Shown here: in pieces, positions 1 through 64,000 of the stretch
Numbering within the stretch: position 1 is the first letter of the stretch
Layout of the letters: the number at the start of each line of letters is the position of its first letter
DNA from: Halorubellus sp. JP-L1
GTDB lineage: Archaea > Halobacteriota > Halobacteria > Halobacteriales > Natrialbaceae
Assembly: GCF_011440375.1 (NCBI RefSeq)
Contig: NZ_JAAOIR010000001.1
Span: 1,364,001 to 1,428,000, forward strand
DNA: 64,000 nucleotides
Direction of reading: 5' to 3'
Translations under genes and position numbers: made by a program
The notes under the pieces: generated by a model
What the model was told of the DNA's origin: nothing
Databases searched by the model: none
What the model saw: the letters and a program-made list of their open reading frames with translations, nothing else

Positions 1-192
1 CGCGCAGCGGTTGAGGCTGCCAAGGAGTCGGCGCTGTCGACGCTGGGCGAACGAGACGCCGTTGACGTGGTCGTAGAGGCATTCGCGGACCGTGTGCTGC
101 TGTGGTTCGGGTGCGAGGACGCCCTAGAAGAGTACGACGGCACCGGGCCGGACGACCACCTCGATGTGGGCGCGCTGAAGGCGGCGTACTGA
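1..192 (+). CDS. C-terminal fragment of an unknown protein
   Basis: The window opens inside an open frame that runs to a TGA at 190-192, giving the last 63 residues of a protein whose start lies outside the window. The fragment is acidic, with a run of Asp, Glu and Ala and a single Trp-Phe-Gly-Cys stretch, in keeping with a haloarchaeal cytoplasmic protein. I recognise no domain. Codon use is GC-rich at third positions, which supports real coding. Confidence 0.5.
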   Translation, partial: RAAVEAAKESALSTLGERDAVDVVVEAFADRVLLWFGCEDALEEYDGTGPDDHLDVGALKAAY

Positions 193-283
193 GACGAGGG
201 CCTGGCGCCGGAGACGATGCCGGTGGTATGCGGCCTGTTGTTTCTCGGTTTCTAAGAGTTACTACACCACTCCACATTTCGAA

Positions 284-294
284 ATTATTATATG
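284..294 (+). promoter_or_regulatory. TATA box of the SMR transporter gene
   Basis: An AT-only stretch (TTATTATAT) sits 24 bases before the ATG at 318 in an otherwise GC-rich region. The spacing fits a haloarchaeal TATA box driving a leaderless mRNA. Confidence 0.55.
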
Positions 295-317
295 CTGTTC
301 GCCTGCCGCGATGTTGT

Positions 318-653
318 ATGAGGGAGTACCTGTATCTGGGTGCGGCGATCGCGGCCGAGGTGTCCGGCACGACCGCCCTGAAATTCACCTCTGGGTTCAC
401 GAACCCCGTGCCCACGGCCGTCGTCGTTGTCGGGTACCTCAGTTCGTTCTACCTGCTCAGCCTAACGCTCCAGGAGCTACCGGTCGGCCTGGTGTACGCG
501 ACGTGGTCGGCGGTCGGTATCGTCGCGGCAGCGCTGGTGGGGGTGGTGATGTTCGACGAGGCAGTCGACACGGCCGGAATCGCGGGCATATGCCTCATCA
601 TCGCCGGTGTGGTCGTACTGAACGTCGTGTCGGACGCGTACACGCCCCACTAG
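318..653 (+). CDS. Small multidrug resistance (SMR) family transporter
   Basis: This 111-residue protein has four hydrophobic segments, the usual size of an EmrE/SugE-type SMR transporter, a membrane dimer that exports cations or guanidinium compounds in exchange for protons. Glu14 in the first helix (AAIAAEVSGTTALK) is in the position of the essential proton/substrate glutamate of EmrE. The VYATWSAVG segment matches the conserved Trp63 region. The ATG at 318 was chosen over upstream starts because the SMR N-terminus begins exactly here and a TATA box lies 24 bases upstream. The gene stands alone. The substrate cannot be read from the sequence. Confidence 0.88.
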   Translation: MREYLYLGAAIAAEVSGTTALKFTSGFTNPVPTAVVVVGYLSSFYLLSLTLQELPVGLVYATWSAVGIVAAALVGVVMFDEAVDTAGIAGICLIIAGVVVLNVVSDAYTPH

Positions 654-765
654 CCATGTGCCGATCCGAAGTCGTGTCCGGGATCTGCGGGGGACACCCC
701 AGGCACCTGTTCGACGACGGGCCCGAACCGACGGACGAACGTATGCATCAACGGGGGCCCTGGAG

Positions 766-806
766 TTCGAGCCCGAGTCCGGGTTCGAGCCCGAGTCCGG
801 GTTCGA
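766..806. repeat. 18-bp tandem repeat, 2 copies plus partial
   Basis: The unit TTCGAGCCCGAGTCCGGG occurs twice head to tail and is followed by a partial third copy. It lies in the 250-base gap between the SMR gene and radB, about 100 bases upstream of radB. Confidence 0.8.
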
Positions 807-872
807 ATGAATCGCGAGCTGTTCGGTTCGTCTTTTCACTCGTTTGAACAGTGTCCGCGAAGCTTCCCGTGA

Positions 873-880
873 GTTTTAGT
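873..880 (+). promoter_or_regulatory. TATA-like box of radB
   Basis: GTTTTAGT lies 24-31 bases upstream of the GTG start at 904, which fits the usual haloarchaeal position for a leaderless transcript. Confidence 0.5.
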
Positions 881-903
881 GGTGGCCCGCCCCGAGTACC
901 GTC

Positions 904-1611
904 GTGAACGACGGCGTCATCTCGACGGGCTGTGAAGCCATCGACGACCTCCTCGGCGGCGGGCTGGAGCGCGGCACCGTCACGCAAGTCTACGGGCCGC
1001 CGGCGGCCGGGAAGACGAACGTCGCGCTGTCGGCGGCCGTCGCGGTCGCCGCGAACGACGGCCTCGTCGTGTACGTCGACACCGAGGGGCTCTCCCTGGA
1101 CCGGTTCGAGGCGGTGGCGACCGCTGCCGCGTCCGCTGCCGGCCGCGACGTCGAGGAGGTGACGGGGAACGTCGTGGTGAAGGACGCGTACGACTTCGAG
1201 GAACAGGCCGAAGCGGTCCGGGACGTCTCCGAGTTCGCCGAGCAAGCGGACCTCGTCGTGCTCGACTCCGCGACGGGATTCTACCGGCTCGCGCGCGGGA
1301 ACGACGCCGAGGGCGGGGATTCGCTCCGCGAGGTCGCGAGCCAGGTCACGCACCTCCTGAGTCTCGCGCGCCGGCACGACCTCGCGGTCGTCGTCACGAA
1401 CCAGGTGTTCAGCGACCCGGACAGCGACCGCACGCGCCCGCTCGGCGGGCACACGCTCGAGCACTGGACGGGGACGGTCGTCCGCATCGACCGCTACCGG
1501 GGCGGGAACCGGAAGGCGACCCTGGAGAAGCATCGCGCGAAGGCCGCCGGGGAGAGCGTCCAGTTCCAGATCACGGACGCCGGCATCGAGGCGAGCGACG
1601 GCACGCCGTAG
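904..1611 (+). CDS. radB: DNA repair and recombination protein RadB
   Basis: This 235-residue RecA/KaiC-fold ATPase is a RadA paralogue that assists RadA in homologous recombination. The Walker A motif GPPAAGKT is at residues 31-38 and the Walker B strand LVVLDS is near residue 116. It lacks the N-terminal helix-hairpin-helix DNA-binding domain of RadA, as expected for RadB, and its length fits the family. The conserved opening ISTGCEAIDDLLGGG lies right after the GTG start, so that start is well supported. It appears monocistronic, with a TATA-like box about 25 bases upstream. Confidence 0.93.
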   Translation: MNDGVISTGCEAIDDLLGGGLERGTVTQVYGPPAAGKTNVALSAAVAVAANDGLVVYVDTEGLSLDRFEAVATAAASAAGRDVEEVTGNVVVKDAYDFEEQAEAVRDVSEFAEQADLVVLDSATGFYRLARGNDAEGGDSLREVASQVTHLLSLARRHDLAVVVTNQVFSDPDSDRTRPLGGHTLEHWTGTVVRIDRYRGGNRKATLEKHRAKAAGESVQFQITDAGIEASDGTP

Positions 1612-1620
1612 CTCGCCGGT

Positions 1621-1743
1621 GTCGCGGCCGGCGTCGACGGGCCGCAATGGTCGCGGCCGGCGTCGACGGGCCGCAATGGTCGCGGCCGGCGTCGACGGGC
1701 CGCAATGGTCGCGGCCGGCGTCGACGAGCCGCAACGGTCGCGG
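1621..1743. repeat. 29-bp tandem repeat, 4 copies plus partial
   Basis: A 29-bp unit starting GTCGCGGCCGGCGTCGACGG is repeated four times without spacers from 1621 to 1736, with a 7-bp partial copy. The fourth copy has two changes. It begins 9 bases after the radB stop and lies between the convergent genes radB and the CBS gene. Confidence 0.92.
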
Positions 1744-1763
1744 ACGCCCTCGTCGACCGCTGC

Positions 1764-2921
1764 CTATAGTTCGTTGAGCTTGCGCTTGAGCTGGCCCTCG
1801 TACTCCTCGTCCGCGCGGTACTCCTTCATCTCGAGGACGTTCCGCTCGAGCTTGTCGAGCGCGACGCGGAACGCGTTCTCGGCGCCGTAGCCCTCGCCGG
1901 ACCCGGCGACCTGGCCGTTGTTGGTGCGGATCCGGATCTGCGAGTAGATCAACGGCGTTCCGCGGAGCTTCTCCTTGTGCTCCTGGAAGCGGACGTTGAC
2001 GTGCATCACGTCCATCTTCTGGTACTTGTCGACGACCTGCGTGATGGCGTCCCGGATGTCCTCGCGCGTGAGCGTGTCGAGCAGCGAGATGTTCGAGATC
2101 TGGACGTCGATGTGGTCCTCCTCGGTGAACGTGAGCGCGCGCAGGACGTCCGTCTTCGTGACGACGCCCGACACGGTCGACTCGTCGCCGTCGGGCGTGA
2201 CGACGAGGCCGCCGAGGTCCTCCTCGAGCATCGTCGAGACGGCGCTCTCGACGCTCTCGTCGGTCGTCGTCGTGTACACGGGACTGGACATGATGTCGTA
2301 CACGGGGATGTCGAGGATGCGGCTGGAGTCGCCGGCGCGGCTCCCGGTGGTCATCTTCTCGTTGCTGCGGACGACGACCGACGTGAGGTCGTGCGTCGTC
2401 ACGATGCCCGAGAGCTGGCCGTCCTCGTCCTCGACGGGGAGTCGCGAGATGCCGTTCTCGCGCAGGCGATTGATCGCTTGCCCGAGCGTCCCGGACTCCT
2501 CGATGACCACGGCGTCCTCGGTGTAGATGTCGGCGACGGTGAGCGCGTCGAGGTTGTGGAGGACGGCGTCGAGGATGCCGTCGACGGTGACGATACCCCA
2601 GAGGTTGTCGCCCTCGAAGACGGGTGCGACCTTCACGCCACCCTCGACGAGGACGCGCGCGGTCTCCCGGACGTCCTCGTGACGCGAGACCTTCGGCGCG
2701 GGCGCGTTCCGCGAGGGCTTGACGAGCGCGGCGACCTTCGCGTCGTCCTCGACGTGAGACTGCAGGAGCTCTCGTTCGCTGAGGACGCCCTCGTAGGCGC
2801 CGTCGCGCGTGACGATGATGCCCTTGAGGTTGTCCTCGGTGAAGCGAGAGCGCACCTTCCCGAGGCGCGTGCCGACGTCGACTTCCACGTAGTCCTCGGT
2901 CGCAATATCAGAAATATTCAT
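1764..2921 (-). CDS. Four-CBS protein with a ribosome-hibernation-like C-terminal domain
   Basis: This 385-residue cytoplasmic protein has four CBS motifs in two Bateman modules (about residues 1-125 and 130-270). These normally bind adenine nucleotides and sense energy state. The last ~110 residues (from VDKYQKMDVMHVNVRF) resemble the S30AE/HPF-type ribosome-associated fold, with alternating strands and a long helix ending NAFRVALDKLERNVLE. The likely role is nucleotide-sensing control of ribosome dormancy, which is an inference from domain combination. The ATG at 2921 has a TTTAAA-like box about 28 bases upstream on the minus strand. The gene is divergent from the phosphoribosyltransferase gene. 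Confidence 0.82.
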   Translation of the reverse strand: MNISDIATEDYVEVDVGTRLGKVRSRFTEDNLKGIIVTRDGAYEGVLSERELLQSHVEDDAKVAALVKPSRNAPAPKVSRHEDVRETARVLVEGGVKVAPVFEGDNLWGIVTVDGILDAVLHNLDALTVADIYTEDAVVIEESGTLGQAINRLRENGISRLPVEDEDGQLSGIVTTHDLTSVVVRSNEKMTTGSRAGDSSRILDIPVYDIMSSPVYTTTTDESVESAVSTMLEEDLGGLVVTPDGDESTVSGVVTKTDVLRALTFTEEDHIDVQISNISLLDTLTREDIRDAITQVVDKYQKMDVMHVNVRFQEHKEKLRGTPLIYSQIRIRTNNGQVAGSGEGYGAENAFRVALDKLERNVLEMKEYRADEEYEGQLKRKLNEL

Positions 2922-2947
2922 TCCACCTCGACGGTTCGCCGGCAGGA

Positions 2948-2956
2948 CTATTTAAG
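2948..2956 (-). promoter_or_regulatory. TATA box of the CBS-domain gene
   Basis: On the minus strand this reads CCTTAAATA, ending about 27 bases before the ATG at 2921. It is the only AT-rich stretch in the divergent intergenic region. Confidence 0.6.
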
Positions 2957-3118
2957 GTACCGCCAAGACCGATGCCGCTGGAAGCACCGCAACCGCTACG
3001 GCGTGCGGTCTCGTAGCCCGACCCCGGCGCCGTCTCCCCATACCTCGTCCCTCGCGGCGTCGACGTCGACGGGGCGGAAACCGACGCGCTTTAGCCCGTT
3101 CTCGCGCTTCCAGCGTGC

Positions 3119-3658
3119 ATGCAGCGACTTCGGCAGTCCGTCCACGACGCGCCCGTCGTGGAGCGCGACGGCTACCGCTACCTCGTCCATCCCGTCAGCA
3201 ACGGCATCCCGACGCTCGACCCGCGCCTGATGCGCGAGGTCGTCAACGGCCTCCTTCGCCTCGTCGACTTCGAGGACGCCGACGTCATCGTGACGCCCGT
3301 GACGATGGGCGTGCACGTCGCGACGGCCCTCTCGCTGACGACGGACGTCCCGCTCGTCGTCATCCGCTCTCGCGAGTACGGGTTCGACGACGAGGTCCCC
3401 TTCGAGCACCCGGACGGTCAGTACTACCTGAACGACGTGACCGCGGGCGACCGCGTCGTCGTCGTCGACGACCTCGTGAACACGGGCCAGAGCATCGCCG
3501 CCGTCGTCGAGGCGCTCGACGACGTCGGCGCGGAACTGCTCGACGTCGCGTGCGTCCTGCGTCGCGTCGACTCCCGGGACGACCTCGCGGCCGTGGACGT
3601 CAAGCGGCTGCTCGACGTCGCGGTCACCGACGACGGCGTCGAGATCGTCGACGAGTAA
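3119..3658 (+). CDS. hpt: Purine phosphoribosyltransferase, HGPRT-like (haloarchaeal type)
   Basis: This 179-residue protein transfers a phosphoribosyl group from PRPP to a purine base in purine salvage. The PRPP-binding motif VVVVDDLVNTGQS lies near residues 115-127 with the two conserved acidic residues. An upstream Arg-Glu-Tyr segment (IRSREYG) corresponds to the flexible loop. The N-terminus LRQSVHDAPVV is typical of the archaeal HGPRT/APRT-like group. A CTTTAG box about 25 bases before the ATG suggests a leaderless mRNA. Whether the substrate is hypoxanthine/guanine or adenine cannot be settled from sequence alone. Confidence 0.85.
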   Translation: MQRLRQSVHDAPVVERDGYRYLVHPVSNGIPTLDPRLMREVVNGLLRLVDFEDADVIVTPVTMGVHVATALSLTTDVPLVVIRSREYGFDDEVPFEHPDGQYYLNDVTAGDRVVVVDDLVNTGQSIAAVVEALDDVGAELLDVACVLRRVDSRDDLAAVDVKRLLDVAVTDDGVEIVDE

Positions 3659-3830
3659 CTGGCCGGCTACACGCGCTCGCGGACGCGACCACGGCGACGA
3701 GGTCGACGGACGGATCTCGAGTTATCCAGGTAGCAGGGCTCTCGCGAGCCGAATCCTGGACTGGGCCCGACCCGACGTCGAAGGTTCTTACGTGACGGAT
3801 ACCGGTCTGGGCCCGGTTCGTACCGAATTT

Positions 3831-3840
3831 CTAAGTATAC
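3831..3840 (+). promoter_or_regulatory. TATA box of the cytochrome oxidase operon
   Basis: TCTAAGTATA lies about 16-25 bases upstream of the coxB start at 3856, in the 197-base gap after the phosphoribosyltransferase gene. An ATG at 3846 also follows it but opens a different frame without family similarity. Confidence 0.5.
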
Positions 3841-3855
3841 CCACGATGAAGTGGG

Positions 3856-4770
3856 ATGCGAACACGTCTCATGGTGCCACTCGTCACGCTGCTCGTGGGG
3901 GTGCTCGTGCCCGGGCAGATCGTCCCGGAGGGGTCGCGGTCGGTCGTCTTCCAGCAGATCTACGGCGTCTTCCTCGTCCTGGGGACGATCGTCGGCATCG
4001 TCGTCACCGTCTACATGGTCTGGAAGGCCTGGAAGTACCGGGCCAGTGCCGACCACGGCGACGACGAGAATCGCCCGGAACTCGGTGAACTGCCCAGCGG
4101 TGGCGGCGGCGGCCGGAAGCTGTTCCTCTCGTTCTCGCTCTCTGCGATCATCGTCGTCTCCCTGATCTCCTGGACGTACTTCACGCTCCTGTACGTCGAG
4201 AACCCGGAGCCGATCCAGGACGAGGAACCGATGACCGTCGAGGTGATCGGCCACCAGTTCTACTGGGAGTTCGTCTACCCGAACGGGCACACGACCCAGG
4301 ACCAGCTCGTGATCCCCGAGGACCGACGGATACGCCTCGAAGTGACGTCCGCGGACGTCTTCCACAACTTCGGGATCCCCGAGTTGCGCGCGAAGGCCGA
4401 CGCCATCCCCGGCCAGCAGACGAGTACGTGGTTCCTCGCCGAGGACACCGGGACGTACCAGGCGAACTGCTACGAGCTCTGCGGGCAGGGCCACTCGCAC
4501 ATGTCCGGGACCGTTCGCGTCCTCACCCAGTCCGAGTTCGAGACCTGGTACGCGAACACGACCAACGAGTCGGCGAACGCCACGGCGAACGAGAGCGGGA
4601 ACGACACCGCGAGCGTGATGGGGTCGACTGCTAACGTACCGAGCGTGATGGGGTCGGAGGGAGCGACGACGGGCGCGGTCGCGACGTCGACCGTGGCGCC
4701 GGCGTCGCCGACGGCCGCCCCCGCCCGGCACGCACCAGTGGCGCACCGCCAGCACGGAGAGGTGGTCTGA
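3856..4770 (+). CDS. coxB: Cytochrome c oxidase subunit II
   Basis: This is the 304-residue membrane-anchored subunit that carries the dinuclear CuA centre and accepts electrons for the oxidase. Two transmembrane segments (about 35-57 and 90-113) are followed by an external cupredoxin domain (about 125-225). All CuA ligands are visible: His170, Cys205, Glu207 (backbone), Cys209, His213 and Met216 in the C-x3-C-x3-H-x2-M pattern. No haem c motif is fused, so the donor is probably a halocyanin-type copper protein. The C-terminal 80 residues are a low-complexity Thr/Ala/Pro tail containing two copies of SVMGS. The stop is one base before the start of the subunit I/III gene. Confidence 0.95.
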
Positions 4771-4771
4771 C

Positions 4772-7510
4772 ATGACCGACGACAGCATGAACGACACCAC
4801 GAGTTCGACGGACCGACGGCCCGACGACGCACCGACCGACGGCACGCGAACCGACGGCGGCGAATCGACCGACGTCGGCGCGCGAACCGACGGCGGTGCG
4901 CTCGAGGCCGCCGACCACGCGCACGACGAGCACGGGCTCCCGCCGACGAGTGCCGTGAAGCGCTGGTTCATCACGACGAACCACAAGGACGTCGGGCTGC
5001 TGTACATCGCGACGTCGCTGTCCTTCCTCGTGCTCGGCGGCGTGCTCGCGCTCCTGCTCCGTACGCAGCTCTGGGTGCCGCGCACGCCCGGCGCCGGCCC
5101 GCTCTCCGCGATGGCGTACAACCAGGCCGTCTCCGTGCACGGCCTCGTGATGGTGTTCTGGTTCCTGTCGCCGTTCGCGTTCGGGTTCGCGAACTACGTC
5201 GTCCCCCTCCAGATGGGCGCGAAGGACCTCGCGTTCCCGCGACTGAACGCGCTCAGCTACTGGCTGTACCTCGTCTCCGGCATCCTCCTGTTCGTCTCGT
5301 TCTTCCAGGGCGGGTCGTTCGCGGGCGGCTGGACGATGTACGCGCCACTGAACCTCCCGACGTTCACGCCGAGCGTCGGCGGGAGCGCCGCCATCCTCGC
5401 ACTCATGCTGTTCGTCGCGAGCGTCACGGTGTCCTCGGTGAACTTCCTGACGACCATGCATCGCATGCGCGCCGAAGGCCTCACGCTCCGCCGACTCCCG
5501 CTGTTCTCGTGGACGATCCTGCTGACCGTCTGGATGATGCTGTTCGCGTTCGCCGCGCTCCTGGCGGCACTCCTCATCCTCTCCGCGGACCGCCTGCTCG
5601 GCACGACGTACTTCGCCGTCAACGGCGCCGCCGGGTCGCTGCTGTGGACGCACCTGTTCTGGTTCTTCGGGCACCCCGAGGTCTACATCGTCTTCTTCCC
5701 CGCCCTCGGCGTGATGGCGGAGACGTTCCAGACGTTCACGGGCCGCCGCATCGTCGGCCGGAAGTGGTTCATCGCCGCGATGGTCCTGGTGGCGCTCCAG
5801 AGCTTCATCGTCTGGATGCACCACATGTTCCTCACGTCGATCAACCTCGAGATCAAGACGCTGTTCATGGCGACCACCATCGGCATCTCGCTGCCGTTCG
5901 ACCTGATGGTGTTCTCGCTGATCTACACGATGGTGAAGGGCCGCATCCGGTTCAAGACGCCGTTCCTGTTCAGCTTCGGCGGCCTGCTACTGTTCATCCT
6001 CGGCGGCATCACGGGCGTGTTCCTGGGCGCGGTCGTCCTCGACTACGAGTTCCGCGGGACGTACTGGGTGGTCGCGCACTTCCACTACGTGATGGTCGGC
6101 GGCGTCACCGCCCTCATCGGCGGCCTCTACTACTGGTACCCGAAGATGACCGGGCGGATGTACGACGAGTTCCTCGGGAAACTCCACTTCGGACTGTACT
6201 TCGTCGGGTTCAACCTGCTGTACTTCCCGATGTTCGTCGCCTGGGAGACCCCGCGGCGCGTGTTCGCGTACGACCCGAGCATGACGATCTGGCACCAGCT
6301 GTCGACCGTCGGCGCGGTCGTCCTCGGCGGGTCGTTCCTGATCATGTTCTACAACCTCATCACGTCCGCGTACCGGGGCGAGCGCGCGGACGACGACCCG
6401 TGGGCGTACGTCACGACCGCCGAGTGGGCGGTGTCCTCGCCGCCGCCCCTGGAGAACTTCCCGGGCTTGCCGTCGTACGCGAGCGGGAAGCTCGCGTTCC
6501 TCGGCGGCGACAGCGAGAGTCTCGAGACCGTCGACGACGACGCGCCCGCCGCGGCGGACGGCAGCGGTGGTGCGGCGACCGACGGCGGTGGCCGTGGTGG
6601 TGGCGGCGGCGCAGCGACCGACGGCGGCGGTGGCGGCGCCACGACGGACGGTGGCGCACCCGCGACCGCGTCCGCGTCGGACGCGCTCGCCGCGTCGAGC
6701 CACACCGAGGCGGAGGTTCACGCCGGCGAGGAGCACCACGCGAGCCACGCGAGCATCTGGCCGTTCCTCGTCAGCGTCGGCGCGCTCCTCCTGTTCTTCG
6801 GCCTCTCCGGGTACACGAACCAGTCGTTCCCAGAGGGCACGATGGGCACCGTCTACGCGGGATCGACCGGGGTCGGCCTGCTCTGGCTGTTCGCGTCGCT
6901 CGTCGGCATGGCCCGAGAGTCATTCACCGGCCCGAGTGGCCCGTACGGCGAGAGCTGGCCGTTCGAGAAGGTGTCGAACATGAAGACGGGGATGTGGATA
7001 TTCCTCGCGAGCGACGTCGTTCTCTTCGGCGCGTTCATCGGCGCGTACGTCTTCCTCCGATTCGCTTCGGGCTGGATCGGCTGGGAGCCGATCCCGGAGA
7101 ACATCGTGCCCGGCCTCATCAACACGTACGTCCTGTTGACGAGCAGCTTCACGGTCATCCTCGCGCTCGAGGCCGCGGAACGAAAGAGCCGCGGCGGCGT
7201 CGTCGCGAGCCTCGCCGCGACGCTGATCCTCGGCCTCGGGTTCCTCGGGAACAAGGTCATCGAGTGGGAGCACCTGTTCCACGAGGGCATCTGGATCGAC
7301 ACCAGCATCCGCGCGTCGACGTACTTCCTGACGACGGGCCTGCACGGCGCGCACGTCATCGTCGGCCTCATAATCACGCTCTACATGATCCCGAGAGCGT
7401 GGGGTGGCGCGTACCTCGACGACAGCGGGCCGATCGAGTACTTCGGGCTGTACTGGCACTTCGTGGACATCGTGTGGCTGTTCCTGTTCCCGCTGTTCTA
7501 CATCCTCTAG
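4772..7510 (+). CDS. coxAC: Fused cytochrome c oxidase subunit I and III
   Basis: This 912-residue protein joins the catalytic haem-copper subunit (about residues 60-570) to subunit III (about 665-912) through a Gly/Ala/Thr-rich linker with repeated ATDGGGG blocks. In subunit I, His123 and His438 are the low-spin haem ligands, His436 the haem a3 ligand, and His301, His350 and His351 the CuB ligands. Tyr305 is the cross-linked tyrosine. Glu303 and the D-channel pair Asp152/Asn159 place it in the A family of proton-pumping oxidases. The first ~55 residues are an acidic extension unlike other family members. It follows coxB by one base and is followed by the subunit IV-like gene after four bases. 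Confidence 0.95.
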
Positions 7511-7514
7511 ACCA

Positions 7515-7778
7515 ATGACCAGACTCAAACTTTACACGGCGATATACGTCGTCCTGTTCGTGTCGGCGACCGTCCAGGTGCTCGTCGAGCAGATGGAGAT
7601 GTCGTACACGATGGCGCTCGGCATCATCATGGCGCTGTCGTTCGCGAAGGCCGGTATCGTCGCGGCCTACTACCAGCACTTGCGCTGGGAGCCCCGGTCG
7701 CTGACGTACCTCGTCGGCATCGGACTGCTGGCGGCGCTCGCGCTGACCGTCGCGGCGACGTACTCCATCACCCCATGA
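7515..7778 (+). CDS. coxD: Cytochrome c oxidase subunit IV-like membrane protein
   Basis: This 87-residue protein has three hydrophobic helices and the AKAGIVAAYYQHLRWEP segment typical of the prokaryotic subunit IV / CyoD-like family, a small non-catalytic subunit that stabilises the oxidase. The ATG is four bases after the coxAC stop, so it is translated from the same mRNA. An in-frame upstream extension is possible but would overlap coxAC. Confidence 0.85.
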   Translation: MTRLKLYTAIYVVLFVSATVQVLVEQMEMSYTMALGIIMALSFAKAGIVAAYYQHLRWEPRSLTYLVGIGLLAALALTVAATYSITP

Positions 7779-8125
7779 CGCCGCTCTCGAACCCGGTCAC
7801 GCTGGCCGTCGTGTGCGCGTTCGTGCTCGTGCAGGTGCCGCTGGTCGCGTACCTCGCGAAGCACGTCGCGCTCGACGGCGACGCGGACCGCCCGGACCCG
7901 ACCGACGGCTACGTGACGTACGGGACGGCGGACGCTCGCCCGGCGACGAACGAACTGGCGATCGACGCCGGCGACGTCGACGGCGCCGGCGGCGGACGGT
8001 CGTGCCCGCACTGCGGTGGCGTCATCGACGACGGCTACGAGTACTGCGGGGCGTGCGCGGGCCGGATCCGGGACGCGGCCAGCCCCCACGGCGGGCCGCG
8101 GCGTGGGCACGGGGGGTCGCGATGA
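7775..8125 (+). CDS. Membrane-anchored zinc-ribbon protein
   Basis: This 116-residue protein has one N-terminal transmembrane helix (about residues 8-30), an acidic linker, and a C-terminal rubredoxin-like knuckle pair, CPHCGGVI...YCGACAG, that should bind one zinc. The ATG overlaps the coxD stop by four bases, so the two are coupled. Its place in the oxidase operon suggests an assembly or accessory role, which is inference only. The last 15 residues are a Gly/Arg/His-rich low-complexity tail. Confidence 0.75.
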   Translation: MTPLSNPVTLAVVCAFVLVQVPLVAYLAKHVALDGDADRPDPTDGYVTYGTADARPATNELAIDAGDVDGAGGGRSCPHCGGVIDDGYEYCGACAGRIRDAASPHGGPRRGHGGSR

Positions 8126-8150
8126 CGCGGCGCGAACTCGGGGGGTCGCG

Positions 8151-8366
8151 ATGACGTCCCGTCGCGAGCGCGCGCTATGGGTGGTGCTGTTCTCGCTGGC
8201 GCCCGCGACCGGCATCGCGTTCGCGACCGCGAAGGTGAGTGCGCGAACCGTCTTCGACCCTCTCGTCGGCGTCGCGTTCGTCGGCGCGGCGATCGGGATG
8301 TTCCTGCTCGTGTTCGGCGCGACGAGCGTCGGCTCGACGAACGTCCCCGAGCGGGGCTTCGAGTGA
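8151..8366 (+). CDS. Small two-helix membrane protein in the oxidase operon
   Basis: This 71-residue protein starts MTSRRERALWVVLFS and has two predicted transmembrane helices (about 8-25 and 35-58). The ATG at 8151 was chosen because hydrophobic, protein-like sequence begins there. The bases before it (GGGGGGTCGCGATGACG) are an exact copy of a stretch 29 bases upstream, at 8111-8127, where a ten-codon mini-frame begins. The gene lies in the cox cluster. Function is unknown. Confidence 0.65.
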   Translation: MTSRRERALWVVLFSLAPATGIAFATAKVSARTVFDPLVGVAFVGAAIGMFLLVFGATSVGSTNVPERGFE

Positions 8367-8435
8367 CGCGGTCGGTTCGCTGCCGTCGCGCCACCCCATT
8401 TCGACGCCCGGCGTGGCGTGCTAACGCACCCCGTA

Positions 8436-8442
8436 CGTTTAG
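8436..8442 (+). promoter_or_regulatory. TATA-like box of the 64-residue membrane protein gene
   Basis: CGTTTAG ends about 30 bases before the ATG at 8473, so this last small gene may have its own promoter. Confidence 0.45.
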
Positions 8443-8472
8443 GAGGGCGGCCGCCGAATGGGCGCGTAGACG

Positions 8473-8667
8473 ATGGGATTCGAAGGCTTCGCGTACCTCG
8501 CAGGCGTCGTCGGCGTCGCGATCGGGATGGCCGGACTGCTCGCCGCCGAGTACTTCGACGGCGTCGACATCCTCCTCCCGGTCGGGGGCGTCGTCGCGCT
8601 GGGTTCCGTCGGCGCGATCACGTACCTCGTCAGTCGTCACGACCCGCCAGCGCACGGCGAACACTGA
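8473..8667 (+). CDS. Small membrane protein, 64 residues
   Basis: Two hydrophobic helices (about 5-24 and 31-53) are separated by a short acidic turn, and the protein ends in a polar HDPPAHGEH tail that could bind metal weakly. Such tiny proteins are common beside haloarchaeal oxidase genes, but no function is known to me. It faces the convergent operon that ends at 8709. Confidence 0.6.
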   Translation: MGFEGFAYLAGVVGVAIGMAGLLAAEYFDGVDILLPVGGVVALGSVGAITYLVSRHDPPAHGEH

Positions 8668-8708
8668 CCGGGGCTCGTGGAACCAAGACGGTTACGGCCC
8701 AAAGGCCG

Positions 8709-9110
8709 TCACAGGTAGCCGCCGCCGAGCGCCATCATGTACGCGAGGACGACGACCGTGTACAGGACGGCGAGCGCGGCGACGACCTTGAGGTGGAAGT
8801 AGAACAGTTCGTCGTCCTCGGCCGCGAACGCCGCCTCGTACGCCTCGCGCTCGCTCGCCGAGCAGACCGACTCGTGAACCTCGCCGACGTGGAGGTCCCG
8901 CGCGGCCACCGCCGCGAACGGACGCTCGCAGTACGGGCACGACGCCGCGACCGCCTCGCCCTCGCGGACGAGCGTCTCGAATCCAGCTGGCGACGACCGC
9001 GACGCGTCGTCGGCCCCGTCGACGCCCCGTCGATCGCTGGCCTCGTTGGTACTGGCGGCACTGCTCTCGCGCTGGGCGGCGTCGGTGCCGGTGGGTCGAT
9101 TTTCGGTCAT
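8709..9110 (-). CDS. C2H2-type zinc-finger protein with C-terminal membrane anchor
   Basis: This 133-residue protein has an acidic Ser/Asp-rich N-terminus, one zinc-finger-like motif CPYCERPF-x10-HVGEVH near residues 58-80, an acidic helix, and a C-terminal transmembrane helix (about 110-130) ending MMALGGGYL. The motif occurs in a conserved haloarchaeal family encoded beside oxidase genes. The ATG at 9108-9110 overlaps the stop of the upstream gene by three bases, showing translational coupling. Function is unknown, with a role in oxidase assembly plausible from context only. Confidence 0.7.
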   Translation of the reverse strand: MTENRPTGTDAAQRESSAASTNEASDRRGVDGADDASRSSPAGFETLVREGEAVAASCPYCERPFAAVAARDLHVGEVHESVCSASEREAYEAAFAAEDDELFYFHLKVVAALAVLYTVVVLAYMMALGGGYL

Positions 9111-10540
9111 AAGTAGGCTGGTGAGACGAACGGCTGGCCGACGACCCACGCGCTCGTCATCGTGTACGCGACCATCACGACCACGAAGGGGTACTGGCTG
9201 CGGATGGGCCGCAGCAGACCCGGGAAGACCTCGAGGGCGACGGCGTGCGCGACCCAGACCGCGAGGAGGTGCCCGACGACGACGAACCCGAGTTCGACGG
9301 TCCCGAACCACGCCGGGAGCTGGGCGATCTGGGGGACTCCGGCGCCGCCGAGGGGGTGCGCGAGGACGCCCGTGAGCGCGGGCGACAGCGACAGCGCGTA
9401 CCCGAGGAAGTGCGCGACGTGGTAGCCGGCGGCGATGGGGACGAGCGCGGGCGCGAACCACCGCTCGATGGCGAGCGGCGACAGGCGACTGTCGACTCGC
9501 GCCCGCGAGCGCTCCGCCGCGAGTCGGTACGCCGCGCGGAAGAGCGCGAATCCGCCCAGGAGGGCGGCGAGGTAGACGACCGCGGCGGGCACGCCCGCCT
9601 CGACGACGACCGGCGCGAGGTCGTTCCACGCCGGCGTGGTGACGAGGCCGTCGAACGTCGTCGCCCACAGCAACGCGACGACGAACGCCACCGCACCCGC
9701 CTCCGCACCCGTCTCCGCCTCGTGCCCGCGAACCCGCTCGCGGTCTCCGTCGTCCGTCGCGCCTGCGACGAGCGCGGTCCCCGGCAGGCGGACGTCGAGT
9801 CCGCTCGCAGTGGACTGGATCGGTGCGAGGCGGCCGTAGACGCGGAACACGCGCGACACCGGGTCGACGCGCTCGAACCACTCGTCGCCGTAGCGGCCCG
9901 CGCCCCCGAGCGTCACCGCCGAGTACGCGACGACGACGACGCCGAGCAGTCGCGGGTCCGAAGCGAGCGGGCTGACGACCTCGACGTAGACGAGCGCGAG
10001 CAGGCCGACGACGCTCGGCCACGCGCCGTAGCGCTCGGGGAGCGACCGCGCGCCGTCGCCCGGGAGCGCGGCCGCGAGCGTCCGCCAGGGATTCAGGATC
10101 GGCCAGGCGTTCCCGACGAGGTACGTCGACATCGCGAACCCCGCCCACCACCCGACCCAGACGACGAGGATCGCGAAGTTCGACGTCGGCTCCATAGGGC
10201 CGAGCGCGCTCGCCGCGACGACGAGCACGAGACCGAGCACGCCGAGTGCGCGCGTCGCCGCGACTACGCCGCCCCGGAGCGTCGCGGTCGTCGGCACGAC
10301 CGCGTGCCACGCGTTCACCGCCCGGATGCCCTCGTGATCGGTGAGGAGGCTCGTGAACAGGAACGACGCGCCGACGAGGACGCCGCCGGTCGCGACCGTG
10401 AGCCACGACGGGACCGTCCCGACCTGCACGCCCTCGGTGAGGCTGCCGACGTGCAGGGGCACGACTGCAACGTGGAGAGGCACGACTGCAACGTGGAGAG
10501 GCACGACTGCGGCGACGAGGGCGGCGAGAGTACGGAGCAC
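9107..10540 (-). CDS. Polytopic membrane protein of unknown function
   Basis: This 477-residue protein has about ten to eleven hydrophobic helices. Conserved-looking loops include FAMSTYLVGNAWPILNPW and VEVVSPLASDPR. It resembles haloarchaeal proteins that often carry the inherited name fenitrothion hydrolase, a label I would not trust. It starts with GTG at 10540, three bases after the stop of the preceding gene, and its stop overlaps the next gene, so it is the centre of a tight four-gene operon opposite the cox operon. The N-terminus contains three tandem copies of AVVPLHV, from a 21-bp DNA repeat at about 10452-10513. Confidence 0.75.
   Translation of the reverse strand: MLRTLAALVAAVVPLHVAVVPLHVAVVPLHVGSLTEGVQVGTVPSWLTVATGGVLVGASFLFTSLLTDHEGIRAVNAWHAVVPTTATLRGGVVAATRALGVLGLVLVVAASALGPMEPTSNFAILVVWVGWWAGFAMSTYLVGNAWPILNPWRTLAAALPGDGARSLPERYGAWPSVVGLLALVYVEVVSPLASDPRLLGVVVVAYSAVTLGGAGRYGDEWFERVDPVSRVFRVYGRLAPIQSTASGLDVRLPGTALVAGATDDGDRERVRGHEAETGAEAGAVAFVVALLWATTFDGLVTTPAWNDLAPVVVEAGVPAAVVYLAALLGGFALFRAAYRLAAERSRARVDSRLSPLAIERWFAPALVPIAAGYHVAHFLGYALSLSPALTGVLAHPLGGAGVPQIAQLPAWFGTVELGFVVVGHLLAVWVAHAVALEVFPGLLRPIRSQYPFVVVMVAYTMTSAWVVGQPFVSPAYL
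10452..10513. repeat. 21-bp in-frame tandem repeat (AVVPLHV x3)
   Basis: GGCACGACTGCAACGTGGAGA repeats with period 21 and lies in the signal-like N-terminus of the membrane protein gene. The number of copies changes the length of the first hydrophobic segment by seven residues each. Confidence 0.8.
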
Positions 10541-10543
10541 GTG

Positions 10544-11233
10544 TCACCTCGCCCCCGGTCGCCAGGCGAGCAGGACGACGGCGACGACGAACGCGACCGT
10601 CGACAGGTCGAGCGAGTACGCGTACAGTTCTCTCGCGACCGCTTCGCCGCCCAGGACGGCCGCGAGGAGGGACGCGAACACGGGCCACGAGCAGCTTGCA
10701 CAGGACAGCAGACCGACCGCGCCACTGAGTGCGGACGCGGCCGCGTCGACGACCGCGGCGTACGTGAGGTACGCGAGCGCGAGGTACCCGACGAACTGGT
10801 AGGGAACGAGCCGGACCGTCGCTCGCGGGGTCTCGAAGACGACCGTCGGCCCCCAGCCCGGCGGGAGCGCGGTGAACACGGACAGGTCCACGCCGGTCGC
10901 GTGCGAGTGCCCCGAGAGCGCGGCGACGTCCAGCACGCCGCCCGCGACGGCGAGCACGAGGAGGTACGCGCCCGCGACGGCGAGCGCCCCGCGTCGCGCG
11001 AGCGCGCTCGTCGACGACGCGTCCACGGCGAACACCGCCCAGAGCGCCAGGTCGATCCACACGAACGGATAGATGAGGTATCGGACGCTCGACGTTGACG
11101 CCCCGGTTAGGCCAAGGTAGCCGACGACGAGTGCGAGCTCGGCGAGCACGACCGCCGCGAGCAGCACCGTCGCTGGACGGGTCGCCGTCCGCCGGATGGC
11201 GTCGAGGCCTCGCGAGGTCGCAGTGTCGTTCAT
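10544..11233 (-). CDS. Seven-helix-type membrane protein of unknown function
   Basis: This 229-residue protein has about six or seven hydrophobic helices. A cytosine-like pair of cysteines in LLSCASCSWP (near residue 180) lies inside a helix, an arrangement seen in copper or haem handling membrane proteins. A histidine pair, SGHSHATGVD, lies near residue 107. Together with the neighbouring cox operon this hints at metal or haem handling for oxidase assembly, which is inference. It is the second gene of the minus-strand operon, with gaps of 6 and 3 bases to its neighbours. Confidence 0.7.
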   Translation of the reverse strand: MNDTATSRGLDAIRRTATRPATVLLAAVVLAELALVVGYLGLTGASTSSVRYLIYPFVWIDLALWAVFAVDASSTSALARRGALAVAGAYLLVLAVAGGVLDVAALSGHSHATGVDLSVFTALPPGWGPTVVFETPRATVRLVPYQFVGYLALAYLTYAAVVDAAASALSGAVGLLSCASCSWPVFASLLAAVLGGEAVARELYAYSLDLSTVAFVVAVVLLAWRPGAR

Positions 11234-11239
11234 CCCGGA

Positions 11240-11647
11240 TCAGCCGACGAGGAGTTTCACGGCGATCGCGAGCACCGCCACGATCGACGCGAACCACGCG
11301 CTCAGGCCGACGGCGTGCGCGGTCCCCATCCCGTGGCTCCGCCCGAGGTAGTACACGCCCCACGCGAAGTACGCGAACACGAGCGCGACGACCGCGCCGA
11401 CGAACACCATCGGGTCCTGCCCGAAGACGACCGCCGCCGCGACGAACCCCACCACGGCGAGGAACGCGAGCAGCATCTTCGGGTCGACGCGCACGCCGCC
11501 TGGCGCGGGGCCGTTCGCGAACCCGCGCGCCCGCGAACCGAGCGTGTGCCTGTACGACCGCACTGCCTGCGCTCGCGTCGTCGCCACCAAGATGGCGAGC
11601 AACAGCACGCCCATCACCGCAGTACTCACCAACACGCCCACTGCCAT
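11240..11647 (-). CDS. Membrane protein of unknown function, first gene of operon
   Basis: This 135-residue protein has about four transmembrane helices (3-25, 56-75, 80-102, 112-133). A conserved-looking stretch YFAWGVYYLGRSHGMG lies between helices three and four. The ATG at 11645-11647 was chosen because the hydrophobic first helix begins there and the bases upstream (TAAGTGATACC on the minus strand) look like promoter sequence. It leads the operon that reads toward the cox genes. Confidence 0.65.
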   Translation of the reverse strand: MAVGVLVSTAVMGVLLLAILVATTRAQAVRSYRHTLGSRARGFANGPAPGGVRVDPKMLLAFLAVVGFVAAAVVFGQDPMVFVGAVVALVFAYFAWGVYYLGRSHGMGTAHAVGLSAWFASIVAVLAIAVKLLVG

Positions 11648-11820
11648 GGTATCACTTAGCACAAGACGGCACGGTCCCAATAGTGTTTCCCTCGTTCACA
11701 CGACTCACATCCACCCAGCGTCGACCAGCGCACGGTCGCCTCGACCCCCCCACTCCCGACGACCGGTGACTCCCACCCCGAGAATCGAACGCCGAACACC
11801 CCATCGAGCGACCCGCTCTC

Positions 11821-12018
11821 TCAGTCCTCGGTCCGGTTCGGATCGGACAGGTAGTTGAGGACCGCCAGCGCGATCCCGATACCGAGCGCGAAGACGTAGC
11901 TCGGCGACCCGAACGCGACGCTGACCGCGATCGAACCGACAGCGGCGACGACCCCCGTGAGGAGCGCGTAGCGGAGACGAGAGAGGCCCCACGCCCACTC
12001 GTCGAGGCGCCGGTACAC
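11821..12018 (-). CDS. Small two-helix membrane protein
   Basis: From a GTG at 12018 the protein is 65 residues with two hydrophobic helices (about 16-36 and 40-58) and an acidic C-terminus LSDPNRTED. There is no ATG in frame nearby. The AT-rich stretch just upstream (ATATAGCGCATATGC) looks like a promoter, so the GTG start is preferred but not certain. No family recognised. Confidence 0.5.
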   Translation of the reverse strand: MYRRLDEWAWGLSRLRYALLTGVVAAVGSIAVSVAFGSPSYVFALGIGIALAVLNYLSDPNRTED

Positions 12019-12160
12019 GCGACGATATAGCGCATATGCTATTCTCCCCCGCGGGTGGTAAAAAAGCCGTTTCCGCTGTCGACGGCCACCATCACCAACG
12101 AGCCGGTCCCGACGGATCCGAACCGCGGTCGCTCCGCTCCTCCGTTCGCTGCGCTCCCCC

Positions 12161-12258
12161 GCTTCAAATAGCGCCGTCAATACTTCTACCGACGCAACAC
12201 CGAGGAGCGACAGCAACGAGGCTGCGTCGGTAGAAGTGGGTTAGGGCGGATTTGAACC
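12161..12258. repeat. Palindromic unit A, carrying a copy of the tRNA-Val 3' end
   Basis: A 15-bp perfect inverted repeat (12182-12196 with 12223-12237) encloses a 26-base loop. Outside the arms, GCTTCAAATAGCGCC on the left faces GGGCGGATTTGAACC on the right, so the palindrome extends further with mismatches. The right side, 12233-12259, matches 26 of 27 bases of 12378-12404, which covers the last 23 bases of tRNA-Val and 4 bases beyond it. Confidence 0.85.
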
Positions 12259-12306
12259 GATGTGAGACGTTCCTGCTCGCTCCGCTGCGCGGGCTGCGAC
12301 TCACAG

Positions 12307-12403
12307 GGTTCAAATGCCGCGTCCACAACTTCTCGCAGGACGCACTCCTCGCTGTCGCTCGTCGTGATGTCCTGCGAGAAGTGGGTTGGGGCGGATTTGA
12401 ACC
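12307..12403. repeat. Palindromic unit B, overlapping the tRNA-Val 3' end
   Basis: A 14-bp perfect inverted repeat (12328-12341 with 12369-12382) encloses 27 bases. The left flank GGTTCAAATGCCGC pairs with the tRNA T-arm sequence GCGGATTTGAACC on the right with one bulge. The right half is therefore the functional tRNA-Val 3' end. The organisation is the same as unit A but the arm sequence differs. Confidence 0.85.
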
Positions 12404-12455
12404 GCCGGCCTCCTCCATGTCAAGGAGGTGTCATAACCAACTAGACCACCAACCC
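12382..12455 (-). tRNA. tRNA-Val (anticodon GAC)
   Basis: On the minus strand the 74-base gene folds into a full cloverleaf. The acceptor GGGTTGG pairs with CCAACCC followed by discriminator A. The anticodon stem CCTCC/GGAGG encloses the loop TTGACAT, giving anticodon GAC. The T-arm is GGCGG-TTCAAAT-CCGCC. The CCA end is not encoded and there is no intron. The anticodon reads valine codon GUC, the favoured Val codon in this GC-rich genome. It stands alone, downstream (in its own orientation) of nothing obvious, and is followed by the palindromic units. Confidence 0.95.
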
Positions 12456-12541
12456 AGGTGGCGTCGGTGTTCGCTGCACTCGTTCGTTGCTCGGGACGTT
12501 AAAAAAGGGTTTCGAATCGGGTGCCGTGTGGTGAATCGTGG

Positions 12542-13261
12542 CTATCGCGCAACGTGCACGGGGACGTCGACGCTCGCGCTCGTCCCCGTATCGTCCGTCA
12601 CCGAGAGCGTCACGACGTAGTTCCCCGCCCGTCGGAACGTACGCTCGACGACCGCACCCTCCCTCGACTCGCCGCGAAAGCCCCACTCGTAGGCGACGAC
12701 GTCGCCATCCGGGTCGCGGGACTCGCGCGCATCGAACGTCACGCGCTCGCCGGCGCGGACGATATAGCCGTCGTCGTACGTGCGCGCGGGCGAGGCGTCG
12801 TGAACTGGGATCGGTGCTTCGTCGTACCGGTCCCGCGTCTCGACGGCCACCTGGACCGACGCGCTGGCCGTCCGGCCCGCGCGGTCCGTGACCGCGAGTT
12901 CGACCGTCGCCACGTCGCCGCCGCGCTCCCAGGCGTGATGCACGCGCTCCCCCTCGACCTGCTCGGTGCCGAAGTCCCACTCGAAGGCGTCGACGGGCGC
13001 CGTCGACTCCGTCCCGGAGGCGTCGAACGTCACGGCCTCGCCGGCCTGGACGACGTACCGGCCGTCCTCGCGGCGAGCGTCGACGACCGCGACGTCCGGT
13101 TCGACGTGCCGATTCGCGCAGTCGGCGGGCGCGGCGGCGTCGTCGTCCGCTGCGCCAGCGTTCCCCCACCTGTCGTCGAGGACGCCGAGGCCGGTCGCGC
13201 CGGCGGCGGCGGTCGTCGCGTGGCCGATGAGGCTGCGTCGCGTCAGCGTGCGGTCGAGCAT
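12542..13261 (-). CDS. Tat-exported protein with two PKD domains
   Basis: The 239-residue protein begins with a twin-arginine signal (TLTRRSLIGHATTAAAG), so it is exported folded. Two PKD-type immunoglobulin-like domains follow (about residues 60-140 and 150-239), each with the WDFG or YEWGF strand and a terminal TVELAVTD or VTLSVTDD strand. It has no enzymatic domain and ends right after the second PKD, so it is probably a surface or secreted binding protein. Its PKD domains resemble those in the protease cluster at 37-45 kb. It is convergent to nothing and divergent from trpD. Confidence 0.82.
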   Translation of the reverse strand: MLDRTLTRRSLIGHATTAAAGATGLGVLDDRWGNAGAADDDAAAPADCANRHVEPDVAVVDARREDGRYVVQAGEAVTFDASGTESTAPVDAFEWDFGTEQVEGERVHHAWERGGDVATVELAVTDRAGRTASASVQVAVETRDRYDEAPIPVHDASPARTYDDGYIVRAGERVTFDARESRDPDGDVVAYEWGFRGESREGAVVERTFRRAGNYVVTLSVTDDTGTSASVDVPVHVAR

Positions 13262-13343
13262 GACGCCGATCCTGGCCGCGTGCTCGCATATGAACCCACT
13301 GAGTGGGTCGTGCTAGCTCGCGAGTGCGGGTCGTGCGCCGGTA

Positions 13344-13353
13344 CGCTTAAGTG
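13344..13353 (+). promoter_or_regulatory. TATA-like box of the trp operon
   Basis: CGCTTAAGTG lies 52-61 bases upstream of the trpD ATG, which would leave a leader of roughly 30 bases. Just downstream, 13356-13371 (TGTACGAATTTGTGCA) is an imperfect inverted repeat that could be an operator for a tryptophan regulator. Confidence 0.45.
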
Positions 13354-13404
13354 AATGTACGAATTTGTGCATCGTAAGACGAAGTCGTCCATTAGTGATT
13401 CCAT

Positions 13405-14436
13405 ATGCAGGACTACATCGAGCGCGTGACCGACGGCATCGACCTCACACAGGACCAGGCTCGCGACGCCGCCACCGCGGCGTTCGAGGACGCCACCGAC
13501 GCACAGATCGGCGCGCTGCTGGCCGGACTCCGCGCGAAGGGCGAGACCGAGGCCGAGATCGCCGGGTTCGCCGAAGGCATGCGCGACGCCGCACGCACGA
13601 TCGACCCCGACCGCGCGCCGCTCGTCGACACGTGCGGGACCGGCGGCGACGACCACGACACCATCAACGTCTCCACGACGAGCGCGATGGTCGCCGCCGG
13701 CGCCGGCGTCCCCGTCGCCAAGCACGGGAACTACTCCGTCTCCTCGAACGCGGGGAGCGCCGACGTCCTCGAAGAGGCCGGCGTCGCCATCGACGCCGAG
13801 CCGCCCGCGGTCGAGTCACAGATCGAGGCCGACGGCGTCGGGTTCATGCTCGCGACCGTCTTCCACCCCGCGATGAAGGCCGTCATCGGCCCGCGGAAGG
13901 AACTCGGGATGCGCACGATCTTCAACGTCCTCGGCCCCCTCACGAACCCCGCCGGGGCGAGCGCGCAGGTCGTCGGCGTCTACGACCCCGACCTCGTTCC
14001 CGTGCTCGGCCGCGCGCTCGCCCGGATGGACGTCGAGCGCGCGCTCGTCGTCCACGGCAGCGGGATGGACGAGATCGCGATCCACGACGAGACCGTCGTC
14101 GCCGAGGTCACCGGCGACGAGATGGAGGAGTACACGCTCGAACCGGAAGACCTCGGCCTGGACCGCGCGCCCGTCGAGGCGGTCGGAGGCGGGTCGCCCG
14201 CGGAGAACGCCGCGGACATGACGGGCATCCTCGAGGGCGACGTGACTGGCGCGAAGCGCGACGTCATCCTGGCGAACGCGGGCGCGGCGATCTACGTCGC
14301 GGACGAAGCAGAGTCGATCGCGGACGGCGTCGAAGCGGCCCGGGAGGCGATCGAGTCCGGGTCGGCGTCGTCGAAGCTCGCGGACCTCCAGAGCGAGGAG
14401 CGGGCGGCTGCGACGGCCGAGGCGGGCGCGGACTAG
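13405..14436 (+). CDS. trpD: Anthranilate phosphoribosyltransferase
   Basis: This 343-residue enzyme joins anthranilate to PRPP in the second step of tryptophan synthesis. The N-terminal helical domain (1-70) is followed by the PRPP/Mg loop CGTGGDDHDT (about 74-83), the NVSTTSA segment, and KHGNYSVSS. The last motif is KHGNRSVSS in most homologues, so Arg is replaced by Tyr here. It is first in trpD-trpF-trpE-trpG, with two bases to trpF. Confidence 0.96.
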   Translation: MQDYIERVTDGIDLTQDQARDAATAAFEDATDAQIGALLAGLRAKGETEAEIAGFAEGMRDAARTIDPDRAPLVDTCGTGGDDHDTINVSTTSAMVAAGAGVPVAKHGNYSVSSNAGSADVLEEAGVAIDAEPPAVESQIEADGVGFMLATVFHPAMKAVIGPRKELGMRTIFNVLGPLTNPAGASAQVVGVYDPDLVPVLGRALARMDVERALVVHGSGMDEIAIHDETVVAEVTGDEMEEYTLEPEDLGLDRAPVEAVGGGSPAENAADMTGILEGDVTGAKRDVILANAGAAIYVADEAESIADGVEAAREAIESGSASSKLADLQSEERAAATAEAGAD

Positions 14437-14438
14437 CG

Positions 14439-15146
14439 ATGGCACGCACGAAGGTGTGTGGCCTCACGCGCGAGGCGGACGTGGACGCGGCGGTCGACGC
14501 GGGCGCGGACGCCGTCGGATTCGTCGTCGACGTCCCCGTCGACACGCCACGGGAGGTCGACGCGGCGCGCGCGGTGGACCTCGTCGAGCGCGTCCCGCCG
14601 TTCGTGACGACCGTGCTCGTGACGATGCCGAGCGCGCCCCAGCGCGCGGTCGACCTCGTCGAGCGCGTCCAGCCGGACGTCGTGCAGTGCCACGGCGACC
14701 TGTCCGCGGGCGACGTGGCGTACCTCGCGTCGCGGGTCGACGCGCACGTCCTGAAGGCCGTGGACGCGGCCGACGTCGAGGCGGCGCAGCGGTACGTAGA
14801 CGTCGTGGATGCGCTCCTCGTTGACTCCGCGGACGCCGACGGCGGCGGTGGCACCGGCGAGACGCACGACTGGACGCGCACGCGAGAGGCCGTCGCCGAC
14901 CTGGACGCCCCGGTCGTGCTCGCTGGCGGCCTGAACCCGGAGAACGTCGCGGACGCACTCGACGCGGTCGAGCCGTTCGGCGTGGACGTGGCGAGCAGCG
15001 TCGAGGCGCGCGGCGGCGTGAAGGACCACGAGCGCATGCGAGCGTTCCTGGACGCGGTCGCGGCCGCGGACGCGGGCGGCAACCAAAACAGGAGCGAGAA
15101 CGGCGACGAGAACGATGGCGACGACGAGCGGGTGGTGTCGGCGTGA
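14439..15146 (+). CDS. trpF: Phosphoribosylanthranilate isomerase
   Basis: This 235-residue TIM-barrel enzyme converts phosphoribosylanthranilate to the ribulose form in step three of tryptophan synthesis. The catalytic Cys is in KVCGLT right at the N-terminus and the catalytic Asp is in LLVDSAD near residue 127. The phosphate-binding loops LAGGLNPENV and GVDVASSVE are intact. The C-terminal 30 residues are a polar Asn/Asp/Glu tail not typical of the family. The ATG lies two bases after the trpD stop, and the stop overlaps the trpE GTG by four bases. Confidence 0.95.
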   Translation: MARTKVCGLTREADVDAAVDAGADAVGFVVDVPVDTPREVDAARAVDLVERVPPFVTTVLVTMPSAPQRAVDLVERVQPDVVQCHGDLSAGDVAYLASRVDAHVLKAVDAADVEAAQRYVDVVDALLVDSADADGGGGTGETHDWTRTREAVADLDAPVVLAGGLNPENVADALDAVEPFGVDVASSVEARGGVKDHERMRAFLDAVAAADAGGNQNRSENGDENDGDDERVVSA

Positions 15147-16903
15147 CCGACGCTACCGGGAACTTCGACGGGGACGTCGGAACCGTCGACGACGCCACCG
15201 GGAACGTCGGCGGCGACGCTCCGCTGTCGCCTGACCGGGAGTCCTTCGAGGCGCTCGCGGAGCGCGCGCTCGCCGACGGCGGTCCCGCGGTCGTCCGCGC
15301 GAGCGTCGACCTCGACCTGGACGTGACGCCCCTGGAAGCGTACGCGGCGCTCTCGGGTCGGACCGCGGCGCCACCGAGCGGCGACGGCGAGTACGCGTTC
15401 CTCCTGGAGAGTGCGGAGAAGGTCGCGTCGAGCGACCCCGCGGGCGCGTTCCGGCCGGCGGCCGCGTCGGACGACGACGGCGCGAGCCGGCACGCGCGGT
15501 ACTCGTTCGTCGGGTACGACCCGGCGGCGGTCGTGACCGTCGACGGCGCGGACGTCGACGTGGACGTCCTCGGAAGCGAGCGCTACGGCGACCTCGTCGA
15601 CCCGGCGGGGTCACTCGCGGCGCTCGACGCGGACCGCGAGCGCGTGGACGTCTTCGACCGCCTGCGCGCCGCGATGCCCGACGCCGACGTCGCGGGGTTC
15701 CCCGACGGCGACCGCCAGCATCTCCAGGGCGGCCTCGTCGGCTTTCTGGGGTACGACGCGGTGTACGACGCGTTCCTCGGCGAGGTCGGCGTCGAACGAC
15801 CCGACTCGCGGTTCCCGGACGCGCAGTTCGTGCTGTCGACGCGGACGCTCGTGTTCGACGAGGTCGAGAACTCGCTCGAACTGGTGTTCACGCCCGTGCT
15901 CTCGACGGACGAGGACGCGGGCGTCGTCCACGACGTCCTCGCGGCGGAGGCCGAGCGCGTCCGTGACTGTCTCGCGAACGCGGACGCGCTCGCGACCGGT
16001 GGGTTCGAGTGCGAGCGCGAGACCGCCGGCTCGCGCGAGTCCTACGAGGCCGCCGTCGAGCGCGCGAAGGAGCACGTCCTCGACGGCGACGTCTACCAGG
16101 CCGTCGTCTCCCGGTGCCGCGAACTCGAGGGCGACGTGGACGCGCTCGGGCTCTACGAGTCGCTACGGGAGGTGAACCCGTCGCCGTACATGTACCTCCT
16201 CGGGTACGACGGCCTGGACGTCGTCGGCGCGAGCCCGGAGACGCTCGTCTCCGTGCGTGGGTCGGAGGTGGTCGCGAACCCGATCGCGGGCACGATCGAG
16301 CGCGGGAGCAGTCCCGTCGAGGATCGCGCGCTCGCCGGCGAGCTGCTCGCGGACGCGAAGGAGCGCGCCGAGCACACGATGCTCGTCGACCTCGCGCGGA
16401 ACGACGTCCGGCGCGTGAGCGAGTCGGGGAGCGTCCGCGTTTCGGAGTTCATGAACGTCCTGAAGTACAGTCACGTCCAGCACATCGAGTCCACCGTCAC
16501 GGGCGAACTCGCCGCGGGCTCGGATGCGTTCGACGCGACGCGCGCGAGCTTCCCGGCGGGGACCCTCTCCGGTGCGCCGAAGCTCCGCGCGATGGAGGTC
16601 GTCGACGCCCTCGAGGACGCCCCGCGCGGCCTCTACGGCGGCGGCGTCGGCTACTACTCGTGGACGGGCGACGCGGACGTCGCGATCGTCATCCGGACCG
16701 CGACCGTCGAGGACGAAGGCGAACGCGACCGCGTCACTGTCCGGGCGGGCGCGGGCGTGGTCGCGGACAGCGACCCGGCGAGCGAGTACGACGAAACCGA
16801 ACAGAAGATGCGGGGCGTCCTGGACGCGCTCGACCGCATCACGGTCGAGCCGGCGCGCGAGGACGCCGGGCGTCTCGCGCCCGGACCGGAGGGGCCGCGA
16901 TGA
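15143..16903 (+). CDS. trpE: Anthranilate synthase component I
   Basis: This 586-residue chorismate-binding enzyme makes anthranilate from chorismate with ammonia supplied by TrpG. The feedback-inhibition residues appear as LLESAEK near residue 89 and NPSPYMYLL near residue 346. Catalytic segments PIAGTIERG, VDLARNDVRR and FPAGTLSGAPK are intact. The first ~26 residues contain a near-repeat (DATGNFDGD, DATGNVGGD) that looks like a recent local duplication. The GTG start overlaps the trpF stop, and the stop overlaps the trpG ATG. Confidence 0.96.
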   Translation: MTDATGNFDGDVGTVDDATGNVGGDAPLSPDRESFEALAERALADGGPAVVRASVDLDLDVTPLEAYAALSGRTAAPPSGDGEYAFLLESAEKVASSDPAGAFRPAAASDDDGASRHARYSFVGYDPAAVVTVDGADVDVDVLGSERYGDLVDPAGSLAALDADRERVDVFDRLRAAMPDADVAGFPDGDRQHLQGGLVGFLGYDAVYDAFLGEVGVERPDSRFPDAQFVLSTRTLVFDEVENSLELVFTPVLSTDEDAGVVHDVLAAEAERVRDCLANADALATGGFECERETAGSRESYEAAVERAKEHVLDGDVYQAVVSRCRELEGDVDALGLYESLREVNPSPYMYLLGYDGLDVVGASPETLVSVRGSEVVANPIAGTIERGSSPVEDRALAGELLADAKERAEHTMLVDLARNDVRRVSESGSVRVSEFMNVLKYSHVQHIESTVTGELAAGSDAFDATRASFPAGTLSGAPKLRAMEVVDALEDAPRGLYGGGVGYYSWTGDADVAIVIRTATVEDEGERDRVTVRAGAGVVADSDPASEYDETEQKMRGVLDALDRITVEPAREDAGRLAPGPEGPR

Positions 16904-17601
16904 GGGTCCTGTTCGTGGACAACTTCGACTCGTTCACGTACAACCTCGTCGAGTACGTCGAATCGTCGCTGCTCGCCACCCGCGACCCCGGGGACGTCGC
17001 GGTCGAGGTGGTGCGGAACACGGCGAGCCTGGCGGACGTTCGCGCGTTCGACCCGGACGCCGTCGTCGTCTCGCCGGGGCCGGGGCATCCGCGGCACGAA
17101 CGTGACGTCGGCGTGACGACGGACGTGTTCCGCGAGGTGAGTCCGGACGTGCCGACGCTCGGCGTCTGCCTCGGGCTCGAGGCCGCGGTCCACGAGTACG
17201 GCGGGACGGTCGGGCGCGCGCCCGAGCCGGTGCACGGGAAGGCGTGGCCGATCGCGCACGACGGCCGTGGCGTGTTCGTGGACCTTGAGCAGGGGTTCTC
17301 GGCGGGCCGCTATCACTCGCTCGTCGCGAGCGAGGTGCCGGAGTGCTTCGCGGTGACGGCGACGACCGACCACGGCGACGAGGACGCGAGTGCGGTGGAC
17401 GTCGCCGCGGACGGCGGCGTCGCCGCGGGCGACGGAGGCGACGCGGGCGCGAGGGGCGTGCACCCCGACGGCGACTCGCTCGTCATGGGCGTCCGCCACC
17501 GCGACTATCCGATCTACTGCGTCCAGTTCCATCCCGAGTCCGTCCTCACCGGGTGCGGGCACGACGTGATCGAGAACTTCCTCGCGCTCGCCGACGACTG
17601 A
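16900..17601 (+). CDS. trpG: Anthranilate synthase component II (glutamine amidotransferase)
   Basis: This 233-residue class I glutaminase supplies ammonia to TrpE. The N-terminal DNFDSFTYNLV is canonical. The catalytic triad is Cys90 (LGVCLGLEA), His211 and Glu213 (VQFHPES). An acidic, Ala/Gly-rich insertion of about 30 residues (around 160-190) separates the last two motifs and is unusual for the family. The ATG overlaps the trpE stop (ATGA). The stop codon lies inside the first unit of a 21-bp tandem repeat. Confidence 0.96.
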   Translation: MRVLFVDNFDSFTYNLVEYVESSLLATRDPGDVAVEVVRNTASLADVRAFDPDAVVVSPGPGHPRHERDVGVTTDVFREVSPDVPTLGVCLGLEAAVHEYGGTVGRAPEPVHGKAWPIAHDGRGVFVDLEQGFSAGRYHSLVASEVPECFAVTATTDHGDEDASAVDVAADGGVAAGDGGDAGARGVHPDGDSLVMGVRHRDYPIYCVQFHPESVLTGCGHDVIENFLALADD

Positions 17602-17729
17602 CCGCTGCCGACCGTCGACTGACCGCTGCCGACCGTCGACTGACCGCTGCCGACCGTCGACTGACCGCTGCCGATCGTCGACTGACCGCTGCCGACCGTC
17701 GACTGACCGCTGCCGATCGTCGACTGATC
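17598..17729. repeat. 21-bp tandem repeat beginning at the trpG stop, 6 copies
   Basis: CTGACCGCTGCCGACCGTCG (plus A) repeats six times with a few C/T changes, starting one base before the TGA of trpG. The last codons of trpG (GCCGACGACTGACCGCT) match the unit with a four-base deletion, so the array probably arose from the gene end. Confidence 0.9.
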
Positions 17730-17776
17730 GCGGCGGACCGCCGACCGCAGCCCGTTCCGTTCTGCGTCCGCGCGCT

Positions 17777-18013
17777 TCAGCCGGTGAGCGTCGCGAGGTC
17801 GACGACCACGACGCCGGGGAGGCCGAGCGGGTCGAACCCGAGGGTCACGTTCAGCACGTAGAGGAGTCCGAAGAGGACCGCCGCGACGATGGCGACGCGG
17901 ACGGCGATGGAGATGGCGGCGCGGACGAGCAACACGAGTATCACGACGGCGACGATGGCGAGCAGCGCGAGCGCCGGTGCCTCGAGTCCGAACGCGACCT
18001 GGAGTGGGAACAT
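17777..18013 (-). CDS. Small membrane protein, 78 residues
   Basis: One long or two adjacent hydrophobic helices (about 12-32 and 36-58) are followed by a hydrophobic C-terminus DLATLTG. It is conserved-looking but carries no recognisable motif. It lies between trpG and nrdJ on the opposite strand and is divergent from nrdJ. Confidence 0.6.
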   Translation of the reverse strand: MFPLQVAFGLEAPALALLAIVAVVILVLLVRAAISIAVRVAIVAAVLFGLLYVLNVTLGFDPLGLPGVVVVDLATLTG

Positions 18014-18320
18014 ACCGAATGGCGGTTCCTGTGGGACAAAAGCATGTGGGCAAGGTTACTAGCCACTGTTCACTTTCACTCCGGTTTGAGAGGGTTCAAG
18101 TCGCTCGCTCGCGTACCGACTCGTAGAGATGATGGCGAGTGCTCGGTAGCAGCAGCAACGTAACGAAACCTGAGTTGTGCAACAGCAACCAGCGTGGAAA
18201 TCCGACCATTTATGGTACCCTCGCGTGTACCAAATCTTCGTCTCGAACGATGCATACGACACCATCTACAGCCGCCGAAATCGCCCGCAAACGCCCGGTT
18301 GCGGGCGGGGAGGGGAGCGC
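18014..18320 (+). promoter_or_regulatory. nrdJ upstream region with leader hairpin
   Basis: No gene is visible in this 307-base region. CCATTTATGG at 18207-18216 is the best TATA box for nrdJ and would give a leader of about 80 bases. The leader contains a 9-bp perfect stem (CGCCCGCAA at 18282-18290 with TTGCGGGCG at 18299-18307, 8-base loop) ending directly before a purine-rich GGGGAGGGGAG and the ATG at 18321. The hairpin could cover or expose the ribosome binding site. Confidence 0.55.
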
Positions 18321-21300
18321 ATGAGTCGATCGAACGTCGGCGCAGACGAAGTCGACCTGCCGATCAAGCGAACCGAGGGAGACACCCTCGAGGACCGCCT
18401 CACCGGGAACGCCTACCAGAACATCCTGCCCGCGCGCTACCTGCGGAAGGACGCGAACGGCGACCTCATCGAGGAACAGGAGGACCTCTTCGTTCGCGTC
18501 GCGAAGAACATCGCACTCGCCGAAGCCGTCTACGAGGCCGACAACCAGGACGTGACCGTCGAGGTCACGCCCGACCAGCTCAAGCCCGACCACCCGCGCC
18601 GGGACGAGCTCGCCGAGGAGGTCTTCGGGAAGGGCACGAGCGTCGACGACGACGCCACCACCGAGCTGTCGGTGTACAACGTGAACAAGTTCGCGTACGA
18701 CACCGTCGTCCCCGAGCTCCCCGACGGCGTCCGCGAGCACGTCGAGGAGAAGGCCGAGGAGTTCCAGGAAGCGATGGAGCGTCTGTCGTTCATGCCGAAC
18801 TCGCCGACGCTCATGAACGCCGGCGACGAACTCCAGCAGCTCTCGGCGTGCTTCGTCGACTCGCCCGAGGACGACATCGACGACATCCACCAGACCGCCA
18901 AGGAGGCCGCGCAGGTCTTCCAGTCCGGCGGCGGCATGGGGTATGCGTTCTGGCGACTCCGCCCGTACGGCGACCCCGTCGGCTCGACCGGCGGCATCGC
19001 GTCCGGCCCGATCACGTTCATGCGAACGTACGACCAGATGTGCGAGACGATCGCGCAGGGCGGGGCGCGCCGCGGCGCGCAGATGGGCGTGATGCGCATC
19101 AGTCACCCGGACGTCATCCAGTTCATCCACGCGAAGAACAAGGACGTCAGCCTCGCGCACTCGCTGCGCCTGAACGACCCCGACGACTACACGCACAACT
19201 CCTTCGCGGACGCGCTCGAGGAAGCGCGCGATCTCATCGACGACGACGGGAAGGTCCCCAAGCACCTTCGGAACGCCGTCGAGGGGCATCTCTCTAACTT
19301 CAACATCAGCGTCGGCGTCACGGACGACTTCATGGACGCGCTCGAAGCCGGCGAGGAGTTCACGTTCACGAACCCCCGCACGGGCGACCCCCACGTCGCC
19401 ACCGCGGAGACGAAGGAGCTCTACGAGATGTTCGGCCTCGGCGAGCACGTCGAGGTCGGCGAAGTGCTCTCGGTCCCGGCGGAAGCGATGTGGGAGGACG
19501 TCATCGAGGGCGCTCACGAGAACGGCGAACCGGGCGTCATCTACCTCGAACGCGTCAACAAGAAACACAGCTTCGACGTCGAGGAACACCCCGAGCACCG
19601 CATCCTCGCGACGAACCCCTGCGGCGAGCAGCCCCTGGAGGAGTACGAGGCGTGCAACCTCGGGCACATCAACCTCTCGACGCTCGCGGACCTCGACGCG
19701 CCCGACTGGCGCGTCTGGTACGACGAGCACGGCGACGACTACGACGACCTGGAGTCGGCAGTCGACGCGTTCCTCGACGAGGCCGTGGACTTCGAGGAGT
19801 TCGATCGCCGCATCGAACTCGGCACGCGATTCCTCGAGAACGTCGTCACGATGAGCGACTTCCCGGTCCCGAAGATCGAGGAGAAGGTCCGCGAGATGCG
19901 GAAGATCGGCCTGGGCGTCATGGGGCTCGCGCAGCTGTACATCCAGCTCGGGATGCGGTACGGCTCCGAGGAGTCCAACGAGGTCGCGAGTCAGCTGATG
20001 ACGCACATCAATCACGCCTCGAAGTGGACGAGTCACGAGCTCGCCCAGGAGCGCGGGGCGTTCGCGGACTTCGAGGACTCGAAGTACGCGGACCCGACGG
20101 AGTACGCGGAGTGGTTCGAGCACCACACCGGCCTCGACGCCGAGGAGTGGGCGGACGGCTTCCCGGTGCGGAACCACAACACGACGACGATCGCGCCTAC
20201 TGGCACCACCAGTATGGTCGGGAACACGACGGGCGGCTGCGAGCCCATCTACAACGTCGCGTACTACAAGAACGTGAGCGACGACGTGCAGGGCGACGAG
20301 ATGCTCGTCGAGTTCGACGACTACTTCCTGCGCGTGCTGGAGGCGAACGACATCGACGTCGCCGCGGTGAAGGAGGAGGCCCAGGAGCAGATGGCGTCGA
20401 ACGCGTTCGACGGCGTCGACGGCCTGGAGACGGTGCCGGACGCGATCGGCGAGCTGTTCGTCGTGACGTCGGACCTCGAGGGGAAGGACCACGCCGCCGT
20501 GCAGTGCGCGTGCCAGGACGGCGTGGACTCCGCGATCTCGAAGACGTGTAACTTCCCGAACGACGCCTCGCCCGAGGACATGGACGAGGTGTACCGCTAC
20601 ATCTACGAGAACGGCGGGAAGGGCGTCACCGTGTACCGCGACGGGACGCGTAGCAAGCAGGTCCTCACGACGCGTGCGGACAACAAGGAGTTCGCGGACG
20701 AGGACGAGGCCGCGGAGGTGCTCGTCGAGCAGATCCAGGACGTCTTCGGCGGTATGGAGGCGTTCCTCGAGAACGACGACGTGCAGGCGGCCCTCGACGC
20801 GGAGATTCGGAGCCTGCTCGCGGCGGCCGACGGCGACCGCAGCGAGAAGCGCGACCGCCCGGCCGCGCTCCGGGGCGTGAGCCAGCGCGTGAAGACCGGG
20901 TACGGGAAGCTCTACGTCACGATCAACGAGGACCCGGACACGGGCGAGCCGTTCGAGGTGTTCGCGAACATCGGGCACTCCGGTGGGTTCACGAACTCCT
21001 TCACGGAGTCGCTCGGGAAGGTCATCTCGACCGCACTTCAGGCGGGCGTCGACCCGGACGAGATCGTCGACGAGCTCTGCGGGACGCGGTCGCCGAAGGT
21101 GGCGTGGGACAAGGGCGAGCAGATCCAGTCCATCCCGGACGCCATCGGCACCGCGATGCGCCGGTACCTCGACGACGACATCGACAAGCCATACCCCGAG
21201 CAGAAGACGCTCGAGGAGGCCGCAGGCGACGAGGACGCCGCGGGCGCGACGAAACCCGACGGTGGCGCCGCGACGGAGCCGCCGAGCGCCGGGGCGCCGG

Positions 21301-21467
21301 CCGACGCCGACGTCGGGGGCGAACCGGCAGCGGACGCGACGAACGACGCGGTCGACGACCTGATCGCGGCCGGGGAGAGCCCCGAGTGCCCCGAGTGCGG
21401 GGGGCTGTCGCTCGCGTACTCAGAGGGCTGCAAGACCTGCGAGTCCTGCGGCTGGTCGGAGTGCTGA
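18321..21467 (+). CDS. nrdJ: Adenosylcobalamin-dependent ribonucleoside reductase (class II)
   Basis: This 1048-residue enzyme reduces ribonucleotides to deoxyribonucleotides using vitamin B12 and needs no oxygen. Active-site Cys177 (LSACFVDSP) and the N-x-C-x-E triad Asn432/Cys434/Glu436 (NPCGEQ) are present. The specificity region GNTTGGCEPIY is intact. The extended C-terminal part (from about 860) carries an acidic linker and a terminal zinc ribbon with two CxxC pairs (CPECGG, CKTCESCGW), typical of NrdJ. No intein is present, although inteins are common in haloarchaeal NrdJ. The ATG at 18321 follows a purine-rich Shine-Dalgarno-like stretch and starts the conserved VDLPIKRTEGDTLE segment. 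It appears monocistronic. Confidence 0.95.
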   Translation: MSRSNVGADEVDLPIKRTEGDTLEDRLTGNAYQNILPARYLRKDANGDLIEEQEDLFVRVAKNIALAEAVYEADNQDVTVEVTPDQLKPDHPRRDELAEEVFGKGTSVDDDATTELSVYNVNKFAYDTVVPELPDGVREHVEEKAEEFQEAMERLSFMPNSPTLMNAGDELQQLSACFVDSPEDDIDDIHQTAKEAAQVFQSGGGMGYAFWRLRPYGDPVGSTGGIASGPITFMRTYDQMCETIAQGGARRGAQMGVMRISHPDVIQFIHAKNKDVSLAHSLRLNDPDDYTHNSFADALEEARDLIDDDGKVPKHLRNAVEGHLSNFNISVGVTDDFMDALEAGEEFTFTNPRTGDPHVATAETKELYEMFGLGEHVEVGEVLSVPAEAMWEDVIEGAHENGEPGVIYLERVNKKHSFDVEEHPEHRILATNPCGEQPLEEYEACNLGHINLSTLADLDAPDWRVWYDEHGDDYDDLESAVDAFLDEAVDFEEFDRRIELGTRFLENVVTMSDFPVPKIEEKVREMRKIGLGVMGLAQLYIQLGMRYGSEESNEVASQLMTHINHASKWTSHELAQERGAFADFEDSKYADPTEYAEWFEHHTGLDAEEWADGFPVRNHNTTTIAPTGTTSMVGNTTGGCEPIYNVAYYKNVSDDVQGDEMLVEFDDYFLRVLEANDIDVAAVKEEAQEQMASNAFDGVDGLETVPDAIGELFVVTSDLEGKDHAAVQCACQDGVDSAISKTCNFPNDASPEDMDEVYRYIYENGGKGVTVYRDGTRSKQVLTTRADNKEFADEDEAAEVLVEQIQDVFGGMEAFLENDDVQAALDAEIRSLLAAADGDRSEKRDRPAALRGVSQRVKTGYGKLYVTINEDPDTGEPFEVFANIGHSGGFTNSFTESLGKVISTALQAGVDPDEIVDELCGTRSPKVAWDKGEQIQSIPDAIGTAMRRYLDDDIDKPYPEQKTLEEAAGDEDAAGATKPDGGAATEPPSAGAPADADVGGEPAADATNDAVDDLIAAGESPECPECGGLSLAYSEGCKTCESCGWSEC

Positions 21468-21519
21468 CGTAGGTTCCGCGACTCGCGGTTTTTTGCGTTC
21501 GCCCGCGCTACGAGCGGGC

Positions 21520-22557
21520 ATGCAAGCAGCAGTGTTCCACGGCGAGCGCGACGTCCGCGTCGAGGAGGTCCCGGACCCGACGCTGGAGGGCCCCGAGGAC
21601 GCCATCGTGCGCATCACGCACACCGCGGTCTGTGGGTCGGACCTGTGGTTCTATCGCGGGGAGCGCGAGTACCCGACCCCTGGCCGCGTCGGGCACGAAC
21701 CGATGGGGATCGTGGAGGCGGTCGGCGAGGACGTGACGAGCGTTCGGCCGGGCGACCGCGTGCTCGCGCCGTTCGCAATCAGTTGCGGCGAGTGCGAGTT
21801 CTGCCGGAAGGGCCTGTACACGTCCTGCGTCGAGGACGCGGGGTGGGCGGGCGAGCACGACGGCGCGCAGGGCGAGAAGGTGCGGTGTCCGTTCGCGGAC
21901 GGGACGCTCGTGCGCGTTCCCGACCGGTACGCGGACGACGCGGACGTCCTCGAGTCGCTCCTGCCCCTCACGGACGTGATGTGCACGGGCCATCACGCGG
22001 CGGTGAGCGCGGGCGTCGAGGCCGGGTCGACGGCGGTCGTCGTCGGCGACGGCGCGGTCGGACTCTGTGGCGTCCTCGCGGCCCAGCGCCTCGGTGCGGA
22101 GCGGATCGTCGCGGTCGGCCACCACGAGGACCGCCTCGAGATCGCCGAGTCGTTCGGCGCGACGGAGACGGTGAGCGCGCGCGGCGACGAGGCGGTCGAC
22201 GCGGTGCTCGATATCACGAACGGCGGCGCGAACCACGTCCTGGAGTGCGTGGGCGCGGAGTCGTCGTGGGACGCGGCCGTCGACGTCGCGCGCCCCGGCG
22301 GCACCGTCGGGTACGTCGGCGTGCCTGCTGGCGTCGAAGACGCCGAGTTCCTCGGGACGGCGTTCTCGGACAACGTCGGCCTCGAGGGCGGCGTCGCGCC
22401 CGTCCGGGCGTACGTCGAGGACCTCATGGCGGACGTCCTCCAGGGGACGCTCGACCCGTCGCCCGTGTTCACGAAGACCGTCGACCTCGACGGCGTCCCC
22501 GAGGGCTATCGCGCGATGGACGAACGCGACGCCGTCAAGGTCCTCGTCGAGGTCTGA
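21520..22557 (+). CDS. Zinc-dependent alcohol dehydrogenase family protein
   Basis: This 345-residue medium-chain dehydrogenase has the catalytic zinc ligands Cys (TAVCGSDLWFY), His-Glu (GHEPMG) and the structural zinc cluster CGECEFCRKGLYTSC. The NAD(P)-binding Rossmann motif GDGAVGLCG is near residue 175. The ATG at 21520 opens the conserved MQAAVFHGERDVRVEEV start, and the in-frame GTG 27 bases upstream adds nothing recognisable. The substrate is not clear from sequence. The neighbours (nrdJ and a protein of unknown function) give no pathway clue. Confidence 0.9.
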   Translation: MQAAVFHGERDVRVEEVPDPTLEGPEDAIVRITHTAVCGSDLWFYRGEREYPTPGRVGHEPMGIVEAVGEDVTSVRPGDRVLAPFAISCGECEFCRKGLYTSCVEDAGWAGEHDGAQGEKVRCPFADGTLVRVPDRYADDADVLESLLPLTDVMCTGHHAAVSAGVEAGSTAVVVGDGAVGLCGVLAAQRLGAERIVAVGHHEDRLEIAESFGATETVSARGDEAVDAVLDITNGGANHVLECVGAESSWDAAVDVARPGGTVGYVGVPAGVEDAEFLGTAFSDNVGLEGGVAPVRAYVEDLMADVLQGTLDPSPVFTKTVDLDGVPEGYRAMDERDAVKVLVEV

Positions 22558-22593
22558 CCGCCGTCCGCTCCGTCGCGCCCGGCCGCGACGCCG

Positions 22594-23619
22594 TCACTCG
22601 GCGGTTGCGCTGCCGAGACCGAGGTCCTCGCGGAGGTTCGCGTACAGCGTCTCGAAGCTCGTCTCGTCGGCGGCCGCGGCCGCGGCGATCGCGCGCGGTT
22701 CGAGCGTCGCCTGGCGCGTCGCGCCCTCGACGACGAGCGTCTCGGCGAGTTCACCGCGGTACTCGGCGGTGTGGTGCGTGCGGAGGACGCTCGCGAAGTA
22801 GCCGGCGACCGCGTCCGTGTGACCGCCGACGGTGTCGGCGTGCGCACCGAGGTCGATCTCGTCGCGGTCGGGGTCGAACGCCGTGGTGTCACGGCCGTCG
22901 CGACCGTCGCGGCCGTCGCGGCTATCGCGGCCGTCGTGGTCTTCTCGGTTCCGACGGGCGACGTCGTCGAGCGCCGACAGCGACGCGGGCGAGAAGTCGA
23001 GGGCGTCGTGGTCGGCGGCGAGTTCCGCGGCGAGCCGGTCGAACGCGGCGACGACGTCGGCGGGTGCGGGCTCCTCGCGCGGGTCGTCTGCGGGCTCGGT
23101 GGGGTCCGCGTCGGCGAGCTCGGGCGCGTCCGCGTCGAGTTCGCTCGCGAAGACGTCGTGGACGAGCGCGAACGAGGACTCGCCCTCGAAGACGTCCCCG
23201 AGAACGCTCGGGACCGTGAGAACGACCGGCTGTCCCTGGTGGGTGGCGGAAAGTTCGACGACCCAGCCGGCGGCGTCGTCGAACGTCCACTCGCCGTCGT
23301 ACGCGCGGACGAACGTCTCGCCGAGGTACGCGCCCATCCGGCGGACGGTCTCGTTCGTCGCCTCGTCCTCGGGGTCGGCGTCGAGCGCGTCCGCGACGTC
23401 CGCGGCGAGGTCGTCGAGGACCACGAGCGACCGCGGCGTGTAGTCGAGGTCGGCGTCGGGGTGGGCGTCCACCAACTCGGCGGCGAGCTCGCGCGGTCGG
23501 GTCGCGTCCGCGTCGGTATCTGCGTCCGCCTCGGGAGCCGCGTCCGCATCCGCGGCGGCCTCGGCGTCGACGTCGTCGTCGAGGCCGAGCAGTCGCTTCA
23601 GGGACGACAGCGGGTTCAT
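22594..23619 (-). CDS. Acidic haloarchaeal protein with an internal domain duplication
   Basis: This 341-residue soluble protein contains two copies of one domain. Residues 48-150 include DLDYTPRSLVVLDDLAADV and the second half includes ALDFSPASLSALDDVARR, each followed by a region with GAYLGETFVR or AGYFASVLRT. The two domains are separated by an Asp/Ala/Pro-rich linker. A short RDGRDGRDG repeat sits in the second domain. No enzymatic motif is visible. The start is adjacent to the divergent gene at 23711. Confidence 0.7.
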   Translation of the reverse strand: MNPLSSLKRLLGLDDDVDAEAAADADAAPEADADTDADATRPRELAAELVDAHPDADLDYTPRSLVVLDDLAADVADALDADPEDEATNETVRRMGAYLGETFVRAYDGEWTFDDAAGWVVELSATHQGQPVVLTVPSVLGDVFEGESSFALVHDVFASELDADAPELADADPTEPADDPREEPAPADVVAAFDRLAAELAADHDALDFSPASLSALDDVARRNREDHDGRDSRDGRDGRDGRDTTAFDPDRDEIDLGAHADTVGGHTDAVAGYFASVLRTHHTAEYRGELAETLVVEGATRQATLEPRAIAAAAAADETSFETLYANLREDLGLGSATAE

Positions 23620-23710
23620 GTCGCGTACGTTGGCGGCGGGCGCGGAAAGACGTGTCGCGGCGCGAGCGGTCGGGGAAAGGTTGACGCGCGTCGCGCACCG
23701 ACCCGAGCGC

Positions 23711-24112
23711 GTGATCCGGACCCGGACCGACCGCTTGCTCGCCCTCGCGCTGGTCGGCGTCGCCGCGGGCGCGCTCCCGCCGTGGCTCGTCCCCAACCCG
23801 TGGTACGACGGCGTCGCGCCGGCGGTCTACAGGGCCGGACAGGGCAGCGGGCTGGAGACGTGGGGGCTGGCGACGCTCCCGCTGGCGGTGCTCGCGGTCG
23901 GCGTGCTCGTCTGGCGCGAGGGACGCGTGGCGACGACCTCGGCGGCGCTCGTCGGCGCGAGTGCGGCCACCGTCGCCGCGGAGGTCGCCTACCAGAGCGC
24001 GACGACGCCGTGGCTCCTCCCCGGACCGGGCGTCGCACTCACCGCCGCGAGCGCGGTCGCGGTCGTCGCGCTCGTCGCCCGCGCACGCAACCGGGCCGAC
24101 CCCGGGCGTTAA
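23711..24112 (+). CDS. Four-helix membrane protein of unknown function
   Basis: From the GTG at 23711 (VIRTRTDRLLALALVG) the protein is 133 residues with about four hydrophobic helices and the loop PPWLVPNPWYDGVAPAVYR after helix one. An in-frame ATG at 23618 would add 31 Arg/Ala-rich residues but would leave no room for a promoter and overlap the divergent gene by two bases, so the GTG is preferred. Confidence 0.6.
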   Translation: MIRTRTDRLLALALVGVAAGALPPWLVPNPWYDGVAPAVYRAGQGSGLETWGLATLPLAVLAVGVLVWREGRVATTSAALVGASAATVAAEVAYQSATTPWLLPGPGVALTAASAVAVVALVARARNRADPGR

Positions 24113-24138
24113 GCCGCCGCGGCCGAAATCACCGGTCG

Positions 24139-24291
24139 ATGACGACCGACGACGTCGACGCGACCGAAGGCGGCGGCCGACCGTGCCCGATGTGCGACGC
24201 GGTCCTCTACCGCCGGCACTGCAAGTACGTCTGCCCGAACCACGGCGTCGTCATGGACTGCTCGGACACCTTCCACCTCCAGCGAGAGTAG
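24139..24291 (+). CDS. Small zinc-ribbon protein, 50 residues
   Basis: This tiny acidic protein carries CPMCDAVLYRRHCKYVCPNHG and a further Cys in MDCSDTF, enough for one zinc site (CxxC, then CxxH or CPNHG). Small zinc-finger proteins of this kind are frequent in Halobacteria. Its start is 27 bases after the preceding gene, so it may be co-transcribed. Function unknown. Confidence 0.75.
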   Translation: MTTDDVDATEGGGRPCPMCDAVLYRRHCKYVCPNHGVVMDCSDTFHLQRE

Positions 24292-24389
24292 CGAGCGTAC
24301 GTGCTCGGCACGACCCTGGGACCGCAGGACGTCCTCTCGACAACACCGAAACGCCGACCTGGCGGTCGGCGCATGCCCGAGGAGTCGGT

Positions 24390-25049
24390 TTACTCTCCGA
24401 CCGCGACCCGTCGGTAGAACGGGCCGGCGATGACGAGCGCGGCGGCGACGGCGAGCCCGACCGCGAGGCGTGCGTCGACCGCGTCGACGCCGTGCATCGA
24501 CAGCGTGGAGAGCGAGCTACCGACGAGGACGGCCGCGATCGTCCACGGGAGTTCGCCGACGAGCGTCGCGGCGACGAACGCCGGCAGCGAGACGCCCGTC
24601 ATGGCGGCCGTGGCGGTGACGGCGTCGGCGGGCAGCGGCGCGAGGCGGGCGGCGGTGACGCCGCGGAAGCCGCCGGTGCTCTCGAAGTACTCGCCGGCGG
24701 CGTCGAGGAAGCGCTCGCCGGGCGCGACCCACGACAGCGGGTTGTCGTCGCCGTCACCGAAGTACCGACCGGCGGCGAACGCCGGCATGGACGTGAGGAC
24801 CGCGCCCGCGAGCCCGACCGGGACGCCGAGTGCGACGCCGTAGCCGTAGCCGACGACGACGGCGACGAGCGTCGTCGGCCACGCGACCAGCGGCCGCAGG
24901 AGGTAGCAGACGACGAGCGCCCCGCCGAACAGCACGGGGTCGTCGGCGACGCCGTCGAGCGCGGCGAGCGTCGCCGACGGCGACACCGCGAGCGAGGCGA
25001 CGACGACGGCGGCGACGACGGCGACGCCGACCAGCGCGCGACGGTGCAT
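24390..25049 (-). CDS. TVP38/TMEM64 (SNARE-associated/DedA-like) membrane protein
   Basis: This 219-residue protein has about five to six hydrophobic segments and the family core GYGYGVALGVPVGLAGAVL, ending FAAGRYFG, followed by the ARLAPLPADAVTATAAMTGV re-entrant segment. These proteins act in membrane lipid handling in other organisms, but the archaeal role is not established. The ATG at 25049 was chosen over two preceding GTG codons. Flanking genes are unrelated. Confidence 0.82.
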   Translation of the reverse strand: MHRRALVGVAVVAAVVVASLAVSPSATLAALDGVADDPVLFGGALVVCYLLRPLVAWPTTLVAVVVGYGYGVALGVPVGLAGAVLTSMPAFAAGRYFGDGDDNPLSWVAPGERFLDAAGEYFESTGGFRGVTAARLAPLPADAVTATAAMTGVSLPAFVAATLVGELPWTIAAVLVGSSLSTLSMHGVDAVDARLAVGLAVAAALVIAGPFYRRVAVGE

Positions 25050-25178
25050 CACCACCGACTATCTCCCCGGTGCATGAACGTCTTTCCCCTCGACGACGAC
25101 CCCGACAGGCGCTCGGACGACTCCAGCGCGGGGCGGGGCGCGCAACGCTTTTGCCCGCCCCGCGTCCACCCTCGCGTG

Positions 25179-25622
25179 ATGTCGAACGACGACGCGGACG
25201 CTGGCGTGGACGCCGACGCGGACGCGACCACTGGCGCGGACGCGACTACCGACGCGGGTGGCGTCGACGGCGACCCCGTCGAGGTCGGCGTGGAGCTCCT
25301 CGCGAAGGCCGAGGACGCCGAGCTGTCGCTTGCCGAGGCGATGGATCGCGTTGAGGCCGTGAGCACGGCGCCGACGGTCGTCCGCGAGATACTCGACACC
25401 GCGGAGATGCGTGGCGTCATCGACCGCGAGGACGGCGTCGTCGACGTCCGCGGGAGCGGGTACGTCTCGCAGACGAGCGACGTGGTGCGGCGCGACGGCG
25501 ACTACGACTGCCGGCGTTGCGGCACCGGCCTCTCCACCGGGCACTTCGTGCAACTGGACGCGGGCGAACTCGGGCCGTTCGGCTCGGAGTGCGTCAGGAA
25601 GGTCACCGGTCGCGCGGACTGA
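25179..25622 (+). CDS. Haloarchaeal protein with a zinc knuckle (DUF5830-like)
   Basis: This 147-residue protein has a 30-residue Asp/Ala/Thr-rich leader, a helical HTH-like region (VGVELLAKAEDAELSLAEAM through DRVEAV), and a C-terminal zinc site CRRCGTGLSTGHFVQ...GSECVRKVTGR with two Cys pairs. The pattern matches the haloarchaeal family I know as DUF5830. A nucleic-acid-binding role is likely but unproven. Confidence 0.75.
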   Translation: MSNDDADAGVDADADATTGADATTDAGGVDGDPVEVGVELLAKAEDAELSLAEAMDRVEAVSTAPTVVREILDTAEMRGVIDREDGVVDVRGSGYVSQTSDVVRRDGDYDCRRCGTGLSTGHFVQLDAGELGPFGSECVRKVTGRAD

Positions 25623-25651
25623 CCGCGGTCGTCAGTACCTCAGCCGGTTCG

Positions 25652-27028
25652 TTAGCGTTCGCGAAGTTCCTCGATGAGTTGCTGGATGAGCGCCTGCTGC
25701 TGTTCGAGCAGGCCGTTCTGCGCCTCGACGCGCTCCTCCAGGTCGTCGATGCGGGCGGCGAGGTCCGCGGGCGTGACGCCGGACTCGGTCGCCGGCTCGA
25801 ACCCGGCGGCGGCGAACTCGCGCGCGCTCTCCCCGCCAGACCCGTCGTCGGTCGACGCCGCATCCTCGGTCGACGCCGCATCCTCGGTCGACGCCGCATC
25901 CTCGGTCGACGCCGCATCCTCGGTCGACGCCGCATCCTCGGTCGACGCCGCATCCTCGGTCGAAAGCAGGTTCGATCGGTCGACCGGTTCGGTCTCGGTC
26001 GCTCCGCCAGACGCGTCCGTCGTCGTCGCCGACTCGTCCGCCGGTTCCGCGCGACGCTGCCCGCCCCCGTCCGCCGGTTCTGCGCGACGCTGCCCGCCCC
26101 CGTCCGCCGGTTCCGCGCGACGCTGGGAGGTCTCGGTCTGCGCATCGCGTCGCTGCCCGGCCGAGGCGTCGTCCTCGCTCGCGACGGGTCGACGCGGATT
26201 CGACCCCCCGCGGCCGGCGTCGTCGTCCGCGGTTTCGGGAGCCTCCTCGTCGAGTGATTCGGCCTTCTCGTCGTCGAGGAACGGGTCGCCGCTCGTGTCC
26301 GCCGGCCGGTCGCCCGCGTTCGCGCCGAGCGGGTCCACGCCCTCGCCGAAGTCCACCGCGCCACGCGAGGAGTCGGGGGCGTCCTCCTCCGGGTCGACGA
26401 GCGCGTTGAACGCCTCCAGCGAATCGACGTCGTAGTACGAGCACAGCGCTTGCGTCAACCGTTCGCGGACGACGGCGACGTGCTCGTTCGGCGCCTTGAT
26501 GCGCTGCGGGCGACCGTCGACCGCGATCACGATCTGGGTCGCGACGCTCCCCTCCTCGAAGTCCAGGGCGGTGACGTCCTCGAAGTGGTACTGTTCGTGG
26601 TCGGCGTCCCAGACCGCCCCGCCGACGTGCTTCAGGAGGCGGTCGCTCGTCACGATGAGCGTCAGCTCGCTGAACCGGAACGTCTGCACGACGGTCTCGC
26701 CGGGGTCGGTGACGCCACTGCCGTTCAGGACGCCCGCCAGTACCGGATGGAGGACGTCGTCGGTGACGCTCGAAGGCACTGCGAAGTCGCGTTCGCCGTC
26801 GATACTGTACGTGAGCGTGATGCGCGTCTTCCGTCGACCTTCGTTGACCGTGACGCGCTCTGCGTCGTGGGGATACGACTCGACGGATTCGTCGCTGAGC
26901 AGGCTCTCGGAGCGATAGACGAGCGTTCGCGTCGGCGTGACGAACAGGCCGTCGTCGCCACCCAGGGACACGTTCGCCGCGACGGTCTCGCCGTCGAGTT
27001 CGTCCTGCACGATACCCGGAACGTCCAT
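25652..27028 (-). CDS. Haloarchaeal protein with PH-like N-terminus, repeats and coiled-coil tail
   Basis: This 458-residue protein starts MDVPGIVQDELDGE and has about 230 residues of mixed strands with FVTPTRTLVYRSE and LIVTSDRLLKHVGG, reminiscent of two PH-like/bacterial-PH lobes. The middle is low complexity, with three copies of QRRAEPADGGG and about seven copies of TEDAAS. The last 45 residues form an acidic coiled coil rich in Glu, Gln and Leu. The ATG at 27028 is preferred over 27055 because the conserved sequence begins there. The DNA repeats span about 25854-25965 (18-bp unit) and 26036-26135 (33-bp unit). Function unknown. Confidence 0.75.
   Translation of the reverse strand: MDVPGIVQDELDGETVAANVSLGGDDGLFVTPTRTLVYRSESLLSDESVESYPHDAERVTVNEGRRKTRITLTYSIDGERDFAVPSSVTDDVLHPVLAGVLNGSGVTDPGETVVQTFRFSELTLIVTSDRLLKHVGGAVWDADHEQYHFEDVTALDFEEGSVATQIVIAVDGRPQRIKAPNEHVAVVRERLTQALCSYYDVDSLEAFNALVDPEEDAPDSSRGAVDFGEGVDPLGANAGDRPADTSGDPFLDDEKAESLDEEAPETADDDAGRGGSNPRRPVASEDDASAGQRRDAQTETSQRRAEPADGGGQRRAEPADGGGQRRAEPADESATTTDASGGATETEPVDRSNLLSTEDAASTEDAASTEDAASTEDAASTEDAASTEDAASTDDGSGGESAREFAAAGFEPATESGVTPADLAARIDDLEERVEAQNGLLEQQQALIQQLIEELRER
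25854..25965. repeat. 18-bp in-frame tandem repeat (TEDAAS), about 6 copies
   Basis: GTCGACGCCGCATCCTCG repeats almost perfectly six times. The near identity of copies at DNA level shows recent expansion. The frame is kept because 18 is a multiple of 3. Confidence 0.95.
26036..26135. repeat. 33-bp in-frame tandem repeat, 3 copies
   Basis: A 33-bp unit beginning GTCCGCCGGTTCCGCGCGAC occurs three times with a single C/T difference and encodes QRRAEPADGGG. It lies 70 bases from the 18-bp array in the same gene. Confidence 0.9.
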
Positions 27029-27164
27029 GCCGCCCCCTTCACGAGAGGACGCCATAAATCCGTGGGGCAGCCGCGTTTCGAACGCCACGAACGGGGTGCG
27101 ACCCCGTCACGTACCACGGTGACATGAGAAGGTTCAAGTCCAGTAACGGCCAACGGGAGTGTGA

Positions 27165-27321
27165 GGCCGGGTGGCTTAGCTGGACATAGCGCCGCACTCA
27201 TAGGGTTTCAGAGATTCGGTGCGGTACCACAGCCTTGGAAGGCATGCGCGTGACCTCGGGGCCCGCCGAGCCTCGAACCTGGGTCATGCGGAGATCGCGG
27301 GTTCGGAGCCCGCCCCGGCCA
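27165..27321 (+). tRNA. Elongator tRNA-Met (CAT) with an intron of about 83 bases
   Basis: The acceptor GGCCGGG (27165-27171) pairs with CCCGGCC (27314-27320), followed by discriminator A. The anticodon stem CCGCA/TGCGG (27192-27196 with 27287-27291) encloses CTCATA plus A. The anticodon is CAT at 27199-27201. The T-arm is GCGGG-TTCGGAG-CCCGC. An intron at about 27203-27285 interrupts the loop after position 37. GGTT at its 5' end can pair with AACC near its 3' end, as in a bulge-helix-bulge splice site. The intron itself can form a GC-rich hairpin. Elongator Met is favoured over initiator because the acceptor starts GG and not AG. Confidence 0.9.
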
Positions 27322-27730
27322 CTTTCTACCGTCGAACTGCGAGCGATAGCGAGCAGTTCGGCGATACGAAACGTGGCCGGGAGCGGGCGGAGAACCCGTG
27401 TCGGTCGCCGACGAGCGCCAGCGAGTCGGCGAGAAGGAGCGAAGCGAGCGGTAGCGAGTGGAGCGACTGGCGTTCGGAGCCCGCCCGGTAGCGTTCGACA
27501 GTCGAACTGCGAGCGATAGCGAACAGTTCGGCGATACGAAACGTGGCCGGGAGCGGGCGGAGAACCCGTTTACGGTTCCCGCGAGCGACCGCAGGGAGCG
27601 AGGGGGAAGACGATGCGCGAGCGGAGCGAGCGAATCGGAATCGCCGACGAGCGCCAGCGAGTCGGCGAGAGGGAGCGAAGCGAGCGGTAGCGAGTGGAGC
27701 GACTGGCGTTCGGAGCCCGCCAGGTAGCGT
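27301..27730. repeat. Large tandem repeats carrying the tRNA-Met 3' end
   Basis: A ~97-base block starting GTTCGGAGCCCGCC and ending GGAGAACCCG occurs at 27301-27398 (its first 14 bases are the tRNA T-arm) and 27472-27568, and its start recurs at 27708. A second 63-base block (CGACGAGCGCCAGCGAGTCG onward) occurs at 27408-27470 and 27645-27707. The blocks contain palindromes such as CGAACTGCGAGCGATAGCGA. No gene is visible in 27322-27791. Confidence 0.9.
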
Positions 27731-27791
27731 TCGACAGCCGAACTACGGGTGTTAGCTCGTGGTTCGGTGGTGTGGTGTCGCGCGAGTGCGT

Positions 27792-28664
27792 TTAGACGCC
27801 GTCGGGGTGCGTGAGTTGGCCGTTGGCTTCGGCGACGAGGCCGCGGTCGACGGCGGCGTCGATGATGGCTTCGCACTCGTGGTCGGGGATGTCGTAGGCG
27901 CTGCCGGCGATGGTTTCGATCTCGTCGCGGGCGACGGGGAGGTCGCGGTTCTTGAGGAGTCGGACGACCTTGTTGTACGTGCGGGGGTCGACGTCGGGGG
28001 TGGTGTCGGAGTGGTCGTTCGCGGACCGGTCGGTGGCGTTCGACGTCGATGTGGGGGGTGCGTGCTCCGTGGACTGGTCCGTTGCGTCGTCGCGGGTTCG
28101 GTTCTCGCTGGTCGCGTTCGTGGGTTCGTTCTCGTCGTCGTCGGGTTCGGCGTCGGGGATGGTGGTGCTGGCGTCGCCGAAGACGCTGTTCTGGCCGGGT
28201 TCGTTCGTGGTGTCGTCGAAGACGGACGTGGTCTCGTCGACCTCGAACGGCGTCTCGCCGTCGTCGCTGGCGGCGTTGTTGGCGGCGTCGTCGTTCGTGG
28301 CGTCGTTGGAGTCGTCGAGGATGCTCGGTGGGACGACCGCGTCGTCGGACCCGGACGCTCGGTCGGTGCCGGTGGTCGCGTCGCTGCCGGCGTTCGCGTC
28401 GACGTCGCGGTCGGGTTCGGCGGACGTGCGATCGTCGGCGTCGGGGTTCTCGTGGACGATACCGGCGTTCTCGCGGGCGTCTGCCTGCGCGGCTGCGACG
28501 ACCGGGTCGAGCACCCGACCGAGTTTGCGTTCGCACGTTCCGCAGAGGACGACGGTCGTCTGCTGGGTTTTCGTGGGTGCGAGCGCCTCGGGGACGATCG
28601 GGGATTCCCGGAGGGAGACGTCCATCGCTGCGCCACAGAAGTAGCACGAGGAGAGGTCGACCAT
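27792..28664 (-). CDS. Zinc-ribbon and winged-helix protein with long acidic linker
   Basis: This 290-residue protein begins MVDLSSCYFCGAAMDV and has a second pair CGTCERKLG at about residue 43, forming one zinc ribbon. Residues 75-225 are Asp/Asn/Thr-rich low complexity, presumably disordered. The last 65 residues (TYNKVVRLLKNRDLPVARDE onward) look like a winged helix. The combination suggests a DNA-binding regulator, a family seen only in Halobacteria as far as I know. The ATG at 28664 directly precedes the zinc ribbon and was chosen over an in-frame upstream codon. It is divergent from the gene at 28806. Confidence 0.72.
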   Translation of the reverse strand: MVDLSSCYFCGAAMDVSLRESPIVPEALAPTKTQQTTVVLCGTCERKLGRVLDPVVAAAQADARENAGIVHENPDADDRTSAEPDRDVDANAGSDATTGTDRASGSDDAVVPPSILDDSNDATNDDAANNAASDDGETPFEVDETTSVFDDTTNEPGQNSVFGDASTTIPDAEPDDDENEPTNATSENRTRDDATDQSTEHAPPTSTSNATDRSANDHSDTTPDVDPRTYNKVVRLLKNRDLPVARDEIETIAGSAYDIPDHECEAIIDAAVDRGLVAEANGQLTHPDGV

Positions 28665-28805
28665 GGCGGAAGTCGACGCTCGCACCCCACCTAAAGCTTG
28701 TCACGGCCGCGGTCGGGAGGCCGACGCGGAACCACCTCCCCCGCATCATAGTTGCGTCAGTTGTATTGCGTGAAAATAATGTGAGACGGAGCGGTGGGGT
28801 GTGGT

Positions 28806-29345
28806 ATGAGCGAGCACGACGGTGGTGGGGCAAGTGGCGTGCTGTCGCGGCGGCCGACCGCGGCCGCGCTGGCCGCGGTCCCGTCGAACGACCCGGTAAG
28901 TGCGAGCGAGGTTGCCGCGGAACTGGACGTCGCGCAGGACGTGGCGCAGGATGCCCTTCGCGCGCTCGCCGCCGACGGTACGCTCGCACACCGGCAGGTC
29001 CGTTGTCGCTCCTGCGCCGTCGACGTCTGGTACCGACCCCGGGAGGCGTCGACGGCGTCGCTCGAGGAGCGCGTCGACGACGCCATCGCCGAGCTAGCCG
29101 TGCCGGGCGCGAGCGAACTGATGCAGGACTGGCGTCGTAACGCCGTCCGCGAGGCGTTCGAGTACCTTCAGGATGCAGCGGTCGCGGAGGCGTCGACGAA
29201 CGTCGACGCCATCTACCCGACCCACGAGGCCGGGTTCGACACCGAGGACGCGTGGTGGGGAATGGTCGCGCCGCGACTCGCGCGACTCCCTGGCGTGACG
29301 GCGGGCGGCGACGGCGACGCGTGGCGGTACGACGCCGACGCCTGA
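28806..29345 (+). CDS. HTH protein of unknown function
   Basis: This 179-residue protein has an N-terminal winged-helix-like segment (VSASEVAAELDVAQDVAQD, then ALRALAADGT), one CRSC pair in VRCRSCAVDVWYRPRE, and an acidic helical C-terminal half with DAWWGMVAPRLARLPGV. The ATG at 28806 has an AAAATAAT box about 27 bases upstream. The zinc site has only two cysteines and may be incomplete or shared in a dimer. It may be a transcription regulator. Confidence 0.7.
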   Translation: MSEHDGGGASGVLSRRPTAAALAAVPSNDPVSASEVAAELDVAQDVAQDALRALAADGTLAHRQVRCRSCAVDVWYRPREASTASLEERVDDAIAELAVPGASELMQDWRRNAVREAFEYLQDAAVAEASTNVDAIYPTHEAGFDTEDAWWGMVAPRLARLPGVTAGGDGDAWRYDADA

Positions 29346-29391
29346 GAGCGTTCGACGTCGACGCGTGAATCGCTCGAGTTCCCGACGGTGG

Positions 29392-30060
29392 TCAGTAGAT
29401 GAGTTCGTCGTCGTTCTCGACCATGTAGAGCGTTCGCGCCGCGATGTTGACGGCGTGGTCGCCGACGCGTTCGAGGTCGCGGATCGTGAGGAGGAGTCGG
29501 GAGACGTCCGCCATGAGCCGCTCGACGTTCCCGTCCTCGAGTTCCGTCTCGATGAGGTCGCGGACGACCATCTCGCTGGCGTCCTGGCAGAGTTCGTCGA
29601 GTTCGTCGTCGCGGGCGGCGATAGCGCGGCACTCGGCCGTGTCCTCGCGGTCGTACGCGCTCATCGCGTCGGCGACCATCTCGGCGGTGACGTCACCGAT
29701 CGCCTGGACGTCCACCTCGGGGAAGACGTCGCGGCCGGCGTCGAGCGTGTACTCGGCGAGGTTGACGGCGAGGTCGCCGACGCGTTCGAGGTCGGTGATG
29801 ATCTTGAACGACGCGGCGATGAACCGGAGGTCGCTCGCGACGGGCTGCTGGAGCGCGATGAGGTCGATGCATTGCTTCTCGAGGTCGAGGTAGCGCTGGT
29901 TCACCTCGTCGTCGCCCTCGATGACGCCGCGGGCCTGCTCGTCGTCCTTCGATTCGAGTGCGACGAGCGCGTCCTGGAGGCGGTCGAGGACGAGTTCGCT
30001 CATGTAGAGGATGTCCTCGCGGAGGTCCTCCAGTTGGTCCTGGTAGCTCTCGCGTGGCAT
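29392..30060 (-). CDS. phoU: Phosphate signalling protein PhoU
   Basis: This 222-residue, all-helical protein has two PhoU repeats, each with an E/DxxxD motif: DLERVGDLAVNLAEYT near residue 91 and DLERVGDHAVNIAARTL near residue 192. PhoU binds metal clusters and restrains phosphate uptake and the Pho response. The ATG at 30060 starts MPRESYQDQLEDLRED. No pst transporter genes lie in this window. It is divergent from the AbrB-PhoU gene, with which it shares a 276-base upstream region. Confidence 0.93.
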   Translation of the reverse strand: MPRESYQDQLEDLREDILYMSELVLDRLQDALVALESKDDEQARGVIEGDDEVNQRYLDLEKQCIDLIALQQPVASDLRFIAASFKIITDLERVGDLAVNLAEYTLDAGRDVFPEVDVQAIGDVTAEMVADAMSAYDREDTAECRAIAARDDELDELCQDASEMVVRDLIETELEDGNVERLMADVSRLLLTIRDLERVGDHAVNIAARTLYMVENDDELIY

Positions 30061-30336
30061 GCTCGAACCTGACTCCGCACAGTTCAAAAAGGTTCGTCAC
30101 TCCGGGGTCGAGGTCGGCTGTCGAGCGTAGTCGTACGAAATACTATATAGTGATACGTTCGTCGGATCGGTATCGAGGGGGACCGGATTGGCTCTCGACG
30201 GCATTTCTGCGGGTTCCGGCGCCCTCTTACGGCGCCTTTCCCGGTTCCTCGCAAGCGGTCGTGCCGCTATCATCACCGGGCGGCGCCGATATATAGAATA
30301 GTCGGATTTATGGTCGGAGGTCGGGTATCGACCGAC
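30061..30336. promoter_or_regulatory. Divergent promoter region between phoU and the AbrB-PhoU gene
   Basis: Two AT-rich boxes stand out. ATACTATATAGTGAT at 30139-30153 is near-palindromic and could serve phoU with a leader of about 60 bases. GATATATAGAATA at 30288-30300 fits the AbrB-PhoU gene started at 30337 but not an ATG at 30310. Between them, GGCGCCCTCTTACGGCGCC is a short hairpin. Confidence 0.5.
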
Positions 30337-31332
30337 ATGGAGACGCGCAAGGTGCAGGTGACCGGTGGGTCGACGTTCACCGTATCGTTGCCGAAGGACT
30401 GGGCGACCGAGAACGGGGTGTCGGCGGGGACGACGGTCGAGTTCTACCCGGAGGAGGACTCCTTGCTGTTGACGCCGAAGAGCGAGACCGAGCGCACGCG
30501 GGGAACGCTCGACGTGACAAACCTGGAGGGCGAGCAGTTGACGCGCGCGGTCATGACGATGTACGTCTCGGGATTCGACGTCATCGAGCTGGAGGCCAAC
30601 CGGATCACGACCGACCAGCGTCGCGCGATCCGCGAGGCGACCCAGGGTCTCGTCGGCGTGGAAGTCCTGGAGGAGACGGGCGACAGCGTCGTCATCCAGG
30701 ACCTGCTCGACTCCTCGGAGTTGAGCATCACGAACGCGGTGACGCGCATGCGGTTGATCGCGCAGTCGATGCTGCAGGACGCGGTGACGGCGCTCGTCGA
30801 GAACGACGCTGACGTGGCGCGGGACGTCGTCGAGCGCGACGAGGACGTGGACCGCCTGTGGTTCGTGGTCTCCCGCATCTTCCGGTCGACGCTCCGGTCG
30901 CCGCGTGCGGCCGAAGAACTGGGCGTGAGTCGCGAGGACTGCTTCGACTACCACTCGAGTGCACGCCAGCTGGAGCGGATCGCGGACCACGCGGCGAAGA
31001 TCGGGAACCTCGCGCTGGACCTCGACGAGATCGACGGCGAGGTCGGGGACGCGTTCGAGGAACTGCACGCGGACGCCTCCCACGTCGTCGACCTGGCGAT
31101 GGACGCGCTGTTCGAGGCGGACGCGGACGAGGCGACGCGGCTCGCGAACGAGGCTCGCGCGAGCATCCTCGGGATCGACGAGCACACGCGCCGGATCGAC
31201 GACCTCCTGCGCGAGCGCGACCCACAGACCGCCCAGTCCCTTGGATTGGTCGTCGACTCGCTCTCGCGGAGCGCTGACTACGGCGGGAACATCGCGGAGA
31301 CCGCGCTCCAGAAGGCCGCACCGAGTCCCTGA
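30337..31332 (+). CDS. AbrB/SpoVT-PhoU fusion, phosphate uptake regulator
   Basis: This 331-residue protein has an N-terminal SpoVT/AbrB-type DNA-binding swapped-hairpin domain (METRKVQVTGGSTFTVSLPK) followed by two PhoU helical repeats (about residues 110-310, with RQLERIADHAAKIGNLALD). This archaeal combination links phosphate sensing to DNA binding. The ATG at 30337 is preferred over 30310 because the AbrB strand begins there and the TATA box at 30289 would leave a short leader. The C-terminal codons TALQKAAPSP lie in the first unit of a 34-bp repeat, and the stop falls inside it. Confidence 0.88.
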   Translation: METRKVQVTGGSTFTVSLPKDWATENGVSAGTTVEFYPEEDSLLLTPKSETERTRGTLDVTNLEGEQLTRAVMTMYVSGFDVIELEANRITTDQRRAIREATQGLVGVEVLEETGDSVVIQDLLDSSELSITNAVTRMRLIAQSMLQDAVTALVENDADVARDVVERDEDVDRLWFVVSRIFRSTLRSPRAAEELGVSREDCFDYHSSARQLERIADHAAKIGNLALDLDEIDGEVGDAFEELHADASHVVDLAMDALFEADADEATRLANEARASILGIDEHTRRIDDLLRERDPQTAQSLGLVVDSLSRSADYGGNIAETALQKAAPSP

Positions 31333-31467
31333 AACGGCGCTCCAGAAGGCCGCGCTCAGTCCCTCAAACGGCGCTCCAGAAGGCCGCGCCCAGTCCCTCA
31401 AACGGCGCTCCAGAAGGCCGCGCCCAGTCCCTCAAACGGCGCTCCAGAAGGCCGCGCCCAGTCCCCG
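31303..31467. repeat. 34-bp tandem repeat derived from a gene end, 5 copies
   Basis: GCGCTCCAGAAGGCCGCGCC (then CAGTCCCTCAAACG) recurs at 31303, 31337, 31371, 31405 and 31439. The first unit encodes the last nine residues and stop of the AbrB-PhoU protein. In later units TGA is changed to TCA. Confidence 0.95.
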
Positions 31468-31561
31468 AGACGAGACCGGAGGCGTTTCTTCGACGCGGTC
31501 GCGGGTCGCGAACCGCCGACGGACCGAGGGGTTTTCACCCTGTAGCGTCGAGTTCCTGGGC

Positions 31562-32542
31562 ATGACCGAGGACTCGAGCGAGCGCGTCGTGGCGGCCGTC
31601 GACGACACGGCGGCGGACATCGCGTCGATGGAGATCCGTGGCGCGGCGACGATCGCGGACGCCGCGGCCGGGGCGCTGGCGGCGCAAGCGGCGGCGTCGT
31701 CGGCGTCGGAGCCGGCGGCGTTCGAGGCGGAGTTGAAGGCGGCGGCGCGGCGACTGTACGAGACGCGACCGACGGCGGTGTCGCTCCCGAACGCGCTCCG
31801 GTTCGTGCTCTGGGACATGGAGGGCGAGACGGTCGACGCGCTCCGCGAGAGCGTCCTGGAGAGCGCGCGGTCGTTCCGCGAGGACCTCGCTGACGCCCAG
31901 GATCGCCTGGGGCGGATCGGCGCGAACCGCCTGCGTGACGGCGACGTCGTCATGACGCACTGTCACTCGACGGACGCGCTGTCGTGCGTGAAGGCGGCGC
32001 TCGACCAGGGGAAGGACGTCTCGGCGGTCGTGAAGGAGACGCGACCGCGCAAGCAGGGCCACATCACGGCCGAGCAGCTCCGCGAGTGGGGCGTGCCGGT
32101 GACGCTCGTCGTCGACAACGCCGCGCGCCGCTACCTGGAGGACGTCGACCACGTGCTCGTCGGTGCGGACTCGATCGCGGCGGACGGGAGCGTCGTGAAC
32201 AAGATCGGGACGTCGGGCCTGGCGGTGAACGCGCGCGACCGCGGCGTCCCGATAATGGTGGCCGCGCAGACGATCAAGCTCCACCCCGGTACCTTGACGG
32301 GCCACACCGTCGAGATCGAGAACCGCGACGAGACGGAGGTGCTGGCCGACGCCGAGCGCGAACGCATCACGGGCGGCGATCCGGACGACCCCGAGTTCGC
32401 CGTCGAGAACCCGGCGTTCGACGTGACGCCACCGCGGTACGTCGACGCCATCGTCACCGAGCACGGCCAGTTCCCGCCCGAGAGCGTCGTGACGCTGATG
32501 CGCGAGCTGTTCGGGACGGACGTCGGCCAGCCCTGGGAGTGA
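31562..32542 (+). CDS. Ribose-1,5-bisphosphate isomerase
   Basis: This 326-residue eIF2B-like protein converts ribose 1,5-bisphosphate to ribulose 1,5-bisphosphate. Cys134 in MTHCHSTD and Asp203 in GADSIAADG correspond to the catalytic Cys133 and Asp202 of the Thermococcus enzyme. The phosphate-binding KIGTSGLAVNA is intact. In haloarchaea that lack RuBisCO the product is proposed to enter a non-carboxylating pentose bisphosphate pathway for nucleotide breakdown. It heads a plus-strand group with a DUF63 protein and a PfkB kinase. An alternative is methylthioribose-1-phosphate isomerase, but the motif context favours R15Pi. Confidence 0.88.
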   Translation: MTEDSSERVVAAVDDTAADIASMEIRGAATIADAAAGALAAQAAASSASEPAAFEAELKAAARRLYETRPTAVSLPNALRFVLWDMEGETVDALRESVLESARSFREDLADAQDRLGRIGANRLRDGDVVMTHCHSTDALSCVKAALDQGKDVSAVVKETRPRKQGHITAEQLREWGVPVTLVVDNAARRYLEDVDHVLVGADSIAADGSVVNKIGTSGLAVNARDRGVPIMVAAQTIKLHPGTLTGHTVEIENRDETEVLADAERERITGGDPDDPEFAVENPAFDVTPPRYVDAIVTEHGQFPPESVVTLMRELFGTDVGQPWE

Positions 32543-32648
32543 CCGCTGGCAGCGGAGCGGCCGTCGGCCAGCGCCGGACGTGACCGGTCGAGTGCGGCGG
32601 TGAGGCCGACCGGAACCTTCTTTCCGGTTCCCCTACGGAGAATAGGAC

Positions 32649-33512
32649 ATGGCTGGTGGCGTCTATACGATTCCGTCGTTGGTGTACGTGGTGCCGCTCC
32701 TCCTCGCGTTCGGGGGCGTGGCCGCGCTCCTGTGGGCGATCCGGCCGCCGACGACGGACTGGACGGTCGTCTCGTTCGCGCCGTGGATGGCGATCGGGTC
32801 CGTCCTCTTCCTCCTCGACGGCCTGGGCGCGTACCCCGAGGTCGTCGCGCCACTGTTCGGGCCGGTGACGGTGTACGTGACGACCGCGGTGTTCGCGGGC
32901 TTCGTCTGGATCCTAATGACGTTCGTCGCGTCGATACGGAAGGGATTCGACATCTACTACGGCGTCGGCGTCTTCGGGGGCGGAGTGGCGTTGATGCTGA
33001 TCGTGTTCCTGTTCCTCGCGGGCATCAACGCGCAGACGTTCAATCCCGTCTATCCGGTGTTCGGGTCGATCGTGGCGGCGCTCGTCGCGGCGCTCGCGTG
33101 GGTCGCGCTGAGTTTGACGTACACGGACGTCGCGCGGTACACGGGCCGAACGGGTGCGTTCGTGGTGTTCGCGCACTCGCTCGACGGCGTGTCGACGGCG
33201 CTCGGGTACGACCTCCTCGGGGCGGGCGAACGCACGCCGCTGTCGCGCATCCTCCTCGAGTTCTCCGCGAGCCTGCCGAGCGCGGAGTACGTGGGTGCGG
33301 GCTGGCTGTTCGTCCTGGTGAAAGTGCTGCTCGCGCTCGTCATCGTGGCGGCGTTCCGCGAGTACCTGGAGGAGAGTCCGCGGCAGGCGCGACTGGTGCT
33401 CGCGTTCGTCGCGGCGGTCGGGTTCGGGCCGGGCGTGTACAACCTCCTCCAGTTCACGATCACCGAGCAGCAGGCGGTGTTCGCGGTCGCTCGTGCACTC
33501 GGAGGTGCGTGA
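32649..33512 (+). CDS. DUF63 family membrane protein
   Basis: This 287-residue protein has about eight transmembrane helices and the DUF63 features HSLDGVSTALGYDLLG and YVGAGWLFVLVKVLLAL. The His-Asp pair in the HxxDG loop is conserved in the family. Function is unknown. It ends three bases before the PfkB kinase gene, so the two are probably co-transcribed. Confidence 0.9.
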   Translation: MAGGVYTIPSLVYVVPLLLAFGGVAALLWAIRPPTTDWTVVSFAPWMAIGSVLFLLDGLGAYPEVVAPLFGPVTVYVTTAVFAGFVWILMTFVASIRKGFDIYYGVGVFGGGVALMLIVFLFLAGINAQTFNPVYPVFGSIVAALVAALAWVALSLTYTDVARYTGRTGAFVVFAHSLDGVSTALGYDLLGAGERTPLSRILLEFSASLPSAEYVGAGWLFVLVKVLLALVIVAAFREYLEESPRQARLVLAFVAAVGFGPGVYNLLQFTITEQQAVFAVARALGGA

Positions 33513-33515
33513 GGC

Positions 33516-34391
33516 GTGCGGGTGCTCGTCGCGGGCCACGTGAACTGGGACGTGACGTTGCGCGTCGACCGGCTCCCGGAGCCCGACGGCGAGTCCCGGA
33601 TCTTCGACCAGCAGTCCTCGGGCGGCGGGAGTGCGGCGAACGTCGCGTACGACCTCGCGTTACTGGACGTCTCCTCGGGCGTGGTCGGGAGCGTCGGCGA
33701 CGACGAGCACGGCCTGCTCGCGACGCGCGAACTCGAGGAGGCCGGCGTCGACCTCTCGGGACTGGTGCGGGTTCCCGACGGCGAGACGACGGTGAAGTAC
33801 GTGCTCGTCGAGGAGGGCGGCGAGGTGTCGATGCTCGCGAACGACGGCGCGAACGAGGCCGTGGGACCGGACGACGTCGACGACGCGTTCGTCGCGAGCG
33901 CCGAGCACGTGCACTTGACGAGCCAGCAACCCGAGACGGCGGCGCACGTCGCGCGGGTCGCGAGCGACGCGGGGGCGACGGTGAGCGTCGACCCGGGGCG
34001 ACGGCTCGCGGACCGGGACTACGGCGACGTGCTCGCGAACGCGGACGTCGTGTTCGTGAACGACCGGGAAGCGGAGGCGGTACTCGACGCACCGCCGAAG
34101 GAGGCGTTCGCCGACCAGGTGCTGGTCGTGAAGCACGGCGCGGCCGGCGCGGAGGTGCACGCGCCCGAGGGCCACTTCGAGCATCCGGGGTTCGGGATCG
34201 AGCCCGTGGACACGACGGGTGCGGGGGACGCGTTCGCGGCGGCGTTCGTCGCGACGCGACTCGACGGCGGCGGCTACGAGCGAGCGCTGGAGCGCGCGAA
34301 CGCCGCCGGCGCGTACACCGCGAGCACGGAGGGCGCGCGGCAAGCGCCGACGGCGCGGGCGCTCGACGCGTTCGTCGCCGAGCGCACGTGA
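33516..34391 (+). CDS. PfkB-family sugar or nucleoside kinase
   Basis: This 291-residue ribokinase-fold enzyme has the N-terminal GGGSAANVAYDLALL and the ATP/anion-hole motif Asp232-TTGAGD238, where Asp238 is the catalytic base. It begins with GTG three bases after the DUF63 stop. With ribose-1,5-bisphosphate isomerase in the same cluster, it may be a ribose-1-phosphate or nucleoside kinase, but no substrate can be read from the sequence. The C-terminus ARQAPTARALDAFV is usual for the family. Confidence 0.85.
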   Translation: MRVLVAGHVNWDVTLRVDRLPEPDGESRIFDQQSSGGGSAANVAYDLALLDVSSGVVGSVGDDEHGLLATRELEEAGVDLSGLVRVPDGETTVKYVLVEEGGEVSMLANDGANEAVGPDDVDDAFVASAEHVHLTSQQPETAAHVARVASDAGATVSVDPGRRLADRDYGDVLANADVVFVNDREAEAVLDAPPKEAFADQVLVVKHGAAGAEVHAPEGHFEHPGFGIEPVDTTGAGDAFAAAFVATRLDGGGYERALERANAAGAYTASTEGARQAPTARALDAFVAERT

Positions 34392-34445
34392 CGCGCTCGT
34401 CCAGTTCGCCGCGCTCCCCCGAGTCGCCGCGCTCGCCGAACCTGG

Positions 34446-34619
34446 TTACGCCGATTCGATCTCCTTGAGGTTCACGTCCCGGTGGCCGTCGGCGTGCGCG
34501 CGAGCGCTGGCCTTGTCGATCGCCTCCTGCGTGTCGAAGACGCCGTCCTCGACCGCGACGGTGTACGTGACGACGTCGTCCTGGTCACCCACCCAGAGGT
34601 GGACGGCTACGTCCTGCAT
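34446..34619 (-). CDS. Small conserved haloarchaeal protein, 57 residues
   Basis: The ATG at 34619 opens MQDVAVHLWVGDQDDVVTYT, followed by a short helical segment AIDKASARAHADGHRDV. The strand-helix pattern is like a small double-strand fold. A TTG 27 bases upstream would extend it by nine residues. The upstream AAAAGC region could be the promoter. Function unknown. Confidence 0.6.
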   Translation of the reverse strand: MQDVAVHLWVGDQDDVVTYTVAVEDGVFDTQEAIDKASARAHADGHRDVNLKEIESA

Positions 34620-34723
34620 ACTCGCGTACTCTTGGGCGACCGACAAAAGCGTTCGGCGCGGTCGCGGGGCGTGGCGGGACGAGCGCGGCCGTGACCGCCG
34701 TGGTCGTCGCGGGTGCGACGAAC

Positions 34724-35545
34724 CTAGCGGTGCTCGTCGAGGCGGCGCTCGAGTCGTTTGGCGGCGTCGCCGGCGGCGCGGAAGTACGCGTCCTCGTTAC
34801 TTGCGCCTTCGCCGGCGAAGATGATGCCGCGCGAGGAGTTCACGAGACCGACGTCGCGACCGTCGCGCGTCGCGAGGCCGTGCGCGACGGCGGCCTCGGC
34901 GTCCCCGCCCTGCGCGCCGACGCCCGGCACCAGGAAGGGAAGGTCGGGGACGAGTTCGCGGACGGACTCGAGTTCGTCGGGCGTGGTGGCGCCGACCACG
35001 AGCCCGACGTTCCCGTGCTCGTTCCACGTGCTCGCGAGGCGCGCGACGTGCTCGTAGACCGTACCGCCGTCCGCGAGCTCGTGATCCTGAAGGTGTTTGC
35101 CGCCCTCGTTCGACGTCCGGCAGAGCACGAACACGCCCTTCTCGGCGCGGTCGAGGAACGGCTGGAGGCTGTCCCGACCCATGTAGGGGTTGACGGTGAT
35201 GGCGTCGACGTCGTCGAGCACCTGCGCGTACTGGCGGGTGGTGTTCCCGATGTCCGCGCGCTTCGCGTCGAGGAGCACGGGGACGCCCTTCCCGTGCGCG
35301 TACGCGACGGTCTCCTCGAGCGCCCGCCAGCCGTCGGGGTCCTCGTAGAACGCGGCGTTGGGCTTGAAGGCGGCGGCGTGCTCGTGCGTGGCGTCGATCA
35401 CGCGACGGTTGAACGCCCACCGCGGGAGGTCGTGGTCGGCCAGAAAGTCGGGGATGCGGTCGGGGTCGGGGTCGAGGCCGACGGAGACGACGCTCCCCGT
35501 CGACGCGATGCGGTCGGCGACGCGATCGAAGAAACCGGCTGTCAT
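34724..35545 (-). CDS. pyrF: Orotidine-5'-phosphate decarboxylase
   Basis: This 273-residue TIM barrel catalyses the last step of UMP synthesis. The catalytic motif DAKRADIGNTTRQYA contains the Asp-Lys-Asp triad. The length and FKPNAAFYE segment place it in the longer PyrF group found in Mycobacteria and Halobacteria. The phosphate-binding end LVNSSRGIIFA is intact. The ATG at 35545 was preferred to upstream codons. It may be co-transcribed with the gene at 35626. Confidence 0.95.
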   Translation of the reverse strand: MTAGFFDRVADRIASTGSVVSVGLDPDPDRIPDFLADHDLPRWAFNRRVIDATHEHAAAFKPNAAFYEDPDGWRALEETVAYAHGKGVPVLLDAKRADIGNTTRQYAQVLDDVDAITVNPYMGRDSLQPFLDRAEKGVFVLCRTSNEGGKHLQDHELADGGTVYEHVARLASTWNEHGNVGLVVGATTPDELESVRELVPDLPFLVPGVGAQGGDAEAAVAHGLATRDGRDVGLVNSSRGIIFAGEGASNEDAYFRAAGDAAKRLERRLDEHR

Positions 35546-35625
35546 ACCTGCATCCGCGCCGTCGGCGTAGTTCGGTCTTTCCATTCGCCACGGGGTCTCC
35601 TGCGGGACGGCGTCCGCCGCGGGGG

Positions 35626-36252
35626 TCAGAACGTGAGGTTCTCGAGGAGGGATTCGGCCTCGGTGAGCGTCATCGGTTCGCCGTAGATGCGCGACCCGGG
35701 CTCCATGAGCTGGCCGTTCGTGAGTCGCCCGAGGTCGACGGCCGCGAACCCGATGTCCTCGATGAGGCCGACGACGGTCGCCTTCGCGAGCGCGTCGTCG
35801 CCGGCGACGAACAGGACGAGTCGGTCCGCGGGATCCGCCTCGGGACGGGACTCGTCGCGGAGCGTCTCGTAGTCCATCGTGTTGAACGCCTTGATGACGC
35901 GCGCGTCGGGGAGGTGCTCGGCGACCGCCTCCGTCTCCGTGAGTCCGTCGAGGTCGATCTCGCCGTCGCGGTCGGGATAGTAGTTCGACGCGCTGATCAC
36001 GGTCGTGTTCGCGAGCGCGTCGGCGGGGAGGCTCTCGTACTCGGCGAAGGGAATCGCTTCGAGGACGACGTCGCCGAACGCGGCGGCGTCCTCGACGGTC
36101 GCCGCACGGGCGTTCGGTCCGAGGTCGTCGACGAGCGCGTCGAGCGACCCCGGACCGCGCGAGTTGCTGATTGCGACGTCGTGACCGGCGTCGACGAAGT
36201 GCCTGGCCGCAGTACTCCCGATATTCCCCGACCCGATGATGCCGATGTCCAT
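35626..36252 (-). CDS. NADPH-dependent F420 reductase-like dehydrogenase
   Basis: This 208-residue Rossmann protein has GIIGSGNIGSTAARHF at the N-terminus and VIKAFNTMDYETLRD and LFVAGDDALAKATVVGLIE in the second half, which match the F420H2:NADP oxidoreductase family (F420_oxidored). Many haloarchaeal members have no proven substrate. It is on the minus strand 80 bases upstream of pyrF. Confidence 0.85.
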   Translation of the reverse strand: MDIGIIGSGNIGSTAARHFVDAGHDVAISNSRGPGSLDALVDDLGPNARAATVEDAAAFGDVVLEAIPFAEYESLPADALANTTVISASNYYPDRDGEIDLDGLTETEAVAEHLPDARVIKAFNTMDYETLRDESRPEADPADRLVLFVAGDDALAKATVVGLIEDIGFAAVDLGRLTNGQLMEPGSRIYGEPMTLTEAESLLENLTF

Positions 36253-36328
36253 GGTCGACGTAGGGGCACGTGCCGTATAACGTCCGCGCTCGGGAGCGGC
36301 GATGCGTTCGACGTCGCCGAGCGCACGA

Positions 36329-36414
36329 ACCGACTGCTCGCCGAACCGACTGCTCGCCGAACCGACTGCTCGCCGAACCGACTGCTCGCCGAACCGACTA
36401 CTCGCCGAACCGAC
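36329..36414. repeat. 16-bp tandem repeat derived from a gene end, 5 copies
   Basis: ACCGACTGCTCGCCGA repeats at 36329, 36345, 36361, 36377 and 36393. The last copy, read on the minus strand, is the final FGE codons and TAG stop of the cis-prenyltransferase-like gene. In the other copies TAG is changed to CAG. Confidence 0.95.
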
Positions 36415-37006
36415 GGTTCCGGTCCTGGTACTCGCGGATGGCGCGCAGGTAGTCCCGTTCCCGGAAGTCCCGCCAGTTGACGTCCGTGAAGTAGAGCTCG
36501 CTGTAGACGCTCTGCCAGATCATGAAGTCGCTGAGGCGTTCCGCGCCTGTCTTGATGACGAGGTCGGGTTCGCGCGGGAACACGAGGCGGTCCTCGACGG
36601 CGCTCTCGTCGACGTCCGCTGGCTCGAGGTCGCCGTCGTCGACGGCGGTCGCGAGGTCGCGGATGGCGGCGGTGAACTCGCTCCGACCGCCGAGGCCGAT
36701 GCCGACCGTGATCGGGGCGTCCGCACGCTCGAGGTCGTCGGGCTCGCGGACGGCGACCTCGCGCGGCGCGTCCAGGTCCTCGAGTTCACGGGCGAGCGTC
36801 GGCGCGGCCGCCCGGTCGAGGACGCTCACGTAGACGGTGACCTCGGTCGCCCCGTACTCGAACGCCCACCCGAAGAACGCCGTGAGCGTGTCGTACGCCC
36901 CCTGCTCCAGGAGGTCGCGTTCGGTGATGACGAGCGCGACGTGCTCGGGGACGGCGGCGTCGACGGTGCGAACGCGGAGCGCGAGATAGCGGTCGTACAG
37001 GCCCAC
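36398..37006 (-). CDS. Undecaprenyl-diphosphate synthase-like protein lacking the catalytic Asp
   Basis: This 202-residue protein keeps the C-terminal cis-prenyltransferase signature (DLVIKTGAERLSDFMIWQ, YSELYFTDVNWRDF) and a GIGLGGRSEF segment. The N-terminal HVAxxMDGN motif is instead HVALVITERD, so the catalytic, Mg-binding Asp is Thr28. It is shorter than active synthases (about 240) because the N-terminus is reduced. This may be a non-catalytic partner, like the NgBR/Nus1 subunits of eukaryotic enzymes, or a diverged enzyme. The GTG at 37006 is preceded by GGAGG. Confidence 0.82.
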   Translation of the reverse strand: MGLYDRYLALRVRTVDAAVPEHVALVITERDLLEQGAYDTLTAFFGWAFEYGATEVTVYVSVLDRAAAPTLARELEDLDAPREVAVREPDDLERADAPITVGIGLGGRSEFTAAIRDLATAVDDGDLEPADVDESAVEDRLVFPREPDLVIKTGAERLSDFMIWQSVYSELYFTDVNWRDFRERDYLRAIREYQDRNRRFGE

Positions 37007-37150
37007 GCCTCCGCGTACCAAGCGGATGCCGGTAAAACGCTCGGGTTCGCGCGACGTGGCGAAGACAGGAGGGGTCGACCGGTCACGCGCCCGTCGCGTA
37101 TCGTCCGATTTGGAAGCCCGCGTCCGGTCAGGGGAGGCCGAGCGCAGTCC

Positions 37151-38737
37151 TCACTGGTACTCGGTGATCGTGAGCGTGTAGCTCCCACTCCCGCTGTAGG
37201 AGTCGACGTCGATCTGCATGTCCGTGGAGTCGTCGGGACTGTCGATGGTGATGGACTCCTGGCTGTCCGTGGAGTACGACGCGTAGTCGTAGTCGCTCGG
37301 GGTGGCGTTCGCCGTCGTCCCCGTGTTCACGTAGAGGTCGAAGTCGGCGTCGCTCGGGCCGTCGAGCTCGACGACGACCTGGCTCGGCGCGTCGTAGTTC
37401 CAGCCGTACGAGTAGTCGTCGTAGTCCCAGTAGCCGCTGAGGCTGCCGGAGACGGAGCTACTCGTGGACCCGTCGCCGCCGTCGCCGCCGTCGCCGCCGT
37501 CGCCGCCGTCGCCGCCGTCGGATGGGTCGGTGGTGACCGCGGCGTACGCGTCGACCTGTCCGCTACCCTGCTCCTGGCTGGAGAGACCGATGTCCGCGGC
37601 GGTGTTCTTCAGGTGACTGCGGAGTTCGTTGTTCGCGAGGTCCCACTGTGCGAGCGTGAGGCCGGCGACGCCCGAGGTTACGGGGGTCGCCATCGACGTC
37701 CCCGAGAGTTCCTCGTAGCTCCCGCGGGCCTCCGTCGTCGTCGACAGGACGTCGACGCCGGGCGCGCAGAGTTCGACGTCGTCGCCGTACTGGCTGAAGC
37801 TCGCGAGCTGCTCGTTCGAGTCCACCGCCGAGATCGCGACGCACTCGCTGTACGCGGCGGGGTAGGAGACGCCCTGCGTGCCGTCGTTGCCGGCGGCCGC
37901 GATGACGAGCGCGCCGTTGTCCGTCGCGTAGCTCACGGCGTTCTTCATCGTGCTCGTGTAGCCGCCGCCGCCGAGGCTGAGGTTGATGACGTCCGCGCCC
38001 TGGTCGGCCGCCCACTCGACGGCGTCCGCGATGTCGGCGGTCGAACCGGAGCCGCCCTCGTCGAGCGCACGCCCGTTGATGAGCGAGGAGTTGCCCTGGC
38101 CGGCGACGCCCGTGCCGTTGTCGACGACCGCGGCCGCACAGCCCGAGACGTGCGTGCCGTGGTACTCGTTCTGGGTGTCGTCGGGGTACGGGTCGCTGTC
38201 GCCGTCGGCGAAGTCCCGGCCCGGGTTCGACGCGTAGTTCCCCTCGAGGTCGGGGTGGTCGTACTGCGCGCCCGTGTCCACGACGGCGATCGTGACGTTC
38301 GAGTCGCCGAACGTCGTGTCCCACGCCTGGTCTGAGTTGACCTGCTGGGGCGCGTACTGCTGGGAGAAGTCGGGGTCGTTCGGTGTCGCGAGCGCGCTGT
38401 GGGTGACGTTGTCCTCGGCGTACTTGACGGCGTCGCGCTTCGTCACGGCGTCCTTGAAGTTCTCGCGAGCGGTGTCGTTGCCCGGGAACTTGACGGCGAC
38501 GTACCGGAGGCCGTCGTTCTGGTGGACGATCTCGGCGTTACCGGGAACGTGCTGCTGGACCGTCCCGCGGAGGTCGACGCCGGCGGAGACGCCGACGAGG
38601 ACCTCGTCCTCCTTCGGGCCGGGATCTCGTCCGGGGGTCGCTGCGGTTACGCCCGAGAGGGCCGCTGCCGCGCCTGCCGCACCGGTTGCTTTCAGGAAAG
38701 TTCTACGCCCGTGGTGTCGAGTGTCATCATCTGCCAT
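37151..38737 (-). CDS. Secreted subtilisin-like serine protease (halolysin-like)
   Basis: The 528-residue precursor has a Tat signal (GRRTFLKATGAAGAAAALSG), an I9-like propeptide to about residue 118, and an S8 peptidase domain with Asp154, His193, Asn284 (oxyanion) and Ser348. A short Gly-Asp repeat (SDGGDGGDGGDG) links to a C-terminal Tyr-rich beta domain of about 100 residues. The Tat route allows folding before export into high salt. Its TATA-like box is about 24-36 bases upstream of the ATG. It is the only copy without a PKD domain. The other copies at 40343 and 43021 are its paralogues. Confidence 0.93.
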   Translation of the reverse strand: MADDDTRHHGRRTFLKATGAAGAAAALSGVTAATPGRDPGPKEDEVLVGVSAGVDLRGTVQQHVPGNAEIVHQNDGLRYVAVKFPGNDTARENFKDAVTKRDAVKYAEDNVTHSALATPNDPDFSQQYAPQQVNSDQAWDTTFGDSNVTIAVVDTGAQYDHPDLEGNYASNPGRDFADGDSDPYPDDTQNEYHGTHVSGCAAAVVDNGTGVAGQGNSSLINGRALDEGGSGSTADIADAVEWAADQGADVINLSLGGGGYTSTMKNAVSYATDNGALVIAAAGNDGTQGVSYPAAYSECVAISAVDSNEQLASFSQYGDDVELCAPGVDVLSTTTEARGSYEELSGTSMATPVTSGVAGLTLAQWDLANNELRSHLKNTAADIGLSSQEQGSGQVDAYAAVTTDPSDGGDGGDGGDGGDGGDGSTSSSVSGSLSGYWDYDDYSYGWNYDAPSQVVVELDGPSDADFDLYVNTGTTANATPSDYDYASYSTDSQESITIDSPDDSTDMQIDVDSYSGSGSYTLTITEYQ

Positions 38738-38759
38738 GCTGCAAGCTCCCGGTATGCAA

Positions 38760-38773
38760 GGTAATATTAAACG
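38760..38773 (-). promoter_or_regulatory. TATA box of the first protease gene
   Basis: On the minus strand this reads CGTTTAATATTACC, 23-36 bases before the ATG at 38737. The other two protease genes have similar AT-rich boxes (TAAATA core) at the same spacing. Confidence 0.6.
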
Positions 38774-38986
38774 TTTTCGAACATGGACCAAAGAATGTAA
38801 AATTGTCAATGGAAATTCCCAATGGTTATATAAGCGTTTTGTCCGGATGAGAAGAATGATACTATCGAGTATGGAAGAACGTACTGATTTTATCTGCGCA
38901 TTGGAGAAATATACTCGCGGTCGCGGCGCGCGACACGCCAGCGACGAGCGCGAGGGGGAACTACGACGCGTCGGTCAGCGAGGCCC
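38774..38986. other. AT-rich intergenic stretch
   Basis: About 38780-38925 is far lower in GC than the rest of the window and contains GGTTATATAAGCG, a plus-strand TATA box. It precedes a short open frame (ATG at 38847, MRRMILSSMEERTDFICA) of 63 codons that runs into the protease fragment. I do not consider the frame proven. It may be a remnant of other DNA. Confidence 0.35.
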
Positions 38987-39523
38987 TCACTTCCCGATCT
39001 CGTCGACCGAGATCGTGAACGACCCACTGCCGCTGTAGGAGTCGACGAGGACGCCGAACTCCTGCCCGGCGTCGACGTCGTCGACCACGATCTGCTCGTC
39101 GGGACCGTACGTGATCGACCGCGCGTCGTAGTCGTACGTCGACGGCGTCCGACCGTCGAACGTCACGTACAGGTCGAAGTCCACGCGACTGCCAGCGTCC
39201 AGATTGAACGTCGCCTGGCACGGATCCTCGAGGTCCGGCGTGAACGTGAACGACTCGTCGTCGTACCAGCCACGCAGGTACCCCGACGCCGTGGAGTTCG
39301 CCGACGTATCGCCACACGACCCGCCGGTGTCCTCGACGGTCACCGCGATCGAATCCGACGACGACGCACCGTCGTCGTCCGTGACCGTGAGCGCCACCGT
39401 GTACTCGCCGACGCTCTCGAACGCGTGCATCACGGTCGCACTGGCCGCCGTGTCCCCGTCACCGAAGTCCCACCCGTAGGACGCGATCGAGCCGTCGGAG
39501 TCACGCGAACCGGAGCCGTCGAA
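38987..39523 (-). pseudogene. Truncated protease copy (PKD and PPC-like C-terminal part only)
   Basis: The last ~178 residues of a subtilisin-like protease are present: a PKD domain (SYGWDFGDGDTAASATV onward), then a C-terminal domain with CGDTSANSTASGYLRG and paired cysteines. The peptidase domain and signal are missing, and upstream of about 39523 the similarity ends (the frame stays open but is unlike any protease). The C-terminal end is almost identical at DNA level to 40343-40540. It is most likely a remnant left by rearrangement in a tandem array. Confidence 0.8.
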
Positions 39524-39709
39524 CCTTCGTCTAGAGAGGATGTCCGCGAGGGATGGAAGACGGGTGCGAATCGCTTCCAGGAAATGGCGAGACCGGTTCG
39601 CCGGCCAGAACGAACGCGCGAGCACGCCACGCGCGGTCGACGTCGTCACTCACGCCACCAGGCCAGCACATCGCTACGCCTATGGGAGCGACCCGCCAAC
39701 GGACGGTCG

Positions 39710-40165
39710 ATGCCCGGCCTCCTCGACCGCTTCCTGTCCACCGGCGGCCACGACCCGCGGCGCGTCGGCGTGTTCGTCGACGGCCCGAACACGTTCCGCG
39801 ACGAGTTCGACGTCGACCTCGACGACGTCCGCGACGTCGGCCGCGAGAGCGGCGACCTCGTCATCTCCAGGATCTACCTCAACGAGCACGCCACCCCCGG
39901 CCTCATCCAGGCCGCCGAGGCCCGCGGGTTCGAGGTCGTCGTCACCAGCGGCGACGTGGACGTGAAGCTCGCCATCGACGCCACCGAAGCCGTCGTCGAG
40001 GACGCCATCGACACGCTCGTCGTCCTCTCGCGCGACACCGACTTCAAGCCGCTCCTCGAGGCCGCCGGCCGCCGCGGCGTCCGCACGGTCGCCATCGCCC
40101 CCGGCGAACACGGCCGCTCGGACGCCCTCACGAACGCCGCGAACGAAGCCCACATCCTCGAGTAG
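39710..40165 (+). CDS. NYN/PIN-like nuclease domain protein (LabA-type)
   Basis: This 151-residue protein has the acidic residues of the PIN-like NYN fold: VFVDGPNTFRDEF (Asp25), DVDVKLAIDA and LSRDTDFKPLLEAAGRRG. NYN proteins are metal-dependent RNases. The archaeal family is related to TIGR00288. The ATG at 39710 directly precedes the fold. It lies between the truncated protease and the second protease but on the opposite strand, and is probably unrelated to them. Confidence 0.85.
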   Translation: MPGLLDRFLSTGGHDPRRVGVFVDGPNTFRDEFDVDLDDVRDVGRESGDLVISRIYLNEHATPGLIQAAEARGFEVVVTSGDVDVKLAIDATEAVVEDAIDTLVVLSRDTDFKPLLEAAGRRGVRTVAIAPGEHGRSDALTNAANEAHILE

Positions 40166-40342
40166 CGACGACCGAACCGACTCGAACGGGACCGCGAACG
40201 CGAAGCGAGACGCTGCCGAGGCAAGCGCGCACCGAGGCGTCAACGAAGGGATTGCGAAGCGAGACGCTATCGGGTCGAGAACGGAGAGTGGCGGTGCCCT
40301 ACGCAGGCACCGACGTCGGGGAGCCGCCTGCTTCAGTCGTCG

Positions 40343-42451
40343 TTACTTCCCGAGTTCGTCGACCGTGACCGTGAACGACCCGCTGCCGTCGTAGGAGTCG
40401 ACGAGGATACCGAACTCCTGCCCGGCGTCGACGTCGTCGACCACGATCTGCTCGTCGGAGCCGTACGTGATCGACCGCGCGTCGTAGTCGTACGTCGACG
40501 GCGTCCGACCGTCGAACGTCACGTACAGGTCGAAGTCGGTCCCGGACGGGCCCTCGAGCGACACCGTCGCCTGGCACGGGTCCGCGAGCTCGATGCCGTA
40601 CGTGAACGACTGGTCGTCGTAGTAGCCGTAGAGGTAGCCGTCGGCGGACTCCGACGTCGACGTGTCGCCACACGACCCGCCGCTCTCGCTCTCGACGGTG
40701 ACGCTCTGGCTGGCCGTGTCCGACGCGCCGTCGTCGTCGGTCACCGTCAGCGTGATCGCGTAGTCGCCGGCGGACGCGTACGCGTTCGACGCCGTCACGC
40801 CGCTCGCGGTCGACCCGTCGCCGAAGTCCCACTCGTAGGAATCGATGGAGCCGTCGCCGTCCGAGGACGCGCTCGCGTCCACGGAGACGGTCTCGCCCTC
40901 GACGGGCGCGGTCGGCGACACGGAGAACGACGCCGTCGGCGCACCGTTGCCACCGCCGTCGCTCTGCACGGAGACGGTCTCGGTCGCGGTGTCCGTCGCA
41001 CCGTCGTCGTCCGTGACGGTCAGCGAGACGCTGTAGTCGCCCGCCGAGCCGTACGTGTGACTGACGGACTCTCCGCCGTCGGTCGAGCCGTCGCCGAAGT
41101 CCCACTCGTAGGAGCTGATGGAGCCGTCGGGGTCGCTGGAGCCGCTCGCGTCGAACGTCGCGGACTCGCCCGCGGTGGGCGAGGACGGGTTGACGGTGAA
41201 CGACGCGCTCGGTCCGTCGTTCCCGCCACCGGTGCCGGCGTCGACGATGTTCGCGGCGTCGACGCGACCCGCGCCCTGCTCCTGCTCGCTGAGGCCGATG
41301 TCGACGGCCGTGTTCTTCAGGCGGTTCCGGAGTTCGTTCGGGCTCAGGCCCGGTTCGGCCGCGAGGCCGAGTGCGGCGACGCCGGACGCGGCCGGACACG
41401 CCATCGACGTCCCGCTGATCTTGTTGTACTTGCCGCCGTACGTCGACTGGTCCTCCGTCCAGCACGACAGGACGTCCACGCCGGGCGCGGCGACGTCGCA
41501 CTTGTCGCCGTACTGGCTGAAGCTCGCGAGTTGCTCGTTCGAGTCGACCGCGGACACCGCGACGCACTCGCTGTACGCGGCGGGATAGCTCACGGACGAC
41601 GAGCCGTCGTTCCCAGCGGCACAGATCGGGAGTGCGCCGTTCGAGACGGCGTAGCTCACGGCGTTCTTCATGGTGTCCGTGTAGCCGCCACCGCCGAGGC
41701 TGAGGTTGATGACGTCCGCGCCCTGGTCGGCCGACCAGCGGACCGCCTCCGCGATGTCGGCGGTGGAACCGCTGCCTTCCTCGGAGAGCGCGCGCCCGGA
41801 GAGGAGCGTCGAGTCCGAGATGCCCGCGATTCCCGTGGTGTTGTCGGTGGTCGCCGACGCGATGCCCGCGACGTGCGTGCCGTGGTACTCGTCGGCCATC
41901 GAATCCGGCGCCGGGTCGGAGTCCGAGTCGACGAAGTCCTTGCCCTTCACGGACCCGAAGCGACTCTGGAGGTCGGGGTGGTCGTAGTAGACGCCCTGGT
42001 CGACGACCGAGATCGTGACGTCGCTGCTCCCGCTGGTCGTGTCGTAGGCCGTCGGTGCACGCACCTGCTGGGGTGCGTACTGTTCGTCGAGCAGTTCGTC
42101 GTTCGGTGTCTCCATCGCGTGGAGCTGCTGGTCGTACTCGACGTAGCGGAACTTGTCCTTCTTCGCGAAGGCCTCCTTGACGTTCTCCGCCGCCTGTTTC
42201 GGGACGTCCATCGAGATGAAGCCGAGGTCGTTCGAGCGGCGGTAGACCTCCGCGTTACCGGGGGTCTCCGACTGGAGCTCGGCTTCGGCCGTGGACATCG
42301 AGGCCGAGTTCGCGGTCCCGAAGTTCAGTCGCACTTTCTCCTGTCCGGTGTCCGCGGAGACGGTCGTGGTGACCGCTGCCGCAGCGCCCGCCGCACCGGT
42401 CGTCTTCAGGAACGTTCGTCGCGCCCAAGAGTGACTGTCATCGCCTGTCAT
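40343..42451 (-). CDS. Secreted subtilisin-like serine protease with two PKD domains
   Basis: The 702-residue precursor has the Tat signal ARRTFLKTTGAAGAAAAV, a propeptide to about residue 118, and a peptidase domain with Asp151, His190 and Ser349 (SGTSMACP). Two PKD domains follow (about 420-505 and 510-590), then a C-terminal PPC-like beta domain with one Cys pair (CGDTSTSES, DPCQATV). Asp151 is in VVDQG where most have VVDTG. The paralogue at 43021 shares the Gln. The C-terminal domain is nearly identical at DNA level to the truncated copy at 39 kb. Confidence 0.94.
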   Translation of the reverse strand: MTGDDSHSWARRTFLKTTGAAGAAAAVTTTVSADTGQEKVRLNFGTANSASMSTAEAELQSETPGNAEVYRRSNDLGFISMDVPKQAAENVKEAFAKKDKFRYVEYDQQLHAMETPNDELLDEQYAPQQVRAPTAYDTTSGSSDVTISVVDQGVYYDHPDLQSRFGSVKGKDFVDSDSDPAPDSMADEYHGTHVAGIASATTDNTTGIAGISDSTLLSGRALSEEGSGSTADIAEAVRWSADQGADVINLSLGGGGYTDTMKNAVSYAVSNGALPICAAGNDGSSSVSYPAAYSECVAVSAVDSNEQLASFSQYGDKCDVAAPGVDVLSCWTEDQSTYGGKYNKISGTSMACPAASGVAALGLAAEPGLSPNELRNRLKNTAVDIGLSEQEQGAGRVDAANIVDAGTGGGNDGPSASFTVNPSSPTAGESATFDASGSSDPDGSISSYEWDFGDGSTDGGESVSHTYGSAGDYSVSLTVTDDDGATDTATETVSVQSDGGGNGAPTASFSVSPTAPVEGETVSVDASASSDGDGSIDSYEWDFGDGSTASGVTASNAYASAGDYAITLTVTDDDGASDTASQSVTVESESGGSCGDTSTSESADGYLYGYYDDQSFTYGIELADPCQATVSLEGPSGTDFDLYVTFDGRTPSTYDYDARSITYGSDEQIVVDDVDAGQEFGILVDSYDGSGSFTVTVDELGK

Positions 42452-43020
42452 GACACAACGCAGCACTTGCCACCCACGTATTTATATTTTGTTCATCTGG
42501 CCCTAAATCAATAGTAATCTGAAACAATCCGTAACCGACAATGGCGACAAATTATATGAACGCCGTTCGTAAAACTAAACGGAACTTCCAAGGTGTTTTC
42601 GAGGACGTGACTGGGCTGGACCGTCGTGCTGGAACGAACCACGGGAGATACTGACACGAAGTCGAGACGAACCGCGTCAGCAGAAATGTGAATAGAGTTA
42701 CGGGAAACTCGGGCGTTCGGCACCGACTGGGAGCCCCAGCAGCGTGTGAACGACTCGCGCGCGCCTGGAATCCGACCCGGAAGCAGACCCAACGACCGAT
42801 CCGCACGGACACACGACGACACAGAACCACTCCGACGGTCGACCCGACGCAGCACGCATCAGTTGGTACTTGCGCGCGTGAGTGCACGCACGCGAAGGAA
42901 CCCGATCGTCGGCGAACCGGCCGGTGTCGGGGCGCACGGACGCGAACCGAGCGTGACACCACCGAGGCGAAGAAAGCGGGGTGCCGTGGTGGGGACGAAC
43001 GGACAGCGAGGGAGCGGCGT
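42452..43020. other. 569-base intergenic region without a recognisable gene
   Basis: The first ~30 bases hold the promoter of the second protease gene (a TTTATATTTT box at 42481-42490). A second AT-rich patch, 42510-42590, contains AAATTATATGA, a plus-strand TATA-like box with no gene behind it. The remainder is GC-rich with open frames in several phases but no protein-like sequence. Confidence 0.5.
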
Positions 43021-44904
43021 TTACTTCCCGACTTCCTCGGCGCTGAGCGTGAAGCTCCCGCTGCCGTCGTAGGAGTCCACGAGGATGCCGAACGTCTGGC
43101 CGGCGTCGACGTCGTCGACAACGAGCGTCTCGTCGGCGCCGTACGTCGCTGCGCGCGCGTCGTAGTCGTACGTCGTCGGCGTCCGTCCGTCGTACGTCAC
43201 GTACAGGTCGAAGTCAGCGCTGTAGGGACCGTCGAGGACGAACGACACCTGGCACGGGTCGCTCGTCAGGGTCTCGTACGTGATCGACGCGGAGTCCCAG
43301 TAGCCCGAGAGCGACCCGGAGACGCTCTCGGTCTCCGTGACGTCACCACAGGACCCGCCGCCACCGCCGGACTCGGCGGTCACCGCGACGGCGTCCGTCG
43401 AGGACGCACCGTCGTCGTCCGTGACCGTGAGCTGCACGTCGTACGTTCCCGCGTTCTCGAACGTGACCGTCGCGCTCGCACCGGTCGCGGTCTCGCCGTT
43501 GTCGAAGTCCCAGTCGTAGGACGCGACCGACCCGTCCGGGTCGCTCGAACCGGAGCCGTCGAACTCGACGGCGGTACCGACGTCGACCGTCGTCGAGGAC
43601 GCGTTGATCGACACCGTCGGGGCGGTGTTGTCGTCATCGTCGTCATCGTCGTCGTCATCGTCGCCCGCCTCGACGATGTTCAGGGCGTCCACGCGACCCG
43701 CACCCTGCTCGTCGTCGTCGAGCCCGATGTCGACCGCCGTGTTCTTCAGTCGCGCACGCAACTGCGTGGGACTCAGGTCGGGGTCGGCCGCGAGGCCGAG
43801 TGCGGCGACGCCGGACGCGGCCGGACACGCCATCGACGTCCCGCTGATCTTGTTGTACTTGCCGCCGAACTGGGACTGGTCCTCCGTCCACGTCGAGAGG
43901 ACGTCCACGCCGGGCGCGGCGACGTCGCACTTGTCACCGTACTGGCTGAAGTCCGCGAGGTCCTCGTTCGAGTCGACCGCGGACACCGCGACGCACTCGC
44001 TGTACGCCGCGGGGTAACTCACGGACGATTCCCCGTTGTTCCCCGCGGCACAGATCGGGAGTGCGCCGTTGTTGACGGCGTGAGACACCGCGTTCTTCAT
44101 CGTTTCCCTGTAGCCGCCGCCGCCGAGGCTGAGGTTGATGATGTCCGCGCCCTCGTCGGCCGCCCACTGGATGGCGTCGGCGATGTCGGTGAGCGACCCG
44201 CCGCCGCCCGTGCCGAGCGCGCGCCCGGACAGGAGCGTCGAGTCCGAGATGCCCGCGATACCCGTACTGTTGTCGGTGGTCGCCGACGCGATGCCCGCGA
44301 CGTGCGTGCCGTGGTACTCCTCGCTCATCGACTCCGGCGCCGGGTCGCCGTCGCCGTCGACGTGATCGTACCCCTTGTTCGCGCCGAAGCGGCCCTGGAG
44401 GTCGGGGTGGTCGTAGTAGACGCCCTGATCGACGATCGCGACGGTGACGTCGCTGCTGCCGTCGGTCGTGTCGTACGCCTGGGGCGCACGCACCTGCTGG
44501 GGCGCGTACTGCTGGTCGTACAGCGAGTCGTTCGGCGCGGCGAATGCGTGGTACGTGACGTTTCGCTCGACGGTCTCCACGAACGAGAGCTCGCGCAGGT
44601 CCTCGACGATCGGGGAGTCCATCGACGCGGCGCCGGGGCTCGGGTCCTCGACGGTCAGGTACCCGAGTGTTTCGTTGCGATGCGTGACGTTCGCCTCGTC
44701 CGGTACCGTCGCCTGCACTTCGGCTTCGGCCGTCGACATGCTCGTCGTGGCGCCGGTGAGCACGACCCATTCGCCCGTCTTCGGCCCGGGTTCGCGGCCG
44801 GGGGTGGCTTGGGTGATGGCCGTGAAGGCGGCGGCGCTCGCGGCGACGCCAGTTGCTTGCAGGAAGGTACGTCGGTCAGGCTTGTGGTTGCTACGATCTG
44901 CCAT
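43021..44904 (-). CDS. Secreted subtilisin-like serine protease with one PKD domain
   Basis: The 627-residue precursor has the Tat signal DRRTFLQATGVAASAAAF, a propeptide to about residue 125, and a peptidase domain with Asp159, His198 and Ser357 (SGTSMACP). An aspartate run of eleven residues links it to one PKD domain (about 425-510), followed by the same C-terminal domain with Cys pair (CGDVTETES, DPCQVSF). The poly-Asp linker is encoded by a GTC/ATC repeat. The TATA box (TTTATATC) is about 28 bases upstream. Confidence 0.94.
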   Translation of the reverse strand: MADRSNHKPDRRTFLQATGVAASAAAFTAITQATPGREPGPKTGEWVVLTGATTSMSTAEAEVQATVPDEANVTHRNETLGYLTVEDPSPGAASMDSPIVEDLRELSFVETVERNVTYHAFAAPNDSLYDQQYAPQQVRAPQAYDTTDGSSDVTVAIVDQGVYYDHPDLQGRFGANKGYDHVDGDGDPAPESMSEEYHGTHVAGIASATTDNSTGIAGISDSTLLSGRALGTGGGGSLTDIADAIQWAADEGADIINLSLGGGGYRETMKNAVSHAVNNGALPICAAGNNGESSVSYPAAYSECVAVSAVDSNEDLADFSQYGDKCDVAAPGVDVLSTWTEDQSQFGGKYNKISGTSMACPAASGVAALGLAADPDLSPTQLRARLKNTAVDIGLDDDEQGAGRVDALNIVEAGDDDDDDDDDDDNTAPTVSINASSTTVDVGTAVEFDGSGSSDPDGSVASYDWDFDNGETATGASATVTFENAGTYDVQLTVTDDDGASSTDAVAVTAESGGGGGSCGDVTETESVSGSLSGYWDSASITYETLTSDPCQVSFVLDGPYSADFDLYVTYDGRTPTTYDYDARAATYGADETLVVDDVDAGQTFGILVDSYDGSGSFTLSAEEVGK

Positions 44905-44930
44905 GCCCACCAGCAACGAACGACCGATTG

Positions 44931-44942
44931 CATTTATATCTT
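44931..44942 (-). promoter_or_regulatory. TATA box of the third protease gene
   Basis: On the minus strand AAGATATAAATG lies 27-38 bases before the ATG at 44904. It is almost the same as the box of the second protease (42477-42491). Confidence 0.65.
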
Positions 44943-45078
44943 TCCTAGACTGTCGAAAACTAATAACGAATTAACATTAACTCATCGTTCTCTGTCGTAT
45001 GGAAACCGCAAGCCAGGGGCCGATCCGGTCTCGAACCCATACTATTTTTGATTTGCGCTCACGCACGTACCATTGCCG

Positions 45079-45933
45079 ATGACCGACCCCCTCGACACCC
45101 CCGTCCTCGACGACCACATGCACCTCGACCCCGACCGCGGTCGCGGCATCGACGCCGTGGAGGACTTCCACCGCCTCGGCGGCACGCACCTCATGGTCGT
45201 GAACAAGCCCTCCTGGCACGTCCTCGACGGCCTCCCCGCCGACGAGGACGACTTCAGACGAGTGTTCGAGACCACCGTCGACGTCGTCGACCGCGCGACC
45301 GACGTCCTCGACGGCCGCGCGTGGCCCGTCCTCGGCGTCCACCCCGGCCTCGTCTCCCACCTCGTCGACGACGGCCGCGACCCCGATGGCGCACGCGACC
45401 TGATGCAGGCCGGAATCGACGTCGCCGCCGAGTACGTCGCCGATGGGCGCGCGCTCGCCCTGAAGTCCGGCCGCCCGCACTACGACGTCACCGACGCCGT
45501 CTGGGACGCGTCGAACGACGTGATGCGGTCGGCGTTCGCACACGGCGCCGACCTCGACTGCGCGGTACAACTCCACACGGAGGGCTCGACCGACCTGACC
45601 GAGGTCGCCGAGTGGGCCGAAGCCGAGGGCCTCGACCGCACGCGCGTCGTCAAGCACTACGCGCTCGGCGAACTCGCCGGCCCCGTCCCGAGCGTGATGA
45701 GCGAGACGGATCGCCTCGAGGTCGCCGCCGAACGCGACGACCCGTTCCTGATGGAGACCGACTTCGTCGACGACCCCGACCGACCGGGCGCGGTCCTCGG
45801 CCCGAAGACCGTGCCACGACGCGTCCGCTGGCTCCTCGAGAACGGCCACGACGAGGCCGTGCGTCGCGCACACGTCGAGACGCCGGCGCTCGTCTACGAC
45901 GTCGACACCGAAGCGACGCTCGACCGCGCCTGA
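45079..45933 (+). CDS. TatD-like metal-dependent hydrolase
   Basis: This 284-residue amidohydrolase-fold protein has the metal ligands H-x-H in LDDHMHLD, then ALKSGRPHYD, QLHTEGSTD, VKHYALGELAG and METDFVDDP, which give His and Asp residues for a binuclear site. It resembles the archaeal TatD-related family (COG1099), not the DNase TatD proper. The ATG at 45079 begins MTDPLDTPVLDDHMHL. A TTG two codons upstream is possible but less likely. Confidence 0.85.
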   Translation: MTDPLDTPVLDDHMHLDPDRGRGIDAVEDFHRLGGTHLMVVNKPSWHVLDGLPADEDDFRRVFETTVDVVDRATDVLDGRAWPVLGVHPGLVSHLVDDGRDPDGARDLMQAGIDVAAEYVADGRALALKSGRPHYDVTDAVWDASNDVMRSAFAHGADLDCAVQLHTEGSTDLTEVAEWAEAEGLDRTRVVKHYALGELAGPVPSVMSETDRLEVAAERDDPFLMETDFVDDPDRPGAVLGPKTVPRRVRWLLENGHDEAVRRAHVETPALVYDVDTEATLDRA

Positions 45934-46076
45934 GGACCACGACCGCCGCACCGCCCGTCCGCCGCCGCACCGCCCGTCCGCCCTCGGGCGACACGTCAGG
46001 CGAGTGTCGCGTGCTGTCCGCCGGCACGGACGCCGCCGAGAGAAAGGTCTTTCAGTCGCCCGGCGTAGTCTCTCAC

Positions 46077-46664
46077 ATGAGCACTCCCCCGACCGAGTTC
46101 TACTCGGCCGAACGCTGGCAGAACTGGATCGACCGCATCGCCGACGAGGAACTCGACCCCGAGGACGAGGACTCGATGCGCGTCCTCGACCTCATGCAGG
46201 ACGACGCCGCCATCGCGGTCGCGAAGGTCGTCGCCGCGTACGACGACGGCGAACTCGAGGAGGAAGAGGCCCTCGAGAAGATCGGGGAGATCCACGAGAT
46301 CGTCCTCGCTGAACCCGCGTTCGACGACGAGGAGAAGCTGTTCTTCGTCAACAGCGTCCAGACGAGTCTCGTCGTCGTGTTCTACGCCGCCGAAGAGTAC
46401 GTCCACAGCGGCCCCGCCGAGGACGCCAGCGTCGAGGAGTACGTGCAGGCCGCGATCGACGCCGAGAGCCAGGACGAGATGGAGGCCGCACTCGGCTACC
46501 TCGCGCAAGCCGGGACGCGCATCATCGACGGCGGCGAACTCACGCCGAACGTCGGCGACGACCTCGAATTCGGCCCCGTCACCGACTGGCTGAACGGCCT
46601 CGCGAGCCTCCAGAGCGCGATGGAGGACCCCGAGGTCGTCGAGGAAGAGGACGACGAGGACTGA
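46077..46664 (+). CDS. DUF2150 family protein
   Basis: This 195-residue acidic helical protein begins MSTPPTEFYSAERWQNWIDR, as in the archaeal DUF2150 family. The long Glu/Asp stretch ELEEEEALEKIGEIHEIV and terminal VVEEEDDED mark high-salt adaptation. Function is unknown. There is no operon partner. Confidence 0.88.
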   Translation: MSTPPTEFYSAERWQNWIDRIADEELDPEDEDSMRVLDLMQDDAAIAVAKVVAAYDDGELEEEEALEKIGEIHEIVLAEPAFDDEEKLFFVNSVQTSLVVVFYAAEEYVHSGPAEDASVEEYVQAAIDAESQDEMEAALGYLAQAGTRIIDGGELTPNVGDDLEFGPVTDWLNGLASLQSAMEDPEVVEEEDDED

Positions 46665-46778
46665 CTCCGGTCAGCGATCCGCGCGGCGCGGACCGCGCGA
46701 ACGGGCCCATCGGGCGAGTTCGGACTCGGGGGGTGACTGCAACAAGCGTTTTAGTTGCGCACTGGTTATCAATTCCTG

Positions 46779-49700
46779 ATGTCGCTCTGGTCGGACGACC
46801 GCGCAGCAGCCGTGCAAGTAGGCGCGATAATCCTATTTGCGTTCGTCGTCCTCGCGATCGCGGGCTACCAGGCCACGGTCGTCCCCGACCAGAACAACGA
46901 GATCGAGTTCAATCACAACCAGCAGGTCCAGGGCCAGCTCGAGGACGTCGAGGGCACGATCGGGTCGATGCCCGCGGTCGCCGACCGCCGGACGACGACC
47001 GTCGAACTGGGGACGACCTATCCCGCGCGAACGCTGTTCGTCAACCCACCCCGGCCAAACGGTCGACTTCGAACGCTTGGAACGGACGACCCCTCGGTTG
47101 ACATCGAAGTCGAGAACGCGGTCGCGACGAACGACGACGTCGCTGACTTCTGGAACGGCGATATGCGGGACTACTCGACGGGTGCTCTCGTCTACGAGCC
47201 GAACTACAACGTGTACTCGCGAGCGCCGCGGACGTTCATCGAAAACTCGCTCGTGTACAACGACTTCGGCAGCGAGAGGCTGACGGTGAACTCGCAGTCG
47301 ATGTTCGACGGCGACGACATCACGTTGATCGCGGTGCGTGGGTCCTACAGCGAACAGGGTGGAACGGCGTCGGTCGGCGTCAAACCCGTGAGTGCGTCAT
47401 CGAAGACGACGACGGTCACGAACCCCAGTGGCGAGCAGGTGACGATAAGGATCGTGTCCCGACTGGGGCCCCAGAAGTGGCGGAAGATCCTCGAGGACAA
47501 CCGCGAGTTCTCCAGTCAGAGCAGTGGCGGACACGTTGCGAGCGTCCAGCAGGTCGATACGGTAACCGTCGACGGAGAGACCGCGAACGTCATCGAGTTC
47601 CAGATGGAGGCCGACGAGTCCTACAGACTGCAGGTGGCGGGCGTCGGGGTCGGCCAGCTCTCGTCGGGAGAGCGAATGACGAACGCGTCTTACGCCATCA
47701 TGCGGACAGAGAGCGTGACGACCGACGAGAACGTGGACGCGACCGTCACAGTCGAGGTCCGCGACGAGTACAACAATCCGAAGAGCGACGTACGCGTGAA
47801 CGCGGCCGTCGTCGGTGATGACGACGGGATTCAGGGGAGTCTCGTGGAGACCGAACGTACCACCGACGAGGACGGCCGGGTGACGTTCACGTACGACACG
47901 ACGGAGAACGTGGACGGGGACGCGAAGACGGACACCGTGCGCGTGAGTCTCGATAGCGACCCGAGCAGTGGGTTCGACGAGAGCACGCCAGAGGACGTCA
48001 AGACGACGGTGACGGTGAAGAACACGGACAGTAGTGGGACCGGTGGTGGCGGCGGAAGTGGCTCGGATACCTTCGAGTTCAGTGGGACGTCGACGAACAG
48101 CCCAATCGTGGAAGGAGAGGTGTTGTCCGTCGAGACGAGCGTGACGAATACGGATGCTGCGGAGGGCACACAGATAATTTCGCTCTCTTTCGATGGCTCG
48201 GAAGTCGATAGTAAGCCCGTGACGCTTGCCCCCGGTGAGACGAAGACGGTTACGCTCTCGTACGACTCTGCGGGAACGGTGGCGGGAGACTATGGAATCA
48301 CTCTGGAGAGCGAGGACGATACCGAATCGAGGACGGTCACGATCGAAGAGCCTCCGGACACGCCGTACTTCAACGTCAAGATAGATTCGACGAACGACCC
48401 GGTTCTCGAAGGAGATACTCTCAAAGTCGACACCGTCATAGAGAACGCCGGCGATACTGAGGACACTCAGTCGATCACGCTCGACTTCGACGGGAAACAG
48501 GTCGACTCGCGGTCCGTGAACCTCAACCCTGGTGAGCAACGGACTATCACGCTAACGTATGGCACGGTGATGGGGGATGCAGGGAACGACGTCGGGATCG
48601 TGCTTGCCAGTGAGGACACGAAAGCGAACGGGGAGGTGACCGTCGAAGAGACGCAAGCGGAGTACGACGTGTTCGTCCGGGACACGAACGAGCCCGTTGC
48701 AGCGGGTGAGACGCTCGACGTCGTGATCGACGTGAAGAACACCGGGAATGGAGCGGGCGAAAAGAAGGTCACTCTCGACTTCGATCAGGACGGGAATATC
48801 GACGATCAACAGTTCGTCAAACTCGATCCCGGTGAGGAGAAACAGATCACGCTCCAGTACGACGTGCCGAGCGATCAGTCCACGGGCGATTACACGGTCG
48901 AAGCCGCAAGTCCCGACACCAGTGATACCGAGACCGTCAGCGTCCAGCAGCCGACGGACTTCAGCGTCTCCATCGACACCGAGAACACGCCGTCCGAGAT
49001 CGTCGAAGGCGAAGAGTACGACGTCGTCGTCACCGTCTCGAACGGTGGTGGCTCCGGGACTGAGACGGTCGATCTCGACGTCGGGGTTCTCGGCGGCGAG
49101 ACGAGAGACGTGACGCTCGACAGCGGCGAGTCGAGGACCATCACGCTGACCTACGCCAGCAAGGACGGGGATGCGGGCAGTTACTCGCCCGCGGTCTCTG
49201 CCGAGTCGGACTCCGACGGGACCAGCCTGACGATACTGGAAGACCCGAACTTCCAGGTGACGAGCCTCTCGACGAACTCGCCGATCACCGAGGCGGAGAC
49301 GCTTGAGGTAACGGCCGAGATCCAGAACACGGGCGAGGTGGAGGGAACGCAAACGGTGGCCCTCGACTTCGATGACGACGGGTCGGTCGAGGACACCGTC
49401 GACCTAACGCTCGGTGCCGGTGCAACCGACACCGTGACCCTGACGTACGACGCCCAACAGGGCGACAAGGGTGACCGAGACGTGGAAGTCTCGACCGAGG
49501 ACGACGTCGGGACGACCACGGTCGAGGTTCGCGAGGACATGGCTGATAGAGTCACGTACATGTCCGGAAGCGCAGATACTGGGGGCGATGACGAGGCAGT
49601 CATCTTTGATCTGCGGAACGATGGCGAGTACGACGTCGTCGTTACTGATTTCCGCGTCGAAGGTAACTTCGGTGGCGTCGAAGGGGAGCCAGTAGAGATC

Positions 49701-50027
49701 GATAAGCAAGGTGGCGGGGCCCCGGGAAGCCGTCCCGAAGTCGTAGTGGACGTGTTTGGGTCCGGTACTGACGGGACTGCAGATACCGGGGATGCGTTCG
49801 CCTTCGGGGCGTTCTACGGGTTCGCGGATTACGGCTCGGAGCCACAAGTGGGAGTCGATGCCGTGGCCACGTTCACATTCGAACAGTTCCGTACGTCCGG
49901 CGGTGACGCGGTTAGCTGGAATAGCGTTCAGGACGGAAGTGAGAGTTCGTACACGCTCAAGATCACGATAACCTTCGAGGACGGGTCGTCAAAGACGATA
50001 TACATCGACGCCGATCTCGACAATTAA
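46779..50027 (+). CDS. Large surface protein with pilin-like signal and CARDB repeats
   Basis: This 1082-residue protein has an N-terminal hydrophobic segment (AVQVGAIILFAFVVLAIAGY) preceded by DDRAAA, which looks like a class III/type IV pilin-like signal, followed by YQATVVPDQN. Residues 40-330 form a domain unlike others I know. Residues 330-400 look like a Big-type domain. From 420 to 990 are five CARDB-type beta modules, each with a pattern like LDPGEEKQITLQYDVPS. The final 100 residues form a separate beta domain. It is probably anchored in the membrane and exposed to the outside. The frame is lower in GC in the middle than its neighbours. Confidence 0.85.
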   Translation: MSLWSDDRAAAVQVGAIILFAFVVLAIAGYQATVVPDQNNEIEFNHNQQVQGQLEDVEGTIGSMPAVADRRTTTVELGTTYPARTLFVNPPRPNGRLRTLGTDDPSVDIEVENAVATNDDVADFWNGDMRDYSTGALVYEPNYNVYSRAPRTFIENSLVYNDFGSERLTVNSQSMFDGDDITLIAVRGSYSEQGGTASVGVKPVSASSKTTTVTNPSGEQVTIRIVSRLGPQKWRKILEDNREFSSQSSGGHVASVQQVDTVTVDGETANVIEFQMEADESYRLQVAGVGVGQLSSGERMTNASYAIMRTESVTTDENVDATVTVEVRDEYNNPKSDVRVNAAVVGDDDGIQGSLVETERTTDEDGRVTFTYDTTENVDGDAKTDTVRVSLDSDPSSGFDESTPEDVKTTVTVKNTDSSGTGGGGGSGSDTFEFSGTSTNSPIVEGEVLSVETSVTNTDAAEGTQIISLSFDGSEVDSKPVTLAPGETKTVTLSYDSAGTVAGDYGITLESEDDTESRTVTIEEPPDTPYFNVKIDSTNDPVLEGDTLKVDTVIENAGDTEDTQSITLDFDGKQVDSRSVNLNPGEQRTITLTYGTVMGDAGNDVGIVLASEDTKANGEVTVEETQAEYDVFVRDTNEPVAAGETLDVVIDVKNTGNGAGEKKVTLDFDQDGNIDDQQFVKLDPGEEKQITLQYDVPSDQSTGDYTVEAASPDTSDTETVSVQQPTDFSVSIDTENTPSEIVEGEEYDVVVTVSNGGGSGTETVDLDVGVLGGETRDVTLDSGESRTITLTYASKDGDAGSYSPAVSAESDSDGTSLTILEDPNFQVTSLSTNSPITEAETLEVTAEIQNTGEVEGTQTVALDFDDDGSVEDTVDLTLGAGATDTVTLTYDAQQGDKGDRDVEVSTEDDVGTTTVEVREDMADRVTYMSGSADTGGDDEAVIFDLRNDGEYDVVVTDFRVEGNFGGVEGEPVEIDKQGGGAPGSRPEVVVDVFGSGTDGTADTGDAFAFGAFYGFADYGSEPQVGVDAVATFTFEQFRTSGGDAVSWNSVQDGSESSYTLKITITFEDGSSKTIYIDADLDN

Positions 50028-50182
50028 GTGAGTGATTCGGTTGTCGTTGTGGGTTCGTATCGTGCTCAGGCCGCTTGCGGTCTCGTTCACCTCGCGGTTG
50101 AACGAAACCCTTCGAAAGGAATTCGACGACCGTCGAACTATTCATCGACACGTCCATATAGCGCCCGCTGCCAGTACGGGGT

Positions 50183-51520
50183 ATGACAAGCGTCGGTATC
50201 GATGCGGTCGAGCTGTGGACCGGTAACCTGAAGCTCGATCTCGCGGAGACGTTCGCGGTGGAGAAGGGCAAGGATCCGGCGTACTTCACGGAGGGACTCG
50301 GGTTGCGGGCGTCGTCGTTCCCGGATTCGTACGAGGACATCGTGACGATGGGCGCGAACGCGGCGAAGCGCCTGATGGATCGGAAGGGCCTGGAACCCGA
50401 AGATATCGGGCGGATCGACGTGGCGACGGAGTCGTCGTTCGACAACTCGAAGCCGCTCTCGACGTACATCGCGGGGTGTCTCGAGCAGGTTTACGACGGC
50501 GACTTCCATCACGCGAACAAGGGCGAGCGGAAGTTCGCGTGCATCGCGGGGACGCAGTCGGTCGACGACGCGTACAACTGGATTCGCGCGGGCCGGAACC
50601 GCGGTCGGAAGGCGATCGTGGTGGCGACGGACACGGCGCTGTACGAGCGCGACGACTCCGGGGAGGCGACGCAGGGTGCGGGCGCGGTCGCACTGCTGAT
50701 CGACGAGGACCCCGACCTCGTGGAGCTCTCGACCGAGCAGGGGTACGGGAGTGCGGACGAGACGGACTTCCTGAAGCCCCAGCAGCAGTTCCCGAGCGTC
50801 GACGGGAAGCGCTCCGTGCAGGTGTACCTCGCGCGGATGCGGGAAGCGCTCGAGGACTACGAGAGCGTGGCCGGTGACGTGCGGTTGGCGGACTTCGCGT
50901 ACGCGCCGTACCACACGCCGTACCCGGGGATGGTTCGGAAGGCCGCGGCGCTCGCGTACCGACACGTCACTCGCGACACCGAGGTCGAGGACGAACTCGC
51001 GGAGACGATCGGTCGGCAGCCGCGCCGGGAGACGTTCGACGACGACAGCGCGTACCAGGACGCGGTCCGCGAATACATGGACGCGCTGAAGGACACCGAC
51101 CAGTACAAGTCGTGGTACGCGGCGACCGTCGAGCCGACGCTCTCGATCTCGCGGGACGTAGGGAACTGGTACACGGCGTCCGTGCACGTCGCGCGCATCG
51201 CGGCGCTGAAGGACGCGTACGACGACGACCGGGACCTCGCTGGCGAGAACTTGCTCGTCGCATCCTATGGCTCCGGCGCGCAGGCGGAGATCCACGGGGA
51301 GACGGTCCAGGACGGCTGGCGCGAGGAGGTCGCGGCGCTGAACGTCGACGAACAGCTCGAGAGCCGCTACGACCTCTCCTGGAGCGAGTACGAGGAGGTC
51401 CACGACCGCCACAATCACGAGAAGGACACGGAACTCGAGGAGTTCACCGCCCCGAGCGGCGAGTTCGTGTTCGACGGCTGGGGCCGCATGGGCGAACGGA
51501 AGTATACGTACGTGGAGTAA
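50183..51520 (+). CDS. mvaS: Hydroxymethylglutaryl-CoA synthase
   Basis: This 445-residue thiolase-fold enzyme condenses acetoacetyl-CoA and acetyl-CoA for the mevalonate pathway that feeds archaeal isoprenoid lipids. Cys120 (KFACIAGTQS) is the acyl-transfer nucleophile, Glu83 (ATESSFD) the general base, and PYHTPYPGMVRK carries the catalytic His. It is longer than bacterial forms because of acidic inserts. It is monocistronic, with a TATA-like ATATAG box at 50157-50162. Confidence 0.95.
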   Translation: MTSVGIDAVELWTGNLKLDLAETFAVEKGKDPAYFTEGLGLRASSFPDSYEDIVTMGANAAKRLMDRKGLEPEDIGRIDVATESSFDNSKPLSTYIAGCLEQVYDGDFHHANKGERKFACIAGTQSVDDAYNWIRAGRNRGRKAIVVATDTALYERDDSGEATQGAGAVALLIDEDPDLVELSTEQGYGSADETDFLKPQQQFPSVDGKRSVQVYLARMREALEDYESVAGDVRLADFAYAPYHTPYPGMVRKAAALAYRHVTRDTEVEDELAETIGRQPRRETFDDDSAYQDAVREYMDALKDTDQYKSWYAATVEPTLSISRDVGNWYTASVHVARIAALKDAYDDDRDLAGENLLVASYGSGAQAEIHGETVQDGWREEVAALNVDEQLESRYDLSWSEYEEVHDRHNHEKDTELEEFTAPSGEFVFDGWGRMGERKYTYVE

Positions 51521-51673
51521 CGCGGGGCGTCGCCGTAGGCGACGTTCCGCGAAGCGCGCCGCGAGGCGTCGCGGCCCGTTTCTATCGTCGGTCGGAGCGT
51601 GGCGGAGCGTCGGTCGCGGGTACGTTCGTCGTTCCGAGCGCAGTGAGGGTTCTTCGGGAGGGAGGGTGATACG

Positions 51674-52384
51674 TCAGGGAAGTGCGGCGAGTGCGTCGAG
51701 CATCTCGTCGGGGTCCTGGTCGGTGACGGCGAGGCTGAAGCCGTCGGCGCGGGCGAGTTTGGGGGCGTGCTCCCAGAGGTCGTCTTCGGTGAGGCCGTGG
51801 AGGACGACGGCGTTCGGGGTGGGGGTGACGACGCGCTGAGCGACGAGCGGGCTCTCGCCGCGCGTGATGCCCGTGAACACGAGCGCGCGGCTCGTGGATT
51901 GGCCGTAGAGCCGGTAGAACTCCTCGCTGGAGAGGCGCGTGATTGCGGCGATGGAGTTGATGACGGTGTGGCCGGAGACGCGGTCGGCGTCGCCGGATTG
52001 GACTTCGGTGGCGTCGATGACGTCGTAGAAGCGGTCGAGGTCGACGGTCCGGGGGTACTCGCGGAGGTCGGAGACGATGTCCGACTCGAAGCCGGCGGAG
52101 ACGACGCGGGCGTACTGGCGGATGCGGTCGCCGCCGCGGGCCTCGTCGATGTCCAGCAAGCCGGTGACGACGCGGCGGACGAACCCGATTCCGGGGCTCT
52201 CGCGTCGGCCGCTCTCGTAGTCGGAGATGACGGAGGAGGAGACGTCGAGGTCGTCGGCGAGTTCGGTCTGGCTGACGTCGAAGTCGGTCCGCCACTTGCG
52301 GATGGTGGCGCCGGGATCGTCAGATAGCGTGATCTCGCCGCCGATGCGGCGCGCGAGCTGCTGGCGCGGGTTCGTGTCGGTCAT
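51674..52384 (-). CDS. Archaeal HTH (Xre-type) transcriptional regulator
   Basis: The 236-residue protein begins with a leader of ~30 residues, then an Xre/Cro HTH (about residues 37-60: FDVSQTELADDLDVSSSVIS). The rest is an archaeal effector-like domain with HTVINSIAAITRLSSEEFYR and ALVFTGITRGESPLVAQR. It fits the COG1709-type archaeal regulators. It is convergent with mvaS and 100 bases upstream of the MiaB-like gene. The target is unknown. Confidence 0.85.
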   Translation of the reverse strand: MTDTNPRQQLARRIGGEITLSDDPGATIRKWRTDFDVSQTELADDLDVSSSVISDYESGRRESPGIGFVRRVVTGLLDIDEARGGDRIRQYARVVSAGFESDIVSDLREYPRTVDLDRFYDVIDATEVQSGDADRVSGHTVINSIAAITRLSSEEFYRLYGQSTSRALVFTGITRGESPLVAQRVVTPTPNAVVLHGLTEDDLWEHAPKLARADGFSLAVTDQDPDEMLDALAALP

Positions 52385-52484
52385 GGGTACCGCGACGCAA
52401 CTCGCCGCCAAAAGCGCGTCGAAACGACGTGTCGACGGCCGTCGAAGACGTCGAGGGGAGGAAGGTGGTGGTGCGGGCGCCGGT

Positions 52485-53762
52485 TCAGTCCGCGAGCTGA
52501 GGGGTGCGGACCGGCTCCGCGAACGCGTACACGGTCGAGTGGCCGGTGACCTCGAGGTCGACGAAGTCGCCGGGTTCGAGGCCGTGGTCGCTCGCGTTCT
52601 GGACGATGATCTGGCGGTACGCGTGGTCGCGGCACTTCACGGAGTCCCCGGTCCCGTGTTCGACGACGAGGCAGTCCTCGCGCGTCGTGCCGACCATCGC
52701 GTCGTAGGCGTCGCCGACGACCTCCATCTTCAGGTCGCTCATCGCCTTCGAGCGCTCCTTCTTCTTCGTCCCACCGAGGCCCTTCATGTCGGCGGCGTCG
52801 GTGCCGGGGCGCTTCGAGAACCGCGTGACGTTGATCTTCTCCGGTCGCGTCTCGCGGAGGAGCGCCATCGTCTGCTGGAAGTCCGCGTCCGTTTCGGTGG
52901 GGAAGCCGACGATGAAGTCCGTCGACAGCGTCCACTCCCCGAGTGCGTCGTCGAACGTCTCGACGACCTCGACGTACTCGGAGACCTGGTGCTGGCGGCG
53001 CATGTCGCCGAGGACGTCGTCGCTCCCCGACTGGACGGGCGCGTGCAGGAAGTTGTACAGTTCGTCGTGCTCGGCGAAGGTGGCGGCGAGTTCGTCGCGG
53101 ATGCCGTGGACGCCCTTCGGGTTCGCCATCCCGACGCGCACGCGGAAGTCGCCCTCGATCTCGGTGCAGATGCGGTCGAGGAGGACGTGGAGTTTGCGCT
53201 CGCCGTCGTCCCAGCCGTAGACGCCCGTGTCCTGCCCCGTGATGCGGAGTTCCTTCGCGCCGGCGTGGACGAGCGCGCGCGCCTTCTCGACGTTCTCCTC
53301 GACTGGCGGACTGTCGATCTTCCCGGTCGCCTGCTTCGTGATGCAGTACGAGCAGTCGCTCATGCAGCCCCGCGCGATCGGGAGGATGCCGACGACGCCG
53401 TCGAGCACGGGCTCGGTTCCCGGGCCGGGCGTCGGGCACTCGCCGTTCGTGACCGCCTGCGGGACGTCGTCCCAGTGCAGTATCTGCGCGTCGACGTCGT
53501 GCGCTTCGAACTCCTCGCCCTGCGCGAGCGCCATGCAGCCGGTGACGATGAGGTCCGCGATCTCGTCTTCGAGTTCCTTGGCCCGACGGAGCATGTTCCG
53601 CTCCGTCTTCTCCACGACCGTACAGGAGTTCATGATGGCGACGTCGGCCGCCTCCGGGGAGTCGACCTTGTAGTGGCCGGCGTCGCGGAGCGCACTCTCG
53701 ATCTGACGGCTCTCGCCGCGGTTCGAGGTACACCCGTACGTCTCGATGTGGTACCGGGCCAT
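52485..53762 (-). CDS. tRNA methylthiotransferase, MiaB-like (e-MtaB type)
   Basis: This 425-residue radical-SAM enzyme probably adds a methylthio group to t6A37 in tRNA. The N-terminal domain has three Cys ligands, Cys11 (YGCTSNRGE), Cys47 (NSCTVVEKTE) and Cys76 (VTGCMA). The radical SAM cluster is Cys133/Cys137/Cys140 (ARGCMSDCSYC). A C-terminal TRAM domain follows (about 365-425). Archaeal members group with the CDKAL1/MtaB branch. Confidence 0.93.
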   Translation of the reverse strand: MARYHIETYGCTSNRGESRQIESALRDAGHYKVDSPEAADVAIMNSCTVVEKTERNMLRRAKELEDEIADLIVTGCMALAQGEEFEAHDVDAQILHWDDVPQAVTNGECPTPGPGTEPVLDGVVGILPIARGCMSDCSYCITKQATGKIDSPPVEENVEKARALVHAGAKELRITGQDTGVYGWDDGERKLHVLLDRICTEIEGDFRVRVGMANPKGVHGIRDELAATFAEHDELYNFLHAPVQSGSDDVLGDMRRQHQVSEYVEVVETFDDALGEWTLSTDFIVGFPTETDADFQQTMALLRETRPEKINVTRFSKRPGTDAADMKGLGGTKKKERSKAMSDLKMEVVGDAYDAMVGTTREDCLVVEHGTGDSVKCRDHAYRQIIVQNASDHGLEPGDFVDLEVTGHSTVYAFAEPVRTPQLAD

Positions 53763-54093
53763 GCGAGTACACCGTGATTGCCGTCGCGCGACCAAAAGCG
53801 CGACGATACGGCCGGTCCCGTCCCACCACACCCGCTTCGAGAGAGCGCTCGTGTCCGCGCCCGATAGATCGTGTAGTCATGCAGACACGGGCAGTCGTGC
53901 AGACACGAGCAGTCGTGCAGACACGAGACGTGGTATCTCGGCGTTCCGACGTGTCCACGCACGCGACCAGACGTCGCGAAAACGCCGCCCAAGGGGTACG
54001 TTTCACGTCCAGTAGCCGCGTAATGTGGGACCAGCCCGCAAGGAATGTCAAACGGAAAACGATTATAGGCGGCCAGTTCCAGGGAGGTAGTGT
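53763..54093. other. 331-base gap with an 18-bp repeat
   Basis: No gene is visible. A three-copy 18-bp repeat (GCAGACACGAGCAGTCGT) lies at about 53876-53929. The right-hand part carries an AAACGGAAAACGATTATAGG stretch at 54049-54068, whose ATTATAGG is a likely TATA box about 25-32 bases before the surface protein ATG at 54094. Confidence 0.6.
53876..53929. repeat. 18-bp tandem repeat, 3 copies
   Basis: GCAGACACGAGCAGTCGT repeats three times with one G/A difference. It lies between divergent genes. Confidence 0.85.
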
Positions 54094-56166
54094 ATGCATC
54101 TCCCCGACCGACTGACGCCGTCCATGGCCGTGCTGGTGGCGCTCCTCGTGGTGTGCTCGAGCGCCGCGAGCGTCACCGCGTTGGCCGGAGCGACGGCCAC
54201 GGCCCCCGCCCCCGAGACCGCGTCGACCGACGCGGAGTCGACGATGGCCGATTCGACCGACGCGGAGTCGACGATGGCCGATTCGACCGACGCAACGCAG
54301 ACGACGAACGCGCCGAACGACACCGTCGAACAGGCCGACGAAGTGTACGTCCACGAGAACGGCGACGCCGTCCTCGTCTACAACCAATCCAGCGAGTCGA
54401 CCGATACGTCGACCGCGACCGGACACCTCGGCCTGAACGTGACCGAAGGCCTCATGCACGTGCTCGTCCGCGACGACGTCGAGGACGAGACGAACGTCAC
54501 CGGCGACGCCCAGGTCGTCCTCGAGCCGTCCTCGCTCGCCGGGAACGGCTCGTTCCAGGCGCCGCGCCCGGAGACCCTCGAGAACCTCGACGTGGACGTC
54601 ACCGCCGAGCGCACGCCCAGCGACGCGTCCGCGCGAGCGACGTTCGACGCGACGTACGTCGACGACAGCGAGTACTCGACGACGTCGAGCGTCGAGTCGG
54701 CGTCGACGAGCGGCGAGCTGTCCGTGAGCGCGAACGAGTTCACGACGAGCGGGAGCGCGAGCGCCGAGTACGCGCAGGACCTCGGCACGCTCCAGCACCG
54801 CGAGTACACGCTCGAGGAAGGCACGAACCAGTACCGACTGCAGGCCTCCGAGGAGTACTACGTCTCCTCGTACTTCGCCGAACAGTGGAACTCCCGCGAG
54901 AACGCCACCGAGACGATCGAACGGCAGTACGCGAGCATCGCGAGCTCGCTCGGCGGGAGCGCGGACGTGACCGTCGAGTCCTACGACTTCGCGACGACCG
55001 AGAGCGGCCGCCAGAAGCTCGACATCGAGTACACGATCATGTACTCGAACGTCGACGACGCGCTCGGCCAGCAGGTCGCCGCTCAGGTCACGAACGCGGA
55101 GGACGTCGACGTCTCCACCGAGACGGCGCAAGCGGTCGGTGACGGCGTCGCCGACCTCGAGGTCGACCGCGTGCACGCGTCGGTCGACGCGGAAGGCAAG
55201 TCGATGCAGGCGTCCTGGGACGTCGAACTCTCGAACTACGAGCCCCTCGTGATGGCGGGCCTCGACCTCGCAGCGGAGGCGAGCGAGGACGAGAACGTCA
55301 CCGAGCAGGTCGAGACGGCGCGGACGAACTACGAGGCGATGCAGGCCTCGGGGCTCGTGCAGACGGTCTCGTGGGACGGCTCGATGTCGTCGCCGAGCGA
55401 GAACGCGGTCCGCGCGCAGGGGACCGTCGACTACGGGACGCAGAATTACGAGGCGTACGCGAGCGAACTCGAGGCTCGCGGCGAGCCCGTGCAGGGAACG
55501 ATGTCGTTCTCGGCGAGCGCGCAGACCGAGGGCGAGCAAGTCGTCGCGGAGATGGAGTACAGCATGGAGCAGGAGGACCTCGTCGACCAGACGCTCGGGA
55601 ACCTCCTGCAGTCCGCGCAGTCCACTGGCACGGGCGCTGACACGCAGAACGTCCAGCGGTTCGTGCGGGCGTTCCAGCGCTCTGACTTCGAGAAGGCGAA
55701 GATGAACGTGGACGTCGCCGAGGAGGAAGTCCAGTTCCAGGCCGGAGCGAGCTTCGAGAACATGTCCTCGTTCCGTGACGTGATGGAGGACGAGTTCGGC
55801 GGTGACGTCGCGTCGATGTACGCCGACCTCGACGACGACTCGAAGGCGTACGTGCACGTGACGGGTGCGTTCGACGAGAACGCGTCCGAGAGCGCTGTCC
55901 GCGAGCACGAGGCCGTCGACGAGGAGACGCGAGTGATCATGCCGGGCGACTGGAATTCGTCGACGACGGAGTTCCCGAAGATGGACCAGGAGGAGGCGCG
56001 CGACTACCTGGACATCGAGGATCCCGACGATGAGACGACCAACGGCACGAACGCCGACGACGGCGACAGTAGCGGGCTGCCCGGCTTCGGGATGCCCGCG
56101 GCGTTCGCCGCGGTCGCCGTCGTCTCGGCGCTCCTGCTCGCTCGCGTGAACCGCCGCGACGACTGA
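54094..56166 (+). CDS. Surface glycoprotein with PGF-CTERM anchor
   Basis: This 690-residue protein has a Sec-type signal (about residues 11-31), a Thr/Ser/Ala-rich stretch with a duplicated STDAESTMAD, a long mixed alpha/beta ectodomain with several N-x-S/T sequons, and a C-terminal DGDSSGLPGFG followed by one hydrophobic helix and RVNRRDD. This is the PGF-CTERM sorting signal cut by archaeosortase A, so the protein is lipid-anchored outside the cell. It has no known enzyme domain. The 36-bp DNA duplication encoding STDAESTMADST is at about 54220-54292. Confidence 0.9.
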   Translation: MHLPDRLTPSMAVLVALLVVCSSAASVTALAGATATAPAPETASTDAESTMADSTDAESTMADSTDATQTTNAPNDTVEQADEVYVHENGDAVLVYNQSSESTDTSTATGHLGLNVTEGLMHVLVRDDVEDETNVTGDAQVVLEPSSLAGNGSFQAPRPETLENLDVDVTAERTPSDASARATFDATYVDDSEYSTTSSVESASTSGELSVSANEFTTSGSASAEYAQDLGTLQHREYTLEEGTNQYRLQASEEYYVSSYFAEQWNSRENATETIERQYASIASSLGGSADVTVESYDFATTESGRQKLDIEYTIMYSNVDDALGQQVAAQVTNAEDVDVSTETAQAVGDGVADLEVDRVHASVDAEGKSMQASWDVELSNYEPLVMAGLDLAAEASEDENVTEQVETARTNYEAMQASGLVQTVSWDGSMSSPSENAVRAQGTVDYGTQNYEAYASELEARGEPVQGTMSFSASAQTEGEQVVAEMEYSMEQEDLVDQTLGNLLQSAQSTGTGADTQNVQRFVRAFQRSDFEKAKMNVDVAEEEVQFQAGASFENMSSFRDVMEDEFGGDVASMYADLDDDSKAYVHVTGAFDENASESAVREHEAVDEETRVIMPGDWNSSTTEFPKMDQEEARDYLDIEDPDDETTNGTNADDGDSSGLPGFGMPAAFAAVAVVSALLLARVNRRDD

Positions 56167-56248
56167 CGACGCGACAGCGATTCTTCTTTCGCGACCGAGT
56201 CCGTAGCGATCACGTCGTCGAAACTATCGTCGTCGACGCACCCGCCCG

Positions 56249-56316
56249 CCTACTGCTGGCTGTCGTAATCGTCCACGCTACCGCTTGCCTACTGCTGACT
56301 GTCGTAATCGTCCACG
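56249..56316. repeat. 39-bp period duplication of the deoC 3' end
   Basis: CCTACTGCTGGCTGTCGTAA (then TCGTCCACG) at 56249-56277 is repeated at 56288-56316 with one A/G change. The second copy encodes the last eight residues (VDDYDSQQ) and stop of deoC. The first copy lies just after the stop. Confidence 0.95.
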
Positions 56317-56930
56317 ATGGCGGCGCCGCTGGACGCGCCGATGCGGACCGCGCCCGCGTCGAACATCGCCTTCGCAGTCGCGTAGTCGCCGACGCCGCCG
56401 CTGGCCTTGACGGGGAGGTACTCGCTCATGAGGGCGACGTCGTCGACTTCGGCGCCGCCGTCGGCGAACCCGGTGCTGGTCTTGACCATGTCGGCGTCGG
56501 CGTCGACGGCAGCCTGGCAGGCGGCGTGCGTCTCGTCCTCGGTGAGGAGCGCGGTCTCGACGATGACCTTCACGGGGACGGGGACGGCGGCGACGAGGTC
56601 GGCGAGCTCGGACTCGACGGCGTCGACGTCACCGGCTTTGAGTCGGCCGACGTTGATCACGGCGTCCAGTTCGTCCGCGCCGTCGTGCCACGCGCGAACG
56701 GCCTCGTCCTCCTTCGCGCCGGGGGCGTGCTGGCCGTGCGGGAACCCGATCACGGTCGCGAGCGTCACGTCCGGCGCGTGCTCGCTCGCGTCGGCGACGG
56801 CCCACGGCGGGATGCACGCGTTCATCCCGTACTCGCTGGCGGTGTCGAGCACGGTCTCGACGTCCCGCCACGTCGTCTCGGGGCCGAGGACGGTGTGGTC
56901 GATGCTGGCGGCGAGTTCCTCGCGGTTCAT
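56289..56930 (-). CDS. deoC: Deoxyribose-phosphate aldolase
   Basis: This 213-residue TIM barrel cleaves deoxyribose 5-phosphate into acetaldehyde and glyceraldehyde 3-phosphate in nucleoside breakdown. The Schiff-base Lys is Lys150 (DMVKTSTGF). Lys175 (PVKASGGVG) and Asp89 (ELDAVIN) complete the catalytic set. The ATG at 56930 starts [15 protein letters not shown]. It may be co-transcribed with the rhomboid gene just upstream. The 3' end is duplicated downstream. Confidence 0.95.
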
Positions 56931-56998
56931 GCAGCAGTGGTTCGCCCGTGCGCTACAAAAAGCGGTCGGACGCGGGGAGCCCCGAGGCCGCCGGGAGA

Positions 56999-57703
56999 CT
57001 ACCGGTTCGCGCGGTGGCGTCGGTGCGTGCCCGCGGTCCACGCGCCGACGAGCAGACCGACGAAGTGTGCGCCGTTCAGCCAGTCGAGCGCGAGGTACGG
57101 GCCGGTGGCGACGTCGACGGCGACGGTCGCGACGGCGGCGACGCCGAACACGGCGGCGACGCGCTCGGCGGGCGTGGTGGTCGCGAGCACGCGCTCGGGT
57201 GCGAGCGCGTCTGGACGAACGGGGTGGTCGCGGAACGGCAGCCGGAGCGCGTACCCGGCGACGGCGTACGCGATCCCGCTGGCGCCGTAGGCGGTCACGG
57301 GGTCGGGCGTGAACGCGGCCTTCGAGAGGTACCCGCCGAGGCCGGCGAGGACGGCGGCGGCGACGAGGAACGCGGCGTAGTCCCGCGTCGAGAACTCGCG
57401 TTCGACGACGCGACCGACGAACCCGACGACGGCGACGTTCGCGAGCAAGTGCGCGAGGTCGCGGTGGAGGAACGGCGACAGCAGCCACGCGAGCACGGGT
57501 TCTTCGACGAAGACCACGGCGGTGACGACGCCGATGGGGGCGCCCAGTCGCGTCGCAGTCACCGCCTGGACGACGAAGACGGCGAGGACGGACGCGACGA
57601 CGACCCCGGTCAGCGGCGACTCGCGACTCCGGAGGTCGGCGGCGAACGCCGACAGGTTCCGGCGCGCGAGCGCCGTCGTCGAGGAGACGTCGCCGTCGCT
57701 CAT
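56999..57703 (-). CDS. Rhomboid-family intramembrane serine protease
   Basis: This 234-residue protein has about six transmembrane helices. The catalytic pair is Ser142 (YGASGIAYA) and His213 ([10 protein letters not shown]), with His85 and Asn89 (HLLANV) in the oxyanion region. Rhomboids cut membrane proteins inside the membrane. The ATG at 57703 starts [16 protein letters not shown]. It lies 68 bases upstream of deoC on the same strand. Confidence 0.9.
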
Positions 57704-57796
57704 ACTCGAGGCCAGGAGTCGCACGCCGTTAATCTCACGGGGCGGTGTGGTCGGACAGGAGGAGCGAGCAGTCGTCGCGAGAGAGACCGGGTGCCG

Positions 57797-58837
57797 TCAG
57801 CGCAGGTGCGCGTCGTTCCGGTAGTCGGCGGTGAGGTCGGCGGCCATGACGAAGTCGGGTTCGTCGCTGATGCCGGCGCGAGCGAGGCTCGCGTCGGAGA
57901 CGTGCCGCGCCGTCTCGGGGACGAGCACGCGCGTCTCGTCGGCGTCGACAGCGGCAGCGTCGCGCTGGATGCCGGCGACGAGCGCACGGAGCGCGTCCAT
58001 CGAGTCCCACGCGGCCGCGCCGTACTCGGCGTGCCTCCGCTCCACGCCGTCGTCGTCCTCGCGCTCGTACTCGCGGACGCGATACGTGACGGCGTGCGTG
58101 CCGCGGTCGCTCTGGACCGCGAGGAGCGCGCGCTCGTCGGCCGCGTCCGCGAACGTCTCGCGGTCGAGTTCGCTCACCGCCCAGGACTCGTCCGCGGTGA
58201 GCCCGAGCCCGCGGAGGTGCTCGCGGGCGTCGCTCGCCGACCAGTACGACCACGCCGCGTTCACGTCCGCCGCGAGCGAGAACCCCTCCGGCGGGCTCGC
58301 GTCGGCGTCCGGGTCGGGGTGCATCCACCGGAATTCGGTCGCGGGCGCGAACCCGACGCCCCGGGAGTGCCCGAGGCCGGCCATGTTCCACGAGAACACC
58401 ATGTTCCGGGCGACGGTCGCACCGCGTTCGCGCGCCCAGTCCCACATCTCGTGCGTGAGCACCTTCCCGATGCCCTCGCCGCGGTACGCCGGGTCGGTCC
58501 GCATTCCCTGACACCACGCCTCGTGCGCGGAGAGCAGGACGACCTGTGCGATCGACACCACCGTCCCGTCGACTTCGGCGACGCACGTGAATTGGGTCTC
58601 CTGCGCGTCGGGGTCGTCGGCCTCGATCCAGTCGTGGTAGATCCGCGGGATGTAGTCGCTGCCGTCGCGGTCGCTCCACGTCTCCTGCGTGAACGCTTCG
58701 ACGTCCGCGTAGTCGTCGTGGGTCGCCCGCCGGTACGTCGCGTCGGCTGCAGTCGCGTCGTTCGCGGCGGCGTCGTCGTTCGCGGCGGCGTCGTCGTTCG
58801 CGTCCGCGTCTTCGCGTGCAGCGTCGTCGTCCGTCAT
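57797..58837 (-). CDS. GNAT-family N-acetyltransferase
   Basis: This 346-residue protein has an N-terminal acidic low-complexity stretch with a repeated NDDAAA unit (24-bp DNA repeat), then the GNAT fold with the acetyl-CoA motif MRTDPAYRGEGIGKVLTHEM, and a second half with weaker GNAT-like features. The substrate is unknown. The ATG is two bases after the gatD stop, so the two genes are one operon. Confidence 0.88.
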   Translation of the reverse strand: MTDDDAAREDADANDDAAANDDAAANDATAADATYRRATHDDYADVEAFTQETWSDRDGSDYIPRIYHDWIEADDPDAQETQFTCVAEVDGTVVSIAQVVLLSAHEAWCQGMRTDPAYRGEGIGKVLTHEMWDWARERGATVARNMVFSWNMAGLGHSRGVGFAPATEFRWMHPDPDADASPPEGFSLAADVNAAWSYWSASDAREHLRGLGLTADESWAVSELDRETFADAADERALLAVQSDRGTHAVTYRVREYEREDDDGVERRHAEYGAAAWDSMDALRALVAGIQRDAAAVDADETRVLVPETARHVSDASLARAGISDEPDFVMAADLTADYRNDAHLR

Positions 58838-58839
58838 CG

Positions 58840-60105
58840 TCACTCCCAGGGCACCGACCGTTCGGTGATCTCCCCTGCGAGGTCCTCGGCCATCGCCGTC
58901 GCGGGGTCGTCGCGGTTCGCGAGCACCCACATCAGCTTCACCTTCGCCGTCCCCGGCAGCATATCTTCGCCTTCGACGACGCCGGCGTCGAGGAGGTCGC
59001 GGCCGGTGTCGTACACGCGGTCGCAGACGCGGCCCTCGAGGCACTGGCTCGTCATCACGACGGTCGTGCCGTCGTCGACGAGGTCCTCGAGCGTCGGGAT
59101 GAACTCCGTGTGGACGTGCCCGAGTCCGGTTCCCTCGACGACGATCCCGTCCGTGCCCTCGCAGACGTCGAGGAACGCGGGGTCCATGCCGGGCGTGAAC
59201 TTCACGAGTTCGACGTCGCTCTCGAGGTCCGGTCGGAGGTCGAGGTCGACGCCGTCGCGTTCGGCGTGCTCGCGGCGGAACGAGACGGCTTCTGGGTCTT
59301 CGTCGGCCGCGGCGTCGTAGTCCACTTCCCCGAGCGGCCTCGCGCCGACGGTCTCGAACGCGTCCCGTCGCGACGTGTGATTCTTCCTGACTCGCGTCCC
59401 GCGGTGGAGCGCGCAGTCGTCGTCGCTCTCGCTCGCGTGCATGCAGACGAGCACCTCCGCACAGTCGCTCTTGGCGGCCTCGACCGCACACACCGCGTTC
59501 ATCACGTTGTCCGAGGACGGCCGGTCCGCCGAGCGCTGACTGCCCGTGAACACGACCGGCACTGGCGTGTCGAGCATGAACGCGAGCGCCGACGCGGAGT
59601 ACTGCATCGTGTCCGTGCCGTGCATCACGACCACGCCGTCCGCGCCCGCCTCGATCTCCTCGTGGACGGCCTCCGCGAGATCCCGCCAGATAGACGGCTC
59701 CATGTTCTCGCTGAGGATGTTCGCGACGACGCGCCCGCGGTAGTTCGCTCGCCCCGCCAGGTCCGGGACCGCCCGCAGGACGTCCTCCGCGTCGAACTGC
59801 GCCGTGACGGCGCCGGTCCGGTAGTCGACGGTCGACGCGATCGTCCCGCCCGTCGAGATGAGACTGATCGTCGGGAGGTCGTCGTCGAACGCGATCGTCG
59901 ACGACTCGCCACTCCCGGCGTCGTCCCCGCCGACGTCGTACACGCTCGACTCCAGGACGTCCACGTCGGCGTCCGCGCGCGACACGCCCACGTTGTACCC
60001 ACCATCGAGCTTCACGACGAGCTGTTCGGCGTCGCTCGACGGCAACAGCACGCCCTCGTACGTCTGGTCCGCGCGATCCACGCGGACGCGATCTCCCGGA
60101 TTCAT
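58840..60105 (-). CDS. gatD: Glutamyl-tRNA(Gln) amidotransferase subunit D
   Basis: This 421-residue asparaginase-like subunit frees ammonia from glutamine so that GatE can convert Glu-tRNA(Gln) to Gln-tRNA(Gln). The N-terminal Tudor-like domain (to about 75) precedes the amidohydrolase motifs ISTGGTIAST and VVMHGTDTM, with Lys in VRKNHTSRRDAFE. gatE is not in this window. The ATG at 60105 starts MNPGDRVRVDRADQT. Confidence 0.95.
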   Translation of the reverse strand: MNPGDRVRVDRADQTYEGVLLPSSDAEQLVVKLDGGYNVGVSRADADVDVLESSVYDVGGDDAGSGESSTIAFDDDLPTISLISTGGTIASTVDYRTGAVTAQFDAEDVLRAVPDLAGRANYRGRVVANILSENMEPSIWRDLAEAVHEEIEAGADGVVVMHGTDTMQYSASALAFMLDTPVPVVFTGSQRSADRPSSDNVMNAVCAVEAAKSDCAEVLVCMHASESDDDCALHRGTRVRKNHTSRRDAFETVGARPLGEVDYDAAADEDPEAVSFRREHAERDGVDLDLRPDLESDVELVKFTPGMDPAFLDVCEGTDGIVVEGTGLGHVHTEFIPTLEDLVDDGTTVVMTSQCLEGRVCDRVYDTGRDLLDAGVVEGEDMLPGTAKVKLMWVLANRDDPATAMAEDLAGEITERSVPWE

Positions 60106-60148
60106 ACCCACCGCTACTCCCCGCGCTACCCTAAAGCCTATTCAATCA

Positions 60149-60753
60149 CAACAACCTTTTTTCTTCGTCGGGTGCCCCTCCGGGGCACCGCTCCTCGAAA
60201 AAACGTTGATGAAAAAAGGCCGCGAGCGCCGACGGCGCTCGCGGTGAACCGGCGGCGAAGCCGCCGGACGCCGACCGCACCGCATGCGCCACCGCGACCG
60301 CACCGCATCCGCCACCGCGACCGCACCGCATCCGCCACCGCGACCGCACCGCATCCGCCACCGCGACCGCACCGCGCCCTGCCCTTCCCCTGCTCGCAGC
60401 ACGCGCGCAGTCCTGCGCGCGCTGCTCGCGGCCCGAGAGTTGGCCGAATCGAGCGTTCGAGTGCCGGCTGGCGCGCGGGCCGTCGGCCGCGCCGCCGTCA
60501 GGCGGTGCGGCGACGACCGCGTGCGAGGGATGACGACCGAACACCGTGAGGGAGGAATCGGTTGGGGAGGACGAGGCTACGGTGCGGTCGTGGCGCTGTA
60601 GCGGTGGTGTCGCGGAGCGGTGCCGTCCAGCGCACCTACCGCGAGTGCGCCCAACGGGCGCACGAGCGGCCTTTTTTCATCAACGTTTTTTCAAGCGGGG
60701 GTCGCCGAAGCGCCCGCAGGGCGCGAGGCGACCCTCCGCAGAAAAAAGGTTGT
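60149..60753. repeat. Inverted pair of a T-tract element flanking tandem repeats
   Basis: The left copy (60149-60221) runs from ACAACCTTTTTTC through a GGTGCCCC/GGGGCACC hairpin to GAAAAAACGTTGATGAAAAA then AAGGCCG. The right copy (60667-60753) is the reverse complement of the same ends (CGGCCTTTTTTCATCAACGT and GAAAAAAGGTTGTT) with a different GC-rich middle. Between them are short hairpins, a 24-bp tandem repeat (CCGCATCCGCCACCGCGACC) from about 60275 to 60378, and no credible gene. The region separates divergent gatD and the 60795 gene. Confidence 0.85.
60275..60378. repeat. 24-bp tandem repeat, about 4 copies
   Basis: CCGCATCCGCCACCGCGACC plus GCAC repeats four times with one C/G difference. 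Confidence 0.9.
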
Positions 60754-60794
60754 TCGTCGAAAGGCCCATGTCAGTTCGAGGGGAAGAATTGTGT

Positions 60795-61460
60795 ATGAGT
60801 GACGGGTCGAGGGAGGAGACCGTCGAGAAGTCGACGGACGAGTTGTTGTCCGAGACGGAGGACGTCCTCAGCGAAATCGACGACGGCGGTGGGTCGGCGA
60901 GTCGGTCGGGCGATGCGTCCGCGGGGGGCGATGTCGAGGACTCCGCTGGCGGTCTCGACGACGCGATGAGCGACCTCGATGCGGACGCCGGTACCGGCCA
61001 CGGCCAGTCGGCGGGCGACGCGCCCGCTGGCTCCGAGTCCGTCGCGGACGACCGCGGGTTCCGGAAGTACTTCGACCCGTCGAGTGCCGCGATCTCGGGC
61101 ATCGTGCTCTCAGTGGGCGCGCTCCTGGGATTCCTCGTGCCGATCCCGGTCGTCGGGAGCCTCGCGCGCTTGCTCGGCGTCGGCGTCGGTGCGTTCCTCC
61201 ACGGCGCGACCGCGAGCGACTCGCGGTACGCGGAGACGGTCGTCGCCAGCGGCGTCGTCGGCCTCGTGTTCACGCTCCTGACGACGAGCATGTTCGTCGC
61301 GCTCTCTGACGTCGGCGTCCCCATCCTCGCCATCTCCACCGCCGTCACGGTCGCCGTCGCGCTCGTCGGGCACTACTTCGGGCGCGACCTCCGCGCCGGC
61401 CTCACCGCCGACGTCGGCGGCAGTGGTGGCAGTCAGGAAGACGACGCCCCCGGCTGGTAA
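60795..61460 (+). CDS. Haloarchaeal membrane protein of unknown function
   Basis: This 221-residue protein has ~80 acidic, Gly/Ser-rich residues and then four hydrophobic helices (about 98-125, 130-150, 158-180, 182-200) with short loops, such as RKYFDPSSAAISGIVLS. The ATG at 60795 was chosen over an earlier one at 60769 because a purine-rich stretch precedes it and the acidic start is typical. Function unknown. Confidence 0.65.
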   Translation: MSDGSREETVEKSTDELLSETEDVLSEIDDGGGSASRSGDASAGGDVEDSAGGLDDAMSDLDADAGTGHGQSAGDAPAGSESVADDRGFRKYFDPSSAAISGIVLSVGALLGFLVPIPVVGSLARLLGVGVGAFLHGATASDSRYAETVVASGVVGLVFTLLTTSMFVALSDVGVPILAISTAVTVAVALVGHYFGRDLRAGLTADVGGSGGSQEDDAPGW

Positions 61461-61543
61461 CGACCGAAAGACGACGGTCCGCGTCGCTGTCGGGGCGTGG
61501 GTTCCCGAGAACGATTCGCTCTCCTCCGCATTCGCGTCGTCGC

Positions 61544-62206
61544 TTACTCGTCGGTCGCGAGCGTCCAGCCGTCGGACTCGTGCGTGACGAGGCCGTTCTC
61601 CTGGAGGTCCACCAAAACTTCCTCGACCATCCCCGGCGGCGCGTCCACGGCGTTCGCGAGCTCGACGACGCTCCGGGGCTCTTGCTTGACCGCCGAGAGG
61701 ACGTCCGCGTACATCCCCGAATCCTGGCCCGCGCCCACGGCTTCCGTGATGCGCTCCAGGACGTCCGTCATCCGGCCCTGCACGTACCGCTGCGCGAGCG
61801 AGAGCTCGTTCTCGAGTTCCTCGAGACGCGCGAGGTCGCCGAGGAGTTCGTCCGTGTCGTGGTCGTCGTCCGCGTCCTGGATCTCGAGCGTGAGGTGCGA
61901 GCACCGGTTCAAGTTCAGGGACTTCGACGCCGGGTACGCGCTCTTCGTCGCGAACCCGTACGGCGAGACGTTCACCTCCAATCGGAGGTTCCGCGCGATG
62001 TGGAAGTACTTCCGGCGCTGGTCGTCGGTGTGACTCTCGATGAGGCCCGCGGCCTCGAGCTTCCGGAGGTGCTCGATGACCGCCTTCGGGGAGACGCCGA
62101 GGTACTCGCTGATCTCCGTGACGTAACACGGTTTCCGGGCGAGCAGGCGGAGGATCCGCCGTCGGTTCTCGTTCCCGAGGAGGTCCAGGAGGGCCGCAGA
62201 GTCCAT
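61544..62206 (-). CDS. ArsR-family HTH regulator with extended C-terminus
   Basis: This 220-residue protein has an N-terminal winged-helix (LLDLLGNENRRRILRLLARK, then PCYVTEISEYLGVSPKAVIE), a beta-rich middle, a coiled-coil segment, and a second HTH-like region (SVVELANAVDAPPGMVEEVL). It resembles haloarchaeal ArsR-type regulators. CTTTTACG on the minus strand about 27-34 bases upstream of the ATG is the TATA box. Regulated genes are unknown. Confidence 0.88.
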   Translation of the reverse strand: MDSAALLDLLGNENRRRILRLLARKPCYVTEISEYLGVSPKAVIEHLRKLEAAGLIESHTDDQRRKYFHIARNLRLEVNVSPYGFATKSAYPASKSLNLNRCSHLTLEIQDADDDHDTDELLGDLARLEELENELSLAQRYVQGRMTDVLERITEAVGAGQDSGMYADVLSAVKQEPRSVVELANAVDAPPGMVEEVLVDLQENGLVTHESDGWTLATDE

Positions 62207-62266
62207 TCGGTTGTAGGTTGACGGCGAGTGCGTAAAAGAATGTCTGCTGTCGATTCGCGCGTCGCG

Positions 62267-63205
62267 TCAGCGCCCGCCCGCGATTCCGCCGGTGGAGACC
62301 GAGGCCTGCCGGGTCGCGTCCGTGGACGCCGTCAGGTCGCTGCCGCTATCGGGGCCGCCGCCGTTCCCGCCGTTTCCGCCAGTACCCGGTCCGCCGTCGC
62401 CACCGCTCCCGCTCCCGTCACCACCGCCGGTGCCGTTCCCCACCGTCGGCCCCTGAACGGTGTCGTTCCCGGGGTTCTCGACGGGCGTCCCGTTCGCGGT
62501 CCCGTTCGAGCCGGTCCCCGAGCCCGCTCCCGGCCCGCCGTTGCCGCGCGTGGAGTCGTTCGCTTCGGCGCCGCGGTCGCCTGGCGGCCCGCCGTTGCCC
62601 TTGCCGGGGACGCCGTCGGGCGGCCCGCGGACGCCGACGCTGAGGTTCCGTGCGACGGCCGCGACCTCGGGCCCGGTGAGGTTCCGCGCGTTCCCGCGGA
62701 GCGTCTCGAGCTTCGTCGCGTTCACGCCAGCGGTGGTGGCGCGAGTGCTCGTGGCGTTGATCGCGTCCTGGAGCGCGCCGATGCGGGCAGCGAGCGCGCT
62801 CATTCGGGCGGTGTACGCGACGTCACTCAGCTGTCCCTTCTTCGCGAGCAAGCGCTCCTTCTGGCCCTGGAGGGCCTGGATGCGGTTCTCGAGGGCGTTC
62901 GCCCGAGCGTTCACGAGCGACTCCGCGGAGGCGTTGCTCTGGTTCCACTCGGCGGCGAACATCCCCTCGTCGACGGAGGCGTTCGCGTCCGACGCGCTCG
63001 CCTGCATGAACGCGGAGACCTCCGCGCCCATGCTGGCGTTCGTTCCGTTCGGCTCCGTCGCTGCTGGGTCGGCGTCGCCGTCGGCGCTGCCGACGGTCGA
63101 CGCTCGCTCGGGGCTGGCCGCCGGGCCGAGCGGGCCGGCGGCGGCGACCGAGACGGCGCCGACGACTGCGACCAGCGCGAGGAAGACGGCGAGGGTCGTT
63201 CTCAT
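62267..63205 (-). CDS. Secreted Gly/Asn-rich haloarchaeal protein
   Basis: The 312-residue protein has a Sec signal (residues 1-23) and an ectodomain with many N-x-S/T sequons and a helical segment VNARANALENRIQALQGQKE, then a long Gly/Asn/Asp/Pro-rich low-complexity tail (from about 200) with GNGGGPDSGSDL. No membrane anchor or PGF-CTERM is seen. It may be a secreted or loosely attached surface protein. A TTTTAGG box on the minus strand lies about 25 bases upstream. Confidence 0.75.
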   Translation of the reverse strand: MRTTLAVFLALVAVVGAVSVAAAGPLGPAASPERASTVGSADGDADPAATEPNGTNASMGAEVSAFMQASASDANASVDEGMFAAEWNQSNASAESLVNARANALENRIQALQGQKERLLAKKGQLSDVAYTARMSALAARIGALQDAINATSTRATTAGVNATKLETLRGNARNLTGPEVAAVARNLSVGVRGPPDGVPGKGNGGPPGDRGAEANDSTRGNGGPGAGSGTGSNGTANGTPVENPGNDTVQGPTVGNGTGGGDGSGSGGDGGPGTGGNGGNGGGPDSGSDLTASTDATRQASVSTGGIAGGR

Positions 63206-63494
63206 CAGTTCGTGGAAGGACAGCCACCCCCTAAAAGGAGGTCGTTCGTTTCGGACCGTTCACGTCGATTTCGCCGCCTTCCCGGGACCGTTTACGAGCG
63301 TTCACCTCGTTCCCGGCCGGCGATTCGGGTCGTTACAGGGCGCGATGTGAAGATGGAGACGACGCGGGCGTTCGCGGTCGGAGTCGTCCGTCCGCGATCG
63401 TAGCCCGGCGTTCGCGTGGTGACCGCGTCCGAGGTTCGGTGCTCGAACCCCCCGGAAGGCTTTTGGTAACAAGTATCATGGATAGGCGTGGAGG

Positions 63495-63920
63495 ATGTTC
63501 GAGAAGTTCTCACGCGGCTACTACCTCGGGCGGTTGTACGTCACGCCGTCCCCCGAGGAGCGTGCGCTCATCGAGCGCACGACGCACGACCGAGTCAGCG
63601 AGCAACTGTACGCGGCCGAGTCCGACGCGGCCACACCGGACTCGCTCGTCATGAAGCTCGACACCGCGCACTTCCCCGTCCACGGCGACGACGGCGTCCC
63701 GACGGAGACGCTCGCGGTACCCGCGGAACTACTCGACTCGCTCGACGTGTCGAACCCGCCGACGCTCACGGAGGTGTTCCTCGCGAAGGCCGACCGCGCC
63801 GAACAGCTCCTCCAGTTCGCGCGACCACCCGGCGACGACGACGCGACGGACGATACCGGCCCGTTCGGTCCGGGCGGCCCACGGGGCCCGCGCGGACCGG
63901 GCGGCCCGACCGGAACCTGA
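63495..63920 (+). CDS. DUF5802-like haloarchaeal protein
   Basis: This 141-residue protein starts MFEKFSRGYYLGRLYVTPSP and carries the haloarchaeal family features LVMKLDTAHFPVHGDDG, LAVPAELLDSLDVSNPPTL and a C-terminal Gly-Pro-rich tail. A GGAGG lies 4-9 bases before the ATG and CTTTTGG about 30 bases before it. Function unknown. Confidence 0.85.
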   Translation: MFEKFSRGYYLGRLYVTPSPEERALIERTTHDRVSEQLYAAESDAATPDSLVMKLDTAHFPVHGDDGVPTETLAVPAELLDSLDVSNPPTLTEVFLAKADRAEQLLQFARPPGDDDATDDTGPFGPGGPRGPRGPGGPTGT

Positions 63921-64000
63921 CGGCCGAACCCGCAGCCGGACCGGACGGGAACCGGCGCGGCCTCGGCCGCTCGCGCTCGGGAGCTCCCGGAACGGTGAAG

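Follow-up and report, generated by a model that had tools for sequence, protein, structure and literature searches.

The window analyzed here is a stretch of 64,000 nucleotides from Halorubellus sp. JP-L1. On its minus strand, the tRNA-Val(GAC) gene is followed on the 3' side by a series of elements in the order D0 - hp1 - D' - hp2 - D1 - hp1 - D' - hp2 - D2(decayed). Each unit is laid out as D-hp1-D'-hp2-D; here D exactly repeats tRNA positions 54-73, D' repeats that block in inverted orientation, and hp1 and hp2 are the two hairpins within the unit. Two units, and probably a third, lie behind the gene. The features are as follows.

12382..12455, minus strand: tRNA-Val(GAC) gene (Rfam RF00005, 68.7 bits; ARAGORN 12381-12455)
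12382..12401, minus strand: D0, the block copied downstream, tRNA 54-73 from the T-loop start to the discriminator, TTCAAATCCGCCCCAACCCA (identity profile of 168 tRNA/first-copy pairs; sequence)
12328..12382, minus strand: hp1 of unit B, a 14-bp perfect palindrome from the tRNA 3' end on, with the loop ACGAGCGACAGCGAGGAG (DNA fold, z = -4.1)
12309..12317, minus strand: D' of unit B, an inverted T-loop copy, ATTTGAA (35-nt 74% inverted repeat; tRNA-tracking tests)
12257..12308, minus strand: hp2 of unit B, the conserved core hairpin CCCTGTGAG-T-CG...CG-T-CTCACATCGG (DNA fold, z = -4.2)
12237..12256, minus strand: D1, a direct copy of tRNA 54-73, TTCAAATCCGCCCTAACCCA, 19/20 (repeat comparison; identity profile)
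12182..12237, minus strand: hp1 of unit A, a perfect palindrome of 15 bp whose arms are unrelated and whose loop is opposite in orientation to that of unit B (DNA fold, z = -5.7)
12163..12171, minus strand: D' of unit A, an inverted T-loop copy, ATTTGAA (sequence)
12123..12162, minus strand: hp2 of unit A, a second core type, GGGGAGCG...GCGACCGCGG, also found behind other tRNAs (sequence)
12103..12122, minus strand: D2, tentatively a decayed third copy of the tRNA 3' end (28-nt repeat member at 64%)

A preliminary description of this site had reported perfect inner inverted repeats of 14-15 bp with differing arms and similar loops, and these were found at 12182-12196 / 12223-12237 (15 bp, unit A) and 12328-12341 / 12369-12382 (14 bp, unit B). 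The hp1 loops of the two units are related (85% over 20 nt) and oppositely oriented, which is consistent with an inversion between the arms. The outer palindrome of unit B (12307-12341 / 12369-12403; 35 nt, 74% complementary) takes in the T-arm and 3' end of the tRNA as one of its sides, as had been described, and the weaker complementarity of D' in this unit extends beyond 12317 to about 12327. The copy of the tRNA 3' end and flank in unit A was likewise recovered, as a 28-nt direct repeat (12232-12259 versus 12377-12404) that is identical at 27 of 28 positions with a spacing of 145 bp. Both of the palindromes first described are present, but that picture lacked a third hairpin, hp2 (12257-12308), which is the conserved core, and the decayed copy at 12103-12122 falls outside the stretch it covered. 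Folding of the minus-strand RNA from 12455 to 12161, a check proposed at that stage, gave z = -6.8 against shuffles, and single-stranded DNA of either strand of the array likewise folds well. No Rfam family besides the tRNA itself scored above the gathering score in the array, and a known RNA family was ruled out on this ground.

The occurrence of such copies was surveyed across tRNA genes and genomes. Within 260 nt, a downstream copy of the gene's own 3' end was found at 18 of the 43 tRNA genes of this Halorubellus genome, whereas an upstream copy was found at none of the 43; a separate count gave similar figures. Taken with the z value of -6.8, these counts indicate that the tRNA-Val feature is not due to chance. 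Halorubellus salinus carries a downstream copy at 16 of 45 tRNA genes, so that the share of array-bearing genes is about 40% in each of the two genomes. No copy was detected at the 34 tRNA genes sampled from six genomes of other orders of the same phylum, and four Halobacteriales genomes picked for the absence of the common core had a copy at 2 of 32 tRNAs. When 60 relatives were searched at the DNA level, tRNA-Val loci carrying units of a similar kind were recovered from many of them, along with separate core-only matches that sit behind other tRNAs (Ile, Ser, Gly, Arg, Phe, Lys and others); absence from tRNA-Val in close relatives, which would have spoken against the preliminary description, was not observed. 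In every case read, the copied 3' end was that of the local tRNA. The same layout at many tRNAs in many genomes rules out a random local duplication at tRNA-Val.

The core-hairpin pattern AGTCGC...AGYGAG...CGTCT was present in 260 of 293 Halobacteriales genomes, with the reversed control near zero. Beyond Halobacteriales it occurred at the control level, with single matches in 4 of about 204 genomes. A stricter form of the pattern gave 114 stretches in named genomes, and among the matches listed all were haloarchaeal except one metagenome-assembled genome (L183), labelled Bacteroidetes bacterium QS_9_68_14 and belonging to a halite data set; its core is typical, and it is probably a misbinned haloarchaeal contig. 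Matches to the stricter pattern lay 48-513 nt downstream of a same-strand tRNA in 116 of 120 cases, representing 27 isoacceptors, and the remaining 4 lay at most 270 nt from where the extracted locus begins. Measurement of 266 units at 185 loci of 33 isoacceptors gave a median unit of 128 bp. Compared by sequence, the tRNA-Val site belongs to a family of tRNA-anchored palindrome arrays that spans Halobacteriales. Units are lacking behind more than half of the tRNAs, some of them in congeners. Behind tandem near-identical tRNA genes (tRNA-Asp at L176, L205 and L270; tRNA-Gly at L197), units occur after the second gene only.

Phage records contained no match to the core or copy sequences. The sole full-length plasmid match adjoins tRNA-Val(CAC) on an 828-kb Natronorubrum megaplasmid, two other plasmid matches were of 30 nt each, and the single viral-contig match falls inside a terminase-like ORF and looks like a chance match. 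A viral or plasmid origin was ruled out because phage were unmatched, the viral-contig match is chance-like, and the full-length plasmid match itself lies beside a tRNA.

The extent of the copied block was determined from the identity between D and the tRNA in 168 tRNA/copy pairs. Identity was 0.99 from T54, 0.88 at N73 and 0.58 at the next base, against a background of about 0.33. From these steps, the repeated block is tRNA 54-73, and its junctions at 53/54 and 73/74 are very sharp. The copy first described is therefore real, and its extent is corrected to exactly these positions. In 16 of the 26 pairs in which base 52 of the tRNA is not G, the copy has GG where the tRNA has AG before the T-loop; this occurrence of GG in most copies of AG tRNAs indicates that the core brings its own GG. 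Other left junctions also exist, at which the copy starts from position 61 (Gly, Ala) or about 67 (Pro), as at L339, L340 and L371. A second palindrome type is found at L339 (tRNA-Gly CCC), L340 (tRNA-Gly TCC) and L344 (tRNA-Ala GGC), with a direct copy from near 61, an inverted copy that fully matches the acceptor strand, and an interior hairpin unlike hp2. At L371 (tRNA-Pro GGG), only 7 nt of the tRNA 3' end are copied (GGTCCCA / TGGGACC) around a type-c core, as though a different GG had served as the junction.

The inverted copy D', which lies between hp1 and hp2, is also matched to the local tRNA. Located without the use of the tRNA sequence, D' in 86 of 87 units agrees with the A or G that its own tRNA carries at T-loop base 4. 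In the rest of D', complementarity to the acceptor strand has mostly decayed, yet it is higher with the own than with foreign tRNAs (p = 3e-11), and it is nearly complete in some units, e.g., L266. Where D1 and the tRNA differ, D' sides with the tRNA in 20 of 24 cases. D' accordingly looks like a birth mark of the unit rather than a partner kept matched to D1. On the other hand, all 13 differences between D0 and D1 at T-loop base 4 are A to G and preserve a G-U pair in the sense RNA, a bias that gives a weak hint of RNA pairing.

The stems of the hairpins covary. In the core stem NNNAG-T-CG...CG-T-CTNNN, two positions are compensatory, with Watson-Crick pairs in 155 and 152 of 163 cases and three major pair types (C-G, G-C, and A-T or T-A), and across the order the frame of the hp2 core is constant, its T.T mismatch is retained and its stems are compensatory. 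Wobbles tolerated in the sense and antisense strands numbered 37 versus 39 in hp1 and 143 versus 133 in hp2. The strong stem covariation and the lack of a strand preference of the wobbles favor folded DNA over RNA. We infer that the arrays are maintained at the DNA level and that the hairpins fold as single-stranded or cruciform DNA. The loop motif GARCGNAGYGAG was mildly enriched genome-wide (80 versus 52 for the reversed control) and was dropped as a genome-wide element because of this mildness. Three GARCGNAGYGAG loop motifs are clustered at 27437-27684 of the window, distant from any tRNA, and may be hairpin tips of this kind in a different setting. In Halorubrum tRNA-Ser loci (L277, L281, L282 and L283), nested hairpins with a GAAGCGAGC-type tip are found within the hp2 loop.

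Turnover of the units was evident when the two Halorubellus species were compared, since the number or type of units differs at most loci. The hp2 of tRNA-Val (unit B) has an identity of about 98% with the tRNA-Ile hp2 of this genome and of 94% with one tRNA-Ser(TGA) hp2, but of 63% with the orthologous unit behind tRNA-Val in the sister species. The hp1 arms vary from locus to locus, and the cross-locus identity of hp1 is at most 0.80, nothing like the hp2 values. These identities demonstrate that core hairpins have been exchanged between tRNA genes. The tRNA-Ser(GGA) orthologues of Halorubrum carry arrays of 0, 1 or 2 units, in which three alleles of hp1 and two types of hp2 are freely combined, and hp1 and hp2 are not linked as a cassette. 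In L286, two units (326 bp) present in L281 are gone, with breakpoints in the hp1 loop repeats; the left half of the remnant matches the first hp1 at 44 of 45 positions, and the flanks match each other at 58 of 60. The comparison of these alleles demonstrates array shrinkage via homologous recombination between loop repeats. A dispersed repeat of roughly 310 bp, present in many copies in Halorubrum genomes and unrelated to tRNA genes as far as seen, was observed at about 3830-4140 of L165. The earlier suggestion of an attachment-like duplication or a tRNA-derived mobile palindrome holds in part, in that the arrays occur at many tRNAs in nearly all sampled Halobacteriales, carry exact copies of the host tRNA, and have exchanged their cores.

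The anatomy, the junctions, the matching of D and D' tRNA by tRNA, the covarying hairpins, the core exchange and the unit loss are all read from the sequences, and they would point to DNA recombination or strand-switching with the T-loop start as the junction. Our tentative reading, held with somewhat less than even confidence, is that these tRNA-anchored zigzag palindrome arrays of Halobacteriales arise by a recombinase-driven insertion or exchange of DNA at the T-loop start. In such a process, the hairpins would fold as single-stranded or cruciform DNA, and a putative recombinase would use the T-loop start as an att-like junction, somewhat as an integron integrase acts on a folded attC site. 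It would insert or exchange hairpins while the tRNA stays whole and a displaced 3'-end copy remains. The fixed frame of the core with its conserved mismatches favors a recombinase acting on the folded core. Several observations speak against this reading: no recombinase gene or autonomous element was noticed beside the arrays in an unsystematic view of the loci, and no phage matched; hp1 and hp2 are unlinked, unlike an ordinary mobile unit; a double-stranded circle of 128 bp would be unusually small; the left junctions vary (61, about 67); contraction between loop repeats needs no special enzyme; and, weakly, the A-to-G changes at T-loop base 4 keep G-U pairing. In addition, we know of no tyrosine recombinase that makes a target-copying D'.

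A strong rival is a by-product of replication or repair that needs no dedicated enzyme, because the D-D'-D order would be made in one step. The nascent strand would fold back at the tRNA 3' end and hairpin, copy in reverse, and switch back, and a double switch, or the copying of a closed dumbbell, gives just such an alternation of direct and inverted copies. Template switching would also account for a D' that was originally a longer inverted copy and was not updated as D1 mutated (the 20 of 24 cases above), for the contraction directly seen between L286 and L281, and for the varied left junctions at GG (L371), which resemble microhomology. On the other hand, the fixed frame, T.T mismatch and order-wide compensatory stems of hp2 exceed what an unselected by-product should have, the pattern is restricted to tRNA genes and Halobacteriales, and the main junctions are very sharp. 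We consider this origin rather unlikely, and regard in the same way its account of core swapping, in which short T-loop homology common to all tRNAs and microhomology repair in polyploid cells would suffice.

A functional 3' trailer of the pre-tRNA, whose hairpins end transcription or guide RNase Z and whose D' sequesters the extra 3'-end copies to protect tRNA folding, would fit units that lie on the tRNA strand immediately past the mature 3' end. By predicted RNA energy, the sense strand gives the more stable hp1 in 70 of 87 units, though a wobble excess is absent; all 13 D1 changes at T-loop base 4 retain G-U pairing with D'; and in an in-silico RNA fold the downstream 3'-end copy is able to compete with the cloverleaf. 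However, the sense-strand wobble excess expected in the covarying stems of a functional trailer was seen in neither hp1 nor hp2, hp2 is predicted to be equally stable on both strands (p = 0.32), many tRNAs, some in congeners, lack a unit, and an RNA role leaves the exact 54-73 copies unexplained. A trailer role is conceivable, but the evidence at hand speaks on balance against it, and it is improbable. The pairing of the tRNA 3' half with the downstream arm in competition with the cloverleaf, as proposed in the preliminary description, is likewise not supported, given the missing wobble excess and the acceptor-facing part of D', which is mostly decayed. It is very improbable that ordinary integrative elements (plasmids, proviruses) once used these genes and left the copies behind as attR scars that have since decayed. 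Insertion into tRNA genes, with 3'-end copies left in place, does occur among haloarchaeal elements (PMC3119063, PMC8371274), and the extent of D is that expected of a T-loop type att block, but the copies lie close together (mostly 62-145 nt) at regular distances across 33 isoacceptors, a constant fold and an inverted copy lie between the direct copies, and phage records lack the copies.

The arrays were also compared with known systems. Integron attC sites resemble the arrays in architecture only (a folded imperfect palindrome, a covarying stem, conserved unpaired bases, a variable tip and tandem units), including an outer box, here TTYGAAC...GTTCRAA. Unlike attC, the site is a T-loop within a tRNA gene, and both orientations of the host tRNA are copied in the outer box. 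In the array loci viewed, neither an integron integrase nor cassette genes were noticed, and cassette ORFs are absent between the sites, units of about 128 bp leaving no room for them. The att sites of tRNA-integrating elements (tyrosine recombinases, T-loop sublocation) share the exact copy from T-loop to end and the intact tRNA; here, in contrast, the copies are about 128 bp apart, an inverted copy and a common fold are present at 33 isoacceptors, and no element lies between the direct copies, only hairpins without a phage match. REP/BIME sequences, MITEs and IS200/IS605-derived PATEs are also short non-coding hairpins in tandem mosaics, and hp2 likewise moves between loci. However, the arrays lie behind tRNA genes only, always on the tRNA strand, their arms vary while loop and frame are kept, and their flanks copy the target in alternating orientation. 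Neither the dispersal over many kinds of locus that marks those elements (116 of 120 lie directly behind tRNA genes) nor their conserved termini were found, as the unit ends track each tRNA and hp1 arms differ by locus. Casposons insert at tRNA 3' ends, and target duplication of the CRISPR-like or casposase kind would resemble the direct repeat of the target at every unit; here two conserved hairpins are inserted in place of a spacer or transposon, with a target-matched inverted copy inside.

The literature search, limited to open-access sources, returned tRNA-inserted prophages and a recombinase review, and no such arrays. The review, on archaeal tyrosine recombinases, gives tRNA 3' ends as common sites (PMC8371274), a Haloquadratum paper deals with tRNA-inserted prophages and small mobile repeats (PMC3119063), and in the passages searched in both, arrays of this build are not described. 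The build, with the target copied in both orientations around hairpin cores, seems undescribed, and the novelty would lie in the build rather than in any proven new chemistry. It is conceivable, at slightly lower confidence than the recombinase-driven reading itself, that the arrays represent an undescribed class of haloarchaeal mobile DNA, made of gene-less, tRNA-homed hairpin units that would insert as folded DNA at the T-loop and write direct and inverted tRNA copies. If so, one core family could colonise many tRNA genes harmlessly. Present at about 40% of tRNA genes in the two Halorubellus genomes and at tRNA genes over most of one archaeal order, the arrays are a rare clue to a reaction, by recombination or strand-switching, that copies its target. 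They bear on tRNA 3' ends as integration hot spots, on the origin and survival of palindromes, and on the annotation of tRNA genes, and the question can be tested in standard haloarchaeal laboratory strains.
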